The notes under the pieces: generated by a model
What the model saw: the letters and a program-made list of their open reading frames with translations, nothing else
What the model was told of the DNA's origin: nothing
The model's database searches: none
Translations under genes and position numbers: made by a program
Shown here: piece by piece, positions 1 through 64,000 of the stretch
Layout of the letters: each line of letters opens with the position of its first letter
How positions within the stretch are numbered: position 1 is the stretch's first letter
Assembly: GCF_002846555.1 (NCBI RefSeq)
Contig: NZ_PJMS01000001.1
Span: forward strand, 3,844,001 to 3,908,000
Direction of reading: 5' to 3'
Source: Aquimarina sp. MAR_2010_214
GTDB taxonomy: Bacteria > Bacteroidota > Bacteroidia > Flavobacteriales > Flavobacteriaceae
Length of the DNA stretch: 64,000 nt

Positions 1-2
1 GT

Positions 3-2495
3 ACCTGGAATGATGGAACCGTATATTATGAAGTTGTACCAAAGGATGCTTTCGAAAAAATCCTGTGGATAGATTCTGATCGCTTTGGATATATGATCAA
101 TACGGTTACTGAAGCAGCTCTAGAAAGAGAGAAACAAGTCGTTAAAAATGAAAAAAGACAACGAGTTGATAATGCTCCTTATGGATATACCGATGAAATT
201 ATTCGTAAAAACCTATATCCAGAAGGACATCCTTATAGTTGGACAGTCATTGGATCACTTCCAGATCTGCAATCAGCAACTCTAGATGACGTAAAAGAAT
301 TTTATAATCAATTCTATGGGGCTAGTAATGGTTCATTAGTAATAGCAGGAGATATTGATATTGATAAGACCAAAGAATTGGTTAAAAAATGGTTTGGAGA
401 AATTAGAAAAGGATCAGATGTTAAACCTTTAGAACCAATGCCTGTTACTCTAGAAAGTAGTAAATCTTTATATTTTGAAGATAACTTTGCAAAGCTTCCA
501 GAACTTAGAATGATATATCCTACAGTAGAAGAGTATCATAAAGATACATATGCTTTGGGTATTTTGGGTAAATTATTAAGCGGAAGTAAAAAATCACCTT
601 TATATAAGATTCTTGTTGAAGAAAAGAAACTGGCACCTAATCCTCGAAGTTTTCAGAGATCTAGCGAGATTGCCGGTGAGTTTTCATTCATAGTACGAGC
701 AAACGCTGAGACAGATTTAGATAGTGTTAAAACAGCTATAAACAATGGATTGCGACGTTTTGAAAAAGAAGGATTTACTGATAATGAACTCAAAAGGATC
801 AAAGCCGAGCTCGAAACTCAATTATATAAAGGATTTAGCACCGTACTTAATAAAGCATTTCAATTGGTTCAGGATAATGAATTTAAAGGAGATCCTGGTT
901 ATATTTCAGAAACTGCCAAATTAACGAATGCGGTTACTCGTGATGATATCATGCGAGTCTATACCAAATATATCAAAGATAAAAACTATGTTATGACCAG
1001 CGTAGTACCAAAAAATCAATTAAACCTTGCTGTCACAGATGCTCAAGAAGCTAAAGTATGGGTAGAGGAAGTGAAACAAGATGTTGCCAGTGAAGAAGTA
1101 GAACAAGGAGAAGAAGCAGTATATGAAAAAACACCGTCTTTACATGATAGAAGTGAGCCTGATTTTGGAGAATTACCATTGTTTAAATCTCCAGAAGTAT
1201 GGACAGGAGAATTATCAAACGGAATGAAGCTGTACGGTATAGAAAATAACGAGTTGCCACTAGTTAGTTTCGATATTATAATTCCGGGTGGACATTTATT
1301 AGACCCAATAGAGAAATCAGGAATGTCTAGTTTTATGACTAGTATGATGATGGAAGGTACAGCTACAAAAACTTCGGCAGAGTTAGAAGAAGCTATTGGA
1401 TTATTAGGGGCATCAATCAATATTACTAGCGGAACAGAAGAAATACGTTTGAAGGCCTCTTGTTTAGCTAAAAACTTTGAAGAGACTATAGGGTTGATCG
1501 AAGAGATATTATTACAACCACGGTGGGATGAGAAAGAGTATACTCGTTTAAAACAAGCCTTACAGACTAATTTAAAAGGTAGAGAAGCTAGTCCGCAAGC
1601 TATTGCTTCGATTAATTTTAATAAATTATTATATGGAAGTCAGAATATTTTAGGACTCCCAAATTCTGGAACATTAGAAACCACAGAGAATATTTCTTTG
1701 GATGATATTAAAACTCATTACAAAAATCTATCGCCTCAAAATGCAACTTTTCATATTGCAGGAAATATAAATAAGAGTAGAGTAAAAGAAACATTATCAT
1801 CGCTTGCTTCTAGCTGGAATACTGAAAGTGTAGTAATTCCCAAAATAGAAATCTCAGAAAAAGATCAAGCCGGTCATTTGTACTTTATAGATGTACCAGA
1901 ATCTAAACAATCAGTTATATTTATTGGCAAATTAGCATTATCAGCAACAAACCCTGAGTTTAATAATCTAGATTATGCCAACGAAATTTTAGGAGGTGGG
2001 TCCAGCGGAAGATTGTTTCAAACATTGCGTATTCAAAAAGGGTATACTTACGGGGCATATTCGGTAATTAGAGCACAAAAGAACATCTCTCCATTTTTTG
2101 TAGTAACAAGTGTGCGTTCAAATGCCACACTACCATCTCTCAAGATTATAGAAGAAATGATAACTTCTTATGGTGAAAGTTTTAGTGAGAATGATGCAGA
2201 AATCACAAAAACTAAGATTTTAAAAGGGAGTACTAGAGATTATGAAGCATTGGATGATAAGTTAAGTATCTTAAGAGAGATGAGTAAGTATAATAAACCG
2301 GCCTCGTTTATAGAAGATGATCAGAAAGAGCTTATTGATATGAGTGAATTAGATTTTAAATCAGTTATATCCAAGCATATTGAAGAAGATAAAATGATTT
2401 ATGTTGTTGTAGGAGATAAAGCCACTCAATTAGAAGAAGTTAAAAAATTGAATAAGGTAGTCATCGAGTTAGATATTAACGGAAATAAGATATAG
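3..2495 (+). CDS. M16 (insulinase-like) zinc metallopeptidase, 5' end outside window
   Basis: The reading frame is open from base 3, so the gene starts before the window; the first Met inside it (position 93) is internal. It ends in TAG at 2495, about 830 residues visible. Content fits a two-repeat M16 peptidase: the tail of one M16 domain (the segment around LWIDSDRFGYM, then GLRRFEKEGFT), a linker rich in Glu, and a second M16 domain from about position 1200 (GMKLYGIENNELPLVSF) with the GGGSSGRLFQTLR segment near position 2000. The catalytic HxxEH motif would lie upstream and is not seen. Such proteins are usually secreted or periplasmic and about 930 residues long in Bacteroidetes. A bidirectional terminator follows. 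Family assignment is firm; substrate is unknown. Confidence 0.9.
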   Translation, partial: TWNDGTVYYEVVPKDAFEKILWIDSDRFGYMINTVTEAALEREKQVVKNEKRQRVDNAPYGYTDEIIRKNLYPEGHPYSWTVIGSLPDLQSATLDDVKEFYNQFYGASNGSLVIAGDIDIDKTKELVKKWFGEIRKGSDVKPLEPMPVTLESSKSLYFEDNFAKLPELRMIYPTVEEYHKDTYALGILGKLLSGSKKSPLYKILVEEKKLAPNPRSFQRSSEIAGEFSFIVRANAETDLDSVKTAINNGLRRFEKEGFTDNELKRIKAELETQLYKGFSTVLNKAFQLVQDNEFKGDPGYISETAKLTNAVTRDDIMRVYTKYIKDKNYVMTSVVPKNQLNLAVTDAQEAKVWVEEVKQDVASEEVEQGEEAVYEKTPSLHDRSEPDFGELPLFKSPEVWTGELSNGMKLYGIENNELPLVSFDIIIPGGHLLDPIEKSGMSSFMTSMMMEGTATKTSAELEEAIGLLGASINITSGTEEIRLKASCLAKNFEETIGLIEEILLQPRWDEKEYTRLKQALQTNLKGREASPQAIASINFNKLLYGSQNILGLPNSGTLETTENISLDDIKTHYKNLSPQNATFHIAGNINKSRVKETLSSLASSWNTESVVIPKIEISEKDQAGHLYFIDVPESKQSVIFIGKLALSATNPEFNNLDYANEILGGGSSGRLFQTLRIQKGYTYGAYSVIRAQKNISPFFVVTSVRSNATLPSLKIIEEMITSYGESFSENDAEITKTKILKGSTRDYEALDDKLSILREMSKYNKPASFIEDDQKELIDMSELDFKSVISKHIEEDKMIYVVVGDKATQLEEVKKLNKVVIELDINGNKI

Positions 2496-2530
2496 AAGTA
2501 AATAAGTTTACCAAATAAGAATAAATTCAC

Positions 2531-2559
2531 AAAAGCAGTACTATAAACGTACTGCTTTT
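2531..2559. terminator. Bidirectional intrinsic terminator between convergent genes
   Basis: A perfect 11 bp inverted repeat (AAAAGCAGTAC / GTACTGCTTTT) with a 7-base loop lies between the M16 gene and the convergent YceI gene. A-rich and T-rich flanks allow termination in both directions. Confidence 0.85.
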
Positions 2560-3147
2560 TTATTGAAGTATTGGAAAATAGAATCGAATATCTAATTTAT
2601 TCTTTTCACGCTCATCATGAATATTTACTCCAAAATCACTAGTGTGGATAGTAGTTTTTCCTAATAGTTTTTTATCATCAAGAGAGAACGTGAGAATAAT
2701 TTCTTTTTGTATTCCTTTAATAGTAAGATTACCTATGACTTTATAGATATTCTTATCAAAAGAAACTACATGAGTACTCGTAAAACTTATTTTTGGGTAC
2801 TTTTTTCTATAGAAGAATTTTTCCCACATTAAGTGTCCATCACGTAAAAAATTATCGGTATCTAGTGTAGTAATAAGTGCTGTACCTTTAAAAGTTGCAT
2901 TTTCAGGATCTTGAGGATTGAAATTAATTTTGAAATCTAATCCTGCAATGGTACCAGAAGTTTTATCTTCTATAAAATCAAAAGATACTCTTGACTTTTC
3001 TTTGTCAAAAATAATACCTTGATAATCATTGATTAATGCATAATCAGAAGTTGTACTAGTTGGTAACTGTGTGGTATTAGGGATAATATCTTGCCCAAAT
3101 CCTTGCACATAAATGATACCAATAAAAATATAGAGAAAAGTTCTCAT
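2560..3147 (-). CDS. YceI family secreted protein
   Basis: This 195-residue protein has an N-terminal signal peptide (about residues 1-18, ending near GFGQ) and a C-terminal YceI-like lipocalin fold. Recognisable pieces are LDTDNFLRDGHLMWEKFF, KYPKISFTST and VIGNLTIKGIQKEI, which are the conserved core strands of the family. YceI proteins bind isoprenoid-type lipids in the periplasm. The gene is monocistronic and converges on the M16 gene through a shared terminator. The start at 3147 gives a normal signal peptide. Family is confident; ligand unknown. Confidence 0.88.
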   Translation of the reverse strand: MRTFLYIFIGIIYVQGFGQDIIPNTTQLPTSTTSDYALINDYQGIIFDKEKSRVSFDFIEDKTSGTIAGLDFKINFNPQDPENATFKGTALITTLDTDNFLRDGHLMWEKFFYRKKYPKISFTSTHVVSFDKNIYKVIGNLTIKGIQKEIILTFSLDDKKLLGKTTIHTSDFGVNIHDEREKNKLDIRFYFPILQ

Positions 3148-3302
3148 AGGGATAATTATAATGTTACTAAGTTAAAAATAATCAAGAACCATTCCAAGGG
3201 TTTATCTCAATTTTACACTATGATCAATCTATACTAGCTACAGTTATTTAAGCTACAGACTTATAGCTTTCTAAATTATTTCATATTACAAAATAATAAG
3301 GA

Positions 3303-3446
3303 TTAGTTGATGCTAGGCAAGTAATCAATAAGGTTGGTGAGTTTTATTAGAATAGTTTAGTGCCTGAAGATTACAATATTCTTTTTGTTGTAGAGGAACA
3401 TAATGCCAAAGAAATCACTGTAATTCTCGATAAAAATAAGAAATAG
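3303..3446 (+). pseudogene. Possible remnant of a small gene
   Basis: In one frame the sequence reads as protein-like text with a single internal TAG at 3348: a segment DARQVINKVGEFY before it and PEDYNILFVVEEHNAKEI with VILDKNKK after it, ending at TAG 3444-3446. No good start codon is seen before it. The 450-base gap between the YceI gene and the small gene at 3597 otherwise shows no feature. I do not recognise the family. Confidence 0.3.
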
Positions 3447-3596
3447 AAGACTTATACCAAACTCTAAGCAGGATTGTTCGTACGTATCATAAAATAAATA
3501 TAAAGTGTTTTAAATGAATAGATTAAAATCAAAAAAAGTAATAACTTAGAAATAGAATTAATTGATAATCGTTTAATTTAACTAAAACTTACCATT

Positions 3597-3770
3597 ATGA
3601 GTAGTAAAGAAAAACCCACTAGAAAAAGACGATTTGCAGATTTCCAGAATAAATATCGTAGATCTTCAAATTTTGGATATGGATCAAAAAAAGATCGATT
3701 TGCCATTGCTGGAAATGGTGATTTATCTGTTCCAGACGATAGTAATACAAATAAAGAGAATAATAGATAA
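3597..3770 (+). CDS. Small basic hypothetical protein, 57 residues
   Basis: ATG at 3597 to TAA at 3770 encodes 57 residues rich in Lys, Arg, Ser and Asn (starts MSSKEKPTRKRRFADFQNKY). Codon use is like the neighbours, and the opposite-strand frame over the same bases looks like a shadow. It ends 9 bases before the convergent transporter gene. The N-terminal half is strongly basic, the C-terminal half acidic and probably disordered. No family recognised; a nucleic-acid-binding or ribosome-associated role is only a guess. Confidence 0.5.
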   Translation: MSSKEKPTRKRRFADFQNKYRRSSNFGYGSKKDRFAIAGNGDLSVPDDSNTNKENNR

Positions 3771-3779
3771 CTATTTCTA

Positions 3780-4991
3780 TTAGTCATTAATCTTTTGTCG
3801 CTTTACAGATACTTTTAAGTACAAAAGGATAATAATAGAAAGTATGGCACATACCAAAAACCCAATAAAAAGAGGTAGGGTAGTACCCAAAACAAATCTT
3901 CCGATATAGGTACTGATTGGAACTGCCATCATTGTAGAAACAAAACCCGTAATTGCAGCACCTATACCTGCAATATGACCAACAGGTTGCATGGCTAAAG
4001 CCCTTAAATTTCCGAATAAAAACCCAATAGCAAAAAATTGCATTCCGAAGAATAGTAATAAAATTTCTACGCTTGGATTTGAAGAGTTATAAAATAATAT
4101 GATGTATAACAGAGAAATCCCAAAAAATGCAAATAGAGAAGTGGTAACCAATTTCTCCATACCATATTTTAAAACAAGCGTTCCATTTAAGAAAATAGCA
4201 GAACCTATTGAAAATGCTAAAAGACCAAATATATATGGAAATTCTTCTTTTAACTGATATTGCTGTTCAAAAATTTGTTGCGAAGTACTTAGATAAACCA
4301 TAAAAGACCCCACAATGAAGCCCGAAATAAGGGTATATCCAATGGTCGTTTTGTATTGTACTAATTCTTTAAGGCCATCCATAAAAATAGTAGATGTAAA
4401 TTTAATACGTTTAGATATTTCTAAGGTTTCAGCTTGTCGTTTCCAAAACCAAAAAGATACTAGTATACTAAACACCATTTGTACATAAAATATCGTTTGC
4501 CAATCATAATGATCTAATATAAATTTTCCCAATGCGGGGGCAATAATAGGCACTAAAATAAATACTACGGTGATAAATGACATGATACGTGCCATATAAT
4601 CTCCGCTATAGATATCTCGAATCATGGCAATAGCAATAGTTCTGGGTGCTGATAGTCCAATACCTTGTAGAATTCGACCTAATACCATCATTTCTATACT
4701 TGTAGCAAAAACACAGATGAAGCTTGCAATAATAAAGAGCGCAAACCCCACATACACAACAGGTTTTCTCCCTAAACTATCTGATATTGGCCCAAAAATT
4801 AATGGACCAATACCAAGGCCAAGAAAAATCATAGTAATTAACAATTGATTATCTGCTATCTGCGTAGTACCAATAGTAATTCCTATAATATCAAGTGCTG
4901 GTAAAAGAGCATCTATAGCCAAAGCAACAATAGACATTAAAGATGCCATAAGGGTTACAAATTCAAACTGAGCGAACTTATTTTTTTGCAT
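3780..4991 (-). CDS. MFS drug transporter, Bcr/CflA type
   Basis: This 403-residue protein has about 12 hydrophobic segments. The loop between helices 2 and 3 carries the MFS signature GPISDSLGRKPVVYVG, and helix 4 to 5 has RILQGIGLSAPRTIAIAMIRD, typical of the Bcr/CflA (DHA1) drug exporters. It should export small hydrophobic compounds by proton antiport in the inner membrane. I prefer the ATG at 4991 (protein starting MQKNKF) over a GTG 27 bases upstream; a TACTTTTG box lies directly before that ATG, which would give an almost leaderless mRNA. Substrate unknown. Confidence 0.88.
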   Translation of the reverse strand: MQKNKFAQFEFVTLMASLMSIVALAIDALLPALDIIGITIGTTQIADNQLLITMIFLGLGIGPLIFGPISDSLGRKPVVYVGFALFIIASFICVFATSIEMMVLGRILQGIGLSAPRTIAIAMIRDIYSGDYMARIMSFITVVFILVPIIAPALGKFILDHYDWQTIFYVQMVFSILVSFWFWKRQAETLEISKRIKFTSTIFMDGLKELVQYKTTIGYTLISGFIVGSFMVYLSTSQQIFEQQYQLKEEFPYIFGLLAFSIGSAIFLNGTLVLKYGMEKLVTTSLFAFFGISLLYIILFYNSSNPSVEILLLFFGMQFFAIGFLFGNLRALAMQPVGHIAGIGAAITGFVSTMMAVPISTYIGRFVLGTTLPLFIGFLVCAILSIIILLYLKVSVKRQKIND

Positions 4992-5169
4992 CTGGCAAAA
5001 GTAACGTATTTGCCCCACAAAGAATTAAAGTAGAATGTTATATTCTGTAACGCAACATCATTTTTGATAGTCTTTTATGCGAATAGTATTTTTTAACTAA
5101 TATCATCACTTAATTATGATAAATAGTGACTCTTTAGAATACAACAAACAAAGATTAAAACTGTTTCGA

Positions 5170-5697
5170 ATGCATGGAAAAAGGCATACTATTCTTGTAG
5201 TAGGAGTAGTTATATTTTCTGTTTTCTTATCTGGAAAACAAATATATGCACAGGAAAAAGAAACAGATACAAATGGGGTGGTAGATAAGAAATCAAAATT
5301 AGCAATCGGTGGATTTTCATATTCTGGACTATCAAGTCGTGAACAGCATGCATATTTTACAATTAACTATGAAGTAAATTCAAATTTATTTATAGAATTA
5401 CAGGGGTATAATGATACATATCTATCTGCAGATGTTTTTAAAATGCCGATTAGAGGAAAATTACATTTGACAAATAAATTTCATCTTTTTTCTGGTTTGG
5501 AAATAGAACTTACACGAAATGTAAATCATGATATAATAAAAGTTCCGTTACAGACTAAGTTTATATATGGTATGGGGTATGATTTTGACACTAATTTTTC
5601 TTTAGAGGTAAATCATAATCTAAACTTTGGTACATCAGAGTTTGGGTATTATGGAACCCCAAATTTATTATATGTACGAGGAAGGTATAGGTTTTAG
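5170..5697 (+). CDS. Putative outer-membrane beta-barrel protein
   Basis: About 175 residues from ATG 5170 (an alternative ATG is at 5116). Residues 1-28 from 5170 form a signal peptide ending in IYAQ. The rest is alternating polar/hydrophobic strands (HAYFTINYEV, LHLTNKFHLFSGLEIEL, FSLEVNHNLNFG) and ends in RYRF, a terminal aromatic residue typical of BAM-assembled outer-membrane proteins. No specific family recognised. It is followed 116 bases downstream by a lipoprotein gene on the same strand. Confidence 0.6.
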   Translation: MHGKRHTILVVGVVIFSVFLSGKQIYAQEKETDTNGVVDKKSKLAIGGFSYSGLSSREQHAYFTINYEVNSNLFIELQGYNDTYLSADVFKMPIRGKLHLTNKFHLFSGLEIELTRNVNHDIIKVPLQTKFIYGMGYDFDTNFSLEVNHNLNFGTSEFGYYGTPNLLYVRGRYRF

Positions 5698-5813
5698 AGC
5701 CTAAAACATTCTATTAATAATCTGATTTACTGAATGTTATGCTAGAAAAATGTGTTAATATTTTAAAAAATGATATACTATTTGAGGCGATAATTAGTAT
5801 ATTATCAATAAAA

Positions 5814-6386
5814 ATGAAAACTCTTTTTTTAATATTTACAAGCTGTTTGCTAATCAGTTGTGGAAGTTCTCAAAATATGGAGGTATCTACAAATGAAAGT
5901 AAGGTTTTAGATGAATTGGTAGCACAAAAAAGGCTAGAGATTATATCGGATTGGGCATCACCAATAGCTAGTGCTAGTCTTAATGAATTGACCAATAGCG
6001 TATTGTTTCCTCCAGGAAGTACAGCGAGTAATATAAGTTTATCAGGAAATTTAAATCATTTTAGAATGATTGGAGATAGTATATCGATCTATTTACCGTA
6101 TTATGGAGAACGCCAAATATCTGCAGGTTTTAATAATAAGAGCAATAACATAGAATTTGATGGCGTACCAGAGCATGTTAAAGTTACATACAATGAGAAA
6201 AAACAAAGGTACTTGATGAACTTTAAAATTAGGAATGCTACAGAATGGCTTAGAGTATCAGTGACACTATATCCAAATTTGAGAAGTGATATTATAATAC
6301 ATAGTAATTACCGAACATCAATACGATATAGAGGTAATGTATTAAAACTCGAAGAGAAAAATAATACTGCAGTATCTAATAATTAG
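5814..6386 (+). CDS. DUF4251 family lipoprotein
   Basis: From ATG 5814 the protein begins MKTLFLIFTSCLLISCGSSQ, a lipoprotein signal with lipobox LISC; the longer frame from 5739 would bury that signal, so 5814 is chosen (190 residues). The body matches DUF4251: a ...HFRMIGDSISIYLPYYGERQ segment, a small glycine/asparagine loop, IEFDGVPEHVKVTYNEKKQ, and a C-terminal SNYRTSIRYRGNV strand. This is a common Bacteroidetes envelope family of unknown function. Confidence 0.8.
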   Translation: MKTLFLIFTSCLLISCGSSQNMEVSTNESKVLDELVAQKRLEIISDWASPIASASLNELTNSVLFPPGSTASNISLSGNLNHFRMIGDSISIYLPYYGERQISAGFNNKSNNIEFDGVPEHVKVTYNEKKQRYLMNFKIRNATEWLRVSVTLYPNLRSDIIIHSNYRTSIRYRGNVLKLEEKNNTAVSNN

Positions 6387-6417
6387 TAATAGCTCAAATA
6401 AATAACAGGGAAGCAAC

Positions 6418-6608
<191 letters not shown>

Positions 6609-7086
6609 ATCCCACAGTGATTCAATTTCATAATGATCGTAGCTACTGACTGGGGTCATCATAATTACAAAAAAAACTATTGTTTAAACATTCTGCTTAC
6701 ATTTGTATCTATAATTAGCCGTTATGTAAAATAGCCGCTACCAAGCGCTCGATTGTTTTATAAAATCAAATTGCTCTGGCAATTTATTTTACACACAATT
6801 ATCCATCGCTTACCAACGCCAAAATAAAAGCTAACCTTTTTGCACTAATTAAAAATCGCGTATTCGATAAAATGTACGTAATAAAAAATTTTAGACGATT
6901 CTCGTAAGCTTGCCACAAGAGCATAAATTTTATGAAATCGACTTTTTAGGAGATTCACGAACACATTTGAAGTTTCTGCAAATAATTAAATATGTGAGTA
7001 AAAATAAAATTCTATGCACTTGTTTTATTCTCGTAACTATTTAAACTTTTTTTAATTCTACCAATTAATATTATGTAAAATAGAAT
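6609..7086. repeat. Repeat module, copy A left part
   Basis: This gene-free stretch contains TTATGTAAAATAGCCGCTAC-type sequence, a block around 6895-6933 (TCGTAAGCTTGCCACAAGAG) and the unit GAAATCGACTTTTTAGGAG...CACGAAC at 6934-6961 followed by about 60 bases also found at 33434-33523. A shorter form of the same unit lies beyond the GIY-YIG gene at 7591. The two units therefore flank that gene as direct repeats. Confidence 0.65.
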
Positions 7087-7551
7087 CTACTTTGAATTAT
7101 TTAATGGTGGTAATTCACCAAACTTATATAAATATTCCAATAACATAGAAGATTCTATGTCTCTTGGATTATCACAAAAAATTATACGTAGTTTGATATT
7201 TTCAGGTTTTAAATGCTTTTGGAATACTTCTATTTCTTGATATCTCAAACCCATGCTATGCTTGCCTGTTGTAGATGTTCCATTTATCAGGTTAATAAGA
7301 GTTCCAAGCCTTCTTGTTAAATTCTCTGACTTTCCAATATATAAAATGCCTTGATTGTCTTTACCAATTAACCTTGAAATAGGAATTATTTCATCATTAT
7401 TATATCTCTGTAAAAAATATATACCAGAAATTGAACTATCTATATTTTGGTCTTCAATATCCGCCCAATTGTCGTAAAAGTCTTTATGTACACCACTTAC
7501 TATTACTGAATTAATGAGAATTGTATCTAATTTGTAGCTTGTATTTATCAT
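7087..7551 (-). CDS. GIY-YIG nuclease-domain protein
   Basis: A 154-residue protein with the GIY-YIG signature: SGIYFL in the first strand, then GILYIGKSENLTRRL about 25 residues later, the conserved Arg in TRRL, and a C-terminal Glu region (IESSMLLEYLYKFGELPPLNN). GIY-YIG domains cut DNA with one metal ion. The N-terminal 45 residues show no known domain. It stands alone between two direct copies of an intergenic repeat; the second copy of this module near 33.5 kb lacks the gene, so it looks like repeat-bounded cargo. It may be a homing-type or UvrC-like stand-alone nuclease. Confidence 0.75.
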   Translation of the reverse strand: MINTSYKLDTILINSVIVSGVHKDFYDNWADIEDQNIDSSISGIYFLQRYNNDEIIPISRLIGKDNQGILYIGKSENLTRRLGTLINLINGTSTTGKHSMGLRYQEIEVFQKHLKPENIKLRIIFCDNPRDIESSMLLEYLYKFGELPPLNNSK

Positions 7552-7587
7552 ATATCTAAATTAGCTTATCTTTTTTTCTTAATAAAA

Positions 7588-7935
7588 AAAGAAATCGACT
7601 TTAGGAGATTCACGAACTCCAATAAAATATTAACGCGTGAGCTAAACAAAAAAATCAAGACTGCACAAAACTTTGAAAACAGGGCTGAAATATAAAGGTC
7701 TTCCAGACCTTTATATGCAAGAGCCAGCTGGTGCGTTGGAGCTCAATCGCTATATTTTAGACGGCATAAAATTGAAAGTCTAGTAGACTTTTGATTTTGT
7801 GAGCGAGCTGGCGTGTTGGCGATTTACAACGTTTTGTTTAATCTAGGTTACCACCATTATCCAGCCGCATCATCTCGCAGATATAATAATTCCTCCACTG
7901 GAGCAATCATTATATCTCGTGTTTTGACCAAAGTT
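7588..7935. repeat. Repeat module, copy A right part, with hairpins
   Basis: Begins with GAAATCGACTTTAGGAGATT...CACGAACTCC (7591-7620), also at 33587. Then come a perfect hairpin ATATAAAGGTC-TTCCA-GACCTTTATAT (7690-7716), a second hairpin AAAGTC-TAGTA-GACTTT (7775-7791), a GAGCTGGCGTGTTGGCGA segment that recurs inside the tRNA array (minus strand near 21980-22000), and CCAGCCGCATCATCTCGCAG shared in slightly altered form with 15036-15055. No gene seen. Confidence 0.6.
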
Positions 7936-10209
7936 TTATGAGGTCGGCAAATTCGAACTATTATAAAGATTTAGAAATTTTGAAGTATAACTTTCGCTTT
8001 TCATCTGAAGTTCTGATGGTGTTCCTTCAAAAATCAATTCGCCTCCATTTTTGCCTCCTTCAGGACCAATATCTATAATCCAATCTGCATTATTCATAAT
8101 ATCTAAACTATGCTCAATAACAATTACTGAATTCCCTTTATTTACTAATTTTTCTAATAGTTCAATAATCTTGGTGATATCAGATAAATGCAAACCTGTT
8201 GTTGGTTCATCCAGAATATAAATGTTTCCTTCTTTATGTAGTTCACTTGCCAATTTTACACGTTGGCATTCACCTCCAGATAAAGTTGACAATGGTTGAC
8301 CTAATTGTAAATAACCCAACCCAACTTCTTGAAGGACATTTAATTTTTTTAGAATCTTCTTATCATTAAAGAAATCGATTGCTTGATTTACTGTTAATTC
8401 TAAAACATCTATAATCGTTTTATTATTAAATTTGTGGTTTAAAACTTCACTCCTGTAGCGATTCCCATTACACTTTTCACAATTGGTTTTTATTGGGTCC
8501 ATAAATGCCAAATCCATTAAAATGTATCCTAATCCTTTACAGTTTTCGCAAGCTCCTTCTGCATTAAAACTAAATAAGGAAGCTCTGGTCGTTGGGTTTC
8601 CTTTTTCGAATAAATCACGAATTTGGTCGAATACTCCTGTATAAGTTGCTGGATTTGAACGAATAGATTTACCAACAGGTGATTGGTCAATAACTATTGC
8701 ATCTGGATGTGCTTTTAAAAACTCTTTATGAATTAATGAACTCTTACCAGAACCTGCAACTCCAGTAACACAAACAAATATTCCTTCAGGAATCTTAACA
8801 TTTATATTTTTTAAATTATTAGCTGTTCCGTTTTTAATTTCAAAATAATTAATCCAATTTCTAAAGTTCTTTTTTACTGGGATTTTTTGATTTATATATT
8901 TGCCAGTTAGTGTTTTAGCCTTTAATAATTCATCAAAATTTCCTTGAAATACCACTTCTCCTCCTCTACTTCCTGCGTGTGGTCCCATATCTACAATATG
9001 GTCAGCAATTTTTATTAAATCTGGGTCATGTTCAACCATTAAAATTGTATTTCCCTGGCTACGTAACTCTTTTAATAAATCTGCAACCAAATCTACATCT
9101 CTTGGATGCAAGCCAACACTTGGTTCATCTAAAACATATAACATTTCGGTTAAACTATTGCCTAACTGTTTTGCTAATTGAACACGCTGTGCCTCACCAC
9201 CTGATAATGTTCCTGTTGCTCTTGATAAATTTAAATAACCAACACCAATCTTTATAAGGTTGTCTGTTCGTTTTAAAAGTTGTTCTAAAACAGTTTCTAC
9301 TTTCTGACTTTCAATTGATTTTAAAAAGCTATGGAACTCTGTAAGCTGTACGTGTCCAAGTTCATAAATATTCTTGCCATTAATTTTACATGCCAATGCT
9401 TCTTTTTTTAATCGTGCTCCATGACAATCATTACAGGTTGTTGATTTCACAAACTGCGTTATAATTTTTTGTCTTGATTTAGAAAGACTATTGAAATCTT
9501 TCTTTAAAAATCCTCTATTTATTTTTGTAACTATACCATTAAAATTTGCATCGAATCCTTGTTCTCCTTCACTTAATTTAAACTTGAGTCCATCTGCATA
9601 AAACAATGTTTCTTTTTCCTTTTCGGAATACTCTTTTAATGGTTTATCCATATCAAAAAAACCAGAGTTAACTATCAATTTCCAAGCTAAAGAATTCACT
9701 TTAAAATCTGGGAAGAGAATTGCTCCTTGTTTTAAAGATTTATTCCAATCAATGATTCCGTTAATATCTAAATCATTTATTGAACCTGCTCCTCCACATT
9801 TTGGACACATACCTTCTGGAGAATTAGGAGAAAAGTGATTAGACATACCAACTTCTGGTGAACCTATTCTTGAGAATAACAATCTTAAAAATGCAGAAAT
9901 TTCAGATAATGTTCCAACATTTGAGCGTGAATTTCCTACAATACGTTTCTGTTCTAAAAGGATTACTGGAGATAGATTTTCAATTGCATCATAGTCCGCT
10001 TGGTCGTATTTCGGTAAACGACTTCTTGCAAATGTGCTAAATGTATCATACAGTTGTCTTTGGGCTTCAGCAGTGATAGTTTCAAACACCAAAGAAGATT
10101 TTCCAGAACCTGATAATCCTGTAAAAACAACTATTTGATTCCTTGGAATATTAACATTGATATTCTTTAAATTGTTTTGTCTCGCTCCTTTTATTTTAAT
10201 GTGTTTCAT
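7936..10209 (-). CDS. UvrA-like ABC ATPase (short UvrA paralogue)
   Basis: A 757-residue UvrA homologue with two ABC modules: Walker A GLSGSGKSS near residues 31-39 and GVAGSGKSS in the second half, signature motifs LSGGEAQRVQLA and LSGGECQRVKLA, Walker B segments YVLDEPSVGLHPRD and YILDEPTTGLH, and Cys pairs of zinc modules (CPKC, CNDC, CENC, CEKC). Genuine UvrA is about 940 residues, so this is the short type linked to drug or DNA-damage resistance. The ATG at 10209 (MKHIKIKGARQNNL) is the family start; an in-frame ATG at 10227 overlaps the upstream gene. It is last in an operon with a TetR regulator and a DHFR-like protein. Confidence 0.87.
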   Translation of the reverse strand: MKHIKIKGARQNNLKNINVNIPRNQIVVFTGLSGSGKSSLVFETITAEAQRQLYDTFSTFARSRLPKYDQADYDAIENLSPVILLEQKRIVGNSRSNVGTLSEISAFLRLLFSRIGSPEVGMSNHFSPNSPEGMCPKCGGAGSINDLDINGIIDWNKSLKQGAILFPDFKVNSLAWKLIVNSGFFDMDKPLKEYSEKEKETLFYADGLKFKLSEGEQGFDANFNGIVTKINRGFLKKDFNSLSKSRQKIITQFVKSTTCNDCHGARLKKEALACKINGKNIYELGHVQLTEFHSFLKSIESQKVETVLEQLLKRTDNLIKIGVGYLNLSRATGTLSGGEAQRVQLAKQLGNSLTEMLYVLDEPSVGLHPRDVDLVADLLKELRSQGNTILMVEHDPDLIKIADHIVDMGPHAGSRGGEVVFQGNFDELLKAKTLTGKYINQKIPVKKNFRNWINYFEIKNGTANNLKNINVKIPEGIFVCVTGVAGSGKSSLIHKEFLKAHPDAIVIDQSPVGKSIRSNPATYTGVFDQIRDLFEKGNPTTRASLFSFNAEGACENCKGLGYILMDLAFMDPIKTNCEKCNGNRYRSEVLNHKFNNKTIIDVLELTVNQAIDFFNDKKILKKLNVLQEVGLGYLQLGQPLSTLSGGECQRVKLASELHKEGNIYILDEPTTGLHLSDITKIIELLEKLVNKGNSVIVIEHSLDIMNNADWIIDIGPEGGKNGGELIFEGTPSELQMKSESYTSKFLNLYNSSNLPTS

Positions 10210-10213
10210 AGTG

Positions 10214-10777
10214 TTATACTCTTCCAAATATCCAATCTATTCCTTTATAAAAGTCATTGATAGTCAATACTCCTAAATCTGTTTTTTTATTTTGGGAAGC
10301 TGCTGCTAATGCAAACCCATGTGTGTAATCAACAATCACATCTGCAAACAAAATACCTTCAGTTTCATCATTAACTAACAAAATGGCATGCTCTCTAATA
10401 GAATTTGTAAGACTAATTAACTCCTGATTAATTAATGAGTGGTCTCCTAATAGTAATCTTGATACATTAGGGTGTTTAAAAACACATTCGCAATAGTTTC
10501 CTAATAGTTTTCTAATTACATCTTTAGAATCTTTAGTTTTAGGAATATTATTTACGTTCTTATAAACAATTTCTACAAGGCTTTTAATGATATCTTGACG
10601 TGAACCTACATGATGTTTTAAAGCCATTGCAGTAACTCCAAATACTTTTGCTAACTTTCTAAAAGAAAGCCCACTTTCTCCTTGTTCATCAAGAATTATA
10701 AGTGCCTCTTTTAGAATATCATCTTTTGACAATAACAATTTATCGCTTGTCGGTCTACCTAATGCCTTATTTGTCAT
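10214..10777 (-). CDS. TetR/AcrR family regulator
   Basis: A 187-residue protein with an N-terminal TetR helix-turn-helix (ILKEALIILDEQGESGLSF, then LAKVFGVTAMALKHHVGSRQD) and a C-terminal ligand domain. It lies between the DHFR-like gene (2-base gap) and the UvrA-like gene (4-base gap to the preferred start), so it is co-transcribed and probably represses its own operon. A palindrome TATAC-GGT-GTATA upstream of the operon is a candidate site. The inducer is unknown. Confidence 0.85.
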   Translation of the reverse strand: MTNKALGRPTSDKLLLSKDDILKEALIILDEQGESGLSFRKLAKVFGVTAMALKHHVGSRQDIIKSLVEIVYKNVNNIPKTKDSKDVIRKLLGNYCECVFKHPNVSRLLLGDHSLINQELISLTNSIREHAILLVNDETEGILFADVIVDYTHGFALAAASQNKKTDLGVLTINDFYKGIDWIFGRV

Positions 10778-10779
10778 CT

Positions 10780-11331
10780 TTATTTCTTTAATACTCGATA
10801 GTGGTTTTGTACAAACCCAAACTTCATCTGTTTAGAATTAATTAATTCTAAATCAATATCGCTTTCTGTTTCATCAAACAATCGTTTTCCTTTTCCTATA
10901 AGAATAGGAATTAGTGTAAGCGTAATTTCGTTAATCAATCCATTATTGATAAATGATTGTACCAATTTACCTCCATCAACATATACTTTTTTTAAGCCTT
11001 TTTGAACAAGAAATTGCATAAGTTCATTAGGGCTTAAAGCTTTAATTGTTACTTTGTCTTGTAATGATTTTGGAACATCTCCTTGAGTTAATATTCTACT
11101 CATTACATATGTAGGCATTTTATAAGGCCATTGGTCAAAACCAAGTACAGTTTTAAACGTACCACTTCCCATTACTAATACATCTATATTTTCAGTAAAC
11201 TCCTCAAAGCTATTGTCATTTTCATCTACACCATACTTCATTAACCAGTCTAACGAGTTATCTTGTCGCGCAACAAAACCATCTAAACTTGAAGCCATAA
11301 AGACGTAACCATTTGCATATTTATCTTTCAT
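10780..11331 (-). CDS. Dihydrofolate reductase-like (RibD C-terminal type) oxidoreductase
   Basis: A 183-residue protein of the DHFR/RibD-C superfamily as in YyaP/YwjB: start YVFMASSLDGFVARQDNSLDW, middle LVMGSGTFKTVL, and C-terminal KKVYVDGGKLVQSFINNGL followed by ITLTLIPILIGKGKRLF. The family uses NADPH; real substrates are mostly unknown and it is unlikely to be the housekeeping DHFR. It is the first gene of the DHFR-like/TetR/UvrA-like operon. Confidence 0.83.
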   Translation of the reverse strand: MKDKYANGYVFMASSLDGFVARQDNSLDWLMKYGVDENDNSFEEFTENIDVLVMGSGTFKTVLGFDQWPYKMPTYVMSRILTQGDVPKSLQDKVTIKALSPNELMQFLVQKGLKKVYVDGGKLVQSFINNGLINEITLTLIPILIGKGKRLFDETESDIDLELINSKQMKFGFVQNHYRVLKK

Positions 11332-11354
11332 ATTGTCTGAATTTAAATTATAAA

Positions 11355-11367
11355 TATACGGTGTATA
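11355..11367. promoter_or_regulatory. Palindrome upstream of DHFR-like/TetR/UvrA-like operon
   Basis: TATAC-GGT-GTATA, 24 bases upstream of the first start codon. Its symmetry and place suit an operator for the operon's TetR protein. No direct evidence of binding. Confidence 0.4.
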
Positions 11368-11392
11368 ATTTTAACATTAAAACTATAACTTC

Positions 11393-11632
11393 CATTTCAC
11401 ACACATTACGCTTCCCTCCTACGTCGTCGCATAAAAAGTGTTCCATTAACATCGTAGAAGAAACTTTTGAGAATAAATTTTTTCAAGAAACTGTAGTAAC
11501 AACTTTCGCTTTTAACCAAAGCTCAAGTTACATAACGCAGAACATTATGATACAAAAATAGTAATCATAATAAGACATTATATAAAATTGCTTTAAACTT
11601 TATAAATTATTGTTTTATTGTATTAAGATGTG
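11393..11632. repeat. Dispersed intergenic repeat, copy a
   Basis: Carries the core CACACATT..CCCTCCTACGTCGTCG..AAGTGTT and the tail ATTATGATAC...TAGTAATCAT and TTATTGTTTTATTGTATT. Core and tail recur at 14876-15106, and partial copies lie at several other sites in this window. The gap between 11332 and 11641 holds nothing else apart from the operator. Confidence 0.65.
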
Positions 11633-11641
11633 AGTTAAAAT

Positions 11642-11932
11642 TTATAAATTCTTTTCATAATCCATGCTTTGGTTTAATACACGAATAATCAAAATATCAA
11701 TATCTGTAGTCAAATAAAAAATAGTATGAGATTTATAAGAAAATCGTTTTAATGATAGAATAAATTCTGATGCATCACGTCCAAGATTAGCATTATCAGC
11801 TAATACTTGAAAAAGTGTGTGCATTCCTAATAAATATTCTTTAGCTTGTTTTAATCCAAATGTTTCAATACCATATTCGTACATTTTGGTAATGTCTGTT
11901 TCTGCTTTTCCAGATACTTTATAAACGCCCAT
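11642..11932 (-). CDS. parE: RelE/ParE family toxin
   Basis: From ATG 11932 (96 residues; protein starts MGVYKVSGKAETDITKMYEYG) it is a ParE/RelE-fold toxin: two N-terminal helices, LGRDASEFILSLKRFSYKSHTIFYL and a C-terminal IIRVLNQSMDYE strand. ParE toxins inhibit DNA gyrase. The start overlaps the antitoxin gene by 14 bases, a typical coupled arrangement, which is why the longer frame from 11956 is not used. A fragment of a closely related parE remains at 48.5 kb. Confidence 0.85.
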   Translation of the reverse strand: MGVYKVSGKAETDITKMYEYGIETFGLKQAKEYLLGMHTLFQVLADNANLGRDASEFILSLKRFSYKSHTIFYLTTDIDILIIRVLNQSMDYEKNL

Positions 11933-12176
11933 CTGCTCGCATTCGTTCTTCAACATCTTTCATAATGTCTGGAACAGATTTATCACTAATACCACTATCC
12001 ATACCTTCAGTTATAGCTGCTTTAAGTGCTGAGAATTTAGCCTTTTTAGCTTGGTCACGCCTTACTAAATCACGAAGATATTCACTATCATTTGTGAACT
12101 CTCCTGCCTTAATTTGAGACTTTATCCACTTATCTTGCTTCTCTGTAAATGTGATCGTTTTTCTAATTGTTGACAT
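11919..12176 (-). CDS. parD: ParD family antitoxin
   Basis: An 85-residue protein starting MSTIRKTITFTEKQDKWIKS, then AGEFTNDSEYLRDLVRRD: a ribbon-helix-helix DNA-binding domain of ParD type, followed by a flexible toxin-binding tail. It is upstream of and overlaps parE. ParD neutralises ParE and represses the operon. The pair sits between two copies of a dispersed repeat. Confidence 0.87.
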   Translation of the reverse strand: MSTIRKTITFTEKQDKWIKSQIKAGEFTNDSEYLRDLVRRDQAKKAKFSALKAAITEGMDSGISDKSVPDIMKDVEERMRADGRL

Positions 12177-12269
12177 AATTAGGTGTTTAAATAATCATAC
12201 TATTGGTGTAATATAGCGAATTTAGTTAGATATATAAAATTTGAGAGTACAATTTATGTGATAGGTAAT

Positions 12270-12366
12270 AATCCCATTCTATACACATTCCCACTTCACT
12301 CCTATTGTCGCTTCGGGCAAAGCGTATTCCATTACATTTTTAAAGAAACATTTGAGAAGAAAAAAA
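12270..12366. repeat. Dispersed intergenic repeat, copy b
   Basis: Contains CCATTCTATACACATTCCC, ACTCCTATTGTCGCTTCGGG and TTCCATTACATTTTTAAAG, a variant of the core found at 11393, 14876, 16489 and 37349. Together with copy a it brackets the parDE module. Confidence 0.6.
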
Positions 12367-12381
12367 TAAGAGAAAATTTAT

Positions 12382-12611
12382 CTAGTGACTAATTTTATAA
12401 TTAACAGTATCTCTCATAAAATTCATATAAGTTTCCATCCAATGATCACCTGTTTTTCCACTGGTACATTCATAAGTCTGCTAACTATTTCTGATATTTC
12501 TATAAAGTAAAGCTAAGTACCGCAAAGCCCTATTTCATCTAAACCATATAATAGTTGACTATGTTTTAAATCTTGTTGTATAACTTCAATGATTAATTCT
12601 TTGTTTTTCAT
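12382..12611 (-). pseudogene. Decayed small gene
   Basis: ATG at 12609-12611 starts MKNKELIIEVIQQDLKHSQL then LYGLDEIGLCG and hits TAG. The frame beyond reads YFIEISEIVSRLMNVP, and a shift leads to GDHWMETYMNFMRDT ending at TAG 12382-12384. All parts together resemble one short protein of about 75 residues broken by one stop and one frameshift. Name unknown. The remaining bases up to 12750 show only AT-rich sequence. Confidence 0.5.
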
Positions 12612-12750
12612 ATTAATTATATGTTTAGAATGGTATAAATATTGATTTAACCAATGCAAACATAGTTATAAACAATGTTTTTATCATATATACCAGTATT
12701 CCTAAGTTTAGTGGATTGTATGAAACTATCATTATGACTAATTTTACTAT

Positions 12751-12966
12751 ATGGCAGAAAGAATAAATAGAATAAAAGAAGTACTGATTATTAAAGGGAT
12801 GAGTCAAAAAGAACTAGCTGCCGAGCTAGATAGAAATCCTAATACAGTTACTTCTATGTGTAATAATAAATCACAACCGCATTTAAAAGATTTAAAGCGT
12901 ATTGCTGAGATTTTGGATGTGGATATTAGAGAATTATTAGTGCCTACTAAAGAATCTAAATCATAA
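12751..12966 (+). CDS. XRE (Cro/CI-type) DNA-binding protein
   Basis: A 71-residue protein that is almost wholly a Cro/CI helix-turn-helix: IKEVLIIKGMSQKELAAELD, then RNPNTVTSMCNNKSQPHLKD and LKRIAEILDVDIREL. It converges with the 619-residue PD-(D/E)XK protein gene, the stops being 19 bases apart. Size and partner resemble controller proteins of restriction-modification systems, but no methyltransferase is present. Confidence 0.85.
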   Translation: MAERINRIKEVLIIKGMSQKELAAELDRNPNTVTSMCNNKSQPHLKDLKRIAEILDVDIRELLVPTKESKS

Positions 12967-12985
12967 AAAGTTTTTATTTCAATGG

Positions 12986-14845
12986 TCAAAATTCTACAAT
13001 TTCAAATTCGATTGAAGGCATATTATGGTTAACGCTATAGATATATTTATTAACGCTTGAACTCTTACTCATGAATTTTAAGAATGGAGGATTATCAATA
13101 TACGCTTTTAGATTCTTAATAAATTCTTTTTCATTATTATAGTACATTATTTCTTCAATTATTTGAGTATTTCCTTTACTTACTGATTTGATTTTCATTC
13201 TATCAGTATAGAAATAATTTAAAAGTGTTTCTTCATTAATAATAGGAAAGCCTTTGATTTTTAACCCATCATAAACGGGGAAATTTGTTATTAATACAAA
13301 AATCACATTATCTTCGGTTATACCACTTAGTTCTTTAGGCAATATCCTAGAGTTTTCTATAATAAATTTTTTGGTTTCAATTAATTGATTTGCCCCTTTA
13401 TATAAATCTCCATAATGATAACTACTATAATACTTTCTTGAATTTATAGGATAGACTTCTGCTTTTAATTCTGCAACTATATATAAATTTTCGATCTTAA
13501 GAACTAAATCTATCTGTCCGTTAAATTTATCAATTTTTTTTATTGGAAGAACTGATATTTTTGAATTTTTAGAATCAGTTATATGATTGAATTTCTCCTT
13601 AACTAGCTTCTCATAATTAATACCTTTTATTGAATTGTTTATATCGCCAACTGATAACCAGTTATCTATCATTAGATGGATAGAACTCCTTTCTAGTTGA
13701 TTAAAAGTAAAATAGATATTATCATCAACTATGATTAATGGAAATATATGAAGATCGAAAGGTTTAGAGTCAGAATTTAAATAAATGCACTTATTTAGAA
13801 AATTACAAATTACCTCTTTTTTATATGGGAGAACTTTAATTAATGATTTCTCAAAACTACTAACACTTATTTTGGGTAAATATTCTTTTAAATTGTTTAG
13901 AATCCCTTCTTCTGTAGATAATAATACAGGCTTTTGATACAAATTCACAATATGTTGAATTTCTGAAAATATGATAAAACAGTCTAAAATATTTAAATCA
14001 TATAATTCAGGTAATTTATCTTGCAAAATGTGTGAATAATATGATTTTGCAAAAACTAAAAAATCACTAACATAATTACAATCACTTATTGCTCTTTTTC
14101 TATAAGAAATTTGTTCATCTATTGAAAAATTAATTTCACCAACAATTATTGGATTAGTATTCATTCTATTTAAAGTGAAATTCTTTACCTCACTCTCGAT
14201 ATGATTATCACCTATAGCACCTAATAAAGTGTTTTGTATGTTTTTTATACCGATATCACGTGATTTAAGAAATCTATTGTCTCCAAAATTAAATGAAATA
14301 TTATCTTTATTTAATATAATTTCTCCTGCTGACCATATAGCCTTTTCATAATGCTTTTTATATTCAAAACAGCAATTGGAGAAATGTAAAATTTGGGATA
14401 CTATATCTACTTCTTTTTCATCAAAAGAAAGTAAAGAATTCTTATTAGAAAAACTTAAATAAGTAAAGAATTCAAGCTGAAAAGATGTTATATCTAATAT
14501 ATTTTCAAAAACGGTATCGTTTTCAGTAATTAGATTTATTTCTTTAGATTTTTTTAATTTTTGTTTAAAGGAATATTGAGTCAAATGTGTTTCATAATTT
14601 GATAAGCATATAGTATATTTAACCAATTGAGAATAGCTTAATGATGATTTTTTTGTAAGTATATTAACATTATTTAATAAGGGATTGAAAATGTTAATGT
14701 TCAATATAATTAATGAATTAGCTAGTTTATAATCTTTTTTATTTCTTATAATATTGGCAAATTTATTTTTATTAAAATTCGTAGAGAATGGATCAAATCC
14801 TTTCTCATGTCTAATTTTTTCAAGAAATTCCGGAGAATAAACCAT
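12986..14845 (-). CDS. Large protein with C-terminal PD-(D/E)XK-like nuclease domain
   Basis: A 619-residue protein without a signal peptide. Residues 1-400 match no family I know. Residues about 407-490 carry a PD-(D/E)XK-type arrangement: GINYEKLV with Glu412, FNGQIDLVL with Asp446, YIVAELKAEV with Glu459 and Lys461, and ANQL with Gln487. This is the active-site order of restriction-endonuclease-like nucleases. Codon use is very AT-rich, like acquired DNA. It faces a small XRE regulator and is bracketed by dispersed repeats. A role in defence, for instance a modification-dependent nuclease, is inference. Confidence 0.6.
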   Translation of the reverse strand: MVYSPEFLEKIRHEKGFDPFSTNFNKNKFANIIRNKKDYKLANSLIILNINIFNPLLNNVNILTKKSSLSYSQLVKYTICLSNYETHLTQYSFKQKLKKSKEINLITENDTVFENILDITSFQLEFFTYLSFSNKNSLLSFDEKEVDIVSQILHFSNCCFEYKKHYEKAIWSAGEIILNKDNISFNFGDNRFLKSRDIGIKNIQNTLLGAIGDNHIESEVKNFTLNRMNTNPIIVGEINFSIDEQISYRKRAISDCNYVSDFLVFAKSYYSHILQDKLPELYDLNILDCFIIFSEIQHIVNLYQKPVLLSTEEGILNNLKEYLPKISVSSFEKSLIKVLPYKKEVICNFLNKCIYLNSDSKPFDLHIFPLIIVDDNIYFTFNQLERSSIHLMIDNWLSVGDINNSIKGINYEKLVKEKFNHITDSKNSKISVLPIKKIDKFNGQIDLVLKIENLYIVAELKAEVYPINSRKYYSSYHYGDLYKGANQLIETKKFIIENSRILPKELSGITEDNVIFVLITNFPVYDGLKIKGFPIINEETLLNYFYTDRMKIKSVSKGNTQIIEEIMYYNNEKEFIKNLKAYIDNPPFLKFMSKSSSVNKYIYSVNHNMPSIEFEIVEF

Positions 14846-14875
14846 ATTTAAAATTTAAAACTAACATAAATATAA

Positions 14876-15106
14876 CCCATTCCATACACATTCCCACTCC
14901 CCTCCTGCCGTCGGCTCGTATAACAAGTGTTACATTACCTTTTTAAAAAGAACATTTCGTTAGAAAACTTTTAAGAATGTGTAGAACAAGAAAGCCAACG
15001 CCATTATGATACAGAAATAGTAATCATAATTCCCAGCCACATCATCTCGCAGATTTAATAAATTGATTTAAACTTTAAAAATTATTGTTTTATTGTATTC
15101 AGACAT
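14876..15106. repeat. Dispersed intergenic repeat, copy c
   Basis: Full copy: CCCATTCCATACACATTCCC, CCCTCCTGCCGTCGGCTCG, AAGTGTTACATTACC, CATTTCGTTAGAAAACTTTT, ATTATGATAC..TAGTAATCAT and TTATTGTTTTATTGTATT. It also contains CCACATCATCTCGCAGAT, as near 7870. It lies between the nuclease gene and the GNAT gene. Confidence 0.7.
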
Positions 15107-15108
15107 CC

Positions 15109-15624
15109 TTATAGTTTTTTAGAGAATACGATGTTTTCATAAGAATTTCCATTGACTATAAAATTTAATTCTCCAACGTTTTTAAATTCATTTTTTTCAT
15201 AGAACCTTATGGCTCTATTATTTTTTATATAAACGGAAAGCCACATGGTATCTAATTTTAATGCTTTGGCTTGCTCTTCAACATAAGTTAGTAACTGTTT
15301 TCCAATTTTTAAGGGTATAAAATCATTAAGGATGAAAATTCGTTCTAATCGACAATTGTTTTGTGAAGCAACATTTTCATGTATAACATTTACTATTAAT
15401 TTCGCATAACCAATAGGTAAATCATCTGCATAAATAATATAGAAGTGTTGCTTGGGGTTTTTTATATTCTGTTTCGTTTTAGAAACTGAAAAATTCTCGT
15501 CAAGGTATTTTAATAGATTGTTTTTATCATCTATATAATGACCATGAGATTCAGCCCATGTTAATCTTCCTAAAAGTGCTAAAACTTCTGTGTCTGATTC
15601 TTTGGATTTTTTTATTCTAATCAT
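15109..15624 (-). CDS. GNAT family N-acetyltransferase
   Basis: A 171-residue GNAT protein of PaiA-like type: DDLPIGYAKLIV in strand 4, RLERIFILNDFIPLKIGKQL with the acetyl-CoA-binding turn, and WLSVYIKNNRAIRFYEKNEF near the end. It transfers an acetyl group from acetyl-CoA to an unknown amine. It overlaps the upstream membrane-protein gene by 8 bases, indicating co-translation. Confidence 0.85.
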   Translation of the reverse strand: MIRIKKSKESDTEVLALLGRLTWAESHGHYIDDKNNLLKYLDENFSVSKTKQNIKNPKQHFYIIYADDLPIGYAKLIVNVIHENVASQNNCRLERIFILNDFIPLKIGKQLLTYVEEQAKALKLDTMWLSVYIKNNRAIRFYEKNEFKNVGELNFIVNGNSYENIVFSKKL

Positions 15625-15853
15625 TGCTATTATCTTTTATTCGTAATCTTCTTATGTGAAATCCATGGAGAAACACAGCAATTGTACATCCTATTATTAT
15701 TGGTGAAGCACTAATTAATGCGCCATAAAAAATGTAACCTATATTCGCAATTAGTGAAATTAATCGCAGCTTATATTCACCTTTGGTGGACATAGAATAT
15801 AGATTAATCACTAAAGCTGCGTAACCAATACTATCAATTAAAACTGGGCTCAT
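15617..15853 (-). CDS. Small three-helix membrane protein, YgjV/SemiSWEET-like
   Basis: A 78-residue protein with three hydrophobic helices: SIGYAALVINLYSMST, LRLISLIANIGYIFYGALI, and PIIIGCTIAVFLHGFHI, then a basic tail. The pattern IGY...KLRLISLIANIGYIFYG resembles YgjV and SemiSWEET-type PQ-loop proteins. Function not established. Its 3' end overlaps the acetyltransferase gene by 8 bases. Confidence 0.6.
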   Translation of the reverse strand: MSPVLIDSIGYAALVINLYSMSTKGEYKLRLISLIANIGYIFYGALISASPIIIGCTIAVFLHGFHIRRLRIKDNSND

Positions 15854-15980
15854 AGCTTATCTTTTATTATTTTTTTAATGTTTGATTTTTTTTACCTAAA
15901 GAAATGTTTTTCTAAAAGCATTTGTTAGTTTTATTTTATCTCTTTCAAATTCAAACAAATCATATTATGATTTTATTACT

Positions 15981-16024
15981 ATACTTAATATAGTTACAAT
16001 ATTAAGTATATTATATTATCTTTG
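15981..16024 (+). promoter_or_regulatory. HxlR promoter with palindromic operator
   Basis: A perfect inverted repeat with 11 bp arms (ATACTTAATAT at 15981-15991 and ATATTAAGTAT at 15999-16009, 7-base spacer) lies directly upstream of the -7 box TATCTTTG (16017-16024). The HxlR gene starts 40 bases downstream. The position fits autoregulation, as HxlR dimers bind inverted repeats. Confidence 0.7.
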
Positions 16025-16064
16025 CAATAACGGTCAAAAATGATAGTTTAATTAAATTAGAAAT

Positions 16065-16400
16065 ATGTATACATTTAACGAAAAAGAATATCCCTGCTGT
16101 ACAAGTTTAGCGATGGGAATTATTGGTGGGAAATGGAAAACAGTTATCATATATCACCTGAAAAATAATACATTACGATATAATGAACTTAGAAAGAAAA
16201 TACCTTGGGTAACTGAACGCACCTTGAGTTTGCAGTTAAAAACATTGGAAAAAGATGGAATCATAAAGAGGAAAGTTTATACCTCAAAACCACCTCTAAA
16301 AGTAGAATACTTTCTAACTGAGTTTGGCGAAACTTTAATACCTCTGATTCAAGCTATTGTAGATTGGGGAAATTATGTGATTGAGCATAAGTTAAAATAA
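16065..16400 (+). CDS. HxlR family transcriptional regulator
   Basis: A 111-residue winged-helix protein: YPCCTSLAMGIIGGKWKTVI with the Cys residues seen in many family members, LRYNELRKKIPWVTERTLS as recognition helix, and LQLKTLEKDGIIKR wing. HxlR proteins often sense electrophiles or redox state through the N-terminal Cys. No target gene is adjacent on the same strand; a repeat with an IS element lies downstream. A strong palindrome precedes its promoter. Confidence 0.9.
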   Translation: MYTFNEKEYPCCTSLAMGIIGGKWKTVIIYHLKNNTLRYNELRKKIPWVTERTLSLQLKTLEKDGIIKRKVYTSKPPLKVEYFLTEFGETLIPLIQAIVDWGNYVIEHKLK

Positions 16401-16488
16401 GATAAAAATTCTATACAAATTTATTAAAGTTTTAATGCGAAACGGATCTTCAAATGCTGATTCTAGAAAGATGTTTTAGAAGTGTAAT

Positions 16489-16583
16489 CCATTACACACA
16501 CATTCCCCTACTCTCCTACTGTCGTTTCGGGCAATAAGTGTTACATTACCTTTTTTTTAAAGAGGCTTTTCGTTAGAAAACTT
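16489..16583. repeat. Dispersed intergenic repeat, copy d, split by an IS
   Basis: CCATTACACACACATTCCCC, CTACTGTCGTTTCGGGC, AAGTGTTACATTACC and TTTTCGTTAGAAAACTT, broken at 16583 by the IS; it resumes after the IS at 17637 with GAAAACTTTTAAAGAG. The IS therefore entered an existing repeat copy. Confidence 0.7.
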
Positions 16584-17636
16584 GGCTAAGTTCTAAAAAG
16601 CATATTATTTACTACTATGTTTTTAAATTCCATCCAGGCAGTATTGGAAGCAAAGGCTATAGCTGCTACGGTTGCCATTTTACTGGTTGAATTTTTTATT
16701 TTTTCTAAGACTAAAAACCAATTCAGATAATTCTGAAGGTATTTTGTTGCCACTCCATTGAAGGGCTCCATAAATTTCCTTAGACGCATATCCATATTAT
16801 TCACATTTTGTACGTGATATATTTTGTCAACAGCTCTTTGACCCTTCGAAGCATTAAATTTTTTGTGTGCTACCTTCTTGTCTTTTGCAAATGCAGTATA
16901 GCTTCTGTGACTGTCGCTACAAAGGGTTTCTACTTTAGCCAACTTCCCTTGTAATATAGTCTCCAAGTCACTTTTACTAATGCGACCTCTGGTAGCTACT
17001 TTGAAATCTTTGTTCCCTGATCGGTCACAACTGGCTATCACAGCTACTTTTTCATTACTGAGACCAGCTTTACTTGCCTTTGCGCCACGTTTTCTAGCAG
17101 GACGATCCAAATTTCGATTCCCTTTTTCAGAGTAAGCAAAGAAAAGATCATCACTCTCTAGGATTCCTTGGAATTCATCCACACTTACGCTCCCAAAGGA
17201 GACAAGTAATTTGTGCCTCCAATCAAAAGAAGTCTGAATAGAAATCCCTGTTTCTTTGGCACTCTTGCGAATACTATATCCAGAGAGTAAACAGAATAAA
17301 TAACGATTAACTTTGTCTTTCTTCTTGAGGTTGTACCAGAACTTACCGGTAGTTTCACTAAAGTTTTTATGACAAGTATTACAAACATAGCGCTGTACTC
17401 CTTTGAGCTTACCATTAGCCTTAATTTTATTGCACTTACAATGAGGACAGCTTATGGCTTTACTCTGATTGCTATCAATCAGGGCTGAACCCTCAGTAGA
17501 GATCTCCAATAATGTGGAAACAATTTCTGATTGAACCAAAGCCGATGAACTAATGAAAAAATCTCTAAAATCTTCTGGTATCATTTCTCCGTTTTTATAA
17601 AGTAAAGATAAAACATATTCTAATTAGAACTTAGCC
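16584..17636 (-). mobile_element. IS1595-type insertion sequence, copy 1 (1053 bp)
   Basis: Terminal inverted repeats GGCTAAGTTCTAA / TTAGAACTTAGCC are perfect over 13 bp. The target duplication is GAAAACTT (16576-16583 and 17637-17644), 8 bp as expected for IS1595. The inside encodes one transposase. The element appears identical to copy 2 at 59728-60780, which suggests recent transposition. Confidence 0.93.
16586..17584 (-). CDS. IS1595 family transposase
   Basis: A 332-residue transposase: N-terminal zinc ribbon (CPHCKCNKIKANG...YVCNTCHKNFSETTGK), a helix-turn-helix (YSIRKSAKETGISIQTSFDW), and a DDE domain with Asp in the LESDDLFF segment, Asp in CSDSHRSY and Glu in the MEPFNG region. The stop lies 2 bases inside the left terminal repeat. 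The protein is identical to the one at 59730. Confidence 0.92.
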   Translation of the reverse strand: MIPEDFRDFFISSSALVQSEIVSTLLEISTEGSALIDSNQSKAISCPHCKCNKIKANGKLKGVQRYVCNTCHKNFSETTGKFWYNLKKKDKVNRYLFCLLSGYSIRKSAKETGISIQTSFDWRHKLLVSFGSVSVDEFQGILESDDLFFAYSEKGNRNLDRPARKRGAKASKAGLSNEKVAVIASCDRSGNKDFKVATRGRISKSDLETILQGKLAKVETLCSDSHRSYTAFAKDKKVAHKKFNASKGQRAVDKIYHVQNVNNMDMRLRKFMEPFNGVATKYLQNYLNWFLVLEKIKNSTSKMATVAAIAFASNTAWMEFKNIVVNNMLFRT

Positions 17637-18227
17637 GAAAACTTTTAAAGAGAATGTAGAACTAGAAAGCCAACTCATCTTCTCGCCCACAATTTCAAAG
17701 ATTCTTAATCTTCAAAATTATGTCGTACCAAAGCAAAGTGACCCTTCGGCAAACTCAGGGTAATACATAACGCAAGTACATTATAGTACAAATGTATTAT
17801 GTAAGGTAAAACGGCGGATACCGCGTATTTGATATAATATCAGATATAAGTACGCGTCAGCGTATTATATAGTCCTACGTCGTCGTGTAAAAAGTGTTAC
17901 ATTAACTTTTTAAGGAACTTTTGATAAAGATTTTTTGAAGAAAATTAGTTAGTTAAACTTTGCTTTACCGAACTCCAGAGCCTTCCTAAATACGTTTTAG
18001 GATATTTATATTCGAATTCAGTTTCCATCGGTTAATTAGAATTTAAAAAAAAATGAGAGCAATCGTATGTATAATGAACAGCTCCTTTTTAAAAAGGGTT
18101 TTCCCCTTTTTTGAAGAGGAAAAACCCTTAAATTTTTCAGGGCATTTCCTATTGCACAAACTATTACTTTATTCTAATTTTATTAAAAACAAAAATCATT
18201 CACAATTAATAATTTAAAAAAAATGCT
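17637..18227. repeat. Repeat-rich gap
   Basis: Holds the rest of repeat copy d, the block TTTCAAAGATTCTTAATCTT (17692-17711; also near 49640), a palindrome relative (17764-17880), a second short core (TCCTACGTCGTCGTGTAAAA, 17882-17901), a 27-codon frame on the minus strand (17945-18028, METEFEYKYPKTYLGRLW...) that could be a gene remnant, and a hairpin AAGGGTTTTCC / GGAAAAACCCTT (about 18094-18130). Confidence 0.55.
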
Positions 18228-18653
18228 ATGAAACTATTTTTAATTGCTTCATTGGCCTTTACGCTTTTAGCAACAAAATGTAATGATGTCAAAATAGAAT
18301 ATAAGAAACAGCGATACCAAATTGAGAATCATCTTGAAATTGATATTTCAAATGCAGTACCGAATCAAGAAATGATAGTAAAAGTATTTAATGTGCCTGA
18401 ACGCTTAGATCAAAGAAGAAGAATTACAACAGACTCTGAGGGAAAAGCATCTCTCAAATTTATTTATGTTTTTCATGACGAATTCAAATATTGGTGTGAT
18501 TTAACCACAAAACAAAGAAATCAGAAAGCTTATATTAACGCTTCCTACGTTAATGATTATTTTGCAGAAAATCGTACAAGTAAACCAGTACTTTTTAACG
18601 GTGCTATTTTGATTCCAAACATTATTTATGGAGGGACTTGTCCTGAAGATTAA
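18228..18653 (+). CDS. Exported hypothetical protein
   Basis: A 141-residue protein with a signal peptide (MKLFLIASLAFTLLATKCND); the Cys at 18 could be lipidated although the lipobox is imperfect. The mature part has further Cys at about 94 and 138 and looks like a beta-sandwich (EIDISNAVPNQEMIVKVFNV, TTDSEGKASLKFIYVF), possibly binding or structural. No family recognised. Confidence 0.6.
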   Translation: MKLFLIASLAFTLLATKCNDVKIEYKKQRYQIENHLEIDISNAVPNQEMIVKVFNVPERLDQRRRITTDSEGKASLKFIYVFHDEFKYWCDLTTKQRNQKAYINASYVNDYFAENRTSKPVLFNGAILIPNIIYGGTCPED

Positions 18654-18709
18654 AATAATGGTTTAATCAAACTATTCTTATAAGCTAACTCCTCTACTTA
18701 AACATGATT

Positions 18710-18949
18710 TTAATCTTCTCTATAAAACCCAAAAGTAAACGCTACCGACTCTACATAAACAAAACTTTCCAAATGTATATTATATTCAATTGGAGCATTT
18801 AATTTTTTCATTACGCCAATTGTTCTGTATAATTTAGTTTTAGAAATTCCTAAACGAAAGGCAAAGTCTTCTGGTGTACCTGTTGCCTGCAAACGAATTA
18901 GTTGATCAATCCGTTCTATGATTTCGATATGTTTGATGATAATATTCAT
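18710..18949 (-). CDS. Small HTH protein
   Basis: A 79-residue protein with an HTH-11/DeoR-like motif: IERIDQLIRLQATGTPEDFA then RLGISKTKLYRTIGVMKKL, and a C-terminal YVESVAFTFGFYRED strand. This type is frequent in Bacteroidetes and is usually thought to be regulatory. A decayed close relative lies at 28938-29130, at the other side of the tRNA array. Target unknown. Confidence 0.7.
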   Translation of the reverse strand: MNIIIKHIEIIERIDQLIRLQATGTPEDFAFRLGISKTKLYRTIGVMKKLNAPIEYNIHLESFVYVESVAFTFGFYRED

Positions 18950-19113
18950 GATGTGTTTTCCCTTTAGAGGATTACTTTCAATCTTCTTTAGTTTGCTTCA
19001 AATATTGGAATGGTTTACGTTTATTTTCCTTTAATGAAAGTTTGTTACGTTATATATGATGTTGTAATAAAAATGCACCAGCTGCTATAAAAACCAGTGC
19101 ATTCTTTTCACAC

Positions 19114-20238
19114 CTACCTATTCACAGAGAATATGTCCTTCAATTGTTTTACCATACCACCGTCTCCAGAGACACTAATCTCACCGATTTTGTCAGCAAT
19201 TTTCTCTACATACTCCATTTCTTTAAGTTTGTAGAGCATTTCATTATCTTCCATAAGTTTGGCAGTATTTAGCAAACTACGGGTAGAGGCTGTCTCTTCA
19301 CGACGAGTAATGATATTGGCTTGCGCTCTTTTTTGAGCGATCAATACTTGGTTCATGATATCTTTCATTTCACCGGTCAAGATCACATCACGGATACCAC
19401 AGTTTAGGATTTTTACACCTAGTTTAGAAGCTTCTGTTTTTGTGTCTTCAAATACTGCTTGTGCAATACTTTCTTTACGTTCTAAAAGCTCATCCAAAGT
19501 ATAAGTACCTACATAAGTACGTAATACTAATTGCATGGCGATATACAATTGTTTTTCGTAGTCTTTATTATCCAATAAAGCTTTTTCAATATCAGTAACT
19601 TTATACTGTGTATAAAAGTTGATACGAACTGCTGCTTTATCTTTAGTCAACAATTCCTGGCCCGAAATTTCTAGTTGCAATTGACGTAAATCTGCTTTAG
19701 CAATCTTGATAGAAGTATCATTTCTCCAGAAACGGTATGTACCACTTTCTAAAGTTTTGGTATACACATCATCTACAATCAATACTGCTTTTTCATAAGC
19801 AGCTACCTCGAATGCTCTGATGTATTTAGTCAACGCATAATGGCTAAACAATGATTTATCAATCTTTTCGGTGATATAAATCTTACTTAAATCTGCTGAT
19901 GCAAATTCATAATCAATCAATCCTTTCCAGTAGACATAACGACCGGCGGATAATGTATTTTTGAAATTACCATTCTCGTACATCAGCACGATCTCATTAT
20001 CTTTTACTTCAATTAGATGTAGCATGGCTTCCAACTCCTTGTCTTGTAGTAAGAGTTCCAGTGCTACTGGTGCTGCAAAAGGTTTTGTAAGATCATATTG
20101 TATTACCCTTTCATTAAACCCTAACCAATGGATTCCTTTGGTAATTGCACGATGGTAATCTCCTTTTTTGAAAACTAAACCTACTTTGCCCGCATTAATT
20201 CTTACTCGTTTCATTTTTTTACTTTTTAAATTAAACAT
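19114..20238 (-). CDS. Slipin (SPFH/band 7 family) protein
   Basis: A 374-residue slipin without an evident N-terminal membrane helix. The SPFH core runs from about residue 145 (AAYEKAVLIVDDVYTKTLESG) through INFYTQYKVTDIEKALLDN, LVLRTYVGTYTLDELLERKE and KLGVKILNCGIRDVILTGEM; the end is a coiled coil (IITRREETASTRSLLNTAKL). Slipins of this kind recur next to RtcB genes in many bacteria. Their molecular role there is unknown; a scaffold for RNA repair is a guess. The start lies 13 bases before an alternative Met (MKRVRINAGK). Confidence 0.88.
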   Translation of the reverse strand: MFNLKSKKMKRVRINAGKVGLVFKKGDYHRAITKGIHWLGFNERVIQYDLTKPFAAPVALELLLQDKELEAMLHLIEVKDNEIVLMYENGNFKNTLSAGRYVYWKGLIDYEFASADLSKIYITEKIDKSLFSHYALTKYIRAFEVAAYEKAVLIVDDVYTKTLESGTYRFWRNDTSIKIAKADLRQLQLEISGQELLTKDKAAVRINFYTQYKVTDIEKALLDNKDYEKQLYIAMQLVLRTYVGTYTLDELLERKESIAQAVFEDTKTEASKLGVKILNCGIRDVILTGEMKDIMNQVLIAQKRAQANIITRREETASTRSLLNTAKLMEDNEMLYKLKEMEYVEKIADKIGEISVSGDGGMVKQLKDIFSVNR

Positions 20239-20640
20239 TCATTAGATGACAATTCCTGTAACAGAGACCTTGTCTACTTTAATCCAGAACCACGGGTATA
20301 GTCCTTGCTCAAAGTATATTTTAATTGATTCCCAGAATCAAGTATTTGTTTTATAAAAAAACAATGAAAGCAAATCATCTTTCCTGTGCGGAAATATTAG
20401 TTTGATATATCTTCAATAACAGGTTTTAGGTAAAAAAAATAAAAGAGAGTATTACCATATAAAGGATAATAGTATCTAATATCTGAATAAAAAAAAGCAG
20501 CTATTTCAAATCATAACGACACCAATATTTCAAAGTACTTTCAAGATTGTTGATATTGTAAGAGTACTATATCAACCGATTTGCAATCACAATTTTTGTC
20601 ATATTTAACAGCGTGACAGGCTGGCGACCAGTTTTAAAAG
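20239..20640. promoter_or_regulatory. Slipin upstream region
   Basis: A 400-base gap. The only clear signal is a 15 bp palindrome TTTCC-TGTGC-GGAAA at 20380-20394, about 140 bases before the slipin start, followed on the minus strand by GATTTG. The TACGCA operator seen elsewhere in the island is not present here. Confidence 0.35.
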
Positions 20641-20674
20641 ATAATCAGCTTTAGAAAATGGAGTATCAGTCCAT

Positions 20675-20760
20675 ATCCTACGTTATGAGCGTAGTGCTCT
20701 ACCAACTGAGCTACGAAGCCTAAAATAGGTGGCCCCGACAGGAATCGAACCTGTGCATCC
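20675..20760 (-). tRNA. Circularly permuted tRNA-Met(CAU)
   Basis: Read on the minus strand, the 3' part comes first: variable GATGC, T stem ACAGG-TTCGATT-CCTGT and acceptor CGGGGCC plus A73 (20730-20759); a 9-base linker CCTATTTTA follows; then the 5' part GGCTTCG-TA, D arm GCTC-AGTTGGTA-GAGC, anticodon arm CTACG-CTCATAA-CGTAG and GAT (20675-20720). Both joints carry GGAT. Joining gives a full 73-nt cloverleaf; the acceptor pairs at all 7 positions including three G-U. Anticodon CAU means Met, or Ile if modified. Read in normal order no acceptor or T arm forms. Confidence 0.8.
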
Positions 20761-20835
20761 AAATGTCTGTTGTTCTAACCGCTGAACTATCTCAATTAAG
20801 AGAGTGGGAATCGAACCCACGACCTACAGATCCGG
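20760..20835 (-). tRNA. Permuted tRNA-Asn-like gene, possibly decayed
   Basis: The 3' part (A38, TCTGT, AGGTC, GTGGG-TTCGATT-CCCAC, TCTC) precedes the 5' part (GAGA-TA-GTTC-AGCGGTTA-GAAC-A-ACAGA-C). ACAGA/TCTGT pairs perfectly, as does acceptor GAGA/TCTC, and the sequence is otherwise like tRNA-Asn. But only TTAATT separates the acceptor halves, so three acceptor pairs are missing, and the anticodon itself cannot be reconstructed from the flanks. GGAT again occurs at both break points. It may be a degraded relative of the adjacent permuted tRNA or need unknown processing. Confidence 0.5.
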
Positions 20836-21128
20836 TGGCTATTTTTTGGTGAATAGCCAAAACCTTCAAGCCAAGTTGTATATGAAGTGATGATACAAAC
20901 TTTGCAATACCTCATACAATGGTGCTATACAGAAACACTCAACAAGACTCGCTTGATATTTTAATGAACTTATATTTTGTAGCGCTTCTTCTTTTACCAT
21001 CAGCGCTGAGTTTTAAGCTAAAGAGGTTCTTTATCATAGCCCTGCTACTTACCCTATATTGTAGCAGGGCACTACTTCAAACCCTTGGATATACCCCATA
21101 AACCAGAGGGCCTGTTTTAATTACACAA
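20836..21128 (-). other. Leader between operator and permuted tRNAs
   Basis: Contains a perfect 10 bp hairpin GCCCTGCTAC / GTAGCAGGGC (21039-21070), a segment CCTCTTTAGCTTAAAA (minus strand near 21015-21035) that copies the 5' end of the split tRNA at 31886, and a hairpin TGGCTATT / AATAGCCA (about 20838-20860). A 60-codon frame on the plus strand (20919-21101) covers these structures and is probably not a gene. Confidence 0.4.
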
Positions 21129-21165
21129 CAAAGATGAAATCATACTACGCAGTATTTTTGCGTAG
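21129..21165 (-). promoter_or_regulatory. Island operator/promoter 1
   Basis: Inverted repeat CTACGCA-N7-TGCGTAG (21145-21165), followed on the minus strand after exactly 13 bases by TTTG (21129-21132), the end of a -7 box. Same architecture as the promoters at 30928 and 31906. It points toward the permuted tRNAs. Confidence 0.75.
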
Positions 21166-21174
21166 ATAAAAAAA

Positions 21175-21351
21175 TCACTTATGCAAGATGCGATGTCTAT
21201 CATTTTTGCTGCTTACCTTCTTAGTTTCTGAAGGGTACAAAGCTTTACTCATCGCTTTGACATAATTTGACATCCACTTTGATAACACTCTAGTAATCAA
21301 AAGTTTAATAGAATTCATTTTTCCTTTGGTAATAGTAAAGTGAGTTTCCAT
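21175..21351 (-). CDS. Possible small basic protein, 58 residues
   Basis: ATG at 21351 to TGA at 21175 encodes METHFTITKGKMNSIKLL... ending NDRHRILHK, with 12 Lys/Arg and no acidic cluster. It lies between tRNA-Phe and island promoter 1, on the array strand. No family recognised; basic charge would suit RNA binding, as for the 74-residue protein beside RtcB. Confidence 0.4.
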   Translation of the reverse strand: METHFTITKGKMNSIKLLITRVLSKWMSNYVKAMSKALYPSETKKVSSKNDRHRILHK

Positions 21352-21393
21352 AATAATTAGATGAATTGGTTAAACATTGTTTTAAAAAATCAG

Positions 21394-21517
21394 TGGAACA
21401 GATAGGATTAGCTCATTGGATTATTATTTTTTAAATAGGTATTCGTGAATGGCTGCATTTCGGACCTATATCTTCGGATCTTCAATCCGACGCATTGACC
21501 AACTTTGCTACTGTTCC
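21394..21517 (-). tRNA. tRNA-Phe(GAA) with T-loop intron
   Basis: Exon 1: GGAACAG-TA, D arm with GTTGG, anticodon arm TCGGA-TTGAAGA-TCCGA, AGAT, ATAGG, TCCGAA. Exon 2: T, CCTAT, CTGTTCC, A73. Without the 51 nt insertion the acceptor (GGAACAG/CTGTTCC) and T stem (ATAGG/CCTAT) are perfect; with it neither forms at normal spacing. Confidence 0.87.
21408..21458 (-). other. 51 nt intron in T loop of tRNA-Phe
   Basis: Starts ATGC-A-GCCATTCACGAAT and ends CCAATGAGCTAA, inserted between nucleotides 59 and 60. Shares the start and end pattern with three other introns in this array. Confidence 0.8.
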
Positions 21518-21522
21518 TTTTG

Positions 21523-21595
21523 GGTGTACTCCGGGACTCGAACCCTGTTCCTCCCGTTCACAGCGGGGTGCTTTACCAGATAAGCTAGAGACACC
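21523..21595 (-). tRNA. tRNA-His(GUG)
   Basis: Uninterrupted, with extra G-1 opposite C73, anticodon arm CCCCG-CTGTGAA-CGGGA and T arm CAGGG-TTCGAGT-CCCGG. The acceptor GTGTCTC / AGTACAC has two mismatches near its base, so it may be partly degenerate. Confidence 0.8.
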
Positions 21596-21601
21596 ATTTT
21601 G

Positions 21602-21719
21602 ATGACCTGAAAGGATTGTTCATTGATCTCTATTGTTTTAAGAAATCACGAATGCGGGGCATTTCGAACCTTTACACCAAGAGTCAAAGTCTTGGATGCT
21701 GCCGTTACATCACAGGTCA
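21602..21719 (-). tRNA. tRNA-Gln(UUG) with T-loop intron
   Basis: Exon 1: TGACCTG, D arm with GG, anticodon arm CAAGA-CTTTGAC-TCTTG, GTGT, AAAGG, TTCGAA. Exon 2: T, CCTTT, CAGGTCA, T73. Removing 47 nt restores a perfect acceptor (TGACCTG/CAGGTCA) and T stem (AAAGG/CCTTT). Confidence 0.87.
21616..21662 (-). other. 47 nt intron in T loop of tRNA-Gln
   Basis: Starts ATGC-CCC-GCATTCGTGAT and ends ATCAATGAACAA. The segment TTCGTGAT can pair with ATCAATGAA with one bulge, bringing the splice sites together. Confidence 0.8.
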
Positions 21720-21724
21720 ATTTG

Positions 21725-21796
21725 TAAGCTCAATAGGACTCGAACCTATACTTCAAGGGTCGTAACCTTGGGTGCTTCCGTTTACACCATGAGCCC
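21725..21796 (-). tRNA. tRNA-Arg(ACG)
   Basis: Uninterrupted: GGGCTCA / TGAGCTT acceptor (two G-U pairs), anticodon arm CAAGG-TTACGAC-CCTTG, T arm ATAGG-TTCGAGT-CCTAT, A73. Confidence 0.88.
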
Positions 21797-21803
21797 ATAC
21801 TCG

Positions 21804-21877
21804 TACTCCACCTTGGATTCGAACCAAGACTGCACGGGGCTTAAACCCGATGCCTCTTCCAGTTGGGCTAGTGGAGC
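21804..21877 (-). tRNA. tRNA-Leu(UAA) with short variable loop
   Basis: Acceptor GCTCCAC / GTGGAGT, anticodon arm TCGGG-TTTAAGC-CCCGT, variable GCAGT, T arm CTTGG-TTCGAAT-CCAAG. Bacterial tRNA-Leu normally has a long variable arm; here it is only 5 nt. Confidence 0.85.
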
Positions 21878-21881
21878 ATTG

Positions 21882-21955
21882 TACAGGGAGAGAGGCTCGA
21901 ACTCTCAAGATCCTGATTCTAAGTCAGGCGCGTTTGCCAGTTTCGCCATCCCTGC
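21882..21955 (-). tRNA. tRNA-Leu(UAG) with short variable loop
   Basis: Acceptor GCAGGGA / TCCCTGT, D stem GCG/CGC, anticodon arm CCTGA-CTTAGAA-TCAGG, variable ATCTT, T arm GAGAG-TTCGAGC-CTCTC. Again lacks the long variable arm expected of tRNA-Leu. Confidence 0.85.
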
Positions 21956-22041
21956 ATTTGTTATATTAGAGTGTTCGCCAACACGCCATCTGGCCCGTTC
22001 TCTATAAATGTCTACCAGACATTTTTTCACACTCCGTCCTG
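21956..22041 (-). repeat. Hairpin spacer inside the tRNA array
   Basis: Contains AAATGTCT-GGT-AGACATTT and the segment GGCGTGTTGGCGA, both similar in style to the hairpin block at 7690-7830. It separates tRNA-Glu from tRNA-Leu and may mark an old recombination joint. Confidence 0.5.
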
Positions 22042-22113
22042 TACTCCATAAGGGAATCGAACCCTTGTCTTCCGATAGAAAGTCGGATGCACTAACCACT
22101 ATGCTAATGGAGC
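22042..22113 (-). tRNA. tRNA-Glu(UUC)
   Basis: Uninterrupted: acceptor GCTCCAT / ATGGAGT, anticodon arm TCCGA-CTTTCTA-TCGGA, T arm AAGGG-TTCGATT-CCCTT, A73. Confidence 0.9.
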
Positions 22114-22119
22114 AATTTG

Positions 22120-22243
22120 TCTAGAGAGCAGGATTAGTTCATAAGGTTAATATTTGATAATTAGGAACTCATGAATGCTACGCATTTCGAACCTACAACC
22201 TCCCGCGTCCAAGGCGGGTAAACTACCATTGTTATATCTCTAG
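22120..22243 (-). tRNA. tRNA-Pro(UGG) with T-loop intron
   Basis: Exon 1: CTAGAGA-TA, D arm with GG, anticodon arm CCCGC-CTTGGAC-GCGGG, AGGTT, GTAGG, TTCGAA. Exon 2: T, CCTGC, TCTCTAG, A73. Removing 52 nt restores a perfect acceptor (CTAGAGA/TCTCTAG) and a T stem GTAGG/CCTGC with one G-U. Confidence 0.87.
22134..22185 (-). other. 52 nt intron in T loop of tRNA-Pro
   Basis: Starts ATGC-GTA-GCATTCATGAG and ends TTATGAACTAA, between nucleotides 59 and 60. TTCAT near the start can pair with ATGAA near the end. Confidence 0.8.
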
Positions 22244-22256
22244 ATTGTTATTGCAG

Positions 22257-23570
22257 TGGTACGTTAAAGGCACATCGTTTACAAAGTTAAAGGGACATAG
22301 TTTACACTTTTTAAGGCATAATTTGAGAGGAAAATCAAATTATCATGCCTTGGAAAACCACAACAACTATGGAACAGAAAATTGAATTTATCTGTGAATG
22401 GCGAACAGGAAAATATACCATCACAGAATTATCTAAAAGCTTTGGAATCTCCAGACCAACGGCCTACAAATTGATTCAGCGATTCGAAAATCAAGGCTAT
22501 GAAGGCTTAAAAGAACAATCCAGAGTACCAGGTAAACATCCTAATGCAACCTCTGAAAATATCGTTAAAAGTATTATCAAATTAAAAGAAAAGCACAAGC
22601 TTTGGGGAGCTAAAAAAATCAGAATATTATTGTTTAAAGAGTTTACTGAACAACAAATCCCTTCTGTGGTTACTGTGCATAATATTCTTCGAAAAAATGG
22701 TTTGGTATCTCCTCAAAAACGAATGCGAAGAGTAAAACCTGTATTCCCCATTTTTGATCCAAAATCCTGTAATGAAGTATGGAGTGCTGATTATAAAGGA
22801 AAGTTTTTAATGGGTAATAAAATCTATTGTCATCCACTAACCATTGCGGACTCTAAAAGTCGATTTCTATTCACTGCTAAAGGTCATTATAAAGAAACGC
22901 TAAAAGCAGCCAAAGCTGAGTTTACAAAGGTTTTTAGAACATATGGAATCCCTAAACAAATACACACAGACAATGGAAGCCCTTTTGGATCTGTAAGAGC
23001 TATTCAACGCTATACACAATTATCTTATTGGTTTATTGAACTAGGAATCACACCTGTATTTTCTGATCCTGCTCATCCAGAACAAAATGGAAGACATGAA
23101 CGAATGCATCGTGATTTAAAAGCCGCTTGTGCTAAACCTTCAGCTTACGATTTAAAAGCACAACAACGGCGCTTAAATCACTTCGTAAAAGAGTATAATA
23201 CTATCAGACCACATGAAGCTTTAGAAATGAAAACACCTGCTGATATACACGACTTTTCCTGTAGACCATTCCCCGAAAAAATATCTAATTTTGATTACGA
23301 CACCAACCTTAAAGTACTTAAAGTAACCAAGAGTGGAGCTATTAGATGGAAGTCTTATTATTGGGTATATTTAACTGCCGCATTAAAAGGGAAATATGTA
23401 GGTATACAAGAGTTAGGCAATGGTATTTGGAAAGTTTATTATAGAAATGTATTTTTAGGTTTCTTTGATCAAAGAAACCTAAGAAAGAAACAACAAGCAA
23501 CAAGATTAGAAACTAACTTAGTGTAAACACCTAATCTTTAACTTGTGTAAACTATGTATCTTAACGAACA
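22257..23570 (+). mobile_element. IS481-type insertion sequence in the tRNA array
   Basis: Imperfect terminal inverted repeats of about 30 bp: left CGTTAAAGGCACATCGTTTACA (from 22262) and right, read inward, CGTTAAGATACATAGTTTACA. A second repeat unit (GTTAAAGGGACATAGTTTACA) lies just inside the left end. It carries one transposase and abuts the 3' end of tRNA-Asp. Ends are approximate and no clear target duplication beyond CAG is seen. Confidence 0.75.
22345..23526 (+). CDS. IS481 family transposase
   Basis: A 393-residue protein: N-terminal HTH (YTITELSKSFGISRPTAYKL), a linker domain, then an rve-type DDE core with Asp in EVWSADYKGKF, Asp in QIHTDNGSPFG and Glu in HPEQNGRHERMHRDLK. It is complete and likely active. 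It is coded opposite to the tRNA array, so the insertion splits the array transcript. Confidence 0.92.
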   Translation: MPWKTTTTMEQKIEFICEWRTGKYTITELSKSFGISRPTAYKLIQRFENQGYEGLKEQSRVPGKHPNATSENIVKSIIKLKEKHKLWGAKKIRILLFKEFTEQQIPSVVTVHNILRKNGLVSPQKRMRRVKPVFPIFDPKSCNEVWSADYKGKFLMGNKIYCHPLTIADSKSRFLFTAKGHYKETLKAAKAEFTKVFRTYGIPKQIHTDNGSPFGSVRAIQRYTQLSYWFIELGITPVFSDPAHPEQNGRHERMHRDLKAACAKPSAYDLKAQQRRLNHFVKEYNTIRPHEALEMKTPADIHDFSCRPFPEKISNFDYDTNLKVLKVTKSGAIRWKSYYWVYLTAALKGKYVGIQELGNGIWKVYYRNVFLGFFDQRNLRKKQQATRLETNLV

Positions 23571-23643
23571 CAGTACCGACGGGATTCGAACCCGTGACCT
23601 TCCGAGAGACAGTCGGGTGCACTAGCCATTGTGCTACGGTACT
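23571..23643 (-). tRNA. tRNA-Asp(GUC)
   Basis: Uninterrupted: acceptor AGTACCG / CGGTACT, anticodon arm CCCGA-CTGTCTC-TCGGA (outermost pair C-A mismatched), T arm ACGGG-TTCGAAT-CCCGT, G73. An IS481-type element begins directly after its 3' end. Confidence 0.9.
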
Positions 23644-23648
23644 AATTG

Positions 23649-23730
23649 TGGGAGTTATAGGATTCGAACCTATTCAGCTTTCACAACAGATTTACAGTCT
23701 GCCCCAACTCTCCAACTCTGGCGAACTCCC
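23649..23730 (-). tRNA. tRNA-Tyr(GUA)
   Basis: Uninterrupted class II tRNA: acceptor GGGAGTT / AACTCCC, anticodon loop CTGTAAA, variable arm of about 14 nt, T arm ATAGG-TTCGAAT-CCTAT, A73. Confidence 0.9.
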
Positions 23731-23735
23731 ATAAG

Positions 23736-23808
23736 AGACAAGAACAGGATTTGAACCTGCAAAAAACGGTTTTGCAAACCGATGCCTTAACCATTCAGCC
23801 ACCTTGTC
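23736..23808 (-). tRNA. tRNA-Cys(GCA)
   Basis: Uninterrupted: acceptor GACAAGG / TCTTGTC, anticodon arm TCGGT-TTGCAAA-ACCGT, T arm GCAGG-TTCAAAT-CCTGT, T73. Confidence 0.9.
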
Positions 23809-23812
23809 ATTG

Positions 23813-23906
23813 CGATACTACCGGTAGGACTTGAATACCGGAACCGGATCAAGTCCGGCACAGGCTCTACTACAGCTCATCGGCGCTACCATTAAGCTAC
23901 AGTATC
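23813..23906 (-). tRNA. tRNA-like gene of unresolved identity (94 nt)
   Basis: A 7 bp acceptor (GATACTG / TAGTATC), normal positions 8-9 (TA) and a D arm with GG are clear. The rest is about 21 nt too long: the T arm reads CCGGT-N11-ACCGG, and a hairpin CCGGA-CTTGA-TCCGG sits where an anticodon or long variable arm would be. It may contain another kind of intron or be decayed. I cannot name the anticodon. Confidence 0.5.
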
Positions 23907-23913
23907 TTTATTG

Positions 23914-24049
23914 TGGAGTGCAAAGGATTTCATTGTTTGTTATTTTATTAAAAGGAATGAATGCAAAGCATTTCGAACCTTCATCACGTGCTAGACGTGA
24001 ACTCGCTTAGCAGGCGAGCATAACAAAGTCAGTATTTTCTCTACGCCCC
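23914..24049 (-). tRNA. tRNA-Ser(GCU) with T-loop intron
   Basis: Exon 1: GGGGCGT, an atypical D region lacking the usual GG, anticodon arm CTCGC-CTGCTAA-GCGAG, long variable arm with TCACG/CGTGA, GAAGG, TTCGAA. Exon 2: T, CCTTT, GCACTCC, A73. Removing 44 nt restores the T stem GAAGG/CCTTT and an acceptor with one mismatch and two G-U pairs. Confidence 0.78.
23928..23971 (-). other. 44 nt intron in T loop of tRNA-Ser(GCU)
   Basis: Starts ATGC-TTT-GCATTCATTCC and ends ACAATGAAA, between nucleotides 59 and 60. TTCATT near the start pairs with AATGAA at the end. Confidence 0.75.
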
Positions 24050-24053
24050 ATAG

Positions 24054-24190
24054 CGGAAGAAGTGGGAATCGAACCCACACGAGTCATTAGCTCCTAACAG
24101 TTTTAACTCCTGGCTTCTATTGCCTTTTGGTTTCGTTGAATCGCAAGCTTATTTCAAGACTGCGGCCACCACCTATTGGCTTGTCCTTCC
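24054..24190 (-). tRNA. tRNA-Ser(UGA) with anticodon-loop intron
   Basis: Acceptor GGAAGGA / TTCTTCC (one G-U), anticodon stem GCAGT / ACTGT, loop CTTGAAA, variable arm with GAG/CTC, T arm GTGGG-TTCGATT-CCCAC, G73. A 50 nt insertion separates the loop from the 3' strand of the anticodon stem. The long variable arm supports Ser. Confidence 0.8.
24102..24151 (-). other. 50 nt intron in anticodon loop of tRNA-Ser(UGA)
   Basis: The run AAA occurs at both borders, so the cut is anywhere from 36/37 to 38/39; the canonical nuclear and archaeal site 37/38 is inside that range. The insert contains GGC-AATAGAA-GCC and has no similarity to the T-loop introns at its 5' end. It is too short for a group I intron. 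Confidence 0.7.
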
Positions 24191-24196
24191 GTAAAG

Positions 24197-24270
24197 TTGA
24201 CGTAGTAGGGCTTGAACCTACATAACCTCGGTTAAAAGCCGAGTGCTTTATCCAATTAAGCTACACGTCA
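24197..24270 (-). tRNA. tRNA-Lys(UUU), first of the array
   Basis: Uninterrupted: acceptor TGACGTG / TACGTCA, anticodon arm CTCGG-CTTTTAA-CCGAG, T arm GTAGG-TTCAAGC-CCTAC, A73. It is the most upstream gene of the minus-strand array. Confidence 0.92.
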
Positions 24271-24310
24271 ATGTGTTTAATTTTTCAATATGTCAATGAA
24301 CTATGGCAAT

Positions 24311-24343
24311 AAAAAAAGACGCCTTGTCTGGGCGTCTTCTTAT
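24311..24343 (-). terminator. Intrinsic terminator, minus strand, before the tRNA array
   Basis: On the minus strand AAGACGCC-CAGACAA-GGCGTCTT is followed by a T run. It lies about 45 bases upstream of tRNA-Lys and could limit read-through into the array or act as an attenuator. Confidence 0.75.
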
Positions 24344-24773
24344 ATATCTTGATGAATGTTTAAGTTATGTTCTTATCATCATCCTTTCTATAAAATAGAC
24401 ACCTTTCTTTATGTTCTTATCAGAACAATATTCTCTTTGCTCACTAAAGAGGCGATTTAAAATATGTAGTAAATTATTCGGTATCATTTTTATACGTTTT
24501 ATAATTATTTATAGTAATGCAATCTTCATTATTAGTTTTGTTTTGATTGCGATGCAAAGATTCAACCATTATTTCAAATCGGCAAACTTTTTTTAATATA
24601 TTTTATTGATAATCAATTAGTTATGATTAAAATTAGATATAGGAATCCCTGTCCGTTTTTCAACGGATTTTGGATAGTTGCAGTAATCGTCTGTCTCCCT
24701 GATGCTTACTTTCCAAATACTAATCTTTATGTGCTAATTAACTTTTATTCATTATTCTAAAAAAAAATCATAA

Positions 24774-24803
24774 AAAAAGCGTCCAATTTCTTGGACGCTT
24801 ATA
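24774..24803 (-). terminator. Intrinsic terminator, minus strand
   Basis: AAGCGTCCAA-GAAA-TTGGACGCTT followed by seven T on the minus strand; 250 bases downstream of the DUF3160 gene, probably ending that operon. Confidence 0.8.
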
Positions 24804-25053
24804 GTTATATCTAGTTTTTACTTTAAATCACTTCATAAAAATGCTCAAAAATAGCTACACAACGTCCTGTTTCGAATGGATAATTCATTAATCCATCGAT
24901 AATCACACTGACAAAACAGCGATTTCGGTTCGGTATGTATTCTATTTTGTGTCATTTTGTTGCACAAATATGCGACAATTTTTTAATCATAAAAATTTCA
25001 CTTCTACTTTTTCTCAAATTCTCTAGGCATCTAGAGCATAAAAGAACATAATT

Positions 25054-27456
25054 TTAATATCTAAACTGCATTTGTCCCTTTAAAGGGGTTGAGTAATTGA
25101 TAATAGGTTCAATCCATTTAGGCCTATCGGGTATATTATTGTTTTTTATTTTAGCTTTCCATTGATCATCATCAAGTATTCCTCCAGTAAACTCGTAGTA
25201 TGAAAACACACTCCCACGGGCAATATAATATTCTCCCTTTATTGGCACCACTGTATATATATCATCTGCATGTCCAACAGCTACGTTTAAGTTCGTGCCA
25301 TTATACACATAAACGTCTGCTATAAGTGCCATGGAACGCTCTCGCTCTGGTAGATGATCCGTTTCTAATAATCCGAAAAGGATATACTCTACTGTACCCC
25401 CGACATAGTGTAACCAATCATATTCTTCTCTGGTAATTTCTTTTCCTTCGATCTGCTTGTATGCCGCTGATCTTAATTTGCTTCCTAGCTCCTTTATGCT
25501 GTTTAATTCATCTTTATAAGTAGATTCGAATTCTGAAAAACCTTCCAACCACTCGACCAATTCTAGTGCTGTATCCCAAAATTTCAGGTTTGGTTCTACA
25601 TAACTATAATGCTGTGGCGGTTTAGGACCACCACCCTGACCTGACTCTGCAGCGAATGGCTTTTCTTGATAGAGTATTAAATCATGCTTAATGTGTGCCC
25701 AGGAAGCTAATGAAGTTGCTAATTCTTTTCTATTATATTCATCGGTTTTCATATAATCTGGATAACTATCTTCTTCATAGAACGAGGTCAAAGCGGTTTG
25801 AACTCCCTTGAAACCATAATTATGATCCCAATCATCAAAAGTTTTAAATTGTTCTTCAAGTTTATTCAGTCTTACTTGGTAGTCAGGCCAATCATTATTT
25901 TCAGTATATTCATTTATAAGAATGTTTTTGGCAGTTTTATTATTAAACACTGCAGGAATGTCAAGGCCATTTGGAAAAGGTCTTTTAGATTTACTTCCAT
26001 CAATATGAATCAATTTTGAAAAAATATCGCCACTAATTGAATAGGTACTAGATAAGAAAAATACTCTTTTAGCTTCCTTCTCTGTAGTTTGAAAAGATGC
26101 TCCAAATACCTTTTTAATTTTTTCTTTATTCAACTTGTTCAATTCCTCTGTAATCAACGCTACATTTTCATCAGAAAGTACTTCAGTAAGATTTTGGCCT
26201 GTCAATAACTGTATTATATCCGAAAGAGAAAGATTATCTTCTCGCCCAGCTAATTTTTCAATAGTTGAAACATATTGCTTGTATGCTTTATGTAATTTTT
26301 TATCATTTTTAATTACATAGGCAAATGTTATCAATCCATTCAATTGTTCTCTGTTATTAAGATTTATTCCATTAAGACTAATCCATTTAAACCCTTTGAA
26401 ATACTTCTTAAGTATTTCGCTTTTAGTGTAATGCCCTCGTGGTTTTAACTCCTGATAATCGACAAAATCATTCGGTATGAATGCTGGTCTCCCCTTTAGT
26501 TTATCAATATTATTTTTTTCACTATTGAAGATTGATTTATAAGATTGAGGAATATACACACCATTCTCCCCCATAGTATATTGTGCCAAGGCACTATACA
26601 TTTGTGCCCATTCTATAGTAGGTTGGAATTTTACATACGATTCTGTTGTAGATAATTCATTTAGTTTTTGTGATGCTAGATTTAAGATGTTTTTTAGTTG
26701 ACCGTACATATAATTTTCATCAAGTTTTTCTATACTTCTTGAAAAATACTTATGTAAAATAAATAGGTATAAGTCTGTAGTGATATAATGAGGGATGTAT
26801 TGATATGCATTCTCATCATATGCATAAAATGGCATTGATCTATTTGCATCTACAATACTAAAATTCTGACTCTTAAAATCCTCTTGAACTTTTTGAGGGA
26901 CTTTTTCGAATTGTTTTAGGTTTACAATCAAATCTGAATTATATAATTGTAAATCCCCTTTAGGTATCGTTTCTTGTTTTTTTCTCTTATTCTCTTCCTC
27001 TAGAATATTGTTTATTAAGTCATTTTCCTTATCACTTAACATCACCTTAAAATCATCTACATCAAATATTGGCATATACCATTTGAAACGATTAAAATAA
27101 CCTCGTAAAAAACCATCATTAAAGAGGTGTCCATTTCGAGCATATACTTCATTTCTTAATAATCTTAACTCGTCATATGACAACTTGGATAAATCAGTAG
27201 AATACTTTATTTGATCACCAGAGTGATATTCCATTCCTTGCCAATCATAAAACTCCTTGATATGTGGTAGCTCATAATACGCTTTTAAATATTCTTTATT
27301 TTGACTCACCTCGGTATTGGAGTTTTCGTCTGATTTTGGGTGCTCTGCTTTAACCTTGTTTTGTTTTTCTTCTTGAGTCTGTACAGCCTTTTTCTTACAT
27401 CCGAATACAAGGGAAAGAAATATCAGAGAGAAAATGATAATTTGATTAGTTTTCAT
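25054..27456 (-). CDS. YARHG and DUF3160 domain lipoprotein
   Basis: An 800-residue lipoprotein (MKTNQIIIFSLIFLSLVFGC, lipobox VFGC). Residues about 85-135 form a YARHG domain (LRLLRNEVYARNGHLF...RFKWY). The rest is a DUF3160 protein: YIPHYITTDLYLFILHKYF early and SWAHIKHDLILYQEKPFAAE, HYSYVEPNLKFWDTALEL later. Function of DUF3160 is unknown; it is anchored in the envelope. The start overlaps the upstream CapA-type gene by 11 bases, so the two form an operon. No visible link with the RNA-repair genes around it. Confidence 0.82.
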   Translation of the reverse strand: MKTNQIIIFSLIFLSLVFGCKKKAVQTQEEKQNKVKAEHPKSDENSNTEVSQNKEYLKAYYELPHIKEFYDWQGMEYHSGDQIKYSTDLSKLSYDELRLLRNEVYARNGHLFNDGFLRGYFNRFKWYMPIFDVDDFKVMLSDKENDLINNILEEENKRKKQETIPKGDLQLYNSDLIVNLKQFEKVPQKVQEDFKSQNFSIVDANRSMPFYAYDENAYQYIPHYITTDLYLFILHKYFSRSIEKLDENYMYGQLKNILNLASQKLNELSTTESYVKFQPTIEWAQMYSALAQYTMGENGVYIPQSYKSIFNSEKNNIDKLKGRPAFIPNDFVDYQELKPRGHYTKSEILKKYFKGFKWISLNGINLNNREQLNGLITFAYVIKNDKKLHKAYKQYVSTIEKLAGREDNLSLSDIIQLLTGQNLTEVLSDENVALITEELNKLNKEKIKKVFGASFQTTEKEAKRVFFLSSTYSISGDIFSKLIHIDGSKSKRPFPNGLDIPAVFNNKTAKNILINEYTENNDWPDYQVRLNKLEEQFKTFDDWDHNYGFKGVQTALTSFYEEDSYPDYMKTDEYNRKELATSLASWAHIKHDLILYQEKPFAAESGQGGGPKPPQHYSYVEPNLKFWDTALELVEWLEGFSEFESTYKDELNSIKELGSKLRSAAYKQIEGKEITREEYDWLHYVGGTVEYILFGLLETDHLPERERSMALIADVYVYNGTNLNVAVGHADDIYTVVPIKGEYYIARGSVFSYYEFTGGILDDDQWKAKIKNNNIPDRPKWIEPIINYSTPLKGQMQFRY

Positions 27457-28879
27457 TGGCTTTAATTTGATTTGTAGTTGTTAGAGCGAATCCAAAGTCA
27501 TCCCATTCATACATTCTTTGATGCTTTTTTCCTTTTTCATCAATTTCTATAGTAGTAAGATAGTTAATACCTTCCATACTATAAATGTCAAAATCCTTTA
27601 CATCGTCAATAAACTTAGTCCCCAACCAAAGTGGCTGTAAGATTTCATTCTTATACGAATAGATGTTAATCCTTTTTTTCTTCACTGGATCAAAATTAAC
27701 CTTTTTACTAATACCTAAGAGAATATCAATAGTTCCATCATTGTTTATATCTGAAAATTGCATTTCTGATAAATCACCGTGTAATCTTATAGTACTTGGT
27801 TGGTCATTAGGATTATATACTGTCAGTAAATCATTGCCCGATTGCAATCTTTTTATTGCAGTTATCTTTTTATCGACTGAGGACACCCATAGAGTAGTTT
27901 CTTCTTTAAAGTCTACTTCTTTGAGGGGTTTCAGCATCCAGCCATCTTTCATTTGCATGGCACAAACTCCATTAGAAATGGATATATATTTTCTTATATC
28001 GGAAAACTGGTGTTCTTTATCAACAAAAGAAGGAAAATACCTTTCGATCTTTATAGGTTTAATATTTATATTTTGAATCTTGTCGGTAATTTTAAATTCC
28101 AAAGTGTATGAACAATTTGTATTTGGAAGGTATGCGTCGGCTAGATAATTTCCTAAACTATAAAAAACCGGAACATCATTAATAAACTCTATAGTTTGCA
28201 CTACATGTGGATGATGTCCAACAATGCCATCCACCCCCAAATTCACCAATTCTTTTGCTAATTCTCTCTGCCACTTCTCGGGGGTTGGTTGTAATTCTAA
28301 TCCCCAATGAATATAGATAATCAAAGGGATTGACGGATTATTAATGACAAAAGATGTAACACTATTTTTTAGCTTTTCAATTGATGAAATACATAATGCT
28401 TCATTATGTATAGTTAGCGAAGCAGACAGTACGGCACAGGAATACTTTCCTTTGGTTAGTATTTTTGGTTCACAGGTATCTCCAAGAATACCTAGATTAC
28501 ATCTCTTAAGTGTCTTCAAAGTATCTTTAAAACCATCTTCACTATAGTCATAACTATGGTTATTTGCTATAGAAACGTGAGTGACACCATTTTTATATAA
28601 CAAAGTAGCTTTTTCATTATCGACCTTAAAATTAAATATATCATCCTGACTACTGTCTGAAGAAGTAAATGTACCTTCATAATTAATGATAAAAAAATCT
28701 TTTGATTTTACTTTTTGTAATGCATTTGTTAGCAATGAATCACCATGAAGCCTCATCTGATCTTGTACTCCTCTATCTAAAATGACATCTCCCGTAAATA
28801 GTATACTCATTTCTGACTTCTTGCTTTGACAAGAAGTCAGAAAAATGGTCAAAAGCAATAAGGTTTTAGTAAAATACAT
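27446..28879 (-). CDS. CapA-family (PGA_cap) lipoprotein
   Basis: A 477-residue protein with lipoprotein signal (LLLLTIFLTSCQSKK). Residues about 25-260 are a CapA/PGA_cap metallophosphoesterase-like domain: ILFTGDVILDRGVQ, FIINYEGTF, VSIANNHSYDYSEDG, YIHWGLELQPTP, GVDGIVGHHPHVVQ and VPVFYSLGNYLAD. The C-terminal 200 residues include a repeat with NNDGTIDILLG, like FG-GAP/VCBS units. CapA relatives take part in polyglutamate export; the role here is unknown. Confidence 0.85.
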   Translation of the reverse strand: MYFTKTLLLLTIFLTSCQSKKSEMSILFTGDVILDRGVQDQMRLHGDSLLTNALQKVKSKDFFIINYEGTFTSSDSSQDDIFNFKVDNEKATLLYKNGVTHVSIANNHSYDYSEDGFKDTLKTLKRCNLGILGDTCEPKILTKGKYSCAVLSASLTIHNEALCISSIEKLKNSVTSFVINNPSIPLIIYIHWGLELQPTPEKWQRELAKELVNLGVDGIVGHHPHVVQTIEFINDVPVFYSLGNYLADAYLPNTNCSYTLEFKITDKIQNINIKPIKIERYFPSFVDKEHQFSDIRKYISISNGVCAMQMKDGWMLKPLKEVDFKEETTLWVSSVDKKITAIKRLQSGNDLLTVYNPNDQPSTIRLHGDLSEMQFSDINNDGTIDILLGISKKVNFDPVKKKRINIYSYKNEILQPLWLGTKFIDDVKDFDIYSMEGINYLTTIEIDEKGKKHQRMYEWDDFGFALTTTNQIKANEN

Positions 28880-28937
28880 TTAATTGATATACTGAACTTT
28901 AAATTATAACTCTGGTTAATTTCTTATTTCATTGTAT

Positions 28938-29130
28938 TTATTTTCTATAAAACCCAAAAGAAAATGCTATGGACTCTTCATAAATAAAACTTTCCAAATG
29001 TACATTATATTCAATAGGTGCATTGAGTTTTTTCATAACTTCTATTATTCGATACAATTTGGTTTTTAAATTCCTAATCGAAAAGCAAAACCTACTGGTG
29101 AACCCGCTATCTGTACCTCTCTATGATATC
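28938..29130 (-). pseudogene. Decayed copy of the small HTH gene
   Basis: Closely similar to 18710-18949 (shared CTATAAAACCCAAAAG, AAAACTTTCCAAATGTA and following bases) but with small deletions around 29070 that break the frame, and no start. It is a relic of a second HTH gene. The gap 28880-29135 contains nothing else. Confidence 0.7.
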
Positions 29131-29135
29131 TAACA

Positions 29136-29360
29136 TTAGGCTTCCCACCACAATGTTTTTTTATACAATGGAAATTCTATTTCTTCTCCCAATAATTTCT
29201 TCCGTAGTATATTTTTACACTTGCTGCGATGTTTTTGTCTTAAATATCTTCGATACTCCCAAGAATTACTTTTCCACCAAATTTTGGCACTTTTAGTTCT
29301 CTTTTTTCTTTTGTGGCTTTTACTATAATTGTAAAACTTCTTGTTCTCATAAGATTTCAT
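29136..29360 (-). CDS. Very basic 74-residue protein next to rtcB
   Basis: Sequence begins MKSYENKKFYNYSKSHKRKK and is about 40 percent Lys/Arg with many Trp and Tyr (AKIWWKSNSWEYRRYLRQKH, TLWWEA at the end). Such charge and aromatics suggest RNA binding. It follows rtcB by 78 bases on the same strand and may be co-transcribed. No family name known to me. Confidence 0.6.
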   Translation of the reverse strand: MKSYENKKFYNYSKSHKRKKRTKSAKIWWKSNSWEYRRYLRQKHRSKCKNILRKKLLGEEIEFPLYKKTLWWEA

Positions 29361-29437
29361 TTTGTATTAAGTTTAAAAATTAAAAAACTTAATACAGAGT
29401 TCCTTTCTTGATTTGCATACTTATTGTTTTTAGAGTT

Positions 29438-31665
<2,228 letters not shown>

Positions 31666-31681
31666 ATTACATTGTTTTTTG

Positions 31682-31886
31682 TCCCTCTTCTCAGATTCGA
31701 ACTGAGACTTTCGCCTTGGCGAACAGATTGGCTCTAAATGCGCTTCCCTACTTTGATTCTTGTTCATTTCGGTGCTTCTGCAAAATCTATTCGTTAATAA
31801 GCGTATCATTAACGACATCATCCAATCACTCCACGGTTACGATCTAAAGTCTTTTACCGTAGCTCTTCCTTTTAAGCTAAAGAGGG
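31682..31886 (-). tRNA. Split tRNA with long intron
   Basis: 5' part: CCCTCTT-TA-GCTT-AAAAGGAA-GAGC-T, stem ACGGT/ACCGT around an 18-base loop, GGAGT. 3' part: CTCAG-TTCGAAT-CTGAG, AAGAGGG, A73. The acceptor pairs perfectly over 7 bp although the halves are about 120 bases apart. AGT is present at both joints, so the insertion is at the variable-loop/T-stem border. The insertion has an 8 bp hairpin TCGTTAAT/ATTAACGA. The large anticodon loop hides the anticodon (ATCGTAA would give CGU, Thr); a second small insertion is possible. Confidence 0.65.
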
Positions 31887-31905
31887 GTTGCTTATAATTC
31901 AGGAG

Positions 31906-31941
31906 CAAATATTACGCTTAAGTACGCAATCAATTTGCGTA
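31906..31941 (-). promoter_or_regulatory. Island operator/promoter 3
   Basis: TACGCA-ATCAATT-TGCGTA at 31923-31941, then 13 bases and TTTG on the minus strand (31906-31909). It drives the split tRNA and 236-residue gene, and lies 34 bases from the start of the divergent WYL gene, so one protein here could control both directions. Confidence 0.75.
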
Positions 31942-31980
31942 GATAAAAGATAATGTCTATTTTTCGACAAATATTTGATC

Positions 31981-33003
31981 ATGGCCCTCAACAAAAATGC
32001 ATTGATACGCTATAAAACTCTAGATAAATGCCTACAAAACAACAATCGGCAATGGACACTTGATGATCTGATAGAAGCATGTTCTGATGCTTTATACGAA
32101 TATGAGGGTAGAGATATCAATGTAAGTAAACGAACTGTACAATTGGATATTCAGATGATGCGTAGTGATAAATTAGGATATAATGCACCTATTGAAGTTT
32201 ATGATAAGAAGTATTATCGATATGAAGATGAAGATTATTCTATCACAGATATCCCCTTGACAGAAAATGATATGAATGTACTTTCTGAAACTGTTGAGAT
32301 GCTAAAGCAATTTAAAGATTTTTCACTATTCTCAGAACTTGGTGGCATCATCCAAAGATTAGAGGACAAAGTATATACTGAAAAAACTCATCAATCATCA
32401 ATTATTCATCTAGATAAGAACGAGAAGCTAAAAGGTTTGGAACATCTTGATACATTATATCAAGCAATCCTTAAGAAAATAGTATTGAAAATTACGTATC
32501 AATCCTTTAAAGCTAGAAATGCTTCAGAGTTTGTGTTTCATCCTTTTATCTTGAAAGAATTTAATAACAGATGGTTTTTAGTGGGAAAGCCTAATGCAAA
32601 GAAAAAGCAACCCATCGTTACTCTAGCGTTAGATAGAATCATTAGTATCGATTATGATACTCTTATACCCTATATAGAAGAAAATTTCAATGGTGATGAA
32701 TATTATAAAAATACTATAGGAGTTAGTGTATTAAATGATGAACAATTACAAGAAATCATCCTGAAAATTGACAGAAATAACACCCCTTATGTGATTACGA
32801 AACCGTTTCATCATTCTCAGGAGATTGTAGAGAAATTAGAGGATGGTAGCACCATTTTTAAATTGCGTGTTCATTTGAATTTAGAATTTGAACGTATGAT
32901 TTTAGGATTTGGAGAAACTATTGAAGTGATAGAACCAAAACAGCTTAGAAAGCGATTACGGAAGAAATTAGAAAAGACTTATCGATTATATAATGAAGTT
33001 TAA
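31981..33003 (+). CDS. WYL-domain transcriptional regulator
   Basis: 340 residues from ATG 31981 (another ATG is 6 bases earlier). N-terminal HTH region (LIRYKTLDKCLQNNNRQWTL, RDINVSKRTVQLDIQMMRS), a WYL-type domain around residues 140-220 (LKITYQSFKA, VFHPFILKEFNNRWFLVGK) and a C-terminal WCX-like extension (VHLNLEFERMILGFGETIEV). WYL regulators sense nucleic-acid-like ligands and often control defence or RNA-repair genes. It is divergent from the tRNA/236-residue/rtcB unit and is the natural candidate for the TACGCA operators. Confidence 0.88.
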   Translation: MALNKNALIRYKTLDKCLQNNNRQWTLDDLIEACSDALYEYEGRDINVSKRTVQLDIQMMRSDKLGYNAPIEVYDKKYYRYEDEDYSITDIPLTENDMNVLSETVEMLKQFKDFSLFSELGGIIQRLEDKVYTEKTHQSSIIHLDKNEKLKGLEHLDTLYQAILKKIVLKITYQSFKARNASEFVFHPFILKEFNNRWFLVGKPNAKKKQPIVTLALDRIISIDYDTLIPYIEENFNGDEYYKNTIGVSVLNDEQLQEIILKIDRNNTPYVITKPFHHSQEIVEKLEDGSTIFKLRVHLNLEFERMILGFGETIEVIEPKQLRKRLRKKLEKTYRLYNEV

Positions 33004-33893
33004 TTTATTTCTTAATCAAAAAAAAACGAATTAATTTAATAAGCTCAATGCTAACCGAAGATGGCACCATAAATCTAAATACCTTTTAAAAAATCAGAGA
33101 GTTTTATATAAAAATAATCACAAAGCACAGATAAGGTACTCTGTGATGTTTACTTTACTCCTTTCTATTCTTGAAATGTGAATGCCAGTGTCATTATATA
33201 CATCTTCTTGTGAACAGATATCATAACACCGTTAGTTGTTTTATATCGATAGTAATTATGTAAAAGTCAATTTGCGAATCTCTAGTTTCATTGTAACTAT
33301 AATGCAGTATTATGTAAAATAGCCGCTACCTATGCGCTCGATTGCTGTTTATAAATCGCGTATTTGGTTAATCATACGTAAAAAAACTTTTTATGCAATT
33401 CTCGTAAGCTTGCCACAAGAGCATAAATTTTAAGAAATCGACTTTTTAGGAGATTCACGAACACATTTGAAGTTTCTGCAAATAATTAAATGTGTGAGTA
33501 AAAATAAAATTCTATGCACTTGTTATATGTAGAACTTCAATTAATCTTTTTTTTCTTATTTTAATTTCTTTTGTCTTGAAACAAAAGAAATCGACTTTAG
33601 GAGATTCACGAACTCCAATAAAATATTATCGCATGAGCTAGACAAAAAAATAAAAACTGCATATAATTTTGGAAACATTAGAACTCGTTAACATTGCTTT
33701 GAAAACCTATTTATAATTGAAACTCTTAAGAAACTGTACTACTAAATCCCTGAAATATGCACGCTCACTCTACCTTGTTGTTTCAGCAAAATTTTATGAG
33801 ACCAATTTTAGCATCTAAGCTTTAGGTTAAATTTATACAAAAAAAAGAATGAACATTCATTTTTTTGTATATTTGCATATCAATTATAATAAA
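33004..33893. repeat. Repeat module copy B without cargo gene
   Basis: Contains the right arm of the 6428-6608 palindrome (33215-33320), TCGTAAGCTTGCCACAAGAG, and both GAAATCGACTTT..AGGAGATTCACGAAC units (33434 and 33587) only 150 bases apart, where copy A holds a GIY-YIG gene between them. The first 150 bases after the WYL gene show a hairpin CACAGA/TCTGTG (about 33130-33153) and nothing else. Confidence 0.65.
33848..33875 (+). promoter_or_regulatory. TetR operator and -7 box
   Basis: AATGAA-CA-TTCATT (33848-33861), a palindrome typical of TetR operators, is followed by TATATTTG (33868-33875), a perfect -7 box. The TetR start codon is 18 bases further. Autorepression is very likely. Confidence 0.75.
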
Positions 33894-34472
33894 ATGGCCA
33901 AACTTCAAAAAAGTATAGATAAACGAAATGCACTTGTTAAAGCAACGATAGAATTGGTTAACAATAGTGGTTTTCATGCAACACCAATGAGTAAGATTGC
34001 TAAAATGGCAAACGTGTCACCTGCAACTATCTATTTGTATTTTGAAAACAAACAAGATTTAGTAAATCAAACTTATATAGAAGTAAAAGCTAAATACACA
34101 GCATATGCTTTTAAAACTTATAATGAAGACATGCCTATTGAAGAAGGTTTTGAACTCATATGGAAACGTATTGCAGACTTTAAATTTAAACAGTACGAAA
34201 ATGCAATGTTTTTAACTCAATGTGATAATACACCAATGATTGATGAAGAAAGTCGACAAGAAGGTATAAAACATTTACAACCACTACTCCACCTTTGGGC
34301 TCGTGGTAAAAAAGAAGGTATTATAAAGCCAATCTCAGATTACCTATTGTATGCCTATGCTATAAATCCATTATCGTTCTTAATGATATCACAAAAACGT
34401 GGAGCAATCAACCTAGATAAAACGCTATTGGAAGAAGCCTATCAATCTGCCTGGAACAGTATAAAACTTTAA
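33894..34472 (+). CDS. TetR/AcrR family regulator
   Basis: 192 residues from ATG 33894 (MAKLQKSIDKRNALVKATIE); an in-frame ATG at 33849 lies inside the operator and upstream of the -7 box, so it is not used. HTH: HATPMSKIAKMANVSPATIY with LYFENKQDL. It heads an operon with DoxX, nitroreductase and alcohol dehydrogenase genes, a pattern often controlled by electrophile- or quinone-sensing repressors. Confidence 0.88.
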   Translation: MAKLQKSIDKRNALVKATIELVNNSGFHATPMSKIAKMANVSPATIYLYFENKQDLVNQTYIEVKAKYTAYAFKTYNEDMPIEEGFELIWKRIADFKFKQYENAMFLTQCDNTPMIDEESRQEGIKHLQPLLHLWARGKKEGIIKPISDYLLYAYAINPLSFLMISQKRGAINLDKTLLEEAYQSAWNSIKL

Positions 34473-34542
34473 CAGAAAAAATTATAACATCAATTAACCA
34501 CAAGATAGTGGCAAGATTGTGCACTACTTAAACGTATACTAT

Positions 34543-34983
34543 ATGAATACAGATTATAAAAAAACAAGTGTCATTCAAAATATCTTGAGAATTCTATTAG
34601 GCGCTTTTATGTTCTATGCTGGAATAGGACATTTAACTTTCCTTCGGACTGAATTTCAATCACAAGTCCCAACTTGGATAACAACAGATAAAGGGTTTAT
34701 GGACTTTATTGTATTGGCGTCAGGAGTTGTAGAAATTATTTTTGGGGTTCTAATGATTTTTGGAGGTAGATTAAAAGTTATAACAGGTATTGTATTGGCA
34801 ATCTTCTATATCCTTATTTTCCCAGGAAATATTAATCAATATGTAAATCAAATTGATTCTTTTGGTTTAGATAATGATAATCAAAGGTTAATTAGGTTGT
34901 TTTTTCAACCCGTTTTAATTATTTGGGCTTTATGGTCAACAGGAGCTCTAAAGTATTTAATGAGAAGAAAATCAAAGCAATAA
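34543..34983 (+). CDS. DoxX-like integral membrane protein
   Basis: 146 residues from ATG 34543 with four membrane helices (ILRILLGAFMFYAGIGHLTF, FIVLASGVVEIIFGVLMIFG, VITGIVLAIFYILIFPGNIN, FFQPVLIIWALWSTGAL). The AGIGHLTF segment after helix 1 is the DoxX/DUF4870-like mark. Members are found with redox enzymes; function unknown. Second gene of the operon. Confidence 0.75.
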   Translation: MNTDYKKTSVIQNILRILLGAFMFYAGIGHLTFLRTEFQSQVPTWITTDKGFMDFIVLASGVVEIIFGVLMIFGGRLKVITGIVLAIFYILIFPGNINQYVNQIDSFGLDNDNQRLIRLFFQPVLIIWALWSTGALKYLMRRKSKQ

Positions 34984-35025
34984 CTTACTCAATAAAATTA
35001 AAAAATTAGTAATAAATTAATTAAC

Positions 35026-35658
35026 ATGGAATTATTAGACAAATTGAACTGGAGATATGCTGCAAAAGCAATGAATGGAGAAAAAGTATCTCAAGAGAAG
35101 ATTGACAATATTATTGAAGCTGCTCGTTTAGCTCCTACATCAAGTGGTTTGCAGCCTTTTGAAATAATTGTGGTTAAAAATCAAAAGATTAAAGAACAAA
35201 TTAGACCAATAGCTTGGAACCAATCTGTAATTACCGACTGCTCTCACCTACTCGTTTTTGCTGCGTGGGATACCTATACAGAAGATAGAATTAACTATAT
35301 GTTTGATTTAACGAATGAAATTCGCGGATTTAAAAATGAAGGTTGGGAAAACTACCGACAAATGTTATTGAAAATGTATCCACAACAAGATGCCGAAATA
35401 AACTTTAATCACGCTGCTAAACAAGCATACATCGCTTTTTCGCAGGCAATTATTGCTGCTGCTTACGAAGGTGTAGATGCAACTCCATTAGAAGGATTTG
35501 AAGCAGATAAATTAGATGAAATTTTAGACTTAAGAGCAAAAGGTTTACGTAGTGCAGTGATGTTACCAATTGGTTACAGAGATACAGATAGCGATTGGTT
35601 GGTTAATCTTGTAAAGGTCAGAAAAAGTACAGAAGATTTAGTAACAGTAATAGAATAA
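35026..35658 (+). CDS. Nitroreductase-family NAD(P)H oxidoreductase
   Basis: A 210-residue flavoprotein of the NfsB type: ELLDKLNWRYAAKAMNGEKV, AARLAPTSSGLQPFEIIVVK (FMN phosphate contact), IAFSQAIIAAAYEGVDATPL, GLRSAVMLPIGYRD. It reduces nitro compounds or quinones with NAD(P)H. Third gene of the TetR-headed operon, consistent with detoxification. Confidence 0.88.
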   Translation: MELLDKLNWRYAAKAMNGEKVSQEKIDNIIEAARLAPTSSGLQPFEIIVVKNQKIKEQIRPIAWNQSVITDCSHLLVFAAWDTYTEDRINYMFDLTNEIRGFKNEGWENYRQMLLKMYPQQDAEINFNHAAKQAYIAFSQAIIAAAYEGVDATPLEGFEADKLDEILDLRAKGLRSAVMLPIGYRDTDSDWLVNLVKVRKSTEDLVTVIE

Positions 35659-35689
35659 TTACAAGAACAACAGATTAAAATTCAATAAT

Positions 35690-36850
35690 ATGAATAATTT
35701 TCAATATAAAAATCCGACAAAAGTTCTATTTGGTAAAGGTCAAATAGAAAACATTAGCAATGAAATTCCTAAGGACGCCAAAGTATTACTGCTTTATGGT
35801 GGAGGAAGTATTAAAAAGAATGGTATTTATGAACAAGTAAAAACAGCTTTATCTAAAGTGAATGTGATTGAGTTTGGAGGAATTCCTGCCAATCCAGAAT
35901 ACGAAGTATTACTAAAAGCTTTAGATATTATTAAAGAAGAAAAAGTAACATTCTTATTAGCTGTTGGTGGTGGTTCTGTAATTGATGGCACAAAATTCTT
36001 ATCGGCTGCATCATTATTTGAAGGAGAAACTCCTTGGGATATCTTATCAAAAAATATTAGAACTGAAAAAGGGATGCCTTTTGGATCTGTTTTAACTTTA
36101 CCTGCTACTGGTTCAGAAATGAATTCAGGTGCTGTGATTACAAGAGCAGAAACCAAAGAAAAATTTGCAATGGGAGGTCCAGGATTGTTTCCACAATTCT
36201 CAATTCTAGATCCTGAAGTCATAAAATCGATTCCTAAACGTCAAATAGCAAATGGTTTGGCAGATTCATTTACTCACGTTTTAGAACAATACATGACCTA
36301 TTCGGTAGATGCTAAATTACAAGACCGTTTTGCTGAAAGTATTTTGCAAACTTTGATTGAAATTGCACCAACCATGTTGAAGGATGAGTTTGATTATAAA
36401 GCAGCTTCAAATTTTATGTGGAGCTGTACTATGGCTTTAAACGGATTGATTCAGCAAGGTGTACCAAGTGATTGGGCAATTCATATGATGGGACACGAAT
36501 TAACTGCTTTATTTGGAATAGATCACGCAAGAACCTTGGCCATTATAACTGAAAGTCATTACAAAGTAAACCTTGAAGACAAACAAGAAAAATTGGCACA
36601 ATATGCTGAACGTGTTTGGAATGTTACTGATGGAACTTTGGAAGAAAAAGCATTGGCTGGAATTGAAAAAACAACGGAGTTTTTCAAATCGTTAGGAATC
36701 GACACAAAATTGTCTGATTATACTAAAGATTATATAGGTACAGCTGAAATTATTTCAAAACGTTTTGAAGAAAGAGGTTGGAAAGGTATTGGAGAAAAAG
36801 GAAAAGTTACTCCTGCTCTAGTTGAAAAAATAGTTGAAATGAGTTATTAA
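35690..36850 (+). CDS. Iron-type alcohol dehydrogenase, YqhD/BdhA-like
   Basis: A 386-residue protein: NAD(P)-binding GGGS motifs (YGGGSIKKNG, AVGGGSVIDGTKF), LPATGSEMNSGAVI, and metal ligands in LADSFTHVLEQYMT (Asp, His), MGHELTALFGIDHARTL (two His). YqhD-type enzymes reduce aldehydes with NADPH. Fourth gene of the operon and likely its main detoxifying activity. Confidence 0.9.
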   Translation: MNNFQYKNPTKVLFGKGQIENISNEIPKDAKVLLLYGGGSIKKNGIYEQVKTALSKVNVIEFGGIPANPEYEVLLKALDIIKEEKVTFLLAVGGGSVIDGTKFLSAASLFEGETPWDILSKNIRTEKGMPFGSVLTLPATGSEMNSGAVITRAETKEKFAMGGPGLFPQFSILDPEVIKSIPKRQIANGLADSFTHVLEQYMTYSVDAKLQDRFAESILQTLIEIAPTMLKDEFDYKAASNFMWSCTMALNGLIQQGVPSDWAIHMMGHELTALFGIDHARTLAIITESHYKVNLEDKQEKLAQYAERVWNVTDGTLEEKALAGIEKTTEFFKSLGIDTKLSDYTKDYIGTAEIISKRFEERGWKGIGEKGKVTPALVEKIVEMSY

Positions 36851-36856
36851 AAAAAG

Positions 36857-36966
36857 ATGAAAAAATAAAAATTTTAGCATTAATCCTAACCGTAATTATA
36901 GCATCAAGTTGTAAAGAGGCCAAAAAGGAAACGGTTTCTGAAAAATTATTGGAAAGTTTAAAATGA
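36857..36966 (+). pseudogene. Truncated lipoprotein gene
   Basis: After a short MKK stop, another frame reads KILALILTVIIASSCKEAKK, a lipoprotein signal, and stops 15 codons later. This is the 5' stump of an operon gene with a frameshift and the body deleted. Confidence 0.5.
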
Positions 36967-36981
36967 TTTAATTACTTTAAA

Positions 36982-37022
36982 AATAGAAAAAGGTTGTTTA
37001 TGAAATACAACCTTTTTCTATT
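36982..37022 (+). terminator. Intrinsic terminator
   Basis: AATAGAAAAAGGTTGT / ACAACCTTTTTCTATT, a 16 bp stem with a 9-base loop and following T run, ends the TetR-DoxX-nitroreductase-ADH operon. Confidence 0.85.
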
Positions 37023-37065
37023 TTTAAACATTAATCAGAATATATATAAACTATCATTTCTAATT

Positions 37066-37251
37066 TTAGGTTTTCTTTCTAAAAACAAAATAATTGATAT
37101 AAAAAACAAGAAAAATACTTGAAATAGATAACCAGCTTCGATTAATGATGTATTGTGCATTAGAAATATCCTCTAATGAAAATAAAGGATATAGAAATAC
37201 CAATAGCCATAAAAAACTATGTAATATTATTGCTAAATAATCTCTTTGCAT
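37066..37251 (-). pseudogene. N-terminal fragment of a LytS-type histidine kinase
   Basis: Only 61 residues with two membrane helices (LAIILHSFLWLLVFLYPLF and ISSIFLVFYINYFVFRKKT). The order and the FYINYF end are as in the start of LytS/YehU sensors of Bacteroidetes, but the kinase part is absent. Likely a remnant, though a tiny membrane protein cannot be excluded. Confidence 0.45.
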
Positions 37252-37348
37252 TAACTCTTATTAAAAAACTAAAGTAAGATAAACAACACTAATATTCACA
37301 ATCTTATAGACAGTCTTTAGTTTCTTATAGATAAATACTAAGATTTTA

Positions 37349-37610
37349 TCGATCCCATTCCACACACATTATGCTTCCCTCCTTCCTCTTCGATAAGCTT
37401 AGGGAACACGTTGGCACGCATAATAAGTGTTTTATTACCTTTATTTAAAGGAACATTTCGTTAGAAAACTTTTAAAATAAATTGTAGAAACAAAGTGACC
37501 TTTCGGCAACACTTCGACAAGCTCAGCGTGACAACTAAGGATAAGCAGTATGCAAGTGTATTATGATTCAGGTTTATTTATAATAAGACGTTATCTAAAA
37601 TTGCTTTTGA
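37349..37610. repeat. Dispersed intergenic repeat, copy f
   Basis: CCCATTCCACACACATT, ATAAGTGTTTTATTACC, CATTTCGTTAGAAAACTTTT, then ACTTCGACAAGCTCAGCGTG and ATTATGATTC..ATAATAAGACGTTAT. Same family as copies a to d. The rest of the 37252-37757 gap is AT-rich. Confidence 0.65.
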
Positions 37611-37757
37611 ACTCTATCGATATGGTATTTATTATAAACTTTTTATTATAAATTACCCTGTTCTTTCATAATAATCAATATTAGGTTGCAAATAAATGTA
37701 ACAAAACTTATAAAACCTTATCTTATAGATTATAAATCAATCAAAAAACCTTTAAAC

Positions 37758-38966
37758 ATGTTTAATCAACAAAAAACAAAATTCAGGCATCTCACGAGTA
37801 CAACTTTATTAGCATTACTAATTTCTATATCTTCTAATGCGGCTTGGCCTATTATAGCTATAGATACCATCATAGAAGAAAGCGGCAAACCAACCGATTC
37901 ATTAATGAATCAATCAAAATGCATTCAGGTTCAGAATAAAGATGTTATTCGCTCTTTTAACGATCATATTATTTCTAAATCTGAAATGGATGCCTTTATA
38001 AAACAGCAAATGGACTCACTTAATATGCCAGGACTATCAATAGCATTTATTAATAACGATAAAATAGTATATCACAATGCATTAGGAGTTAAAAACAATG
38101 AAACCCAAGAAAAAGTAGACAATGCTACAGTTTTTGATGCTGCTTCTATGTCTAAAACTGTATTTAGCTTTTTTACAATGAAAATGGTAGATGATGGTCT
38201 TCTGGCCTTGGATACACCATTATATACTTATATGGAATATCCAGATATAGCTTATGATGAGCGCTATAAATTAATTACAGCTAGAATGGTGTTATCACAT
38301 ACTAGTGGATTTCCTAATTGGAGATTTCTTGATCAAAAAGGAAATTATAACCCCGATGGTAAGCTTACCATACAGTTTGAACCTGGAACTAAATTTCAAT
38401 ATTCGGGAGAAGGTTATGAATATCTCGCTAAAGTAATTTCGCATCTAAAAGGCGTTGAAAAGAATGGACTACAAGGTTTAATTAACACAGCTATTTTTGA
38501 ACCTCTAGCAATTAAAAACACGAGTTTTGTCTGGAACGATTATATAGAAAACCATCGTGCAGATGGTCATTTAAAGGGTAAACCAAACAAAGGATATAGC
38601 AGCAGTGCCAAAGACCCTAATTTTAAGGCATCGGCCAGCTTACAAACAGAAGCTAAAGCATTTGCAAATTTTCTAATGGCAATTATGAATAATAAAATAT
38701 TATCAGAAAAGAGTCATCAAGAGCTATTAAAAATACAATCAAGCTCACTAGCAACTAAAAAATCTAAAGAGCGTAAATATGGATTAGGGATTGTTATTGA
38801 AGAATCTGATTACGGTACTAATTATTTTCATGGAGGCGATAATTTAAGCAATACAGCATTCTATATGTTCAATAAAGAAAAGAAAGTTGGCTATGTATTT
38901 TTTACTAATTCAGAACATAACGACAGTTTTAACAAAAACTTACTTAAATTAATGATGTATAAGTAA
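37758..38966 (+). CDS. Secreted serine hydrolase (class C beta-lactamase fold)
   Basis: 402 residues from ATG 37758 (MFNQQKTKFRHLTSTTLLAL, signal peptide). The S-x-x-K motif is SMSK in FDAASMSKTVFSFFT; the Tyr motif is FQYSGEGYEYLAKVI; FHGGDNLSNTAF replaces the KTG triad. Such enzymes act on D-Ala peptides or esters; true beta-lactamase activity is uncertain. It is monocistronic and preceded by a dispersed repeat. Confidence 0.85.
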   Translation: MFNQQKTKFRHLTSTTLLALLISISSNAAWPIIAIDTIIEESGKPTDSLMNQSKCIQVQNKDVIRSFNDHIISKSEMDAFIKQQMDSLNMPGLSIAFINNDKIVYHNALGVKNNETQEKVDNATVFDAASMSKTVFSFFTMKMVDDGLLALDTPLYTYMEYPDIAYDERYKLITARMVLSHTSGFPNWRFLDQKGNYNPDGKLTIQFEPGTKFQYSGEGYEYLAKVISHLKGVEKNGLQGLINTAIFEPLAIKNTSFVWNDYIENHRADGHLKGKPNKGYSSSAKDPNFKASASLQTEAKAFANFLMAIMNNKILSEKSHQELLKIQSSSLATKKSKERKYGLGIVIEESDYGTNYFHGGDNLSNTAFYMFNKEKKVGYVFFTNSEHNDSFNKNLLKLMMYK

Positions 38967-39028
38967 ATATATGTAGTTTTTACATTTAAAAGGCTTCAGG
39001 ATATATGTTTTGGAGCTTTTTAATTTAT

Positions 39029-39085
39029 ATGTCATTCCACACACCACATTCCCCTACTCTCCTTATCCTTTCGACAAGCTATTAG
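39029..39085. repeat. Dispersed intergenic repeat, partial copy g
   Basis: GTCATTCCACACACCACATT, CCCCTACTCTCC and CTTTCGACAAGC resemble the left part of the repeat family. It fills most of the gap after the serine hydrolase. Confidence 0.5.
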
Positions 39086-39176
39086 TTTAGCATTTTATAT
39101 TTATAGGAAGTTTAATAATATTATATGAACAACTCTTGGTTGTCTTTTTAAAAATCTACTCCTTCTCTCCTTTTTA

Positions 39177-39614
39177 TTATTTTATTAATTTCCCTTTACA
39201 TTCTGTTAGAATATAATTAAAATGCTCTATATCATCTTTGTTTAGCTTTAGTATTCCTGTTATCGCAACTATATTATCGGTTTTAAACTTTTGTTTATTC
39301 ATAAATTGAAGTTCAACTGCAGTTTCAGGACCGCCTTGACCACAAAAATAGCAAGATGACATTGGACCTTTGGATAAGATGTATAAATTTGATTCTGAGT
39401 CTATATTTAAAAAGTATCCTTTAATAGTTATAAGCTTTCCTTCTAAGGCTTTTACGGAAGGTAAAAATTCAGGATACAAAAAATAATCACCATAAGCAGG
39501 AAAATATTTATCTTCAAAATTGACTTTTGATAAATCTTGCCAAGTTATTTCCTTCTGACTAAAACACAGGGAACAAAATAACAGTATAATCAAATTTAAA
39601 ATTTTATTTCTCAT
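39177..39614 (-). CDS. Secreted protein with CxxC, downstream of FtsX-type permease
   Basis: A 145-residue protein with signal peptide (NLIILLFCSLCFSQ). The motif MSSCYFCGQGGPETAVELQF is conserved in a family of secreted Bacteroidetes and proteobacterial proteins (DUF3299-like); the two Cys suggest metal binding. It overlaps the permease gene by 11 bases and is the last gene of the metal cluster. Confidence 0.65.
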   Translation of the reverse strand: MRNKILNLIILLFCSLCFSQKEITWQDLSKVNFEDKYFPAYGDYFLYPEFLPSVKALEGKLITIKGYFLNIDSESNLYILSKGPMSSCYFCGQGGPETAVELQFMNKQKFKTDNIVAITGILKLNKDDIEHFNYILTECKGKLIK

Positions 39615-40836
39615 TACTTAAAATTGTTGAGATATTCATCTTAATTATTGGAAATATAGCCAGAGAAACTGATAAAATAACCATCATAAAAATTAGCATT
39701 CCTATTTGCAATATTTCCTGAAAAGGCAAGTCTTTAAGCATGTTTTGTTGGTAACTCGATTGCATAAAACGAAGCATCATACGCAATCCTGTTTTAATTA
39801 GTAAAAACCCTAATAAAAATGCAGAAAAGGCTATAATTAACCCTTCATAAATAACCATTTTTATTAATTGAAAATTACTCGCTCCATAAGTTCGTAAAAT
39901 TGCCAAATCGAAAGCACGTTCCTTGACCATTTTATATAGACTAATAAAAATAGTAACACAAGAAATTACTAGAATTAGATAGGCTATCCAAGAGATCGTT
40001 TGAAACCCAACACTTGTATATTCATATAATTTATTTAGCTCGTATTTAGGCAATACAGCTTGTAGATTGGTACGCTTATTAATTTTTCTAGGAAAAGTCA
40101 AAAGCGCTCTAGGACTTTTAAAATTGATTAATAATGACGTTATTTCTTTTTCTTCCTCATGAGTATTATGATGGTTATGCTCTGTATGATTTTCATCTTC
40201 TTCATCAAGCTCACTTTCATGATTATGTACATCCCAGACGCTTTCTAAGTTAGTAATGATTAAACGGTCAATTACTTTTTCTGTTGGTTTTAAAATACCT
40301 ACTACAGTTAATCTATCATCAGAATGTATATCTATACTGTTTTCTACCAACCCATGAGTGCTTAAAAACGTATCACCAATTCTAAGGTTTAATTGTTGGG
40401 CCACGGTATTTCCCAAAACTACTTCCATAGATTTTTCAACAGTACGACCACCCTCCAATTCGGCATTATAAAGAGAGGTATATTCATAGGTTGTTCCTAC
40501 AATTCTAAACCCTTTATAGTTATCACCATAAGAAATAGGGACGGCCAATTTAACCATAGGGTTTTTACTTATTTTTTTTGCTTCATTATAAGAGATATTT
40601 CCTGTTGGATTGTCCAAATGTAATACAGAAGCCAAAACCAGCTGTAACGGACTTCCTTTAGCACCAATAACTAAATCTATTTTACCCAAATTATTTTCTA
40701 TTTGGTTTTTGAAAGACCTTTTTAATTGTTGAATTCCTAAAAGAAGCGCAATACTTAGTGATAAGATAAAGACGCTTAAAAAAGTGTATAATGGTTTAGA
40801 TTTTATGTTTTGTAAACTAATACTCCAAATATTCAT
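39604..40836 (-). CDS. FtsX/MacB-type ABC permease with His-rich loop
   Basis: 410 residues: N-terminal helix (TFLSVFILSLSIALLLGIQQ), a periplasmic MacB-like domain, and three C-terminal helices with FtsX features (FDLAILRTYGASNFQLIKMV). Residues about 204-226 are very rich in His and acidic groups (HNHES, ENHTEHNHHNTHEEE), which points to metal binding in the periplasm. It overlaps the ATPase gene by 4 bases. With the COG0523 neighbours it suggests a zinc-related transporter; this is inference. Confidence 0.85.
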   Translation of the reverse strand: MNIWSISLQNIKSKPLYTFLSVFILSLSIALLLGIQQLKRSFKNQIENNLGKIDLVIGAKGSPLQLVLASVLHLDNPTGNISYNEAKKISKNPMVKLAVPISYGDNYKGFRIVGTTYEYTSLYNAELEGGRTVEKSMEVVLGNTVAQQLNLRIGDTFLSTHGLVENSIDIHSDDRLTVVGILKPTEKVIDRLIITNLESVWDVHNHESELDEEDENHTEHNHHNTHEEEKEITSLLINFKSPRALLTFPRKINKRTNLQAVLPKYELNKLYEYTSVGFQTISWIAYLILVISCVTIFISLYKMVKERAFDLAILRTYGASNFQLIKMVIYEGLIIAFSAFLLGFLLIKTGLRMMLRFMQSSYQQNMLKDLPFQEILQIGMLIFMMVILSVSLAIFPIIKMNISTILSNEK

Positions 40837-41462
40837 AATGTAATTGAATTTTGGAAATATGATTTTATTCTATGGTCGTGAGTAATAACAATCAAATTGG
40901 CATTGGTTTGTTCTGCCTGATTTTTTAGTAACTCAATGACAATTTTACAGTTTTCATCATCTAAACTAGAAGTGGGTTCATCTGCTAAAATAACCTGCGG
41001 ATTATGTATTACTGATAATGCAATACCTAATCGTTGTAATTGCCCTTCACTAAGCTCGCTAATTTTACTTTTTATAAACTCAGATAAACCTAATTGCTTT
41101 AACAGCATTTGAATCTCCTCATTGTTTATAGGTTTTTTGCTGAAAAAAAGGCGCGCTTGTAAATTTTCAAATACATATAAAGATTGAATAGCATGTTTTT
41201 TTTGAAAAACAAGCCCAATATTTTTACCTCTAAATGTATCTAATTTATTATTTTTTAGGCATCCTAAGTCGACTTTGTCTATAATTACTTTTCCACTAAC
41301 GGGTTTCAATATCCCAGCTAAAAGATGCAAAAGAGTGGTCTTTCCAATCCCAGATTTACCTAAAATTAGTAAATTTTCTTGCTTTTCTAAAGCTATATTA
41401 GGAAACCTGAAAATGTATTCTCCTTTTTTATATTGAAATGTAAGATTATCTGTTTGTACCAT
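40833..41462 (-). CDS. LolD-type ABC ATPase
   Basis: About 209 residues from ATG 41462 (MVQTDNLTFQYKKGEYIF). Walker A GKSGIGKTT, signature LSEGQLQRLGIAL (Glu instead of the second Gly), Walker B VILADEPTSSLD, switch His in VITHDHRI. It energises the FtsX-type permease whose gene overlaps it. Confidence 0.9.
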   Translation of the reverse strand: MVQTDNLTFQYKKGEYIFRFPNIALEKQENLLILGKSGIGKTTLLHLLAGILKPVSGKVIIDKVDLGCLKNNKLDTFRGKNIGLVFQKKHAIQSLYVFENLQARLFFSKKPINNEEIQMLLKQLGLSEFIKSKISELSEGQLQRLGIALSVIHNPQVILADEPTSSLDDENCKIVIELLKNQAEQTNANLIVITHDHRIKSYFQNSITL

Positions 41463-41492
41463 TTTAAATTTTAACACCCTCCCTTCTTCTTA

Positions 41493-42692
41493 TTATTCTG
41501 TTATTGGCCAACGATCTTGTTGAGGGAACAATTGTTTTTTCCATACTTGTATTTCAGGCTCTGTGAGGATACAATCCTCCAACTCAGTAATCATTTTTTC
41601 TTTGTTTAGATGTTGCCCTATAAAGACCAATTCTGTTTTCCTGTCACCAAATTGAGCATCCCAATCTGATTCAATTTGATCTTTATTTTCAGAAAAAGAA
41701 GGATAGCTAACTCGTTCTGCAAAAGGCATAGATGCCCACCAAACACCTGCATTGTCAGCTTTGCAAGAACCTCCTGCAGAGCTCCAAACTAAGGCTTGGT
41801 TAGATCTTGAAGCTAACCAAAATAGCCCTTTACTTCTAATAATATTTTGAGGGAAACATTGATTTAGATAGTTTAAAAAACGCTCTGGGTGAAATGGTTT
41901 TTTACTTCTAAAAACAAAGGAACTTATTCCGTATTCTTCGGTTTCTGGCACATGTTCATTTTCTAATTCTTTTATCCATCCTGCAGAAGCTTCGGCCTTT
42001 TCATAATCAAACAAACCTGTATTGAGAACATTTTCCAGTTCAACTTTAGATTCATTCGTATTAATAATAAGTGCTTCTGGATTTAGGCTATGAATAATAG
42101 CCCGAAGTTCTTCTACTTGCTCTTCAGTTACCAAATCAATTTTATTGATAATAATAACGTTGGCAAATTCAATTTGATCAGTCAATAAATTCACAATGGT
42201 TCTATCATCACCTTCTATATTAGTAAGCGACCTTGTTGCAAGATAATCTGCACTCGAAAAATCTTTTAAAAAATTAAACGCGTCGACTACTGTTAGCATA
42301 GTGTCTATATAACTGAATCGGCTTAAATCTATCTTACCATCTTCACTTTCAAAAGTAAAGGTTTGTGCCACAGGAATTGGCTCACTTATCCCAGTACTTT
42401 CGATTAATAAATAATCAAATTTGTTTTGAGATGCTAACTTTTCTACCTCTACCATAAGGTCTTCGCGTAGCGTACAACAAATGCACCCGTTAGACATTTC
42501 TACCAATTTTTCTTCGGTTCTAGAAAGCGTATTTTCATTTTCAATGAATTGAGCATCAATATTTACTTCACTCATATCATTAACAATAACTGCAACTTTT
42601 AAGCCTTTTTTGTTATGTAATACATGGTTTAGTAATGTGGTTTTTCCAGCTCCTAGAAAACCACTTAATACGGTTACGGGTAATTTTTTCAT
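41493..42692 (-). CDS. COG0523 (CobW/ZNG1-like) metallochaperone GTPase
   Basis: A 399-residue GTPase: Walker [10 protein letters not shown], the metal-binding CxCC motif in [16 protein letters not shown] base motif ([10 protein letters not shown]), and a CobW C-terminal domain ([16 protein letters not shown]). COG0523 proteins deliver zinc to client enzymes under zinc limitation. The overlap with the next upstream gene is 4 bases. Nearby folE and mogA could encode clients or linked functions. Confidence 0.9.
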
Positions 42693-43606
42693 TTATTCAA
42701 CAATTTTGATGTATTAAGACTTGATTTGATTGCTTTTTCTAGAATGTAAGGGTCGCTACCTTGCCCAATAGTTAAAAGTTTGGTACCTGTTATGGGAACT
42801 CCTTTAAACGGCCTAATAAACACTTCTCCATCTGGAGTCCTTTCAAAATAGGTATAATTGCTTTCTCCCTCAATTTTAGTACAACCTTTCACTCTTAGTA
42901 TGCATTTAGGTAATGCTTTACAAATGGCATAAATACAATCTGAGTTAGGTAAATTTGGTAAGTCTGAAGAGCAAGAAGACCAATGTGTTTTTTGATGTTC
43001 AAATTTTTGAACACCATTAGTAGATGGTAAGAGCTCCAGAAGAAGAGAAACATCCAAATTATCCATTGTTATAATTTTAGCCATTGGGTTGAGTTCTTTT
43101 ATTTCCTTAATGACTAAAGCTTGTCTATTTTTTCCTGTGTTTGCAAGATGTGTTAGTACAATAAGCGAAGAAATCTGAATTTGATTTGATTCCAGTTCAT
43201 TGTGTTCTCCTCGCTTTTGCCAGTTTTTAACATCTACAACAGATATTTGAATTGGAGGTAAAAACCTATCATTTAATCCAACACCAAGAAATTCCATTAA
43301 GGAACAAGCATCAGAAGTTCCGTTAGCTTCAATTAGAGTAATTCCATTTTCTCTTTTAGGAATTCTATTCACTATATTTCTAAGTTCCATTATACCACTA
43401 CAACATATACAACTACCGCTAAGAGCTTTAATGTTATTAAAATCAACTTGTTGTGTAAGTTGTTGAGCATCCATATTAGCATTTTCATAATCATTGAGAA
43501 TGATAAAAGGATTCCAACCATTATCAATAAATTCAGCTATTAAATATCGTAGCAATGTTGTTTTTCCAGCTCCCAAAAATCCAACAACAGTAATGATAGA
43601 CTCCAT
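42689..43606 (-). CDS. Second COG0523-like GTPase
   Basis: 305 residues: Walker [29 protein letters not shown] with Cx[19 protein letters not shown] switch. Its C-terminal domain is shorter than in the neighbour. Two tandem COG0523 GTPases suggest dedicated metal delivery. Start and stop overlap the neighbours tightly, so they are co-transcribed. Confidence 0.87.
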
Positions 43607-43640
43607 CTTTTTCTAAGTATCGTTTATTTGCTTACAGCTT

Positions 43641-44174
43641 TTATTTTTTCTTTGGCCTGAAAGGCTTTACAACATCTTCATTACATTCTAAGAAAGGGCC
43701 TTCCATAAGATCTATACAATATGGTACAGCAGGAAAAACAGCATCTAAACATTCTTTTATTGATTTTGGTTTTCCTGGTAGATTAATAATTAAGCTATTT
43801 TTCCTAAGACCAGCAGTTTGTCTTGAAAGAATAGCAGTAGGCACATATTTTAATGATTCAGCTCTCATGAGCTCTCCAAAACCTGGCATCAAGCGATCAC
43901 ATACAGCCTCGGTGGCCTCAGGTGTAACATCCCTTTTAGCAGGGCCTGTACCACCAGTTGTAATAACCAAACAGCAATTTTGATTATCCACCATGTTAAT
44001 GATGGTTTTTTCAATAACCTCTTGTTCATCTGGAACTACTTCATATATCTTTTCCCAAGTTGAAATTAAATATTCATTTAAAGTATCTATGATTGCTTTT
44101 CCACTTATGTCTTCATAAACTCCAGCACTTGCTCTGTCACTTACAGTTATGATTCCTATTTTGACTGCTAGCAT
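43641..44174 (-). CDS. mogA: MogA/MoaB-type molybdopterin adenylyltransferase
   Basis: 177 residues: KIGIITVSDRASAGVYED start, LVITTGGTGPAKRDVTPEAT binding loop, and IINLPGKPKSIKECLDAVFP end, all typical of MogA. It adenylylates molybdopterin before molybdenum insertion. No other moco genes are present here; the place inside a metal-GTPase operon is notable. Confidence 0.88.
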   Translation of the reverse strand: MLAVKIGIITVSDRASAGVYEDISGKAIIDTLNEYLISTWEKIYEVVPDEQEVIEKTIINMVDNQNCCLVITTGGTGPAKRDVTPEATEAVCDRLMPGFGELMRAESLKYVPTAILSRQTAGLRKNSLIINLPGKPKSIKECLDAVFPAVPYCIDLMEGPFLECNEDVVKPFRPKKK

Positions 44175-44402
44175 ATTTATTTTCTTTGTATATGTTTAAA
44201 GTTATCCAGATTTGCTTAGAAGAAGTATATTTTTCTAATCTTCTACCCTATTTACAAAGTATCTGTTCTGTTAACTTTTAAACAGTCGAACTAAGCATTT
44301 TAGGTGTTATGTTTTCTGGAGAATAAACAATAATTTTTTTTAGAATTCAAATCCAAAATAGATTGACTTATACTCCATTTATATTTTGCAGACCTTCTTC
44401 TA

Positions 44403-46091
44403 TTAGTTAATATTAGGTTCAATTTGATTTAGTGTATTCATTTTTTCAATTAAATCTCCTGTAATAGCAACAACTGCAGGTTTTGGAATATTATCTTCAT
44501 CAAAAGGCCATTTACTGGTGGGGTTATTCAGATCTTTAGTTTGCTCTCCTGGGTGTTGAACACTTAAAAATAGTGTTTTCCCGTCTGGAGAAAACCAAGG
44601 ACCGGTAAATTCTGCATCTTTTGGTGCAGAAGCAACCCGAATTACCTTACCTGAATCTTTGCCATACCGTGGAATTACAAATAGACTATTGTTTTTAAAA
44701 GGCATATAAGGTTTATCTTCTCTATTCATAGAACTTCCAGAAATATCTGAAGTCATCCAAAGATTCCCTGATAAATCGAATGCTAAATTATCTGGACAAG
44801 AAAAACCATTTGCTTCTCCTCCTGCTTTATAAGTAGAAGCCTTAAAGGTTAGTGCATCAAAAGCTAAATTATCTTCTTCAATTTTTAAAATAGAACCATG
44901 AAAATCATCTTTACTTATATTGTTCGTTAGCGTTACAAATATATTTCCAGTAATAGGATCTATTTCAATATCCTCTGGTCTATTTAGTTCTGTAGCACCT
45001 AGCAATTTTGCAGCTTCTCGTGCTCTAATCAACACTTCAGTTTGGTCTTTGAATCTATTCTTTAAAATGGGTTGATTCTCCCAATCCAAGGCTAGCCATT
45101 TTCCATTAATAGTATCTGCCACATAAAGTGTTCCTTCCTTTAAAGAACTTGGTTTAGAGGAAATAAATTTATATAAGTGTTCATTATTTTTATCGTCACC
45201 AGTATAAGCAACTACTCGCTTATCTTCAAGTTCATATAACGTACAACATTCGTGAGCAAACCTTCCAAGAGCAATATGTTTTTGTGCAGTTCCATCTTTT
45301 GGATTCACTTCAATCACCCAACCATAATGTTCTGGTGGATAATTATAAAATTTCTCCCAACCTTCGCTACTTGGTCTGTGACTGGGTACATTTGCTTCAT
45401 CATATTCAGTTTCGCCATAAAAACTATCATAATTCTCTTCGCAGGTCAAAAAGGTTTTCCAAGGTGTAATACCACCTGAACAATTACTATGTGTTCCTAT
45501 TAAAGTCGTTTTTCCTTTAATGGGAGTATCCCAATTTATTTGTATTGGGGTTTTTGCTGTAATACGTCTGTTATGAGAATCGTTTTTAACCATTTTCCAA
45601 CGACCATTTTCTTCTTTAATTCTTACAATACTTCCACCAACATTATACATCTCTTTATCAACTTGTGCAATGGTTCTGTGTTCTGATGGATTGTCATAAT
45701 CTCCACGATTAAAATCAGAAACAAAAAGCGGGTTTACATATTCGTGGTTTACCCATAACAAGCCGTCTTTTGGGTTGTTATCATCAAAAGGAATAAAACA
45801 GGTAAAATCGTTATTAAACCCAAAAGTGTCTGTATCACTAATTTCATCACCCCATTTTATGATGGTATGATAGTCTAATCCATTGACTAATAATAAATCA
45901 TCTTCATCAGAAGGAACTAAGTCTTCTAAAACAAGCTTTTTTAGCTCATGAAGTCTTTCTTTAGAAATTGTACTAAAACCACTTGTTGGTGTAGTTGTAT
46001 TGCCACAATTTATTAAAAATTGAGGCATGATAACACCCCCTAAACCGGCTTTCCCTATAAAGGAAATAAATTTTCTTCGATTATACTCCAT
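44403..46091 (-). CDS. phoX: PhoX-family phosphatase
   Basis: 562 residues with a Tat signal (NRRKFISFIGKAGLGG). PhoX features: TLIGTHSNCSGGITPWKTFL, TCEENYDSFYG, RFAHECCTLYE, AYTGDDKNNEHLYKF and ARPEDIEIDP-like NRPEDIEIDPITGNIFV. PhoX is a calcium/iron-dependent periplasmic alkaline phosphatase exported by Tat. There is a gap of 228 bases before mogA without further genes. Its presence in a zinc cluster may reflect use of a zinc-free phosphatase. Confidence 0.85.
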   Translation of the reverse strand: MEYNRRKFISFIGKAGLGGVIMPQFLINCGNTTTPTSGFSTISKERLHELKKLVLEDLVPSDEDDLLLVNGLDYHTIIKWGDEISDTDTFGFNNDFTCFIPFDDNNPKDGLLWVNHEYVNPLFVSDFNRGDYDNPSEHRTIAQVDKEMYNVGGSIVRIKEENGRWKMVKNDSHNRRITAKTPIQINWDTPIKGKTTLIGTHSNCSGGITPWKTFLTCEENYDSFYGETEYDEANVPSHRPSSEGWEKFYNYPPEHYGWVIEVNPKDGTAQKHIALGRFAHECCTLYELEDKRVVAYTGDDKNNEHLYKFISSKPSSLKEGTLYVADTINGKWLALDWENQPILKNRFKDQTEVLIRAREAAKLLGATELNRPEDIEIDPITGNIFVTLTNNISKDDFHGSILKIEEDNLAFDALTFKASTYKAGGEANGFSCPDNLAFDLSGNLWMTSDISGSSMNREDKPYMPFKNNSLFVIPRYGKDSGKVIRVASAPKDAEFTGPWFSPDGKTLFLSVQHPGEQTKDLNNPTSKWPFDEDNIPKPAVVAITGDLIEKMNTLNQIEPNIN

Positions 46092-46144
46092 AATGTTCTT
46101 ATTTCAATAAACTTACTCCAGAACAAATTAGTGACTCCTACTTT

Positions 46145-46642
46145 TTAATTTAAATGATACTTGTCTAAACAAACTAAATCAGAATAAATAGTAGTGAATA
46201 CACCCTGATCTCTATTATATATTTTACCACCTATTTTAATAGGTTGATTTGATAAATTAGCTAATTGTAATTCCAATTCTTTGATTTTTTCATTTAAATA
46301 ATAGGAAAAAACTCGAAATTGACGATTGCCTCTTTGAAATGATATTTTTGAACGTTCCTTTTGAATTCTAATTTCATTATAGAAATTATGTAATGCTCCA
46401 ATGTTAGAAAATTCATCATTTCCTAATGCATCTAAAACAATTTTGTTATCCATAGAAAGCACAAAATAAATTTCTTTAATATTATGTTTTTTAATAATTT
46501 GCTTTATGTACGCTATTGTTTTGCTGTCATAGATAAAAGAATTACCAAGTGAAGTATAAAAATAATTCTCATACTTAAATGTTTTGTTAATGGTATGTTC
46601 TAAACAATCTGTAGGACAAATAAGGAAAAAACATTTTTGCAT
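46145..46642 (-). CDS. Hypothetical protein in metal cluster
   Basis: 165 residues beginning MQKCFFLICPTDCLEHTINK; two Cys and a His near the start could bind metal. Middle: IIKKHNIKEIYFVLSMDNKI, end: QLANLSNQPIKIGGKIYN. The pattern is vaguely like small beta-carbonic-anhydrase-type proteins, but the active-site set is not visible. It lies 9 bases after the NTF2-like gene. Confidence 0.55.
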   Translation of the reverse strand: MQKCFFLICPTDCLEHTINKTFKYENYFYTSLGNSFIYDSKTIAYIKQIIKKHNIKEIYFVLSMDNKIVLDALGNDEFSNIGALHNFYNEIRIQKERSKISFQRGNRQFRVFSYYLNEKIKELELQLANLSNQPIKIGGKIYNRDQGVFTTIYSDLVCLDKYHLN

Positions 46643-46651
46643 TAGACTTAT

Positions 46652-47119
46652 TTATGCATTTGGATTATAAGGGAATGAAGAATGATGTACATCAATTTTC
46701 AGCTCTCCATTAATTAATTTATAGCCAAATGTATATTCAACTTTTGCTTCATTACCACCTAAATCGGTAAAAAAGTAATTTCCCATCGCAATGGCACGAT
46801 TTTCTTCTAAAATGAGATTTGAATTTTCAAACCTTACCTTTGTCCAAGGTTGAATAGCAAAGCCTTTATCTTCTTTACATGCACGATTATCTCCTGCTAT
46901 GAAATAGGATAATGCCTCTGGTTTAGTTGGTCTAAACTGTTCTATTTCGCATTTGGTTGGTTTAAATGAAACCGACTCTGCTTCAAAAGCGTAAGCTGTA
47001 TCAAGAAATTCGTCCGCAAATTTTTCACATTCAGCCCTATTGTCTTTAAGAGCACCTATTTTTACTACACCATTACCCCAATTATTTTGAGCCTCTAATA
47101 CTTGTTTTTTAGTTATCAT
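46652..47119 (-). CDS. NTF2/SnoaL-like protein next to folE
   Basis: 155 residues (KKQVLEAQNNWGNGVVKIG, YAFEAESVSFKPTKCEIEQF, FFTDLGGNEAKVEYTFGYKL, IDVHHSSFPYNPNA). The fold pattern is NTF2-like; relatives are often labelled phosphoribosyl-AMP cyclohydrolase although they lack that domain. The HHSS end is conserved in such proteins. Frequently found near zinc-regulated folE genes; function unknown. Confidence 0.6.
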   Translation of the reverse strand: MITKKQVLEAQNNWGNGVVKIGALKDNRAECEKFADEFLDTAYAFEAESVSFKPTKCEIEQFRPTKPEALSYFIAGDNRACKEDKGFAIQPWTKVRFENSNLILEENRAIAMGNYFFTDLGGNEAKVEYTFGYKLINGELKIDVHHSSFPYNPNA

Positions 47120-47139
47120 TTTTATGAGTTTTATGATTT

Positions 47140-47796
47140 TTATTGTGTTATTATTTTCAAAAATTCATTACGAATTGCAGTTTCTGAAAAACAGCCTCCA
47201 TATTCTAAAGTCGTAGTGAAGCTACTTTGATCTTTAATGCCTCTTGAGGATACACAAAGGTGTTTTGCTGTTACCGAGACAATAACATCTTTTGTATCCA
47301 AAACATGTTGTAAATCATTCAAAATTTGAAGAACCAACCTTTCTTGAACCTGTGGACGACGTGCGTAATAATTGACTAAACGATTAATTTTTGACAAACC
47401 AATCACCTTATCTTTAGGTATATATGCTACATGAGCATGCCCAATTATTGGTAAAAAATGATGTTCGCAAGCAGAATCTATTGTGATATTCTGTTCAACC
47501 AACATTTTTTTATAACCATACTTATTTTCAAATGTCGAAAGCTTTGGTTTATTCAATGGATTCAATCCATAGAACAGTTCTTTTACATACATTTTTGCAA
47601 CACGATAAGGAGTTCCAGATAAACTATCATCTGTTAAATCTAAACCCATTTCATGCATTATCATTTTAAAATGATGTTGAATATTTTTTATTTTTTCATC
47701 ATCAGACTTTTCGAATGCATCTGCACGTAAAGGTGTTTTTATACTTGTTGAAATATGATTATCTCCTAATATTTGAATTTGCTCTTTATCCTTCAT
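47140..47796 (-). CDS. folE: GTP cyclohydrolase I
   Basis: 218 residues: SGTPYRVAKMYVKELFYGL, TIDSACEHHFLPIIGHAHVA with zinc ligands Cys and His, LSKINRLVNYYARRPQVQERL, and AKHLCVSSRGIKDQ with the third ligand Cys. It makes dihydroneopterin triphosphate for folate or pterin synthesis and needs zinc. It overlaps the MerC gene by 11 bases, linking it to the metal cluster. Confidence 0.92.
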   Translation of the reverse strand: MKDKEQIQILGDNHISTSIKTPLRADAFEKSDDEKIKNIQHHFKMIMHEMGLDLTDDSLSGTPYRVAKMYVKELFYGLNPLNKPKLSTFENKYGYKKMLVEQNITIDSACEHHFLPIIGHAHVAYIPKDKVIGLSKINRLVNYYARRPQVQERLVLQILNDLQHVLDTKDVIVSVTAKHLCVSSRGIKDQSSFTTTLEYGGCFSETAIRNEFLKIITQ

Positions 47797-48190
47797 TTGT
47801 ACAGCATTTAGTCGTATTGCATTGGCAATATTTTTTATTATATAGGTGTAATACTATTAATGTTAGTGCTGGAAAATATATTAGGTTTTCATTTAAAGGA
47901 AACCATGCAGTTTTTTCGTTTACTATTATTAGAAATAATAGAAACCAGCTTAACCATAAAGAAGGTTTCATCCAATTACTAGCTGTTGTTTGTGTAGAAC
48001 GATAAATAGCTAAAAAAGAAATTACTAAGAAAACAGAATCCATAAATTTCCACCAATTTGGTGTTACATCACAACAGGTTATTGAACAACTTTGTGCTAT
48101 AAAAATAAATGGCGTAGCAATACAATGCACAAGACAAAGTGTACTTGCGATAGCTCCTAAATTATCTGGTTTTTGATTTGTGAATATCAT
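47786..48190 (-). CDS. MerC-domain membrane protein
   Basis: 134 residues from ATG 48190 (MIFTNQKPDNLGAIASTLCL). MerC-like features: LCLVHCIATPFIFIAQSCS, four membrane helices, a Cys-rich C-terminus (YCQCNTTKCCTNEG). MerC proteins carry heavy metals across the membrane; in Bacteroidetes they often appear in zinc operons. First gene of the cluster, read from a TATATTTG promoter facing the broken Fur-like gene. Confidence 0.85.
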   Translation of the reverse strand: MIFTNQKPDNLGAIASTLCLVHCIATPFIFIAQSCSITCCDVTPNWWKFMDSVFLVISFLAIYRSTQTTASNWMKPSLWLSWFLLFLIIVNEKTAWFPLNENLIYFPALTLIVLHLYNKKYCQCNTTKCCTNEG

Positions 48191-48206
48191 TAAAAGATTA
48201 TTAATA

Positions 48207-48266
48207 CGACAAAGTTGCAAATATAAAGAGAATATTCATTAATGCAACCTTGTTGCTTTATATTTG
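48207..48266. promoter_or_regulatory. Divergent promoters with Zur-like palindromes
   Basis: Minus strand: TATATTTG (48218-48225), overlapping GCAACTTTGTCG. Plus strand: TATATTTG (48259-48266) preceded by a perfect palindrome GCAAC-CTT-GTTGC (48244-48256). The two similar 13-base sites look like binding sites of one repressor, presumably the Fur/Zur protein whose gene follows. Confidence 0.6.
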
Positions 48267-48270
48267 TTTT

Positions 48271-48460
48271 ATGGAGGTGACAGAAAAACAAAATCAGTAA
48301 TAGGTTTTATTAATGAGTCCAACAATAACAGTTCTTTAGAAATCATTTCTGTTATTACTTAGATAGAATTTTAGATTCTAAATTTAATAAAACAACTATG
48401 TATTGTGTTTTAGATAAATTAGAAGAAGAAGGTGTTTTACATTGATTTCGTTGGTGAAAT
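48271..48460 (+). pseudogene. Broken Fur/Zur-family regulator gene
   Basis: Pieces in two frames read KTKSVIGFINESNNSSLEII and, after a shift, DRILDSKFNKTTMYCVLDKL then EEEGVLH followed by a stop. This is the DNA-binding helix region of a Fur-type regulator (normally ...TIYRVLDKLEEEGVLHR). Several stops and the missing C-terminal metal-binding half show it is dead. It lies divergent to the metal cluster it would have controlled. Confidence 0.7.
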
Positions 48461-48511
48461 ATGTATAAAAAACCCCAGTTTTATTGCAGGCCCTTAGAGA
48501 AAAACCCATAA

Positions 48512-48664
48512 CTATAAATTAGTTTCAGAATCCATACTTTGGTTTAATACACGAATAATCAAAATATCAATATCTATGGCCAAATAAAAAATAGTGCGAG
48601 ATTTATAAGAATATTGTTTTAATGACAATATGAATTCAGATGCATCACGCCCGATATTAATGTT
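48512..48664 (-). pseudogene. 3' fragment of a parE toxin gene
   Basis: Reads GRDASEFILSLKQYSYKSRT, IFYLAIDIDILIIRVLNQSM and ends DSETNL stop, almost the same as the end of ParE at 11642. The 5' half and antitoxin are absent. It abuts the LamG gene. Confidence 0.85.
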
Positions 48665-48672
48665 ATTCTACA

Positions 48673-49527
48673 TTATTTGAATAAAGTTTTTATACCATTT
48701 TTTAGTTCAAAAACAGATTTCACTTCTTTAAGATCTAGTGGCTTATCAAAAACGGCAAGCTCATCCATCAATCCAATATAGCCTAAACCCAGCATAATTT
48801 TCCCTTTTTCTGCTTCCCACGTAAAAGGATCACTAATATCTTTTATGCTCCCCTTGAGTTCACCATTTATGTATAATTTGAATGCGGGTTTTGTTGTATT
48901 TACTTTTGAAAAAGTAATAGCAATGTGTGTCCATTTCCCTTTCTCAAAAGGAGGTTGCTCTACTATAACTGTGCGTTTTTCCCACTTAGCCTCATCGTTT
49001 TTGTTTTCTGGATTCCAAACTTCTAAATCTCCCATAGCACCTAATCTAAATTTTCTTGGATCATGATCTGTGAAATCTACCCATAAGGCGGCATCATTGT
49101 ATCTAACATCTGTAATACATATTGGGTCGCAATAGCCTGGTGCTAAGTCTTTGTTAGGATCTAATTGTAACCAAAATGATACGGTACCGCTCCATGATTT
49201 ACTACCGTACCCAACATTTTTATAAGCCTTATAAAAAATAGCAGAAGTGTTTGCCTTTTTAAAGTGAAGCGCATCACCTGCAAGGCCTTTATTTTTAGCT
49301 AAAACAACATTAGCGCTGTGTAATCCAGGTTTGGCGTTTGCTGCTTTTTTATAATTCTCAGCTGTATACATCATTGCATCGCCAACAGATACATCTGCTG
49401 CTAGTTTTCCGTCAAAAGAACTATAAAAAAGTATATGTTCTTTTAATTGTTTGTTTTGCGAAAATGAAATACTAGTGATGAGAAAAAAGAATACTCTAGA
49501 TATTGATAAAAGCATAGTTGTTTTCAT
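48673..49527 (-). CDS. Secreted LamG/concanavalin-type protein
   Basis: 284 residues with a signal peptide (SRVFFFLITSISFSQ). A LamG-like jelly roll covers most of it: HILFYSSFDGKLAADVSVGD, GTVSFWLQLDPNKDLAP, KGKWTHIAITFSKV, FKLYINGELKGSI and GLMDELAVFDKPLDLKEV. Such domains bind sugars or act as polysaccharide-recognition modules. Monocistronic. Confidence 0.8.
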   Translation of the reverse strand: MKTTMLLSISRVFFFLITSISFSQNKQLKEHILFYSSFDGKLAADVSVGDAMMYTAENYKKAANAKPGLHSANVVLAKNKGLAGDALHFKKANTSAIFYKAYKNVGYGSKSWSGTVSFWLQLDPNKDLAPGYCDPICITDVRYNDAALWVDFTDHDPRKFRLGAMGDLEVWNPENKNDEAKWEKRTVIVEQPPFEKGKWTHIAITFSKVNTTKPAFKLYINGELKGSIKDISDPFTWEAEKGKIMLGLGYIGLMDELAVFDKPLDLKEVKSVFELKNGIKTLFK

Positions 49528-49783
49528 AGTTATGGCATTTCTATCAAAATTAGTGACGCTATGAAAACTTTCTCCAAAAGCTAATTGAATCTTTTTGAAA
49601 TTATAGTTGATATTTTTTCAACTACATAAATCACTCATCAATTTCAAAGATTCTCAATCTTCAATATTATGTCGTACTAAAGTAAAGTCCAATTCATCCT
49701 AAAAAAAATACAATTCGGTAACATCATTTTTATAGATAGTAATGTGTTCACGACATTTGAATAATCAATAAGCAAAACGATCT
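49528..49783. other. Gap with shared repeat block
   Basis: Contains CAATTTCAAAGATTCTCAAT, CTTCAATATTATGTCGTACT and AAGTAAAG, also at 17689-17735; AAGATT/AATCTT makes a small hairpin. Nothing else seen before the ABC gene. Confidence 0.5.
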
Positions 49784-50704
49784 ATGATTCAAGTACAAAA
49801 CCTTTCCAAATCATTTCAAAATATACAAGCAGTAAACGATATTAGTTTTACCATTAAAAAAGGGGAAATCTTCGGGTTTTTAGGTCCCAATGGTGCTGGA
49901 AAATCTACCACATTGAATATGATGAGTACTATTTTAAAAAGTGATGCAGGAACTATTCATATTGATGGTAAAAACAGTAATGAAAATGCTAAAGAATGTA
50001 AACATTTGATTGGTGTTGTACCTCAGGAGATATCCTTATACGAAGACCTTTCTGCGCATAAGAACTTGCTGTTCTGGGGTAATTTATATGGAATTCCTTC
50101 CAAAACACTAAAAGAAAGAATCCATACCACCCTAGAATTGATCGGATTGTTAGATCGGAAGAATGATTTGATCAAAACCTATTCAGGAGGAATGAAACGT
50201 AGAATCAATATTGCTGCGGCATTGCTACATAACCCTAAAGTACTGTTTATGGACGAGCCAACTGTAGGAATCGATCCGCAAAGTAGAAATCACATTTTTG
50301 AAGTTATCGAAACCTTGAATAAACAGGGAATGACCATTGTCTATACTACACATTATATGGAAGAAGTAGAGCGTTTGTGTGATCGAATTGCGATTATAGA
50401 TTCTGGAAAAATCATCGCACAAGGAACACAATCTCAGCTAAAAGAATTGGTACAGACAAAAGAAAGCATTCAGTTCGAATTTAATTTCCTTTCTGAAAGC
50501 AATGTAGATCAACTTAGAAAACTACTTTCCTATACAATGACACAAAACAAAAACAAATTGTTGGTAGAAATTACTGTGAAAGAGCTTTCTAAAGTGATTA
50601 CAGCGTGTAATGAATTGCAATTAAGCATCAAAGACATACAACTGAACAAAGTAAACTTAGAAGCAATCTTTTTAAACCTCACAGGAAAACAGTTAAGAGA
50701 TTAA
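49784..50704 (+). CDS. ABC-2 exporter ATPase
   Basis: 306 residues: Walker [29 protein letters not shown]-loop, signature [15 protein letters not shown], Walker [16 protein letters not shown], His in [11 protein letters not shown]. It is CcmA/YhiH-like, for a drug or lipid exporter. The permease follows after 31 bases. Confidence 0.92.
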
Positions 50705-50735
50705 TAAACATCAATCCATTACAAAATCAACCATC

Positions 50736-51851
50736 ATGATAGTTACTATTTTAAAAAAAGACCTAAGATTGTATTTCTCAGACAAAAAAGGAGTCCTGAT
50801 AACCTTTTTATTGCCTATTATTATGATTACACTATTTGCATTTGCATTTGGTGGAGTAGCAAAAAAGAAAAGTGCTCCAAAACCTTTAGGTGTTTTGGTA
50901 GTAGATAAAGATGCTACAACGGCTTCTCAAGAATTGATTGCAAAATTGAATAGCATGCAGACCATTCGTTTGATTGCTTCTGAAGAAGACAACGCCTTAG
51001 ACCTTATTAGAAAAGGGAAAAATGTAGCTGCTTTAATTTTTGAAAAAGGATTTTCAGATGCTGTCACTGCTGATACAGACTTGCCTATAGAATTAAAATA
51101 TGACGCAGCGAGAGATTTACAGATGCGAATTGTACATACCGTTTTAAAAGAAGGGTTTAAATATCATTTAGGAAAAGTAGATGTGATTAACAATGTAAAA
51201 CTAAAAACTACTTCGTTAATCAAAGAGAGTTCTACCAAGGCCCATCCTGGTTTGGTACAAGCTGTAGGAGGAACAGCAATTATGATGTTGTTGTTTAGTA
51301 TCGCAGCTATTGGCGGTGGATTGTTAGATGAAAAAGACGCAGGTACTTTAAAACGTTTGTTAATTGCCCCTGTAAAACCATTGGACATTTTATTAGCAAA
51401 AATGGGAACAGCCATGGTAGTTTCTATTTTACAATTAACTACCATGTTTGTCTTTGCCTGGTTGGCATTCGGACTACCTATTTTTATGGATGCAATCTCA
51501 TTAGTAGTATTAATTTTATGCATCTCGTTTGCAGTTTCTAGTTTTGGAGTTTTCTTAGTATCTACGGTAAAAACACGTCAACAATTACAAGGAATGAGTA
51601 CCATTATTATCATTCTAATGTCAGCAATTGGAGGAAGTATGATTCCGATTAGCATGATGCCAGAATTTATGCAAAACATTGCAGTAATTAGTGTGAATTA
51701 TTGGGGGATTGAAGGTTTCTTTGATATTTTCTGGAGACAATTACCTTTCATAACTATTCTTCCTAAAATGGGAATTCTATTAGCTATTGGTTTGGGAATG
51801 ACTTTGGTTTCTACAGTATTGTTTAAAAAGAATATTATAGCGATAGAATGA
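50736..51851 (+). CDS. ABC-2 type permease
   Basis: 371 residues with one N-terminal helix (FLLPIIMITLFAFAFGGVA), a periplasmic domain and five C-terminal helices (AIMMLLFSIAAIGGGLL, LKRLLIAPVKPLDILLAKMG). YhhJ/ABC2_membrane_3 type. With the ATPase it forms an exporter. It ends 12 bases from the convergent hydrolase gene. Confidence 0.88.
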   Translation: MIVTILKKDLRLYFSDKKGVLITFLLPIIMITLFAFAFGGVAKKKSAPKPLGVLVVDKDATTASQELIAKLNSMQTIRLIASEEDNALDLIRKGKNVAALIFEKGFSDAVTADTDLPIELKYDAARDLQMRIVHTVLKEGFKYHLGKVDVINNVKLKTTSLIKESSTKAHPGLVQAVGGTAIMMLLFSIAAIGGGLLDEKDAGTLKRLLIAPVKPLDILLAKMGTAMVVSILQLTTMFVFAWLAFGLPIFMDAISLVVLILCISFAVSSFGVFLVSTVKTRQQLQGMSTIIIILMSAIGGSMIPISMMPEFMQNIAVISVNYWGIEGFFDIFWRQLPFITILPKMGILLAIGLGMTLVSTVLFKKNIIAIE

Positions 51852-51863
51852 TGTATTTTCAGA

Positions 51864-53849
51864 TTATTTTTTGGGTCTGAGCGTCTCAATAATCTGAGCA
51901 TCTACCCAGAATATATCTACATTGTCGTAATTGCCTGGGGTCATATTCCTATTAAAGAAGAGGTATTTACCATCTGGTGTCACGCAGGCAACCGCTTCCC
52001 AACCCTTGGTATTTACTTTATCTCCCATGTTAATAGCTTTACCCCATGAGCCATCTTGCTGTTTAAAGCTAATATAGATATCAGAATTACCATATCCACT
52101 CTCTCTTCTGCCATCCCATATCAAATAGGATTCATCTGGTGCGACGAAAGGGTGAGCATTCATTCTTCCTGTGTTAATGGCTGCACCAAAAGACCTAGGT
52201 TTTTCATGTTTCCCATCTATTAATCGTGAATAACGAATAACGCCATCTCCGTCTGGCATGCCTATCTCATCAAAAACATAGGTTCCTTTTGATGACTCCG
52301 TAAGGCGCATGATCTCTATCTCCTCGAAAGAGGAACCAAGTTTTTTTAACTCTGACCAACCTCCTGCTTCGGTACGCTCCCTATATCTTCTTCCTAAATG
52401 CATGGTCTTGCCATCAGGTGAAATAAAGGGAGTTCCCACTCTGGGCGATACAACAGACTCCTGCCACTCGTTATTTTGATATTGAAAAACAACAAGTTCT
52501 TGTTCTTTAGTTTCTTCATTATTCCTAATAAAATAGAACTCCTTCATATCTGATGTGAAGACACCACTCACTTCCCACCCCTCTGTCGTAACTATACCGG
52601 GAGCAAAAGGTTCAGGAATTAAACCCGGTGGTTTTTGACCTAGATAGGGGCTTTCTAAAACTGAGGATTGACCTTTAACAAACGCAGGTAGGATGATTTT
52701 TGAAACCTGAGTCATTATAGTATCTTCCCTATCATGACCAGTAATCACAACAACTAAGTCAAGTTCATCAACAGTGATAATATATTGTCCGCCACCACCC
52801 CAAGCGAAATTGGTATCATAGCTTTTATCACCGACTTTTATATTCGTTTGATAGAAAAAATAGCCATAATTAAAGCTGTCGGATTGCCAATCTTCAGTAG
52901 GTTTAATAATGTTACTGGTTGCATTAGCTAAAAATTTTGCTGAAATCAGTTGTTCGCCATTCCATTTACCTTTATTAATAGTCAAAATTCCCCACTTGAT
53001 CATATCTCGCGATGTCATGCTCACGCGCCAACCAGCTTCAGGAAGGCCACTAACGCCAATTCGCCAGCTATAATTCGTGATGCCCATTTTACCAAGAAGT
53101 TCATTTTTGATGAAATCCTGGGCGGTACCTGGCACGACGGCCTCAATGACTTGCATCACCAAGGTTGGATTGAAGTTGCCATATGAATAACTCTGAGACG
53201 CTAAGGTAATAGGTTCGCTATGTTCAAGAAGGACCTGAACTAGTCCTTGCCCTTTTAACTTACTTGGGTTTTTCTTGAATTCTCTTCTCTGTTCTTCACT
53301 GATGCGAAGCCCCCCACGCATGGTCAATGCCTTATGGAGCGTTATTTTTTCTGCGCCCTCAATAAATTTTGTTGGATCCAGGTCTTTGAGAAAACTAACC
53401 AGGGGTTTGTCCAGATCGGCCATTGTTAGATATCCCAACTGGATAGCACGGCCCAGTGCCAAACTGGTGTAGGCTTTAGCCGCTGACGCTTGGTCGCCGG
53501 CCAGATTGACGCGACCGCGCTTGTAGTACGATTCAAATAAGAGCTTACCTTTGTGGGTAATAAGCATGCTATCGTAGAGACCATGCATACTGTCGGCGAT
53601 CTCTTGCGCTAGAGTAAGAATCATCGCTTTATTACCACCATCTATGCCTAATTTACCAACAAGGATACCGTCTTTTCTATCGGTTGGCGCTACATCGATA
53701 AAGGCCTTTTTAAGATCAGGAATATCTCTGAATGAGAGTCTGGCTTCGGCAGCTGTAGCCTCTGGTGCCTGACTATCAATTTGTTGGGCAAAGCTACTAT
53801 GTGTTAGTACAAGAAGAATTAAAAGTAGTAGTCCTGTTTTGTTTTTCAT
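51864..53849 (-). CDS. Serine hydrolase fused to PD40 propeller
   Basis: 661 residues, signal peptide (LLLLILLVLTHSSFAQ). The beta-lactamase-fold part has SAAKAYTSLALGRAIQLG in place of SxxK, YSYGNFNPTLVMQVI and FAWGGGGQYIITVDELD. From about residue 420 a PD40/WD40-like propeller: TSDMKEFYFIRNN, FISPDGKTMHLGRRY, PFVAPDESYLIWDGRRESGY, CVTPDGKYLFFNR. Likely a secreted esterase or peptidase. First of three hydrolases on this strand. Confidence 0.8.
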   Translation of the reverse strand: MKNKTGLLLLILLVLTHSSFAQQIDSQAPEATAAEARLSFRDIPDLKKAFIDVAPTDRKDGILVGKLGIDGGNKAMILTLAQEIADSMHGLYDSMLITHKGKLLFESYYKRGRVNLAGDQASAAKAYTSLALGRAIQLGYLTMADLDKPLVSFLKDLDPTKFIEGAEKITLHKALTMRGGLRISEEQRREFKKNPSKLKGQGLVQVLLEHSEPITLASQSYSYGNFNPTLVMQVIEAVVPGTAQDFIKNELLGKMGITNYSWRIGVSGLPEAGWRVSMTSRDMIKWGILTINKGKWNGEQLISAKFLANATSNIIKPTEDWQSDSFNYGYFFYQTNIKVGDKSYDTNFAWGGGGQYIITVDELDLVVVITGHDREDTIMTQVSKIILPAFVKGQSSVLESPYLGQKPPGLIPEPFAPGIVTTEGWEVSGVFTSDMKEFYFIRNNEETKEQELVVFQYQNNEWQESVVSPRVGTPFISPDGKTMHLGRRYRERTEAGGWSELKKLGSSFEEIEIMRLTESSKGTYVFDEIGMPDGDGVIRYSRLIDGKHEKPRSFGAAINTGRMNAHPFVAPDESYLIWDGRRESGYGNSDIYISFKQQDGSWGKAINMGDKVNTKGWEAVACVTPDGKYLFFNRNMTPGNYDNVDIFWVDAQIIETLRPKK

Positions 53850-53912
53850 GATTTTTATTATTTATAAATGCTTGATAGCGGTTAGCACTATTAAGTTTGA
53901 TGAAAATTCATC

Positions 53913-55784
53913 TTATTCACTTTTTTGTAATTCCTTAATTTTCTGTCTGGTATTGTTATTTTGAGGATTTAATTCAAGTGATTTAGTATAATTTAAAATT
54001 GCCATATCAATTTCTCCAATTTTTGCACAGGCTTCTGCATAACTATCGTATACTTTATAACTATCGGGATAGAGCATCATATTCACTTTGAAAACATCTT
54101 GTGATAATTTCATTCTATCCTCATGGAAAAAATCATAGCCTAGATCGTTTAAGTAGTCTTCAGTAACAGTAAGATAAGTGGGATCATGTTCTTTTAAGGC
54201 CATATATGCATTAAGTGCTTTGTCAAAGTCACCTTCAAGAAGGAATTCTACAGGTTCTTTTTTATCAGTATCCATCTTAACAAAAGTTGAAGTTATGGTT
54301 CCATCGTTTCTATTCAGGTAAAGTAAATTGAGCGCTTCGTTTTCAGAATTTGGCTTGAATTGCATAAGTCGACTAGAATTTCTTCTAACAAAACTACTAT
54401 CCGAGATTTTGATGAGTTCTTCTGCTTCTAGGTCAAGGATATTTTTATAAAACAGTTGATTATCCTTATGGAAAACTTCAACAATCCTACCATTGGACAT
54501 GTATCTACCAGTAATTTTATCAACTAAAGACTGTTCAACTTCTATTTTTTTATGTACTGGAACATAATTATCCCATTCATAAGCAAGGGCAACAGAACGA
54601 ATCAGTTCATCATTAAATGCTGGATAAGTGCTATTGGTTAACACAACCACACCAAAGTCTTTGTCTCTATGAGCCGCTATCTGACCAAAAAAAACCCTAT
54701 TCCATCCCCAATGTCTAAAGTAGATTTCATCTTTTTTGTTCATAATACCAAATCCTAGCCCATACTTAAATTGTCGACTATAATAACTATTTACCCCATA
54801 TGGTGTAAGCATTAATGCAGTCATATCTTTTGATAATCCTTTGTTACTATTATCTCTTAAGGTTTGCTGTATGTTGATTACAAATTTCGCAAGGCCCTCT
54901 GCATTTGACCATAATCCGTTTGAAGCCATTCCTGGATAAGTATGTCTTTTACCTTTTACCATAGAGCCATCTTTCAAATAACCTGTTGCTGCCATCGCTA
55001 AGTGTTTTGTAGTAAGAGGTTGATTAAAAGTACTATTGTTCATTTCTAAAGGTTGCATCACTAATTCATTCATAAGCTCTGGGAATTTTTTGCCCTCAAC
55101 ATCTATCATCATTTGTTGAATGATGGCATAGCCGCCAGCTGAAACATAAATTCTTTCATCAGGTTCTATATTTACTAAGATTGGACCGTTTTTGGCTGGA
55201 GGAGTTCCGTTTAAAATCTCTACAAGTGTTGGTACAGGTGAGTCTGTACTATACCCTGGTATACCATGAAGGTTTATTCCAGCAGAATGATTTAAAAGAT
55301 TTTTTATTGTGGCTTTCTTTTCTTTGGTAAATTCATTATCAGGCAATTTCCAGGATTTTAAATAGCTGTTAATATTTTCATTTAAGGTAACTTTATTTTG
55401 TTCTACAAGACGTAATGCACCATACGCAGTTAGGGGCATGCCAAGTAGTGATGCTTGGAAAATTGTTTGCTCAGTCACAGGAGCTTTACTTTCCTTATCC
55501 ATTATACCGTATCCTTTTGCCCAGGCAATTTTACCATTATGTATGACTGCAATACTAACACCTGGTATTCCATAGTGTTTCATACGTTCTTCTATAGACC
55601 ATGTTGAATCCCCGGCTATGTGTACCCGAGTTGTGAGGCCGGTTTCTACTTCTTTAATTAAATCAATTGTAGTATCAGTATTTGATCCTTCTGCACATGA
55701 TTGAAAAAAAATTATGAGGAGGAAGATTGTGACACTTTTTTTTATTACTAATACTTTTTTAAGAAATTCTTCTTTTGATTTCAT
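53913..55784 (-). CDS. Serine hydrolase with TPR tail
   Basis: 623 residues. Signal segment with Cys (IFLLIIFFQSCAEGSN), then a beta-lactamase fold: YGIMDKESKAPVTEQTIF, SLLGMPLTAYGALRLVEQ at the SxxK place, YVSAGGYAIIQQMM and RHWGWNRVFFGQIAAH. The C-terminal 100 residues are TPR-like (YDSYAEACAKIGEIDMAILN). The starting Met is MKSKEEF; another is possible further in. Function as in its neighbours is unknown. Confidence 0.8.
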   Translation of the reverse strand: MKSKEEFLKKVLVIKKSVTIFLLIIFFQSCAEGSNTDTTIDLIKEVETGLTTRVHIAGDSTWSIEERMKHYGIPGVSIAVIHNGKIAWAKGYGIMDKESKAPVTEQTIFQASLLGMPLTAYGALRLVEQNKVTLNENINSYLKSWKLPDNEFTKEKKATIKNLLNHSAGINLHGIPGYSTDSPVPTLVEILNGTPPAKNGPILVNIEPDERIYVSAGGYAIIQQMMIDVEGKKFPELMNELVMQPLEMNNSTFNQPLTTKHLAMAATGYLKDGSMVKGKRHTYPGMASNGLWSNAEGLAKFVINIQQTLRDNSNKGLSKDMTALMLTPYGVNSYYSRQFKYGLGFGIMNKKDEIYFRHWGWNRVFFGQIAAHRDKDFGVVVLTNSTYPAFNDELIRSVALAYEWDNYVPVHKKIEVEQSLVDKITGRYMSNGRIVEVFHKDNQLFYKNILDLEAEELIKISDSSFVRRNSSRLMQFKPNSENEALNLLYLNRNDGTITSTFVKMDTDKKEPVEFLLEGDFDKALNAYMALKEHDPTYLTVTEDYLNDLGYDFFHEDRMKLSQDVFKVNMMLYPDSYKVYDSYAEACAKIGEIDMAILNYTKSLELNPQNNNTRQKIKELQKSE

Positions 55785-55894
55785 TTATGTTCAGTCGTTA
55801 AGGAGTTTGATGCTTTTATAGATATTCTTCGGTTCTGAGGTGTTTAAAAACTTGAGTGCTCACCCAGTAAGTCTTTGATGAGTACATCCAGATT

Positions 55895-57034
55895 TTAATT
55901 TTTTAGTCTTTGCAGCCACCTTTTAGCAAGTGAAAAATCCGGATCAATTGTCAGTGCTTTTTCGAGCATGACCCTAGCATTTTCTAGCTGACCTTGAGCT
56001 TTGCGTACAAGACCCATTCCGAGATAAGATTCCTTCCCTTCAGGATACACTTCTAAGGAATATTGAAAGATTTCTTCTGCGGCAATTAAATCCTTACTTA
56101 GTATCGTGTGAAAACCAAGGTTAAATATGACCGATATAGGTGTCTTGATTTCATACCCGTATCGTTTTGATAACCTATCGAAATGTTGTGTTACTTTATC
56201 CAACGATTCCAGATTTTCACTGGGATTGAAGGGATTGAAGTCAGGGTATAGCGCGAGAAGAAACAGTGTAAAATCCATCGCTGGTACATGACCCTGGTTC
56301 ACCAATTCATCCACTTTATAAGTAAAACTGTCTGGTTTATGATCCTCTACAACACGAGTGAATTCAGAAACGTGATTTGTTAATCCCTCATCATCGCTGT
56401 AAATGATGTGTAGCGATCTGTTTTTCGAAAGCGTTTTTAACGGACCAGTTTTTATTTTTTGTTGAAGCACTTTTGGTATGTGCATAATTGATGGGCTGCT
56501 TGCGAAGTAACTATTAAATAAAAGGGGCTTGTTGAGCAACATGTAAACAGTGAAAAAACCACTATTAGAAGCACCATAAAGTATGTTGAATGGAGCAGTC
56601 CGGTAGTTATTATCAACGTGCGGTATCAGCTCTGTCTCAAAAAAGTTAATATGATTATCCGGAATTGTTGTGTCTTGATTTTTCCTTGTTGGCAACAAAA
56701 TACTATTTCCTTCGGGTAAATCTATTCCAATAAGTATCATCTCAGGAATTTGTCCTTCGCCCATGTAGTCTAGTGTAGAAGCTAACATGGCGAACCGAGC
56801 TCGGTAATCTGAGCCCAACATATACAGCACGGGATAGCTTTTCTTGGAGCTATCGTAGTTCTCAGGTAAATGGATTGATAGTGGAATGGTTTTGTTTAAC
56901 TCTTTTGACTGAAGTAAAGATATTTCGCCTAAGGTAACTACTGGTTTATCAGGATCGTTTTCTGCCTTTTCTTGAGCAAAGACAGTATTTAACGCTATAG
57001 TACATACTAATATTAATAATTTAGTAATTTTCAT
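55895..57034 (-). CDS. Esterase of enterochelin-esterase type with TPR
   Basis: 379 residues, signal peptide (LLILVCTIALNTVFAQ). Esterase D-like fold: IPLSIHLPENYDSSKKSYPV, LYMLGSDYR, the nucleophile elbow GASNSGFFTVYML, and a His in NQGHVPAMDF. The C-terminal 120 residues are TPR (AAEEIFQYSLEVYPEGKESY, ARVMLEKALTIDPDFSLAKR). It belongs with the two serine hydrolases on this strand. Confidence 0.85.
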   Translation of the reverse strand: MKITKLLILVCTIALNTVFAQEKAENDPDKPVVTLGEISLLQSKELNKTIPLSIHLPENYDSSKKSYPVLYMLGSDYRARFAMLASTLDYMGEGQIPEMILIGIDLPEGNSILLPTRKNQDTTIPDNHINFFETELIPHVDNNYRTAPFNILYGASNSGFFTVYMLLNKPLLFNSYFASSPSIMHIPKVLQQKIKTGPLKTLSKNRSLHIIYSDDEGLTNHVSEFTRVVEDHKPDSFTYKVDELVNQGHVPAMDFTLFLLALYPDFNPFNPSENLESLDKVTQHFDRLSKRYGYEIKTPISVIFNLGFHTILSKDLIAAEEIFQYSLEVYPEGKESYLGMGLVRKAQGQLENARVMLEKALTIDPDFSLAKRWLQRLKN

Positions 57035-57177
57035 ATTTGCTTTATTTTTATTACTTGCGATACTAAATTATCGTATAACTTATGTTTAACAACATAAACA
57101 TGATAAATGCAAAAGTTAAATGACAAAATCATTTCATCATTGATATATAGCTTTTGTAAGAAATTATAGCAACTGCT

Positions 57178-57202
57178 GGGTATAGATAGTATCTTTATAC
57201 CC
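57178..57202 (+). promoter_or_regulatory. Palindrome before LytS/LytTR operon
   Basis: GGGTATA-N11-TATACCC, 17 bases before the kinase start; a further pair TTATGTT-TAAC-AACATAA lies at 57080-57097 and AATGA-CAAAA-TCATT near 57119. The gap also serves the divergent esterase gene. Confidence 0.4.
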
Positions 57203-57219
57203 ATTTAAGAAAAACATAT

Positions 57220-58230
57220 ATGTTTAATAGGTCCATAAAAAACACCATACTAATTAATACGGGAGCTTTCTTGCTAGTTTTTATGCTTGAAACATTGAGT
57301 AATTTGTTTTTTAAAGATAATTTTGAGACTAATTATTTATTTTACGCACATGGACTTAATTATACTTTTATGATTATGGGTTTCATTTGGGTAAATCATT
57401 TTATTCTTATTCCTTTTTTCCTAGATAAGAAACGATACTTTATATATGGGATACTACTCATAGGGAGTTTACTTATTTTTTCCTACTTAAGAACAAATAG
57501 TTGGTCTGGCACTTCTAAAATATTCTTCTTTCTTCTTTATACAACAGGAGCTGGTATGGCTGTTTTTTTCTTAAGAAGAAACACGATCATCCAAAAAGAA
57601 AATGAGGAGAAAGAAAAATTGCAAAAAGAAATGGAGCTTACCTATTTAAAAGAGCAGGTAAATCCTCATTTTTTGTTTAATTCATTAAATAGTATTTATT
57701 CACTAGCTAGACAGCAATCGCCAGAAACTCCTGATGTTGTAATGCAGCTTTCAGAATTAATGAGGTATCAATTAGAAAGTTCTAAAAAAAACACCGTTTT
57801 ATTAAAAGAAGAGTTGGAGTTTATAGAAAATTATTTGTTACTTGAAGAAAAAAGACTAAGTAAACGTTGTACTATTGAATTCTTAATTAGCGGAAATTTA
57901 TTAGAGTTAAGGATTGCTCCAATGCTACTCATCCCATTTGTTGAAAATGCTGTTAAACATGGTGCTCAAAGTACGAATGAACAGAGTACAATTGATATTT
58001 CTGCCTCTATAAAAAACACTACCCTTCATTTTTGTGTAGTTAATTCAAAGCCTCGTATGGTTACTGCATCGAAAAGAGAAGGAATGGGTCTTGAAAATGT
58101 GAGAAGACGTTTAAATCTATTATATCCTAATTCTCACGTATTAGAAATTAATGATATGGAAAAACTATATCGTGTAAATTTATCTATTGATTTAGCAGTT
58201 TCAATACTAAAAAGAACAATTAATGATTAA
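57220..58230 (+). CDS. LytS/YehU-type sensor histidine kinase
   Basis: 336 residues: four membrane helices (about residues 10-120), a coiled coil (KENEEKEKLQKEMELTYLKE) and a His_kinase domain with phosphoacceptor in QVNPHFLFNSLNSIYSLA, then MLLIPFVENAVKHGA and GMGLENVRRRLNLLYP. It phosphorylates the LytTR regulator whose gene overlaps it by 8 bases. Confidence 0.92.
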   Translation: MFNRSIKNTILINTGAFLLVFMLETLSNLFFKDNFETNYLFYAHGLNYTFMIMGFIWVNHFILIPFFLDKKRYFIYGILLIGSLLIFSYLRTNSWSGTSKIFFFLLYTTGAGMAVFFLRRNTIIQKENEEKEKLQKEMELTYLKEQVNPHFLFNSLNSIYSLARQQSPETPDVVMQLSELMRYQLESSKKNTVLLKEELEFIENYLLLEEKRLSKRCTIEFLISGNLLELRIAPMLLIPFVENAVKHGAQSTNEQSTIDISASIKNTTLHFCVVNSKPRMVTASKREGMGLENVRRRLNLLYPNSHVLEINDMEKLYRVNLSIDLAVSILKRTIND

Positions 58231-58918
58231 AATTGGTATCGTAGATGATGAAATACTAGCACGTAAAGTGTTAGAAGATTATTGTTCTAAAATTGACAAC
58301 TTTGAATTAGTATTAAGTACAGGGAATCCACTTGAATTTGTCAATTTCACTCAGCAAAATGAAGTTGATCTCATCTTTCTAGATATAGAAATGCCAGAAC
58401 TTAATGGAATGGAAATTTTGCGTTCTATGATAAACCCACCTAAAGTTATTTTAACTACTGCTTATTCTGAGTATGCATTAGAAAGTTATAATTATGGTGT
58501 TGTAGATTATTTATTGAAACCTGTAAAAATTGAACGTTTTTTGAAAGCAATAAACAAAGTTTCAGCTTCAAAAATAATAGAACCTAAAAAAAATAGTGGA
58601 AATGAAGAACTTCAAATAAAACATGATGGAATGCCTGTTAATATTTCATTTAAATCAATCCTGTACATTCAGAGTTTTGGAAATTATTTGAAAATCTTTA
58701 CCGATTCAAGAATGTACCTGATCTCCGAAACACTTACTAATATGACTACATTATTATCTAAGAATTTCCAACGCACACATAAATCATATATTTCTAATTT
58801 GGATAGAGTTACAAAGGCAACCAAAACATATTTATTAATTGAAAATAATAAAGTCCCTGTGAGTGCTATGTATAAGGTTATTGTTTTTGAAAAATTGGAA
58901 GTTTTAGCAAAATTATAA
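58223..58918 (+). CDS. LytTR response regulator
   Basis: 231 residues. Receiver: GIVDDEILARKVLEDYC, phosphorylated Asp in LIFLDIEMPELNGME, TAYSEYALESYNYG, VDYLLKPVKIERF. LytTR DNA-binding domain: ILYIQSFGNYLKIFTDSRMY and FQRTHKSYISNLDRVTK. The natural target is the neighbouring hydrolase and ABC genes, but no site was verified. Confidence 0.92.
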   Translation: MIKIGIVDDEILARKVLEDYCSKIDNFELVLSTGNPLEFVNFTQQNEVDLIFLDIEMPELNGMEILRSMINPPKVILTTAYSEYALESYNYGVVDYLLKPVKIERFLKAINKVSASKIIEPKKNSGNEELQIKHDGMPVNISFKSILYIQSFGNYLKIFTDSRMYLISETLTNMTTLLSKNFQRTHKSYISNLDRVTKATKTYLLIENNKVPVSAMYKVIVFEKLEVLAKL

Positions 58919-58935
58919 AGTAGTTAATTTCTATT

Positions 58936-58975
58936 TCACATATTCCACTTCTCTCCTGCTCATTCAACTTATCAT
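58936..58975. repeat. Dispersed intergenic repeat, fragment h
   Basis: TTTCACATATTCCACTTCTC and TCCTGCTCATTC look like the left edge of the family. Confidence 0.35.
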
Positions 58976-58988
58976 TAATAGTTATCTT

Positions 58989-59552
58989 CTATCCTGGGAG
59001 AAATATTCTCTTTAGATTCTTACCATGCAATGCAATTAATTTTTTTTCTAAATTAGTTAGTATTTCAGGACAGCCTTTTTCAAAATCCTTACAAGATATT
59101 TTCTTTTCTATAGTATTGATTTTGATTACCACTTCAAGCATACTACCACAGGAAGTCATATTATCGTAGTAAGTATCCAATTGCAATATATCATTTTCTA
59201 CAATTTCCTTAATCAAAGACTTAACAATACTATCACTTAAAATCACTTTAGATTTTTTTTGATATTCTGGATACCCTTCAAAATCATTTTCTTTAGAAGG
59301 CAAATAGGTAAGTTTATTTCCAATTAACTGAAATGAATCCCAATGAAAGGCTCCTCTCGATAAGGTTAATTTGATATTTGAAATGTCATTGAAATCAAAA
59401 TTTTCAGAATTAGCCTCTTCTTTTTTTTGAGTATCTGTTATACTATGATTAAGAATTGTATTTGTTTTATTACCATAATCTACGCAAGAAACTAAGATGA
59501 TCTTTACCATTAGAAAATAGATAAATGGTATTATTCTTTTTTTTCTTATCAT
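58989..59552 (-). CDS. Hypothetical lipoprotein
   Basis: 187 residues; signal (IIPFIYFLMVKIILVSCVDY) with lipobox LVSC. Further Cys at SCGSM, SCKDF and GCPEI could form disulfides. The central strand region LTLSRGAFHWDSFQLIGNKL looks like a beta domain. No family known. Confidence 0.6.
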   Translation of the reverse strand: MIRKKRIIPFIYFLMVKIILVSCVDYGNKTNTILNHSITDTQKKEEANSENFDFNDISNIKLTLSRGAFHWDSFQLIGNKLTYLPSKENDFEGYPEYQKKSKVILSDSIVKSLIKEIVENDILQLDTYYDNMTSCGSMLEVVIKINTIEKKISCKDFEKGCPEILTNLEKKLIALHGKNLKRIFLPG

Positions 59553-59727
59553 TATTTTAGTTTTATAACCTACGAAAAGGTCGTTTTACTGTACTTATAG
59601 CTATTTCTATAGCAAAATTCGGAAGACAAGTCGTCGTGTAAGATAGCAAGGATATTTGATCCTGGAATACGCATTAGCCCGGTTAAAAATTTATTAGAGC
59701 TATTTTCTTCCAACTACAATTAATTTT

Positions 59728-60780
59728 GGCTAAGTTCTAAAAAGCATATTATTTACTACTATGTTTTTAAATTCCATCCAGGCAGTATTGGAAGCAAAGG
59801 CTATAGCTGCTACGGTTGCCATTTTACTGGTTGAATTTTTTATTTTTTCTAAGACTAAAAACCAATTCAGATAATTCTGAAGGTATTTTGTTGCCACTCC
59901 ATTGAAGGGCTCCATAAATTTCCTTAGACGCATATCCATATTATTCACATTTTGTACGTGATATATTTTGTCAACAGCTCTTTGACCCTTCGAAGCATTA
60001 AATTTTTTGTGTGCTACCTTCTTGTCTTTTGCAAATGCAGTATAGCTTCTGTGACTGTCGCTACAAAGGGTTTCTACTTTAGCCAACTTCCCTTGTAATA
60101 TAGTCTCCAAGTCACTTTTACTAATGCGACCTCTGGTAGCTACTTTGAAATCTTTGTTCCCTGATCGGTCACAACTGGCTATCACAGCTACTTTTTCATT
60201 ACTGAGACCAGCTTTACTTGCCTTTGCGCCACGTTTTCTAGCAGGACGATCCAAATTTCGATTCCCTTTTTCAGAGTAAGCAAAGAAAAGATCATCACTC
60301 TCTAGGATTCCTTGGAATTCATCCACACTTACGCTCCCAAAGGAGACAAGTAATTTGTGCCTCCAATCAAAAGAAGTCTGAATAGAAATCCCTGTTTCTT
60401 TGGCACTCTTGCGAATACTATATCCAGAGAGTAAACAGAATAAATAACGATTAACTTTGTCTTTCTTCTTGAGGTTGTACCAGAACTTACCGGTAGTTTC
60501 ACTAAAGTTTTTATGACAAGTATTACAAACATAGCGCTGTACTCCTTTGAGCTTACCATTAGCCTTAATTTTATTGCACTTACAATGAGGACAGCTTATG
60601 GCTTTACTCTGATTGCTATCAATCAGGGCTGAACCCTCAGTAGAGATCTCCAATAATGTGGAAACAATTTCTGATTGAACCAAAGCCGATGAACTAATGA
60701 AAAAATCTCTAAAATCTTCTGGTATCATTTCTCCGTTTTTATAAAGTAAAGATAAAACATATTCTAATTAGAACTTAGCC
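59728..60780 (-). mobile_element. IS1595-type insertion sequence, copy 2 (1053 bp)
   Basis: Same ends (GGCTAAGTTCTAA / TTAGAACTTAGCC) and length as copy 1. Target duplication TTAATTTT (59720-59727 and 60781-60788). Insertion is exactly at the stop codon of the next gene, which survives because the duplicated bases rebuild it. Confidence 0.93.
59730..60728 (-). CDS. IS1595 family transposase, copy 2
   Basis: 332 residues, identical to the protein at 16586-17584: zinc ribbon (CPHCKCNKIKANG), HTH and DDE domain with SDSHRSY. Identity of two copies 43 kb apart indicates recent activity. Confidence 0.92.
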   Translation of the reverse strand: MIPEDFRDFFISSSALVQSEIVSTLLEISTEGSALIDSNQSKAISCPHCKCNKIKANGKLKGVQRYVCNTCHKNFSETTGKFWYNLKKKDKVNRYLFCLLSGYSIRKSAKETGISIQTSFDWRHKLLVSFGSVSVDEFQGILESDDLFFAYSEKGNRNLDRPARKRGAKASKAGLSNEKVAVIASCDRSGNKDFKVATRGRISKSDLETILQGKLAKVETLCSDSHRSYTAFAKDKKVAHKKFNASKGQRAVDKIYHVQNVNNMDMRLRKFMEPFNGVATKYLQNYLNWFLVLEKIKNSTSKMATVAAIAFASNTAWMEFKNIVVNNMLFRT

Positions 60781-61538
60781 TTAATTTTTAATCCAACTAA
60801 TAATACTCCTATCTTTTTCCTTGTATATCACTAAAAGCCAATCTTTTTGTTTTTTAATTACCGTAACTGCTTTATTTTCTATTGTTCTTACTTGATTACC
60901 GTTTTTCAAATCTCCGGTACAAGGATCTTTTTTCTCTTGATTATTCAAAACGGGTTGTGTTCGTAATATCCCTGATATTTTTTTCTGTTCAAATATTGCA
61001 TCCATACTTGTAATTGCCGTTTTATAATGATGAGATATTAGGCTTTCAGTAATAGTATTATCACTATGAATACTAAGTTCCATTAGTACAGAATTGGTAT
61101 CACAACCGATAGCACTTTTTAGTACATAAATAGTAGTTTCTTCTCCCTGTTTTACTTCCATTAACTTCCCTGGACTACTCCATGTTTCAATAAAAGTATT
61201 GTCTTCATTTACGAATAACATTGTAGTTTGATAATGCTGTGTATCTTGATAAATAATGTCTTTGTTTCCATCATTATTAAAATCTATAAAATGGATGTTC
61301 TTAGTATTAATAATAAACATATTTGAATGCCCATTTGCTAAATCAAATTGCGGAGTTACAATTTTTGAAAACCCAGTACTATCTATTGGAAACTCAAACT
61401 CTGGAGGCTTTTGCAATAACTTCAAACTTTCTGTTAGAGCATCGTTATTCTGAGCACACCCTATTAAGATGTTACACATACACATTATTACAAGAAGAAA
61501 AAAAATATCATAGTTCTTGTTGAGTAATGTCTTTTCAT
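60781..61538 (-). CDS. Hypothetical lipoprotein with T-tract frameshift
   Basis: The long frame runs from 61602, but the likely start is ATG 61538, overlapping the stop of the upstream gene (ATGA). That start is out of frame with the body: a T8 run at 61498-61505 stops it early, while T9 would give MKRHYSTRTMIFFFLLVIMC and lipobox LIGC. The body (DNTFIETWSSPGKLM, FIDFNNDGNKDIIYQD) resembles FG-GAP/VCBS-type exported proteins. Either slippage, a sequencing artefact or use of another start explains this. An IS sits directly at its stop. Confidence 0.55.
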
Positions 61539-61966
61539 TTGATGTCAATTTTCTTAAATTCAAATTTATCAGTTTTTTTATCCCCTCTTTTTGTATACCC
61601 AATAACTTTTTTGTTTTCTACTTTAATTACTAGGTTTTTTAAAAAATCATATGCGATTTCTTTTGGGTTATTATATATTTTAATTTCATGATTTTGAATT
61701 AATTCCCACTTATAATCTAACGTATAATTTATGTTTTCTACACCACAACTAGAAACTTCTTTTTCTAATATCGAAACATTATTTTTACTAAAATTTAGAA
61801 TTAAAAAAATCTCTAAACCTGCACAAGGGTTATCATCAGGAGTTTCTTCACATACAGATCCAATCATAGAAATAAATGTTTGATTGATTAGTATATCATT
61901 ATTACTTTGAGCATTTAATCCTAAAAATAAATTTATAAACAGCAGAAATAGTATTTGTTTTTTCAT
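61535..61966 (-). CDS. Exported hypothetical protein
   Basis: 143 residues, signal peptide (ILFLLFINLFLGLNAQ), then ISMIGSVCEETPDDNPCAGL and KEVSSCGVENINYTLDYKWE with three Cys. Looks like a small lipocalin-type beta protein. Its stop overlaps the start of the next gene. Confidence 0.6.
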   Translation of the reverse strand: MKKQILFLLFINLFLGLNAQSNNDILINQTFISMIGSVCEETPDDNPCAGLEIFLILNFSKNNVSILEKEVSSCGVENINYTLDYKWELIQNHEIKIYNNPKEIAYDFLKNLVIKVENKKVIGYTKRGDKKTDKFEFKKIDIK

Positions 61967-62027
61967 GTTAGATAAATTATAGTGCTAGTTAATTGCATTC
62001 AGGCAGTATTCTCTTTATTTTCATAAC

Positions 62028-62762
62028 TTATTGCAAAGTCTTTTCTATATATTCTTCACCATTATATTTTAATACTGTTTTCATGGTTGTAACCTTTTCC
62101 ATAGAGTCGCAATCGTTATTTTTATCTATATAATTTTTGGTTTTAGTAATTTTATTTTTTGCTAAAATATTGTAATAACTGTTTGTTTTACTAGCCGTTA
62201 TAATGAGTGTTTTTTTGTGATCAATGAATTCGCCAATACAATCCGTATCCCATTCACCACCATAATCCATTACATCATAGTTTTTTAAAATCCTTTTCAG
62301 AGTATTCTTTGACTTTATGAATAAGGAAATTGTTGTATTACTATATGGGTTAGCTTTAGACATCCCGTAATAATGAACTCTTATTCCAAATGCTCGATTC
62401 TTTTCTGAAATTTTATACGGAGCAGTGTCTATTGTTATTTTCGTCAATACTACTGCATCAGAAACCCAATTATTTGTTGTAGAGCTCTCAAAGTATGTAT
62501 TAATTATTTTTCCTGTTTCATTATTTACTATTAATATATAACTGTTGAGTTCAAAATAGTGTTCTTCTTCATCTACAATTTCTGGAATTACGATAATTAT
62601 TTCTTTGGCATTATTTGGTAGTGCTTTAGAAATAATCAAATCATTTTTAATCTTTGACTTATCCAAATTAAGTTGATTTATAACACTATTAATTAGGGTT
62701 GAATCTTGAGAAAAGGAATTCAAACTAATTAAAAAAAACAATATTATTGTACAATGTTTCAT
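62028..62762 (-). CDS. Exported hypothetical protein
   Basis: 244 residues from ATG 62762 (MKHCTIILFFLISLNSFSQD); a Met 5 codons earlier is possible. Middle: KEIIIVIPEIVDEEEHYFEL, end: DCDSMEKVTTMKTVLKYNGE. No family recognised. Same strand as two other small exported proteins. Confidence 0.6.
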   Translation of the reverse strand: MKHCTIILFFLISLNSFSQDSTLINSVINQLNLDKSKIKNDLIISKALPNNAKEIIIVIPEIVDEEEHYFELNSYILIVNNETGKIINTYFESSTTNNWVSDAVVLTKITIDTAPYKISEKNRAFGIRVHYYGMSKANPYSNTTISLFIKSKNTLKRILKNYDVMDYGGEWDTDCIGEFIDHKKTLIITASKTNSYYNILAKNKITKTKNYIDKNNDCDSMEKVTTMKTVLKYNGEEYIEKTLQ

Positions 62763-62777
62763 TCTATATTTTTTCAA

Positions 62778-63139
62778 TTTATTGTAGCTGATACCTATTT
62801 TAGGTATACATTATAGTTTTAATACGAATGTATAACCTTTGATATTTAATAGTGTCACCTCCTTCTTCGTTACCTTTTTTAGCTTCTCTATCTATTAGAT
62901 TATTTCGCTTTGTCTAAAGCTACTTCTTTTTTTAGACTCTCTTACTACTTACATTGTTTAATGAAGTTATCTTATCAACTCGTCTTGCTCCAAACTTTTT
63001 TTAATAATGAGGCACTGTTTCATTATTGTATTATACAAAATGGCTTTTAAGCTTGGTAACAACCATATTATTTAAAAAAGCGAGAATAAATAGTTAATTA
63101 TTCTCGCATTAGTTTTGTAAATAAAACAAAAAATATTCT
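62778..63139. other. Gap before the M1 peptidase gene end
   Basis: 360 bases with TC-rich tracts on the plus strand and one terminator (63074-63107). No gene seen. Confidence 0.4.
63074..63107 (-). terminator. Intrinsic terminator of the M1 gene
   Basis: GCGAGAATAA / TTATTCTCGC, 10 bp stem and 8-base loop, followed on the minus strand by TTTTTT. Confidence 0.85.
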
Positions 63140-64000
63140 TTAATACTCGAAAATATTATCTACAATATTCTCATCAGATCTTGTCCCATAGGGATCTATC
63201 GCAATATATACTGGTTTTTCTTTCACAATAATTTTAATTTCTGATATTTCATCATCAATTGTTGAAGACTGATAATGTAAAATTTGGTTATTTTCTCTAA
63301 CAGAAGATGGATGTGTATTAAAGACTCCTATTTTGATCGGTTCATTTATAGAAATCTGTTTAATTTCTCCAGTATCTAAAGTTTCAAATCGTTTGGCATT
63401 TACTTTTACAGTAACTTCATAAGTACCATTTGCTAATTCTTGATACGAACTATCGTCAATAACCAAGTCGTAAGTGATTACTTTTTTAAACCAATCATTT
63501 ATTAACTTATGCTGTTTTATTGGCGCTACTGCATAAATTTCTTTTAAAAAATCAATAGATGTTACTTTTAATTTATTGCTATTTCTATGTTTATCTGTTA
63601 GCGTTTTTAAAACAAGATTTACATTTTTCTCTCCAATTAAATCTCTTAATGCCAACATTACTGTTAATGCTTTTCCATAAGAAATATAACTTTGACCCAA
63701 TACTTTATACACTGGAGGCTCAATATCTCTCGCATAAGATCTTCCTAAAAAATACCTACTTCTAGCATTTTCACTCAATTCATATATGGCTCTTTTTCCA
63801 TACATTTTTTCCATAACAACGGCTTCGGTATATTTTGCAAATCCTTCTATAAATAAAGAACCTCCTGCAACTGGTTTTGCAGATAATGTGTGTCCCCACC
63901 ACTGATGACCAACTTCATGAATAGTTCTTTTGGCAACCAAATTGAAGGTATTTGGGTTATTGACATTTGACAAATACAATCTGTCTTCAACCATACTTAT
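63140..64000 (-). CDS. M1-family metallopeptidase, 3' part
   Basis: The frame is open to the window edge (two more codons before the first Met at 63994), so only the C-terminal 286 residues are seen. The zinc motif is HEVGHQWWG with the third ligand Glu in FIEGFAKYTEAVVM. The GHQWWG form and the following YISYGKALTVMLALRDLIG segment fit the M1 domain that is fused to an ABC-2 permease in large Bacteroidetes proteins. The preceding exopeptidase motif is outside. Confidence 0.88.
   Translation of the reverse strand: MSMVEDRLYLSNVNNPNTFNLVAKRTIHEVGHQWWGHTLSAKPVAGGSLFIEGFAKYTEAVVMEKMYGKRAIYELSENARSRYFLGRSYARDIEPPVYKVLGQSYISYGKALTVMLALRDLIGEKNVNLVLKTLTDKHRNSNKLKVTSIDFLKEIYAVAPIKQHKLINDWFKKVITYDLVIDDSSYQELANGTYEVTVKVNAKRFETLDTGEIKQISINEPIKIGVFNTHPSSVRENNQILHYQSSTIDDEISEIKIIVKEKPVYIAIDPYGTRSDENIVDNIFEY

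Follow-up and report, generated by a model that had tools for sequence, protein, structure and literature searches.

Short structured elements in the T and anticodon loops of flavobacterial tRNA genes: probably mobile insertions whose sense copies may be spliced

An element family of about 44-57 nt with one common fold interrupts tRNA genes of Flavobacteriales, and each of the 53 elements that we could assign to a tRNA lies in a T or an anticodon loop (53/53; of 54 tRNA calls obtained from 217 loosely defined candidates, the His call at locus L025 was judged false and dropped). Reasoning from sequence, we give a probability of roughly 0.4 to a structured mini-element that is mobile and adapted to tRNA loops of 7 nt, and whose sense copies would be removed from the precursor tRNA and the exons joined by RtcB. 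We consider a pure DNA insertion element almost equally likely.

The window, a 64,000-nt stretch of Aquimarina sp. MAR_2010_214, contains an accessory tRNA array (20646..24270, minus strand) of nine intact tRNAs called by ARAGORN and five interrupted ones, with remnants at 20646-20789 and an rve/IS481-like transposase gene in its midst (22345..23526, plus strand; Pfam rve_3, rve, LZ_Tnp_IS481). The initial annotation had described four T-loop inserts of 44-52 bases, and our measurements agree: 51 nt (21408..21458) in tRNA-Phe(GAA) (21394..21517; 5' exon 21459-21517, 3' exon 21394-21407), 47 nt (21616..21662) in tRNA-Gln(UUG) (21602..21719), 52 nt (22134..22185) in tRNA-Pro(UGG) (22120..22243) and 44 nt (23928..23971) in a degenerate tRNA-Ser(GCU) gene (23914..24049), all on the minus strand. 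These inserts begin after T-loop position 59. Because AA stands before each insert and AA also closes it, three equivalent junctions are possible per insert and the exact cut position is ambiguous. The adjoining tRNAs had been taken to be normal; one of them, tRNA-Ser(UGA) (24054..24190, minus strand), carries a related 50-nt element in its anticodon loop (24103..24152, minus strand), similar to one at locus L053, and ARAGORN calls it, as Ser(tga), only when joined.

The nine tRNAs that ARAGORN reports in the window include none of the four T-loop cases. Joining the exons in silico, a check of the kind that the initial annotation had proposed, produced calls for Phe(gaa), Gln(ttg) and Pro(tgg), none of which is called unjoined; the Rfam tRNA model, at 51 bits, spans the entire interrupted Phe gene. 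The claim that removal restores a tRNA thus holds for these three and fails for Ser(GCU), which is called neither joined nor unjoined and whose element is damaged, lacking the 5' YGAR motif. Compared by eye with its counterpart at L049, this gene has a D loop without GG and a C.A mismatch in the acceptor.

The common fold consists of a hairpin, P1, and a helix, P2. P1 reads AATGC NNN GCATT, or covarying sequences, and takes in the final A of the upstream flanking sequence; two YGAR motifs, which form tandem G.A pairs, close P2, and the pairs flanking them covary. In the window, P2 reads CGAAT/ATGAG in the Phe element and TGAGT/ATGAA in the Pro element, while the Gln element has an intact P1 and two of three flanking P2 pairs. 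Among 16 sequences, two-sided changes were seen at 3/3 P2 positions and 4/5 exon T-stem positions. When 42 distinct T-loop elements were scored by a fixed rule, pairs filled 89.7% of the P2 cells, against 72.4% in shuffled sequences (0/2000 shuffles as high); on the 26 of them outside model-building the values were 88.5% and 76.1%, again with 0/2000 as high. Since P1 and P2 both stand on the exon stem, a three-way junction is expected in the tRNA loop. The optimal unconstrained folds of the Phe, Gln and Pro precursors lack it. When three isolated T-arms were folded, Pro formed the junction, and those of L055 and L032 paired exon with element instead. The opposed YGAR motifs resemble hammerhead stem II; judged against the hammerhead consensus, the CUGA strand is absent, and we rejected this assignment.

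T-loop introns occur in archaea, which makes an archaeal-type bulge-helix-bulge intron worth weighing here. The same holds for a group I intron, the class to which bacterial tRNA introns are assigned in PMC4090602. Both are very improbable at a length of 44-57 nt. An Rfam search of window positions 21390-24200 at E up to 1 returned tRNA-type and weak plastid cis-regulatory models alone and no ribozyme or intron family, and group I covariance models matched nothing in the same interval at that threshold and nothing at gathering score in eight loci. By inspection, the archaeal bulge-helix-bulge helix (4 bp between the intron 5' end and exon 2, with 3-nt bulges) is absent, and the ATGC that begins the insert pairs with GCAT of P1 rather than with exon 2. 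Exon 2 starts with TCC in most cases, and six exon nucleotides lie between the T stem and the cut. Our literature searches found no description of such T-loop elements in bacteria, in agreement with the initial annotation.

The pattern GGTTCGAAATGCNNNGCATT was found in 56 stretches of GTDB contigs, 39 of which passed a filter requiring that a T-stem-like match close the element (L053 passed only via a shortened copy). Visual inspection placed 36 of these 39 in Flavobacteriales tRNA genes or their remnants, 34 of them sense in T loops and two antisense in anticodon loops, and the other three outside tRNAs. Hosts include Kordia algicida (L065) and Aquimarina latercula (L034). Matches at E<=0.01, with tRNA and dispersed copies mixed, occurred in 95/299 genomes of a family sample and 15/247 of a phylum sample, where chance predicts about 3 and 2-3. 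The weak matches L107 and L111 in the genome-sample lists look false. A phage origin was considered and rejected: two pattern scans of viral_contigs for the T-loop form gave 0 matches, and a further scan for the dispersed form gave one stretch.

Orientation is sense for 44/53 tRNA-located elements and antisense for 9/53; the sense T-loop pattern by which the 56 GGTTCGAAATGCNNNGCATT-type loci were gathered favours sense copies. In the accessory arrays, T-loop copies are sense and anticodon-loop copies occur in both orientations; all nine antisense tRNA copies are of the latter kind, among them one in Arg-TCT of Kordia algicida (L065). Across 46 array loci, some of which overlap, 88 P1-type starts were classified (30/88 by eye): none was seen in a spacer, and one, near position 5043 of L018, is ambiguous.

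The exons have largely kept their pairing. Among joined tRNAs that ARAGORN recognises, a mean of 20.2 of 21 stem pairs form in 36 sense T-loop cases, 19.5 in eight sense anticodon-loop cases and 20.4 in nine antisense cases, as against 20.1 in the 319 intact tRNAs that these loci contain. Five orthologous pairs are the closest, with an element identity >=0.9, and in them 5/6 changed stem pairs keep pairing, one through a two-sided change; in all pairs at >=0.8, which are not independent of one another, 31/39 (sense T), 7/11 (sense anticodon) and 13/19 (antisense) do so. Whether a broken element accompanies a broken tRNA was examined in 43 T-loop cases: ARAGORN recognises the joined tRNA for 30/39 well-formed and 2/4 ill-formed elements, one of the latter (L018) being ill-formed by the fixed reading rule only; 9/39 tRNAs with a well-formed element thus go uncalled even when joined. 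Element identity is only slightly higher within the same tRNA slot (0.759, 74 pairs) than between different slots (0.722, 610 pairs); therefore common descent cannot be assumed for most orthologous-type pairs, and we abandoned vertical inheritance as a general assumption.

Several observations disfavour a simple intron. Antisense copies look as healthy as sense ones, yet the element's own fold could not splice them out of the transcript of the tRNA. Tyr-type tRNAs with an anticodon-loop element have the joined anticodon GAA, not GUA as in intact relatives. The host genome (G000) holds intact copies of all five interrupted tRNAs, so that a need for element removal is unproven and a sole-copy test of necessity failed; two further genomes, G310 and G390, have 59 and 64 tRNA matches, counted irrespective of anticodon. 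Together with the dispersed copies described below, these features reduce the original term "introns" to short and structured insertions that are related to each other and share one T-loop site, and not simple sense introns.

We collected 40 distinct copies outside tRNAs. Dispersed copies retain the fold, and they occur in intergenic DNA, inside larger repeats, and antisense adjoining IS3-type transposase pieces. Such copies argue for a non-autonomous, MITE-like DNA insertion element that inserts preferentially at [GC]AA and in tRNA loops and inactivates spare tRNA genes without any splicing, a strong contender that also accommodates the antisense tRNA copies, the redundancy of the tRNAs and the decay of some interrupted ones. 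It also fits that the T loops of distinct tRNAs, such as Arg(acg) at L028, Leu(taa) at L038 and at L053, and the window's Gln, contain elements closely resembling one another. Its difficulties are that none was seen in array spacers or elsewhere in tRNAs, that exons keep pairing, and that no copy enclosing a gene was seen among 27 pattern matches from 10 genomes. An autonomous element was rejected likewise, the 27 inserts looking element-sized by eye, with weak 3' ends in some. Nor do dispersed copies prefer hairpins: a stem of at least 4 bp flanks 15/33, against 41% in shuffles (p=0.32), and three narrower definitions on 30 copies gave p=0.36-0.86. The tRNA loop specificity thus needs a different cause.

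Reversible insertion, with precise excision from folded single-stranded DNA toggling the array between interrupted and intact, would suit both orientations. The Gln exons are identical in the window and L034 although their elements share only 65% identity, and at L049 this tRNA carries no element; a single site thus seems to have gained elements and lost them cleanly. We nevertheless regard such a switch as unlikely: no excisionase was found, and a Y1 transposase match, present in 6/8 tRNA-element genomes, is missing in two (G120 and G179), several of the matches containing stops.

RtcB is a tRNA-splicing ligase, and the array is situated in an RNA-repair island that includes it. In the window, an RtcB-family RNA ligase gene (29438..30961, minus strand; PF01139, E=3.2e-38) is overlapped by a gene for a 288-aa protein without Pfam match (30955..31821, minus strand; related to L165:6666-7391). 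Divergent from rtcB is a WYL-domain regulator (31975..33003, plus strand), with a relative in 6/6 islands compared; on the opposite side of the array lies a Band_7/SPFH (slipin-type) protein gene (19114..20238, minus strand), with a relative in 4/6. One island scanned for both RlaP and a PrfH-like RF-1 protein has them by Pfam. Eight genomes were picked because they carry such elements in tRNAs. In six of them (the window's host and five others) 2.9-11.2 kb separate the elements from the closest RtcB-family gene, and in the two Chryseobacterium-like genomes RtcB is unlinked.

We favour splicing of a mobile element because RtcB adjoins the arrays and the exons keep pairing. The element would move at the DNA level, its tRNA branch having adapted to 7-nt loops in which [GC]AA precedes the insertion. 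A precursor tRNA bearing a sense copy would be cut at both ends of the junction, by the element itself as a ribozyme or by a nuclease, and the array-side RtcB would then join the exons of what may be spare tRNAs for translation stress. Put more sharply, and with a little more reserve, the sense copies may be the smallest known structured tRNA introns and the first bacterial ones outside group I: tandem-G.A three-way junctions of ~50 nt that let RtcB re-ligate cut loops, mobile into T and anticodon loops of stress-related arrays.

If spliced, these elements would add to the types of tRNA intron in bacteria, would give bacterial RtcB a natural substrate and might include a very small ribozyme; the abstract of one study called the substrates of the RtcB operon's enzymes unknown at its outset (PMC7790460). 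A DNA element alone would be a mobile repeat unusually favouring 7-nt tRNA loops on either strand. On either reading, because ARAGORN misses interrupted genes, many Flavobacteriales probably have wrongly counted tRNA sets.

In archaea, tRNA introns that EndA cuts and RtcB ligates are likewise short inserts in tRNA loops, also outside the anticodon. They have a bulge-helix-bulge; the flavobacterial elements have none, show an expected tandem-G.A three-way junction, and occur in antisense and dispersed copies too. Bacterial group I introns in anticodon loops also interrupt tRNA genes within a loop, but are several times longer, and our elements have the T loop as main site. REP/MITE-type elements (IS200/IS605, RAYT in trans) are similarly short, dispersed and often intergenic, with a palindrome at one end; ours differ in a second conserved helix, specific tRNA-loop sites and the lack of a Y1 match in 2/8 genomes. 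A comparable setting is that of Anabaena, described in PMC10272220, whose available text also has RtcB taking part in tRNA intron splicing and mentions no such elements. There, the TrcR regulon has an RHH repressor, a plasmid-borne tRNA operon and a chromosomal rtcB, whereas the flavobacterial island has a WYL regulator. The resemblance lies in a spare tRNA array, of 26 tRNAs in the Anabaena trn operon, that is regulated jointly with rtcB and a slipin gene and serves in translation stress (PMC10272220).

The source genome is a single contig of 5.98 Mb, of which the window covers 3,844,001-3,908,000; ARAGORN called nine tRNAs in the minus-strand array at 20646-24270. Four genes of this array, for Phe, Gln, Pro and Ser(GCU), are interrupted in the T loop by short inserts as the initial annotation had described: the T stem and TTCGAA (TCCGAA in Phe) are followed by 44-52 nt of insert, a T and the remaining gene. 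With the insert removed in silico, ARAGORN recognised the genes for Phe(gaa), Gln(ttg) and Pro(tgg); Ser(GCU), a degenerate gene, went uncalled even after joining. Nor are all neighbours normal, as had been proposed: Ser(UGA) is a fifth interrupted gene, called only once joined; its insert is related to the others but sits in the anticodon loop. Stretches fetched from the host genome beyond the array yielded 43 more tRNAs (one with an unclear anticodon), among them intact Phe(gaa), Gln(ttg), Pro(tgg), Ser(gct) and Ser(tga); because intact copies of all five exist outside it, the array is redundant. Between its interrupted Pro and intact Asp genes lies an rve/IS481-like transposase gene (22345-23526), and two weak tRNA matches (20646-20789; 34 and 29 bits) appear to be remnants of further array tRNAs.

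The inserts represent a new family of mini-elements that are structured and dispersed, one branch of which occupies tRNA loops; the family is called new in category because it shows the tested defining features of no known class considered. Hairpin P1 (A-ATGC NNN GCAT-T) takes in the A that ends the 5' flank, with AATCC/GGATT, AATAC/GTATT and AATGT/ACATT in other copies; most anticodon-loop copies in Ser, Glu, Cys and Tyr-type genes have AATGAG..CGAATT with tandem G.A. Helix P2 reads YGARY...RYGAR, and the Y-R, R-Y and Y-R pairs flanking its tandem G.A covary (TGAG with CGAA, CGAA with TGAG). In a set of 16 T-loop elements, each of the three P2 pairs showed two-sided changes, 97.6% of all cells were paired versus 28.8-39.3% when slid, and no shuffle matched the observed covariation score. 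When a fixed reading rule was applied to 42 distinct T-loop elements, 89.7% of the P2 cells were paired, versus 72.4% in shuffles. Free folding of the isolated Pro T-arm predicts the expected junction of P1 and P2 on the exon stem; this junction was absent from free folds of the T-arms of two other loci (L055, L032) and of longer Phe, Gln and Pro precursors.

A pattern scan of GTDB contigs found GGTTCGAAATGCNNNGCATT in 56 stretches, of which 39 passed the element filter and 17 failed. Judged by eye, 36 of the 39 lie within tRNA genes or remnants of Flavobacteriales, including Aquimarina, Kordia, Winogradskyella, Psychroserpens, Chryseobacterium and Epilithonimonas. The three without a recognisable tRNA (loci L035, L037 and L041; records of Ekhidna, Cyclobacteriaceae and Cytophagaceae) are Cytophagales-type; here the element has a GC-rich P2 loop and follows ..GATGAGAAC..GGTTCGAA, outside recognised tRNA; L041 (4110-4624) holds four tandem copies spaced ~148 nt. 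Covariance-model matches at E<=0.01 occurred in 95 of 299 genomes (family sample) and 15 of 247 (phylum sample).

Dispersed copies are intergenic, within larger repeats, or antisense beside IS3-type transposase HTH_21 and rve pieces, and their flanks show no preference for hairpins. Seven loci (L079, L080, L082, L086, L089, L185, L190) carry antisense elements in IS3-type transposase sequences, apparently at one homologous site, with HTH_21 and rve pieces identified in L080 and L082; in genome G100, at least 1.3 kb of flank is common to three copies. From this distribution we infer that the element is mobile. The window has a possible dispersed copy at 33435-33503 (plus strand), between a WYL gene and the next gene, reading AAATC..GATTC with P2 CGAAC/GTGAG and a P1 of just 4 bp with a 12-nt loop.

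Scanning the fetched loci gave 53 tRNA-located elements: 36 sense copies in T loops, eight sense copies in anticodon loops (Ser, Cys, Tyr-type) and nine antisense copies in anticodon loops (Arg, Glu, Trp). The 7-nt loop is interrupted after its fifth or sixth nucleotide, directly behind [GC]AA on the element strand. Of 88 P1-type starts in 46 partly overlapping array loci, none was seen in a spacer: 58 lie in T-loop sequence by pattern; of the remaining 30, classed by eye, one lies in a further T loop, one (L018, near 5043) is unassigned and the rest are in anticodon loops. No certain antisense T-loop copy appeared, but the loci from the GTDB scan had been retrieved with a sense T-loop pattern, and a [GC]AA-in-loop rule would in any case bar such copies. 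Kordia algicida (L065) has a pair of Ser(UGA)-type elements in anticodon loops (4118 and 4231) that are nearly identical and ~113 nt apart, possibly a duplicated tRNA half. Insertion seems to bring or need GAA at its left edge, because joined loops differ from their nearest intact relatives in Tyr-type genes (CTGAAAA versus CTGTAAA) and two Arg genes (TTTCGAA versus TTACGAC or CTACGAA); Tyr-type tRNAs with an anticodon-loop element in four loci (L018, L038, L053, L064) have the joined anticodon GAA, not GUA.

Pairing in the joined tRNAs equals that of 319 intact neighbours, a figure covering ARAGORN-recognised genes, and recognition favours healthy ones; among 39 T-loop tRNAs whose element is well formed, nine went uncalled even when joined. 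The interrupted gene is mostly the sole copy of its anticodon within the locus, and five of six changed stem pairs in the five closest orthologous pairs are still paired. Splicing of the sense copies is our leading, unproven reading, with a probability of about 0.4. Antisense-interrupted tRNAs appear no less healthy. That the insert is a plain DNA element is a close second, with reversible insertion at the DNA level as a third possibility; were the DNA-element reading true, the family would be more fairly described as a variant form of mobile repeat.

RtcB joins 3'-phosphate or cyclic-phosphate ends to 5'-OH ends. These would be the ends left by self-cleaving RNA or a metal-independent nuclease, which makes splicing of the sense copies plausible at best. 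In eight genomes chosen for carrying tRNA elements, the nearest RtcB-family gene lay 2.9-11.2 kb away in six, and on another contig or ~420 kb off in two Chryseobacterium-like genomes. All six islands compared hold a WYL regulator relative and RtcB (two copies in three), and four a Band_7 slipin relative; in the one island scanned for them, Pfam also shows RlaP and a PrfH-like RF-1 protein. Arrays holding tRNA-loop elements often sit in such RNA-repair islands. A 110-nt Rfam tRNA match (G310:C1:696518-696627) lies ~350 nt from an RtcB gene.

According to PMC10272220, the Anabaena trn operon is silent, repressed by TrcR, which also represses rtcB and, as expression data indicate, a slipin gene; the island gene set resembles this set of tRNAs, rtcB and slipin. 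It likewise resembles the functions by which jumbo phages supply tRNAs and repair RNA, as described in PMC7824862, where 3'-phosphate or cyclic-phosphate ends are given as RtcB substrates.
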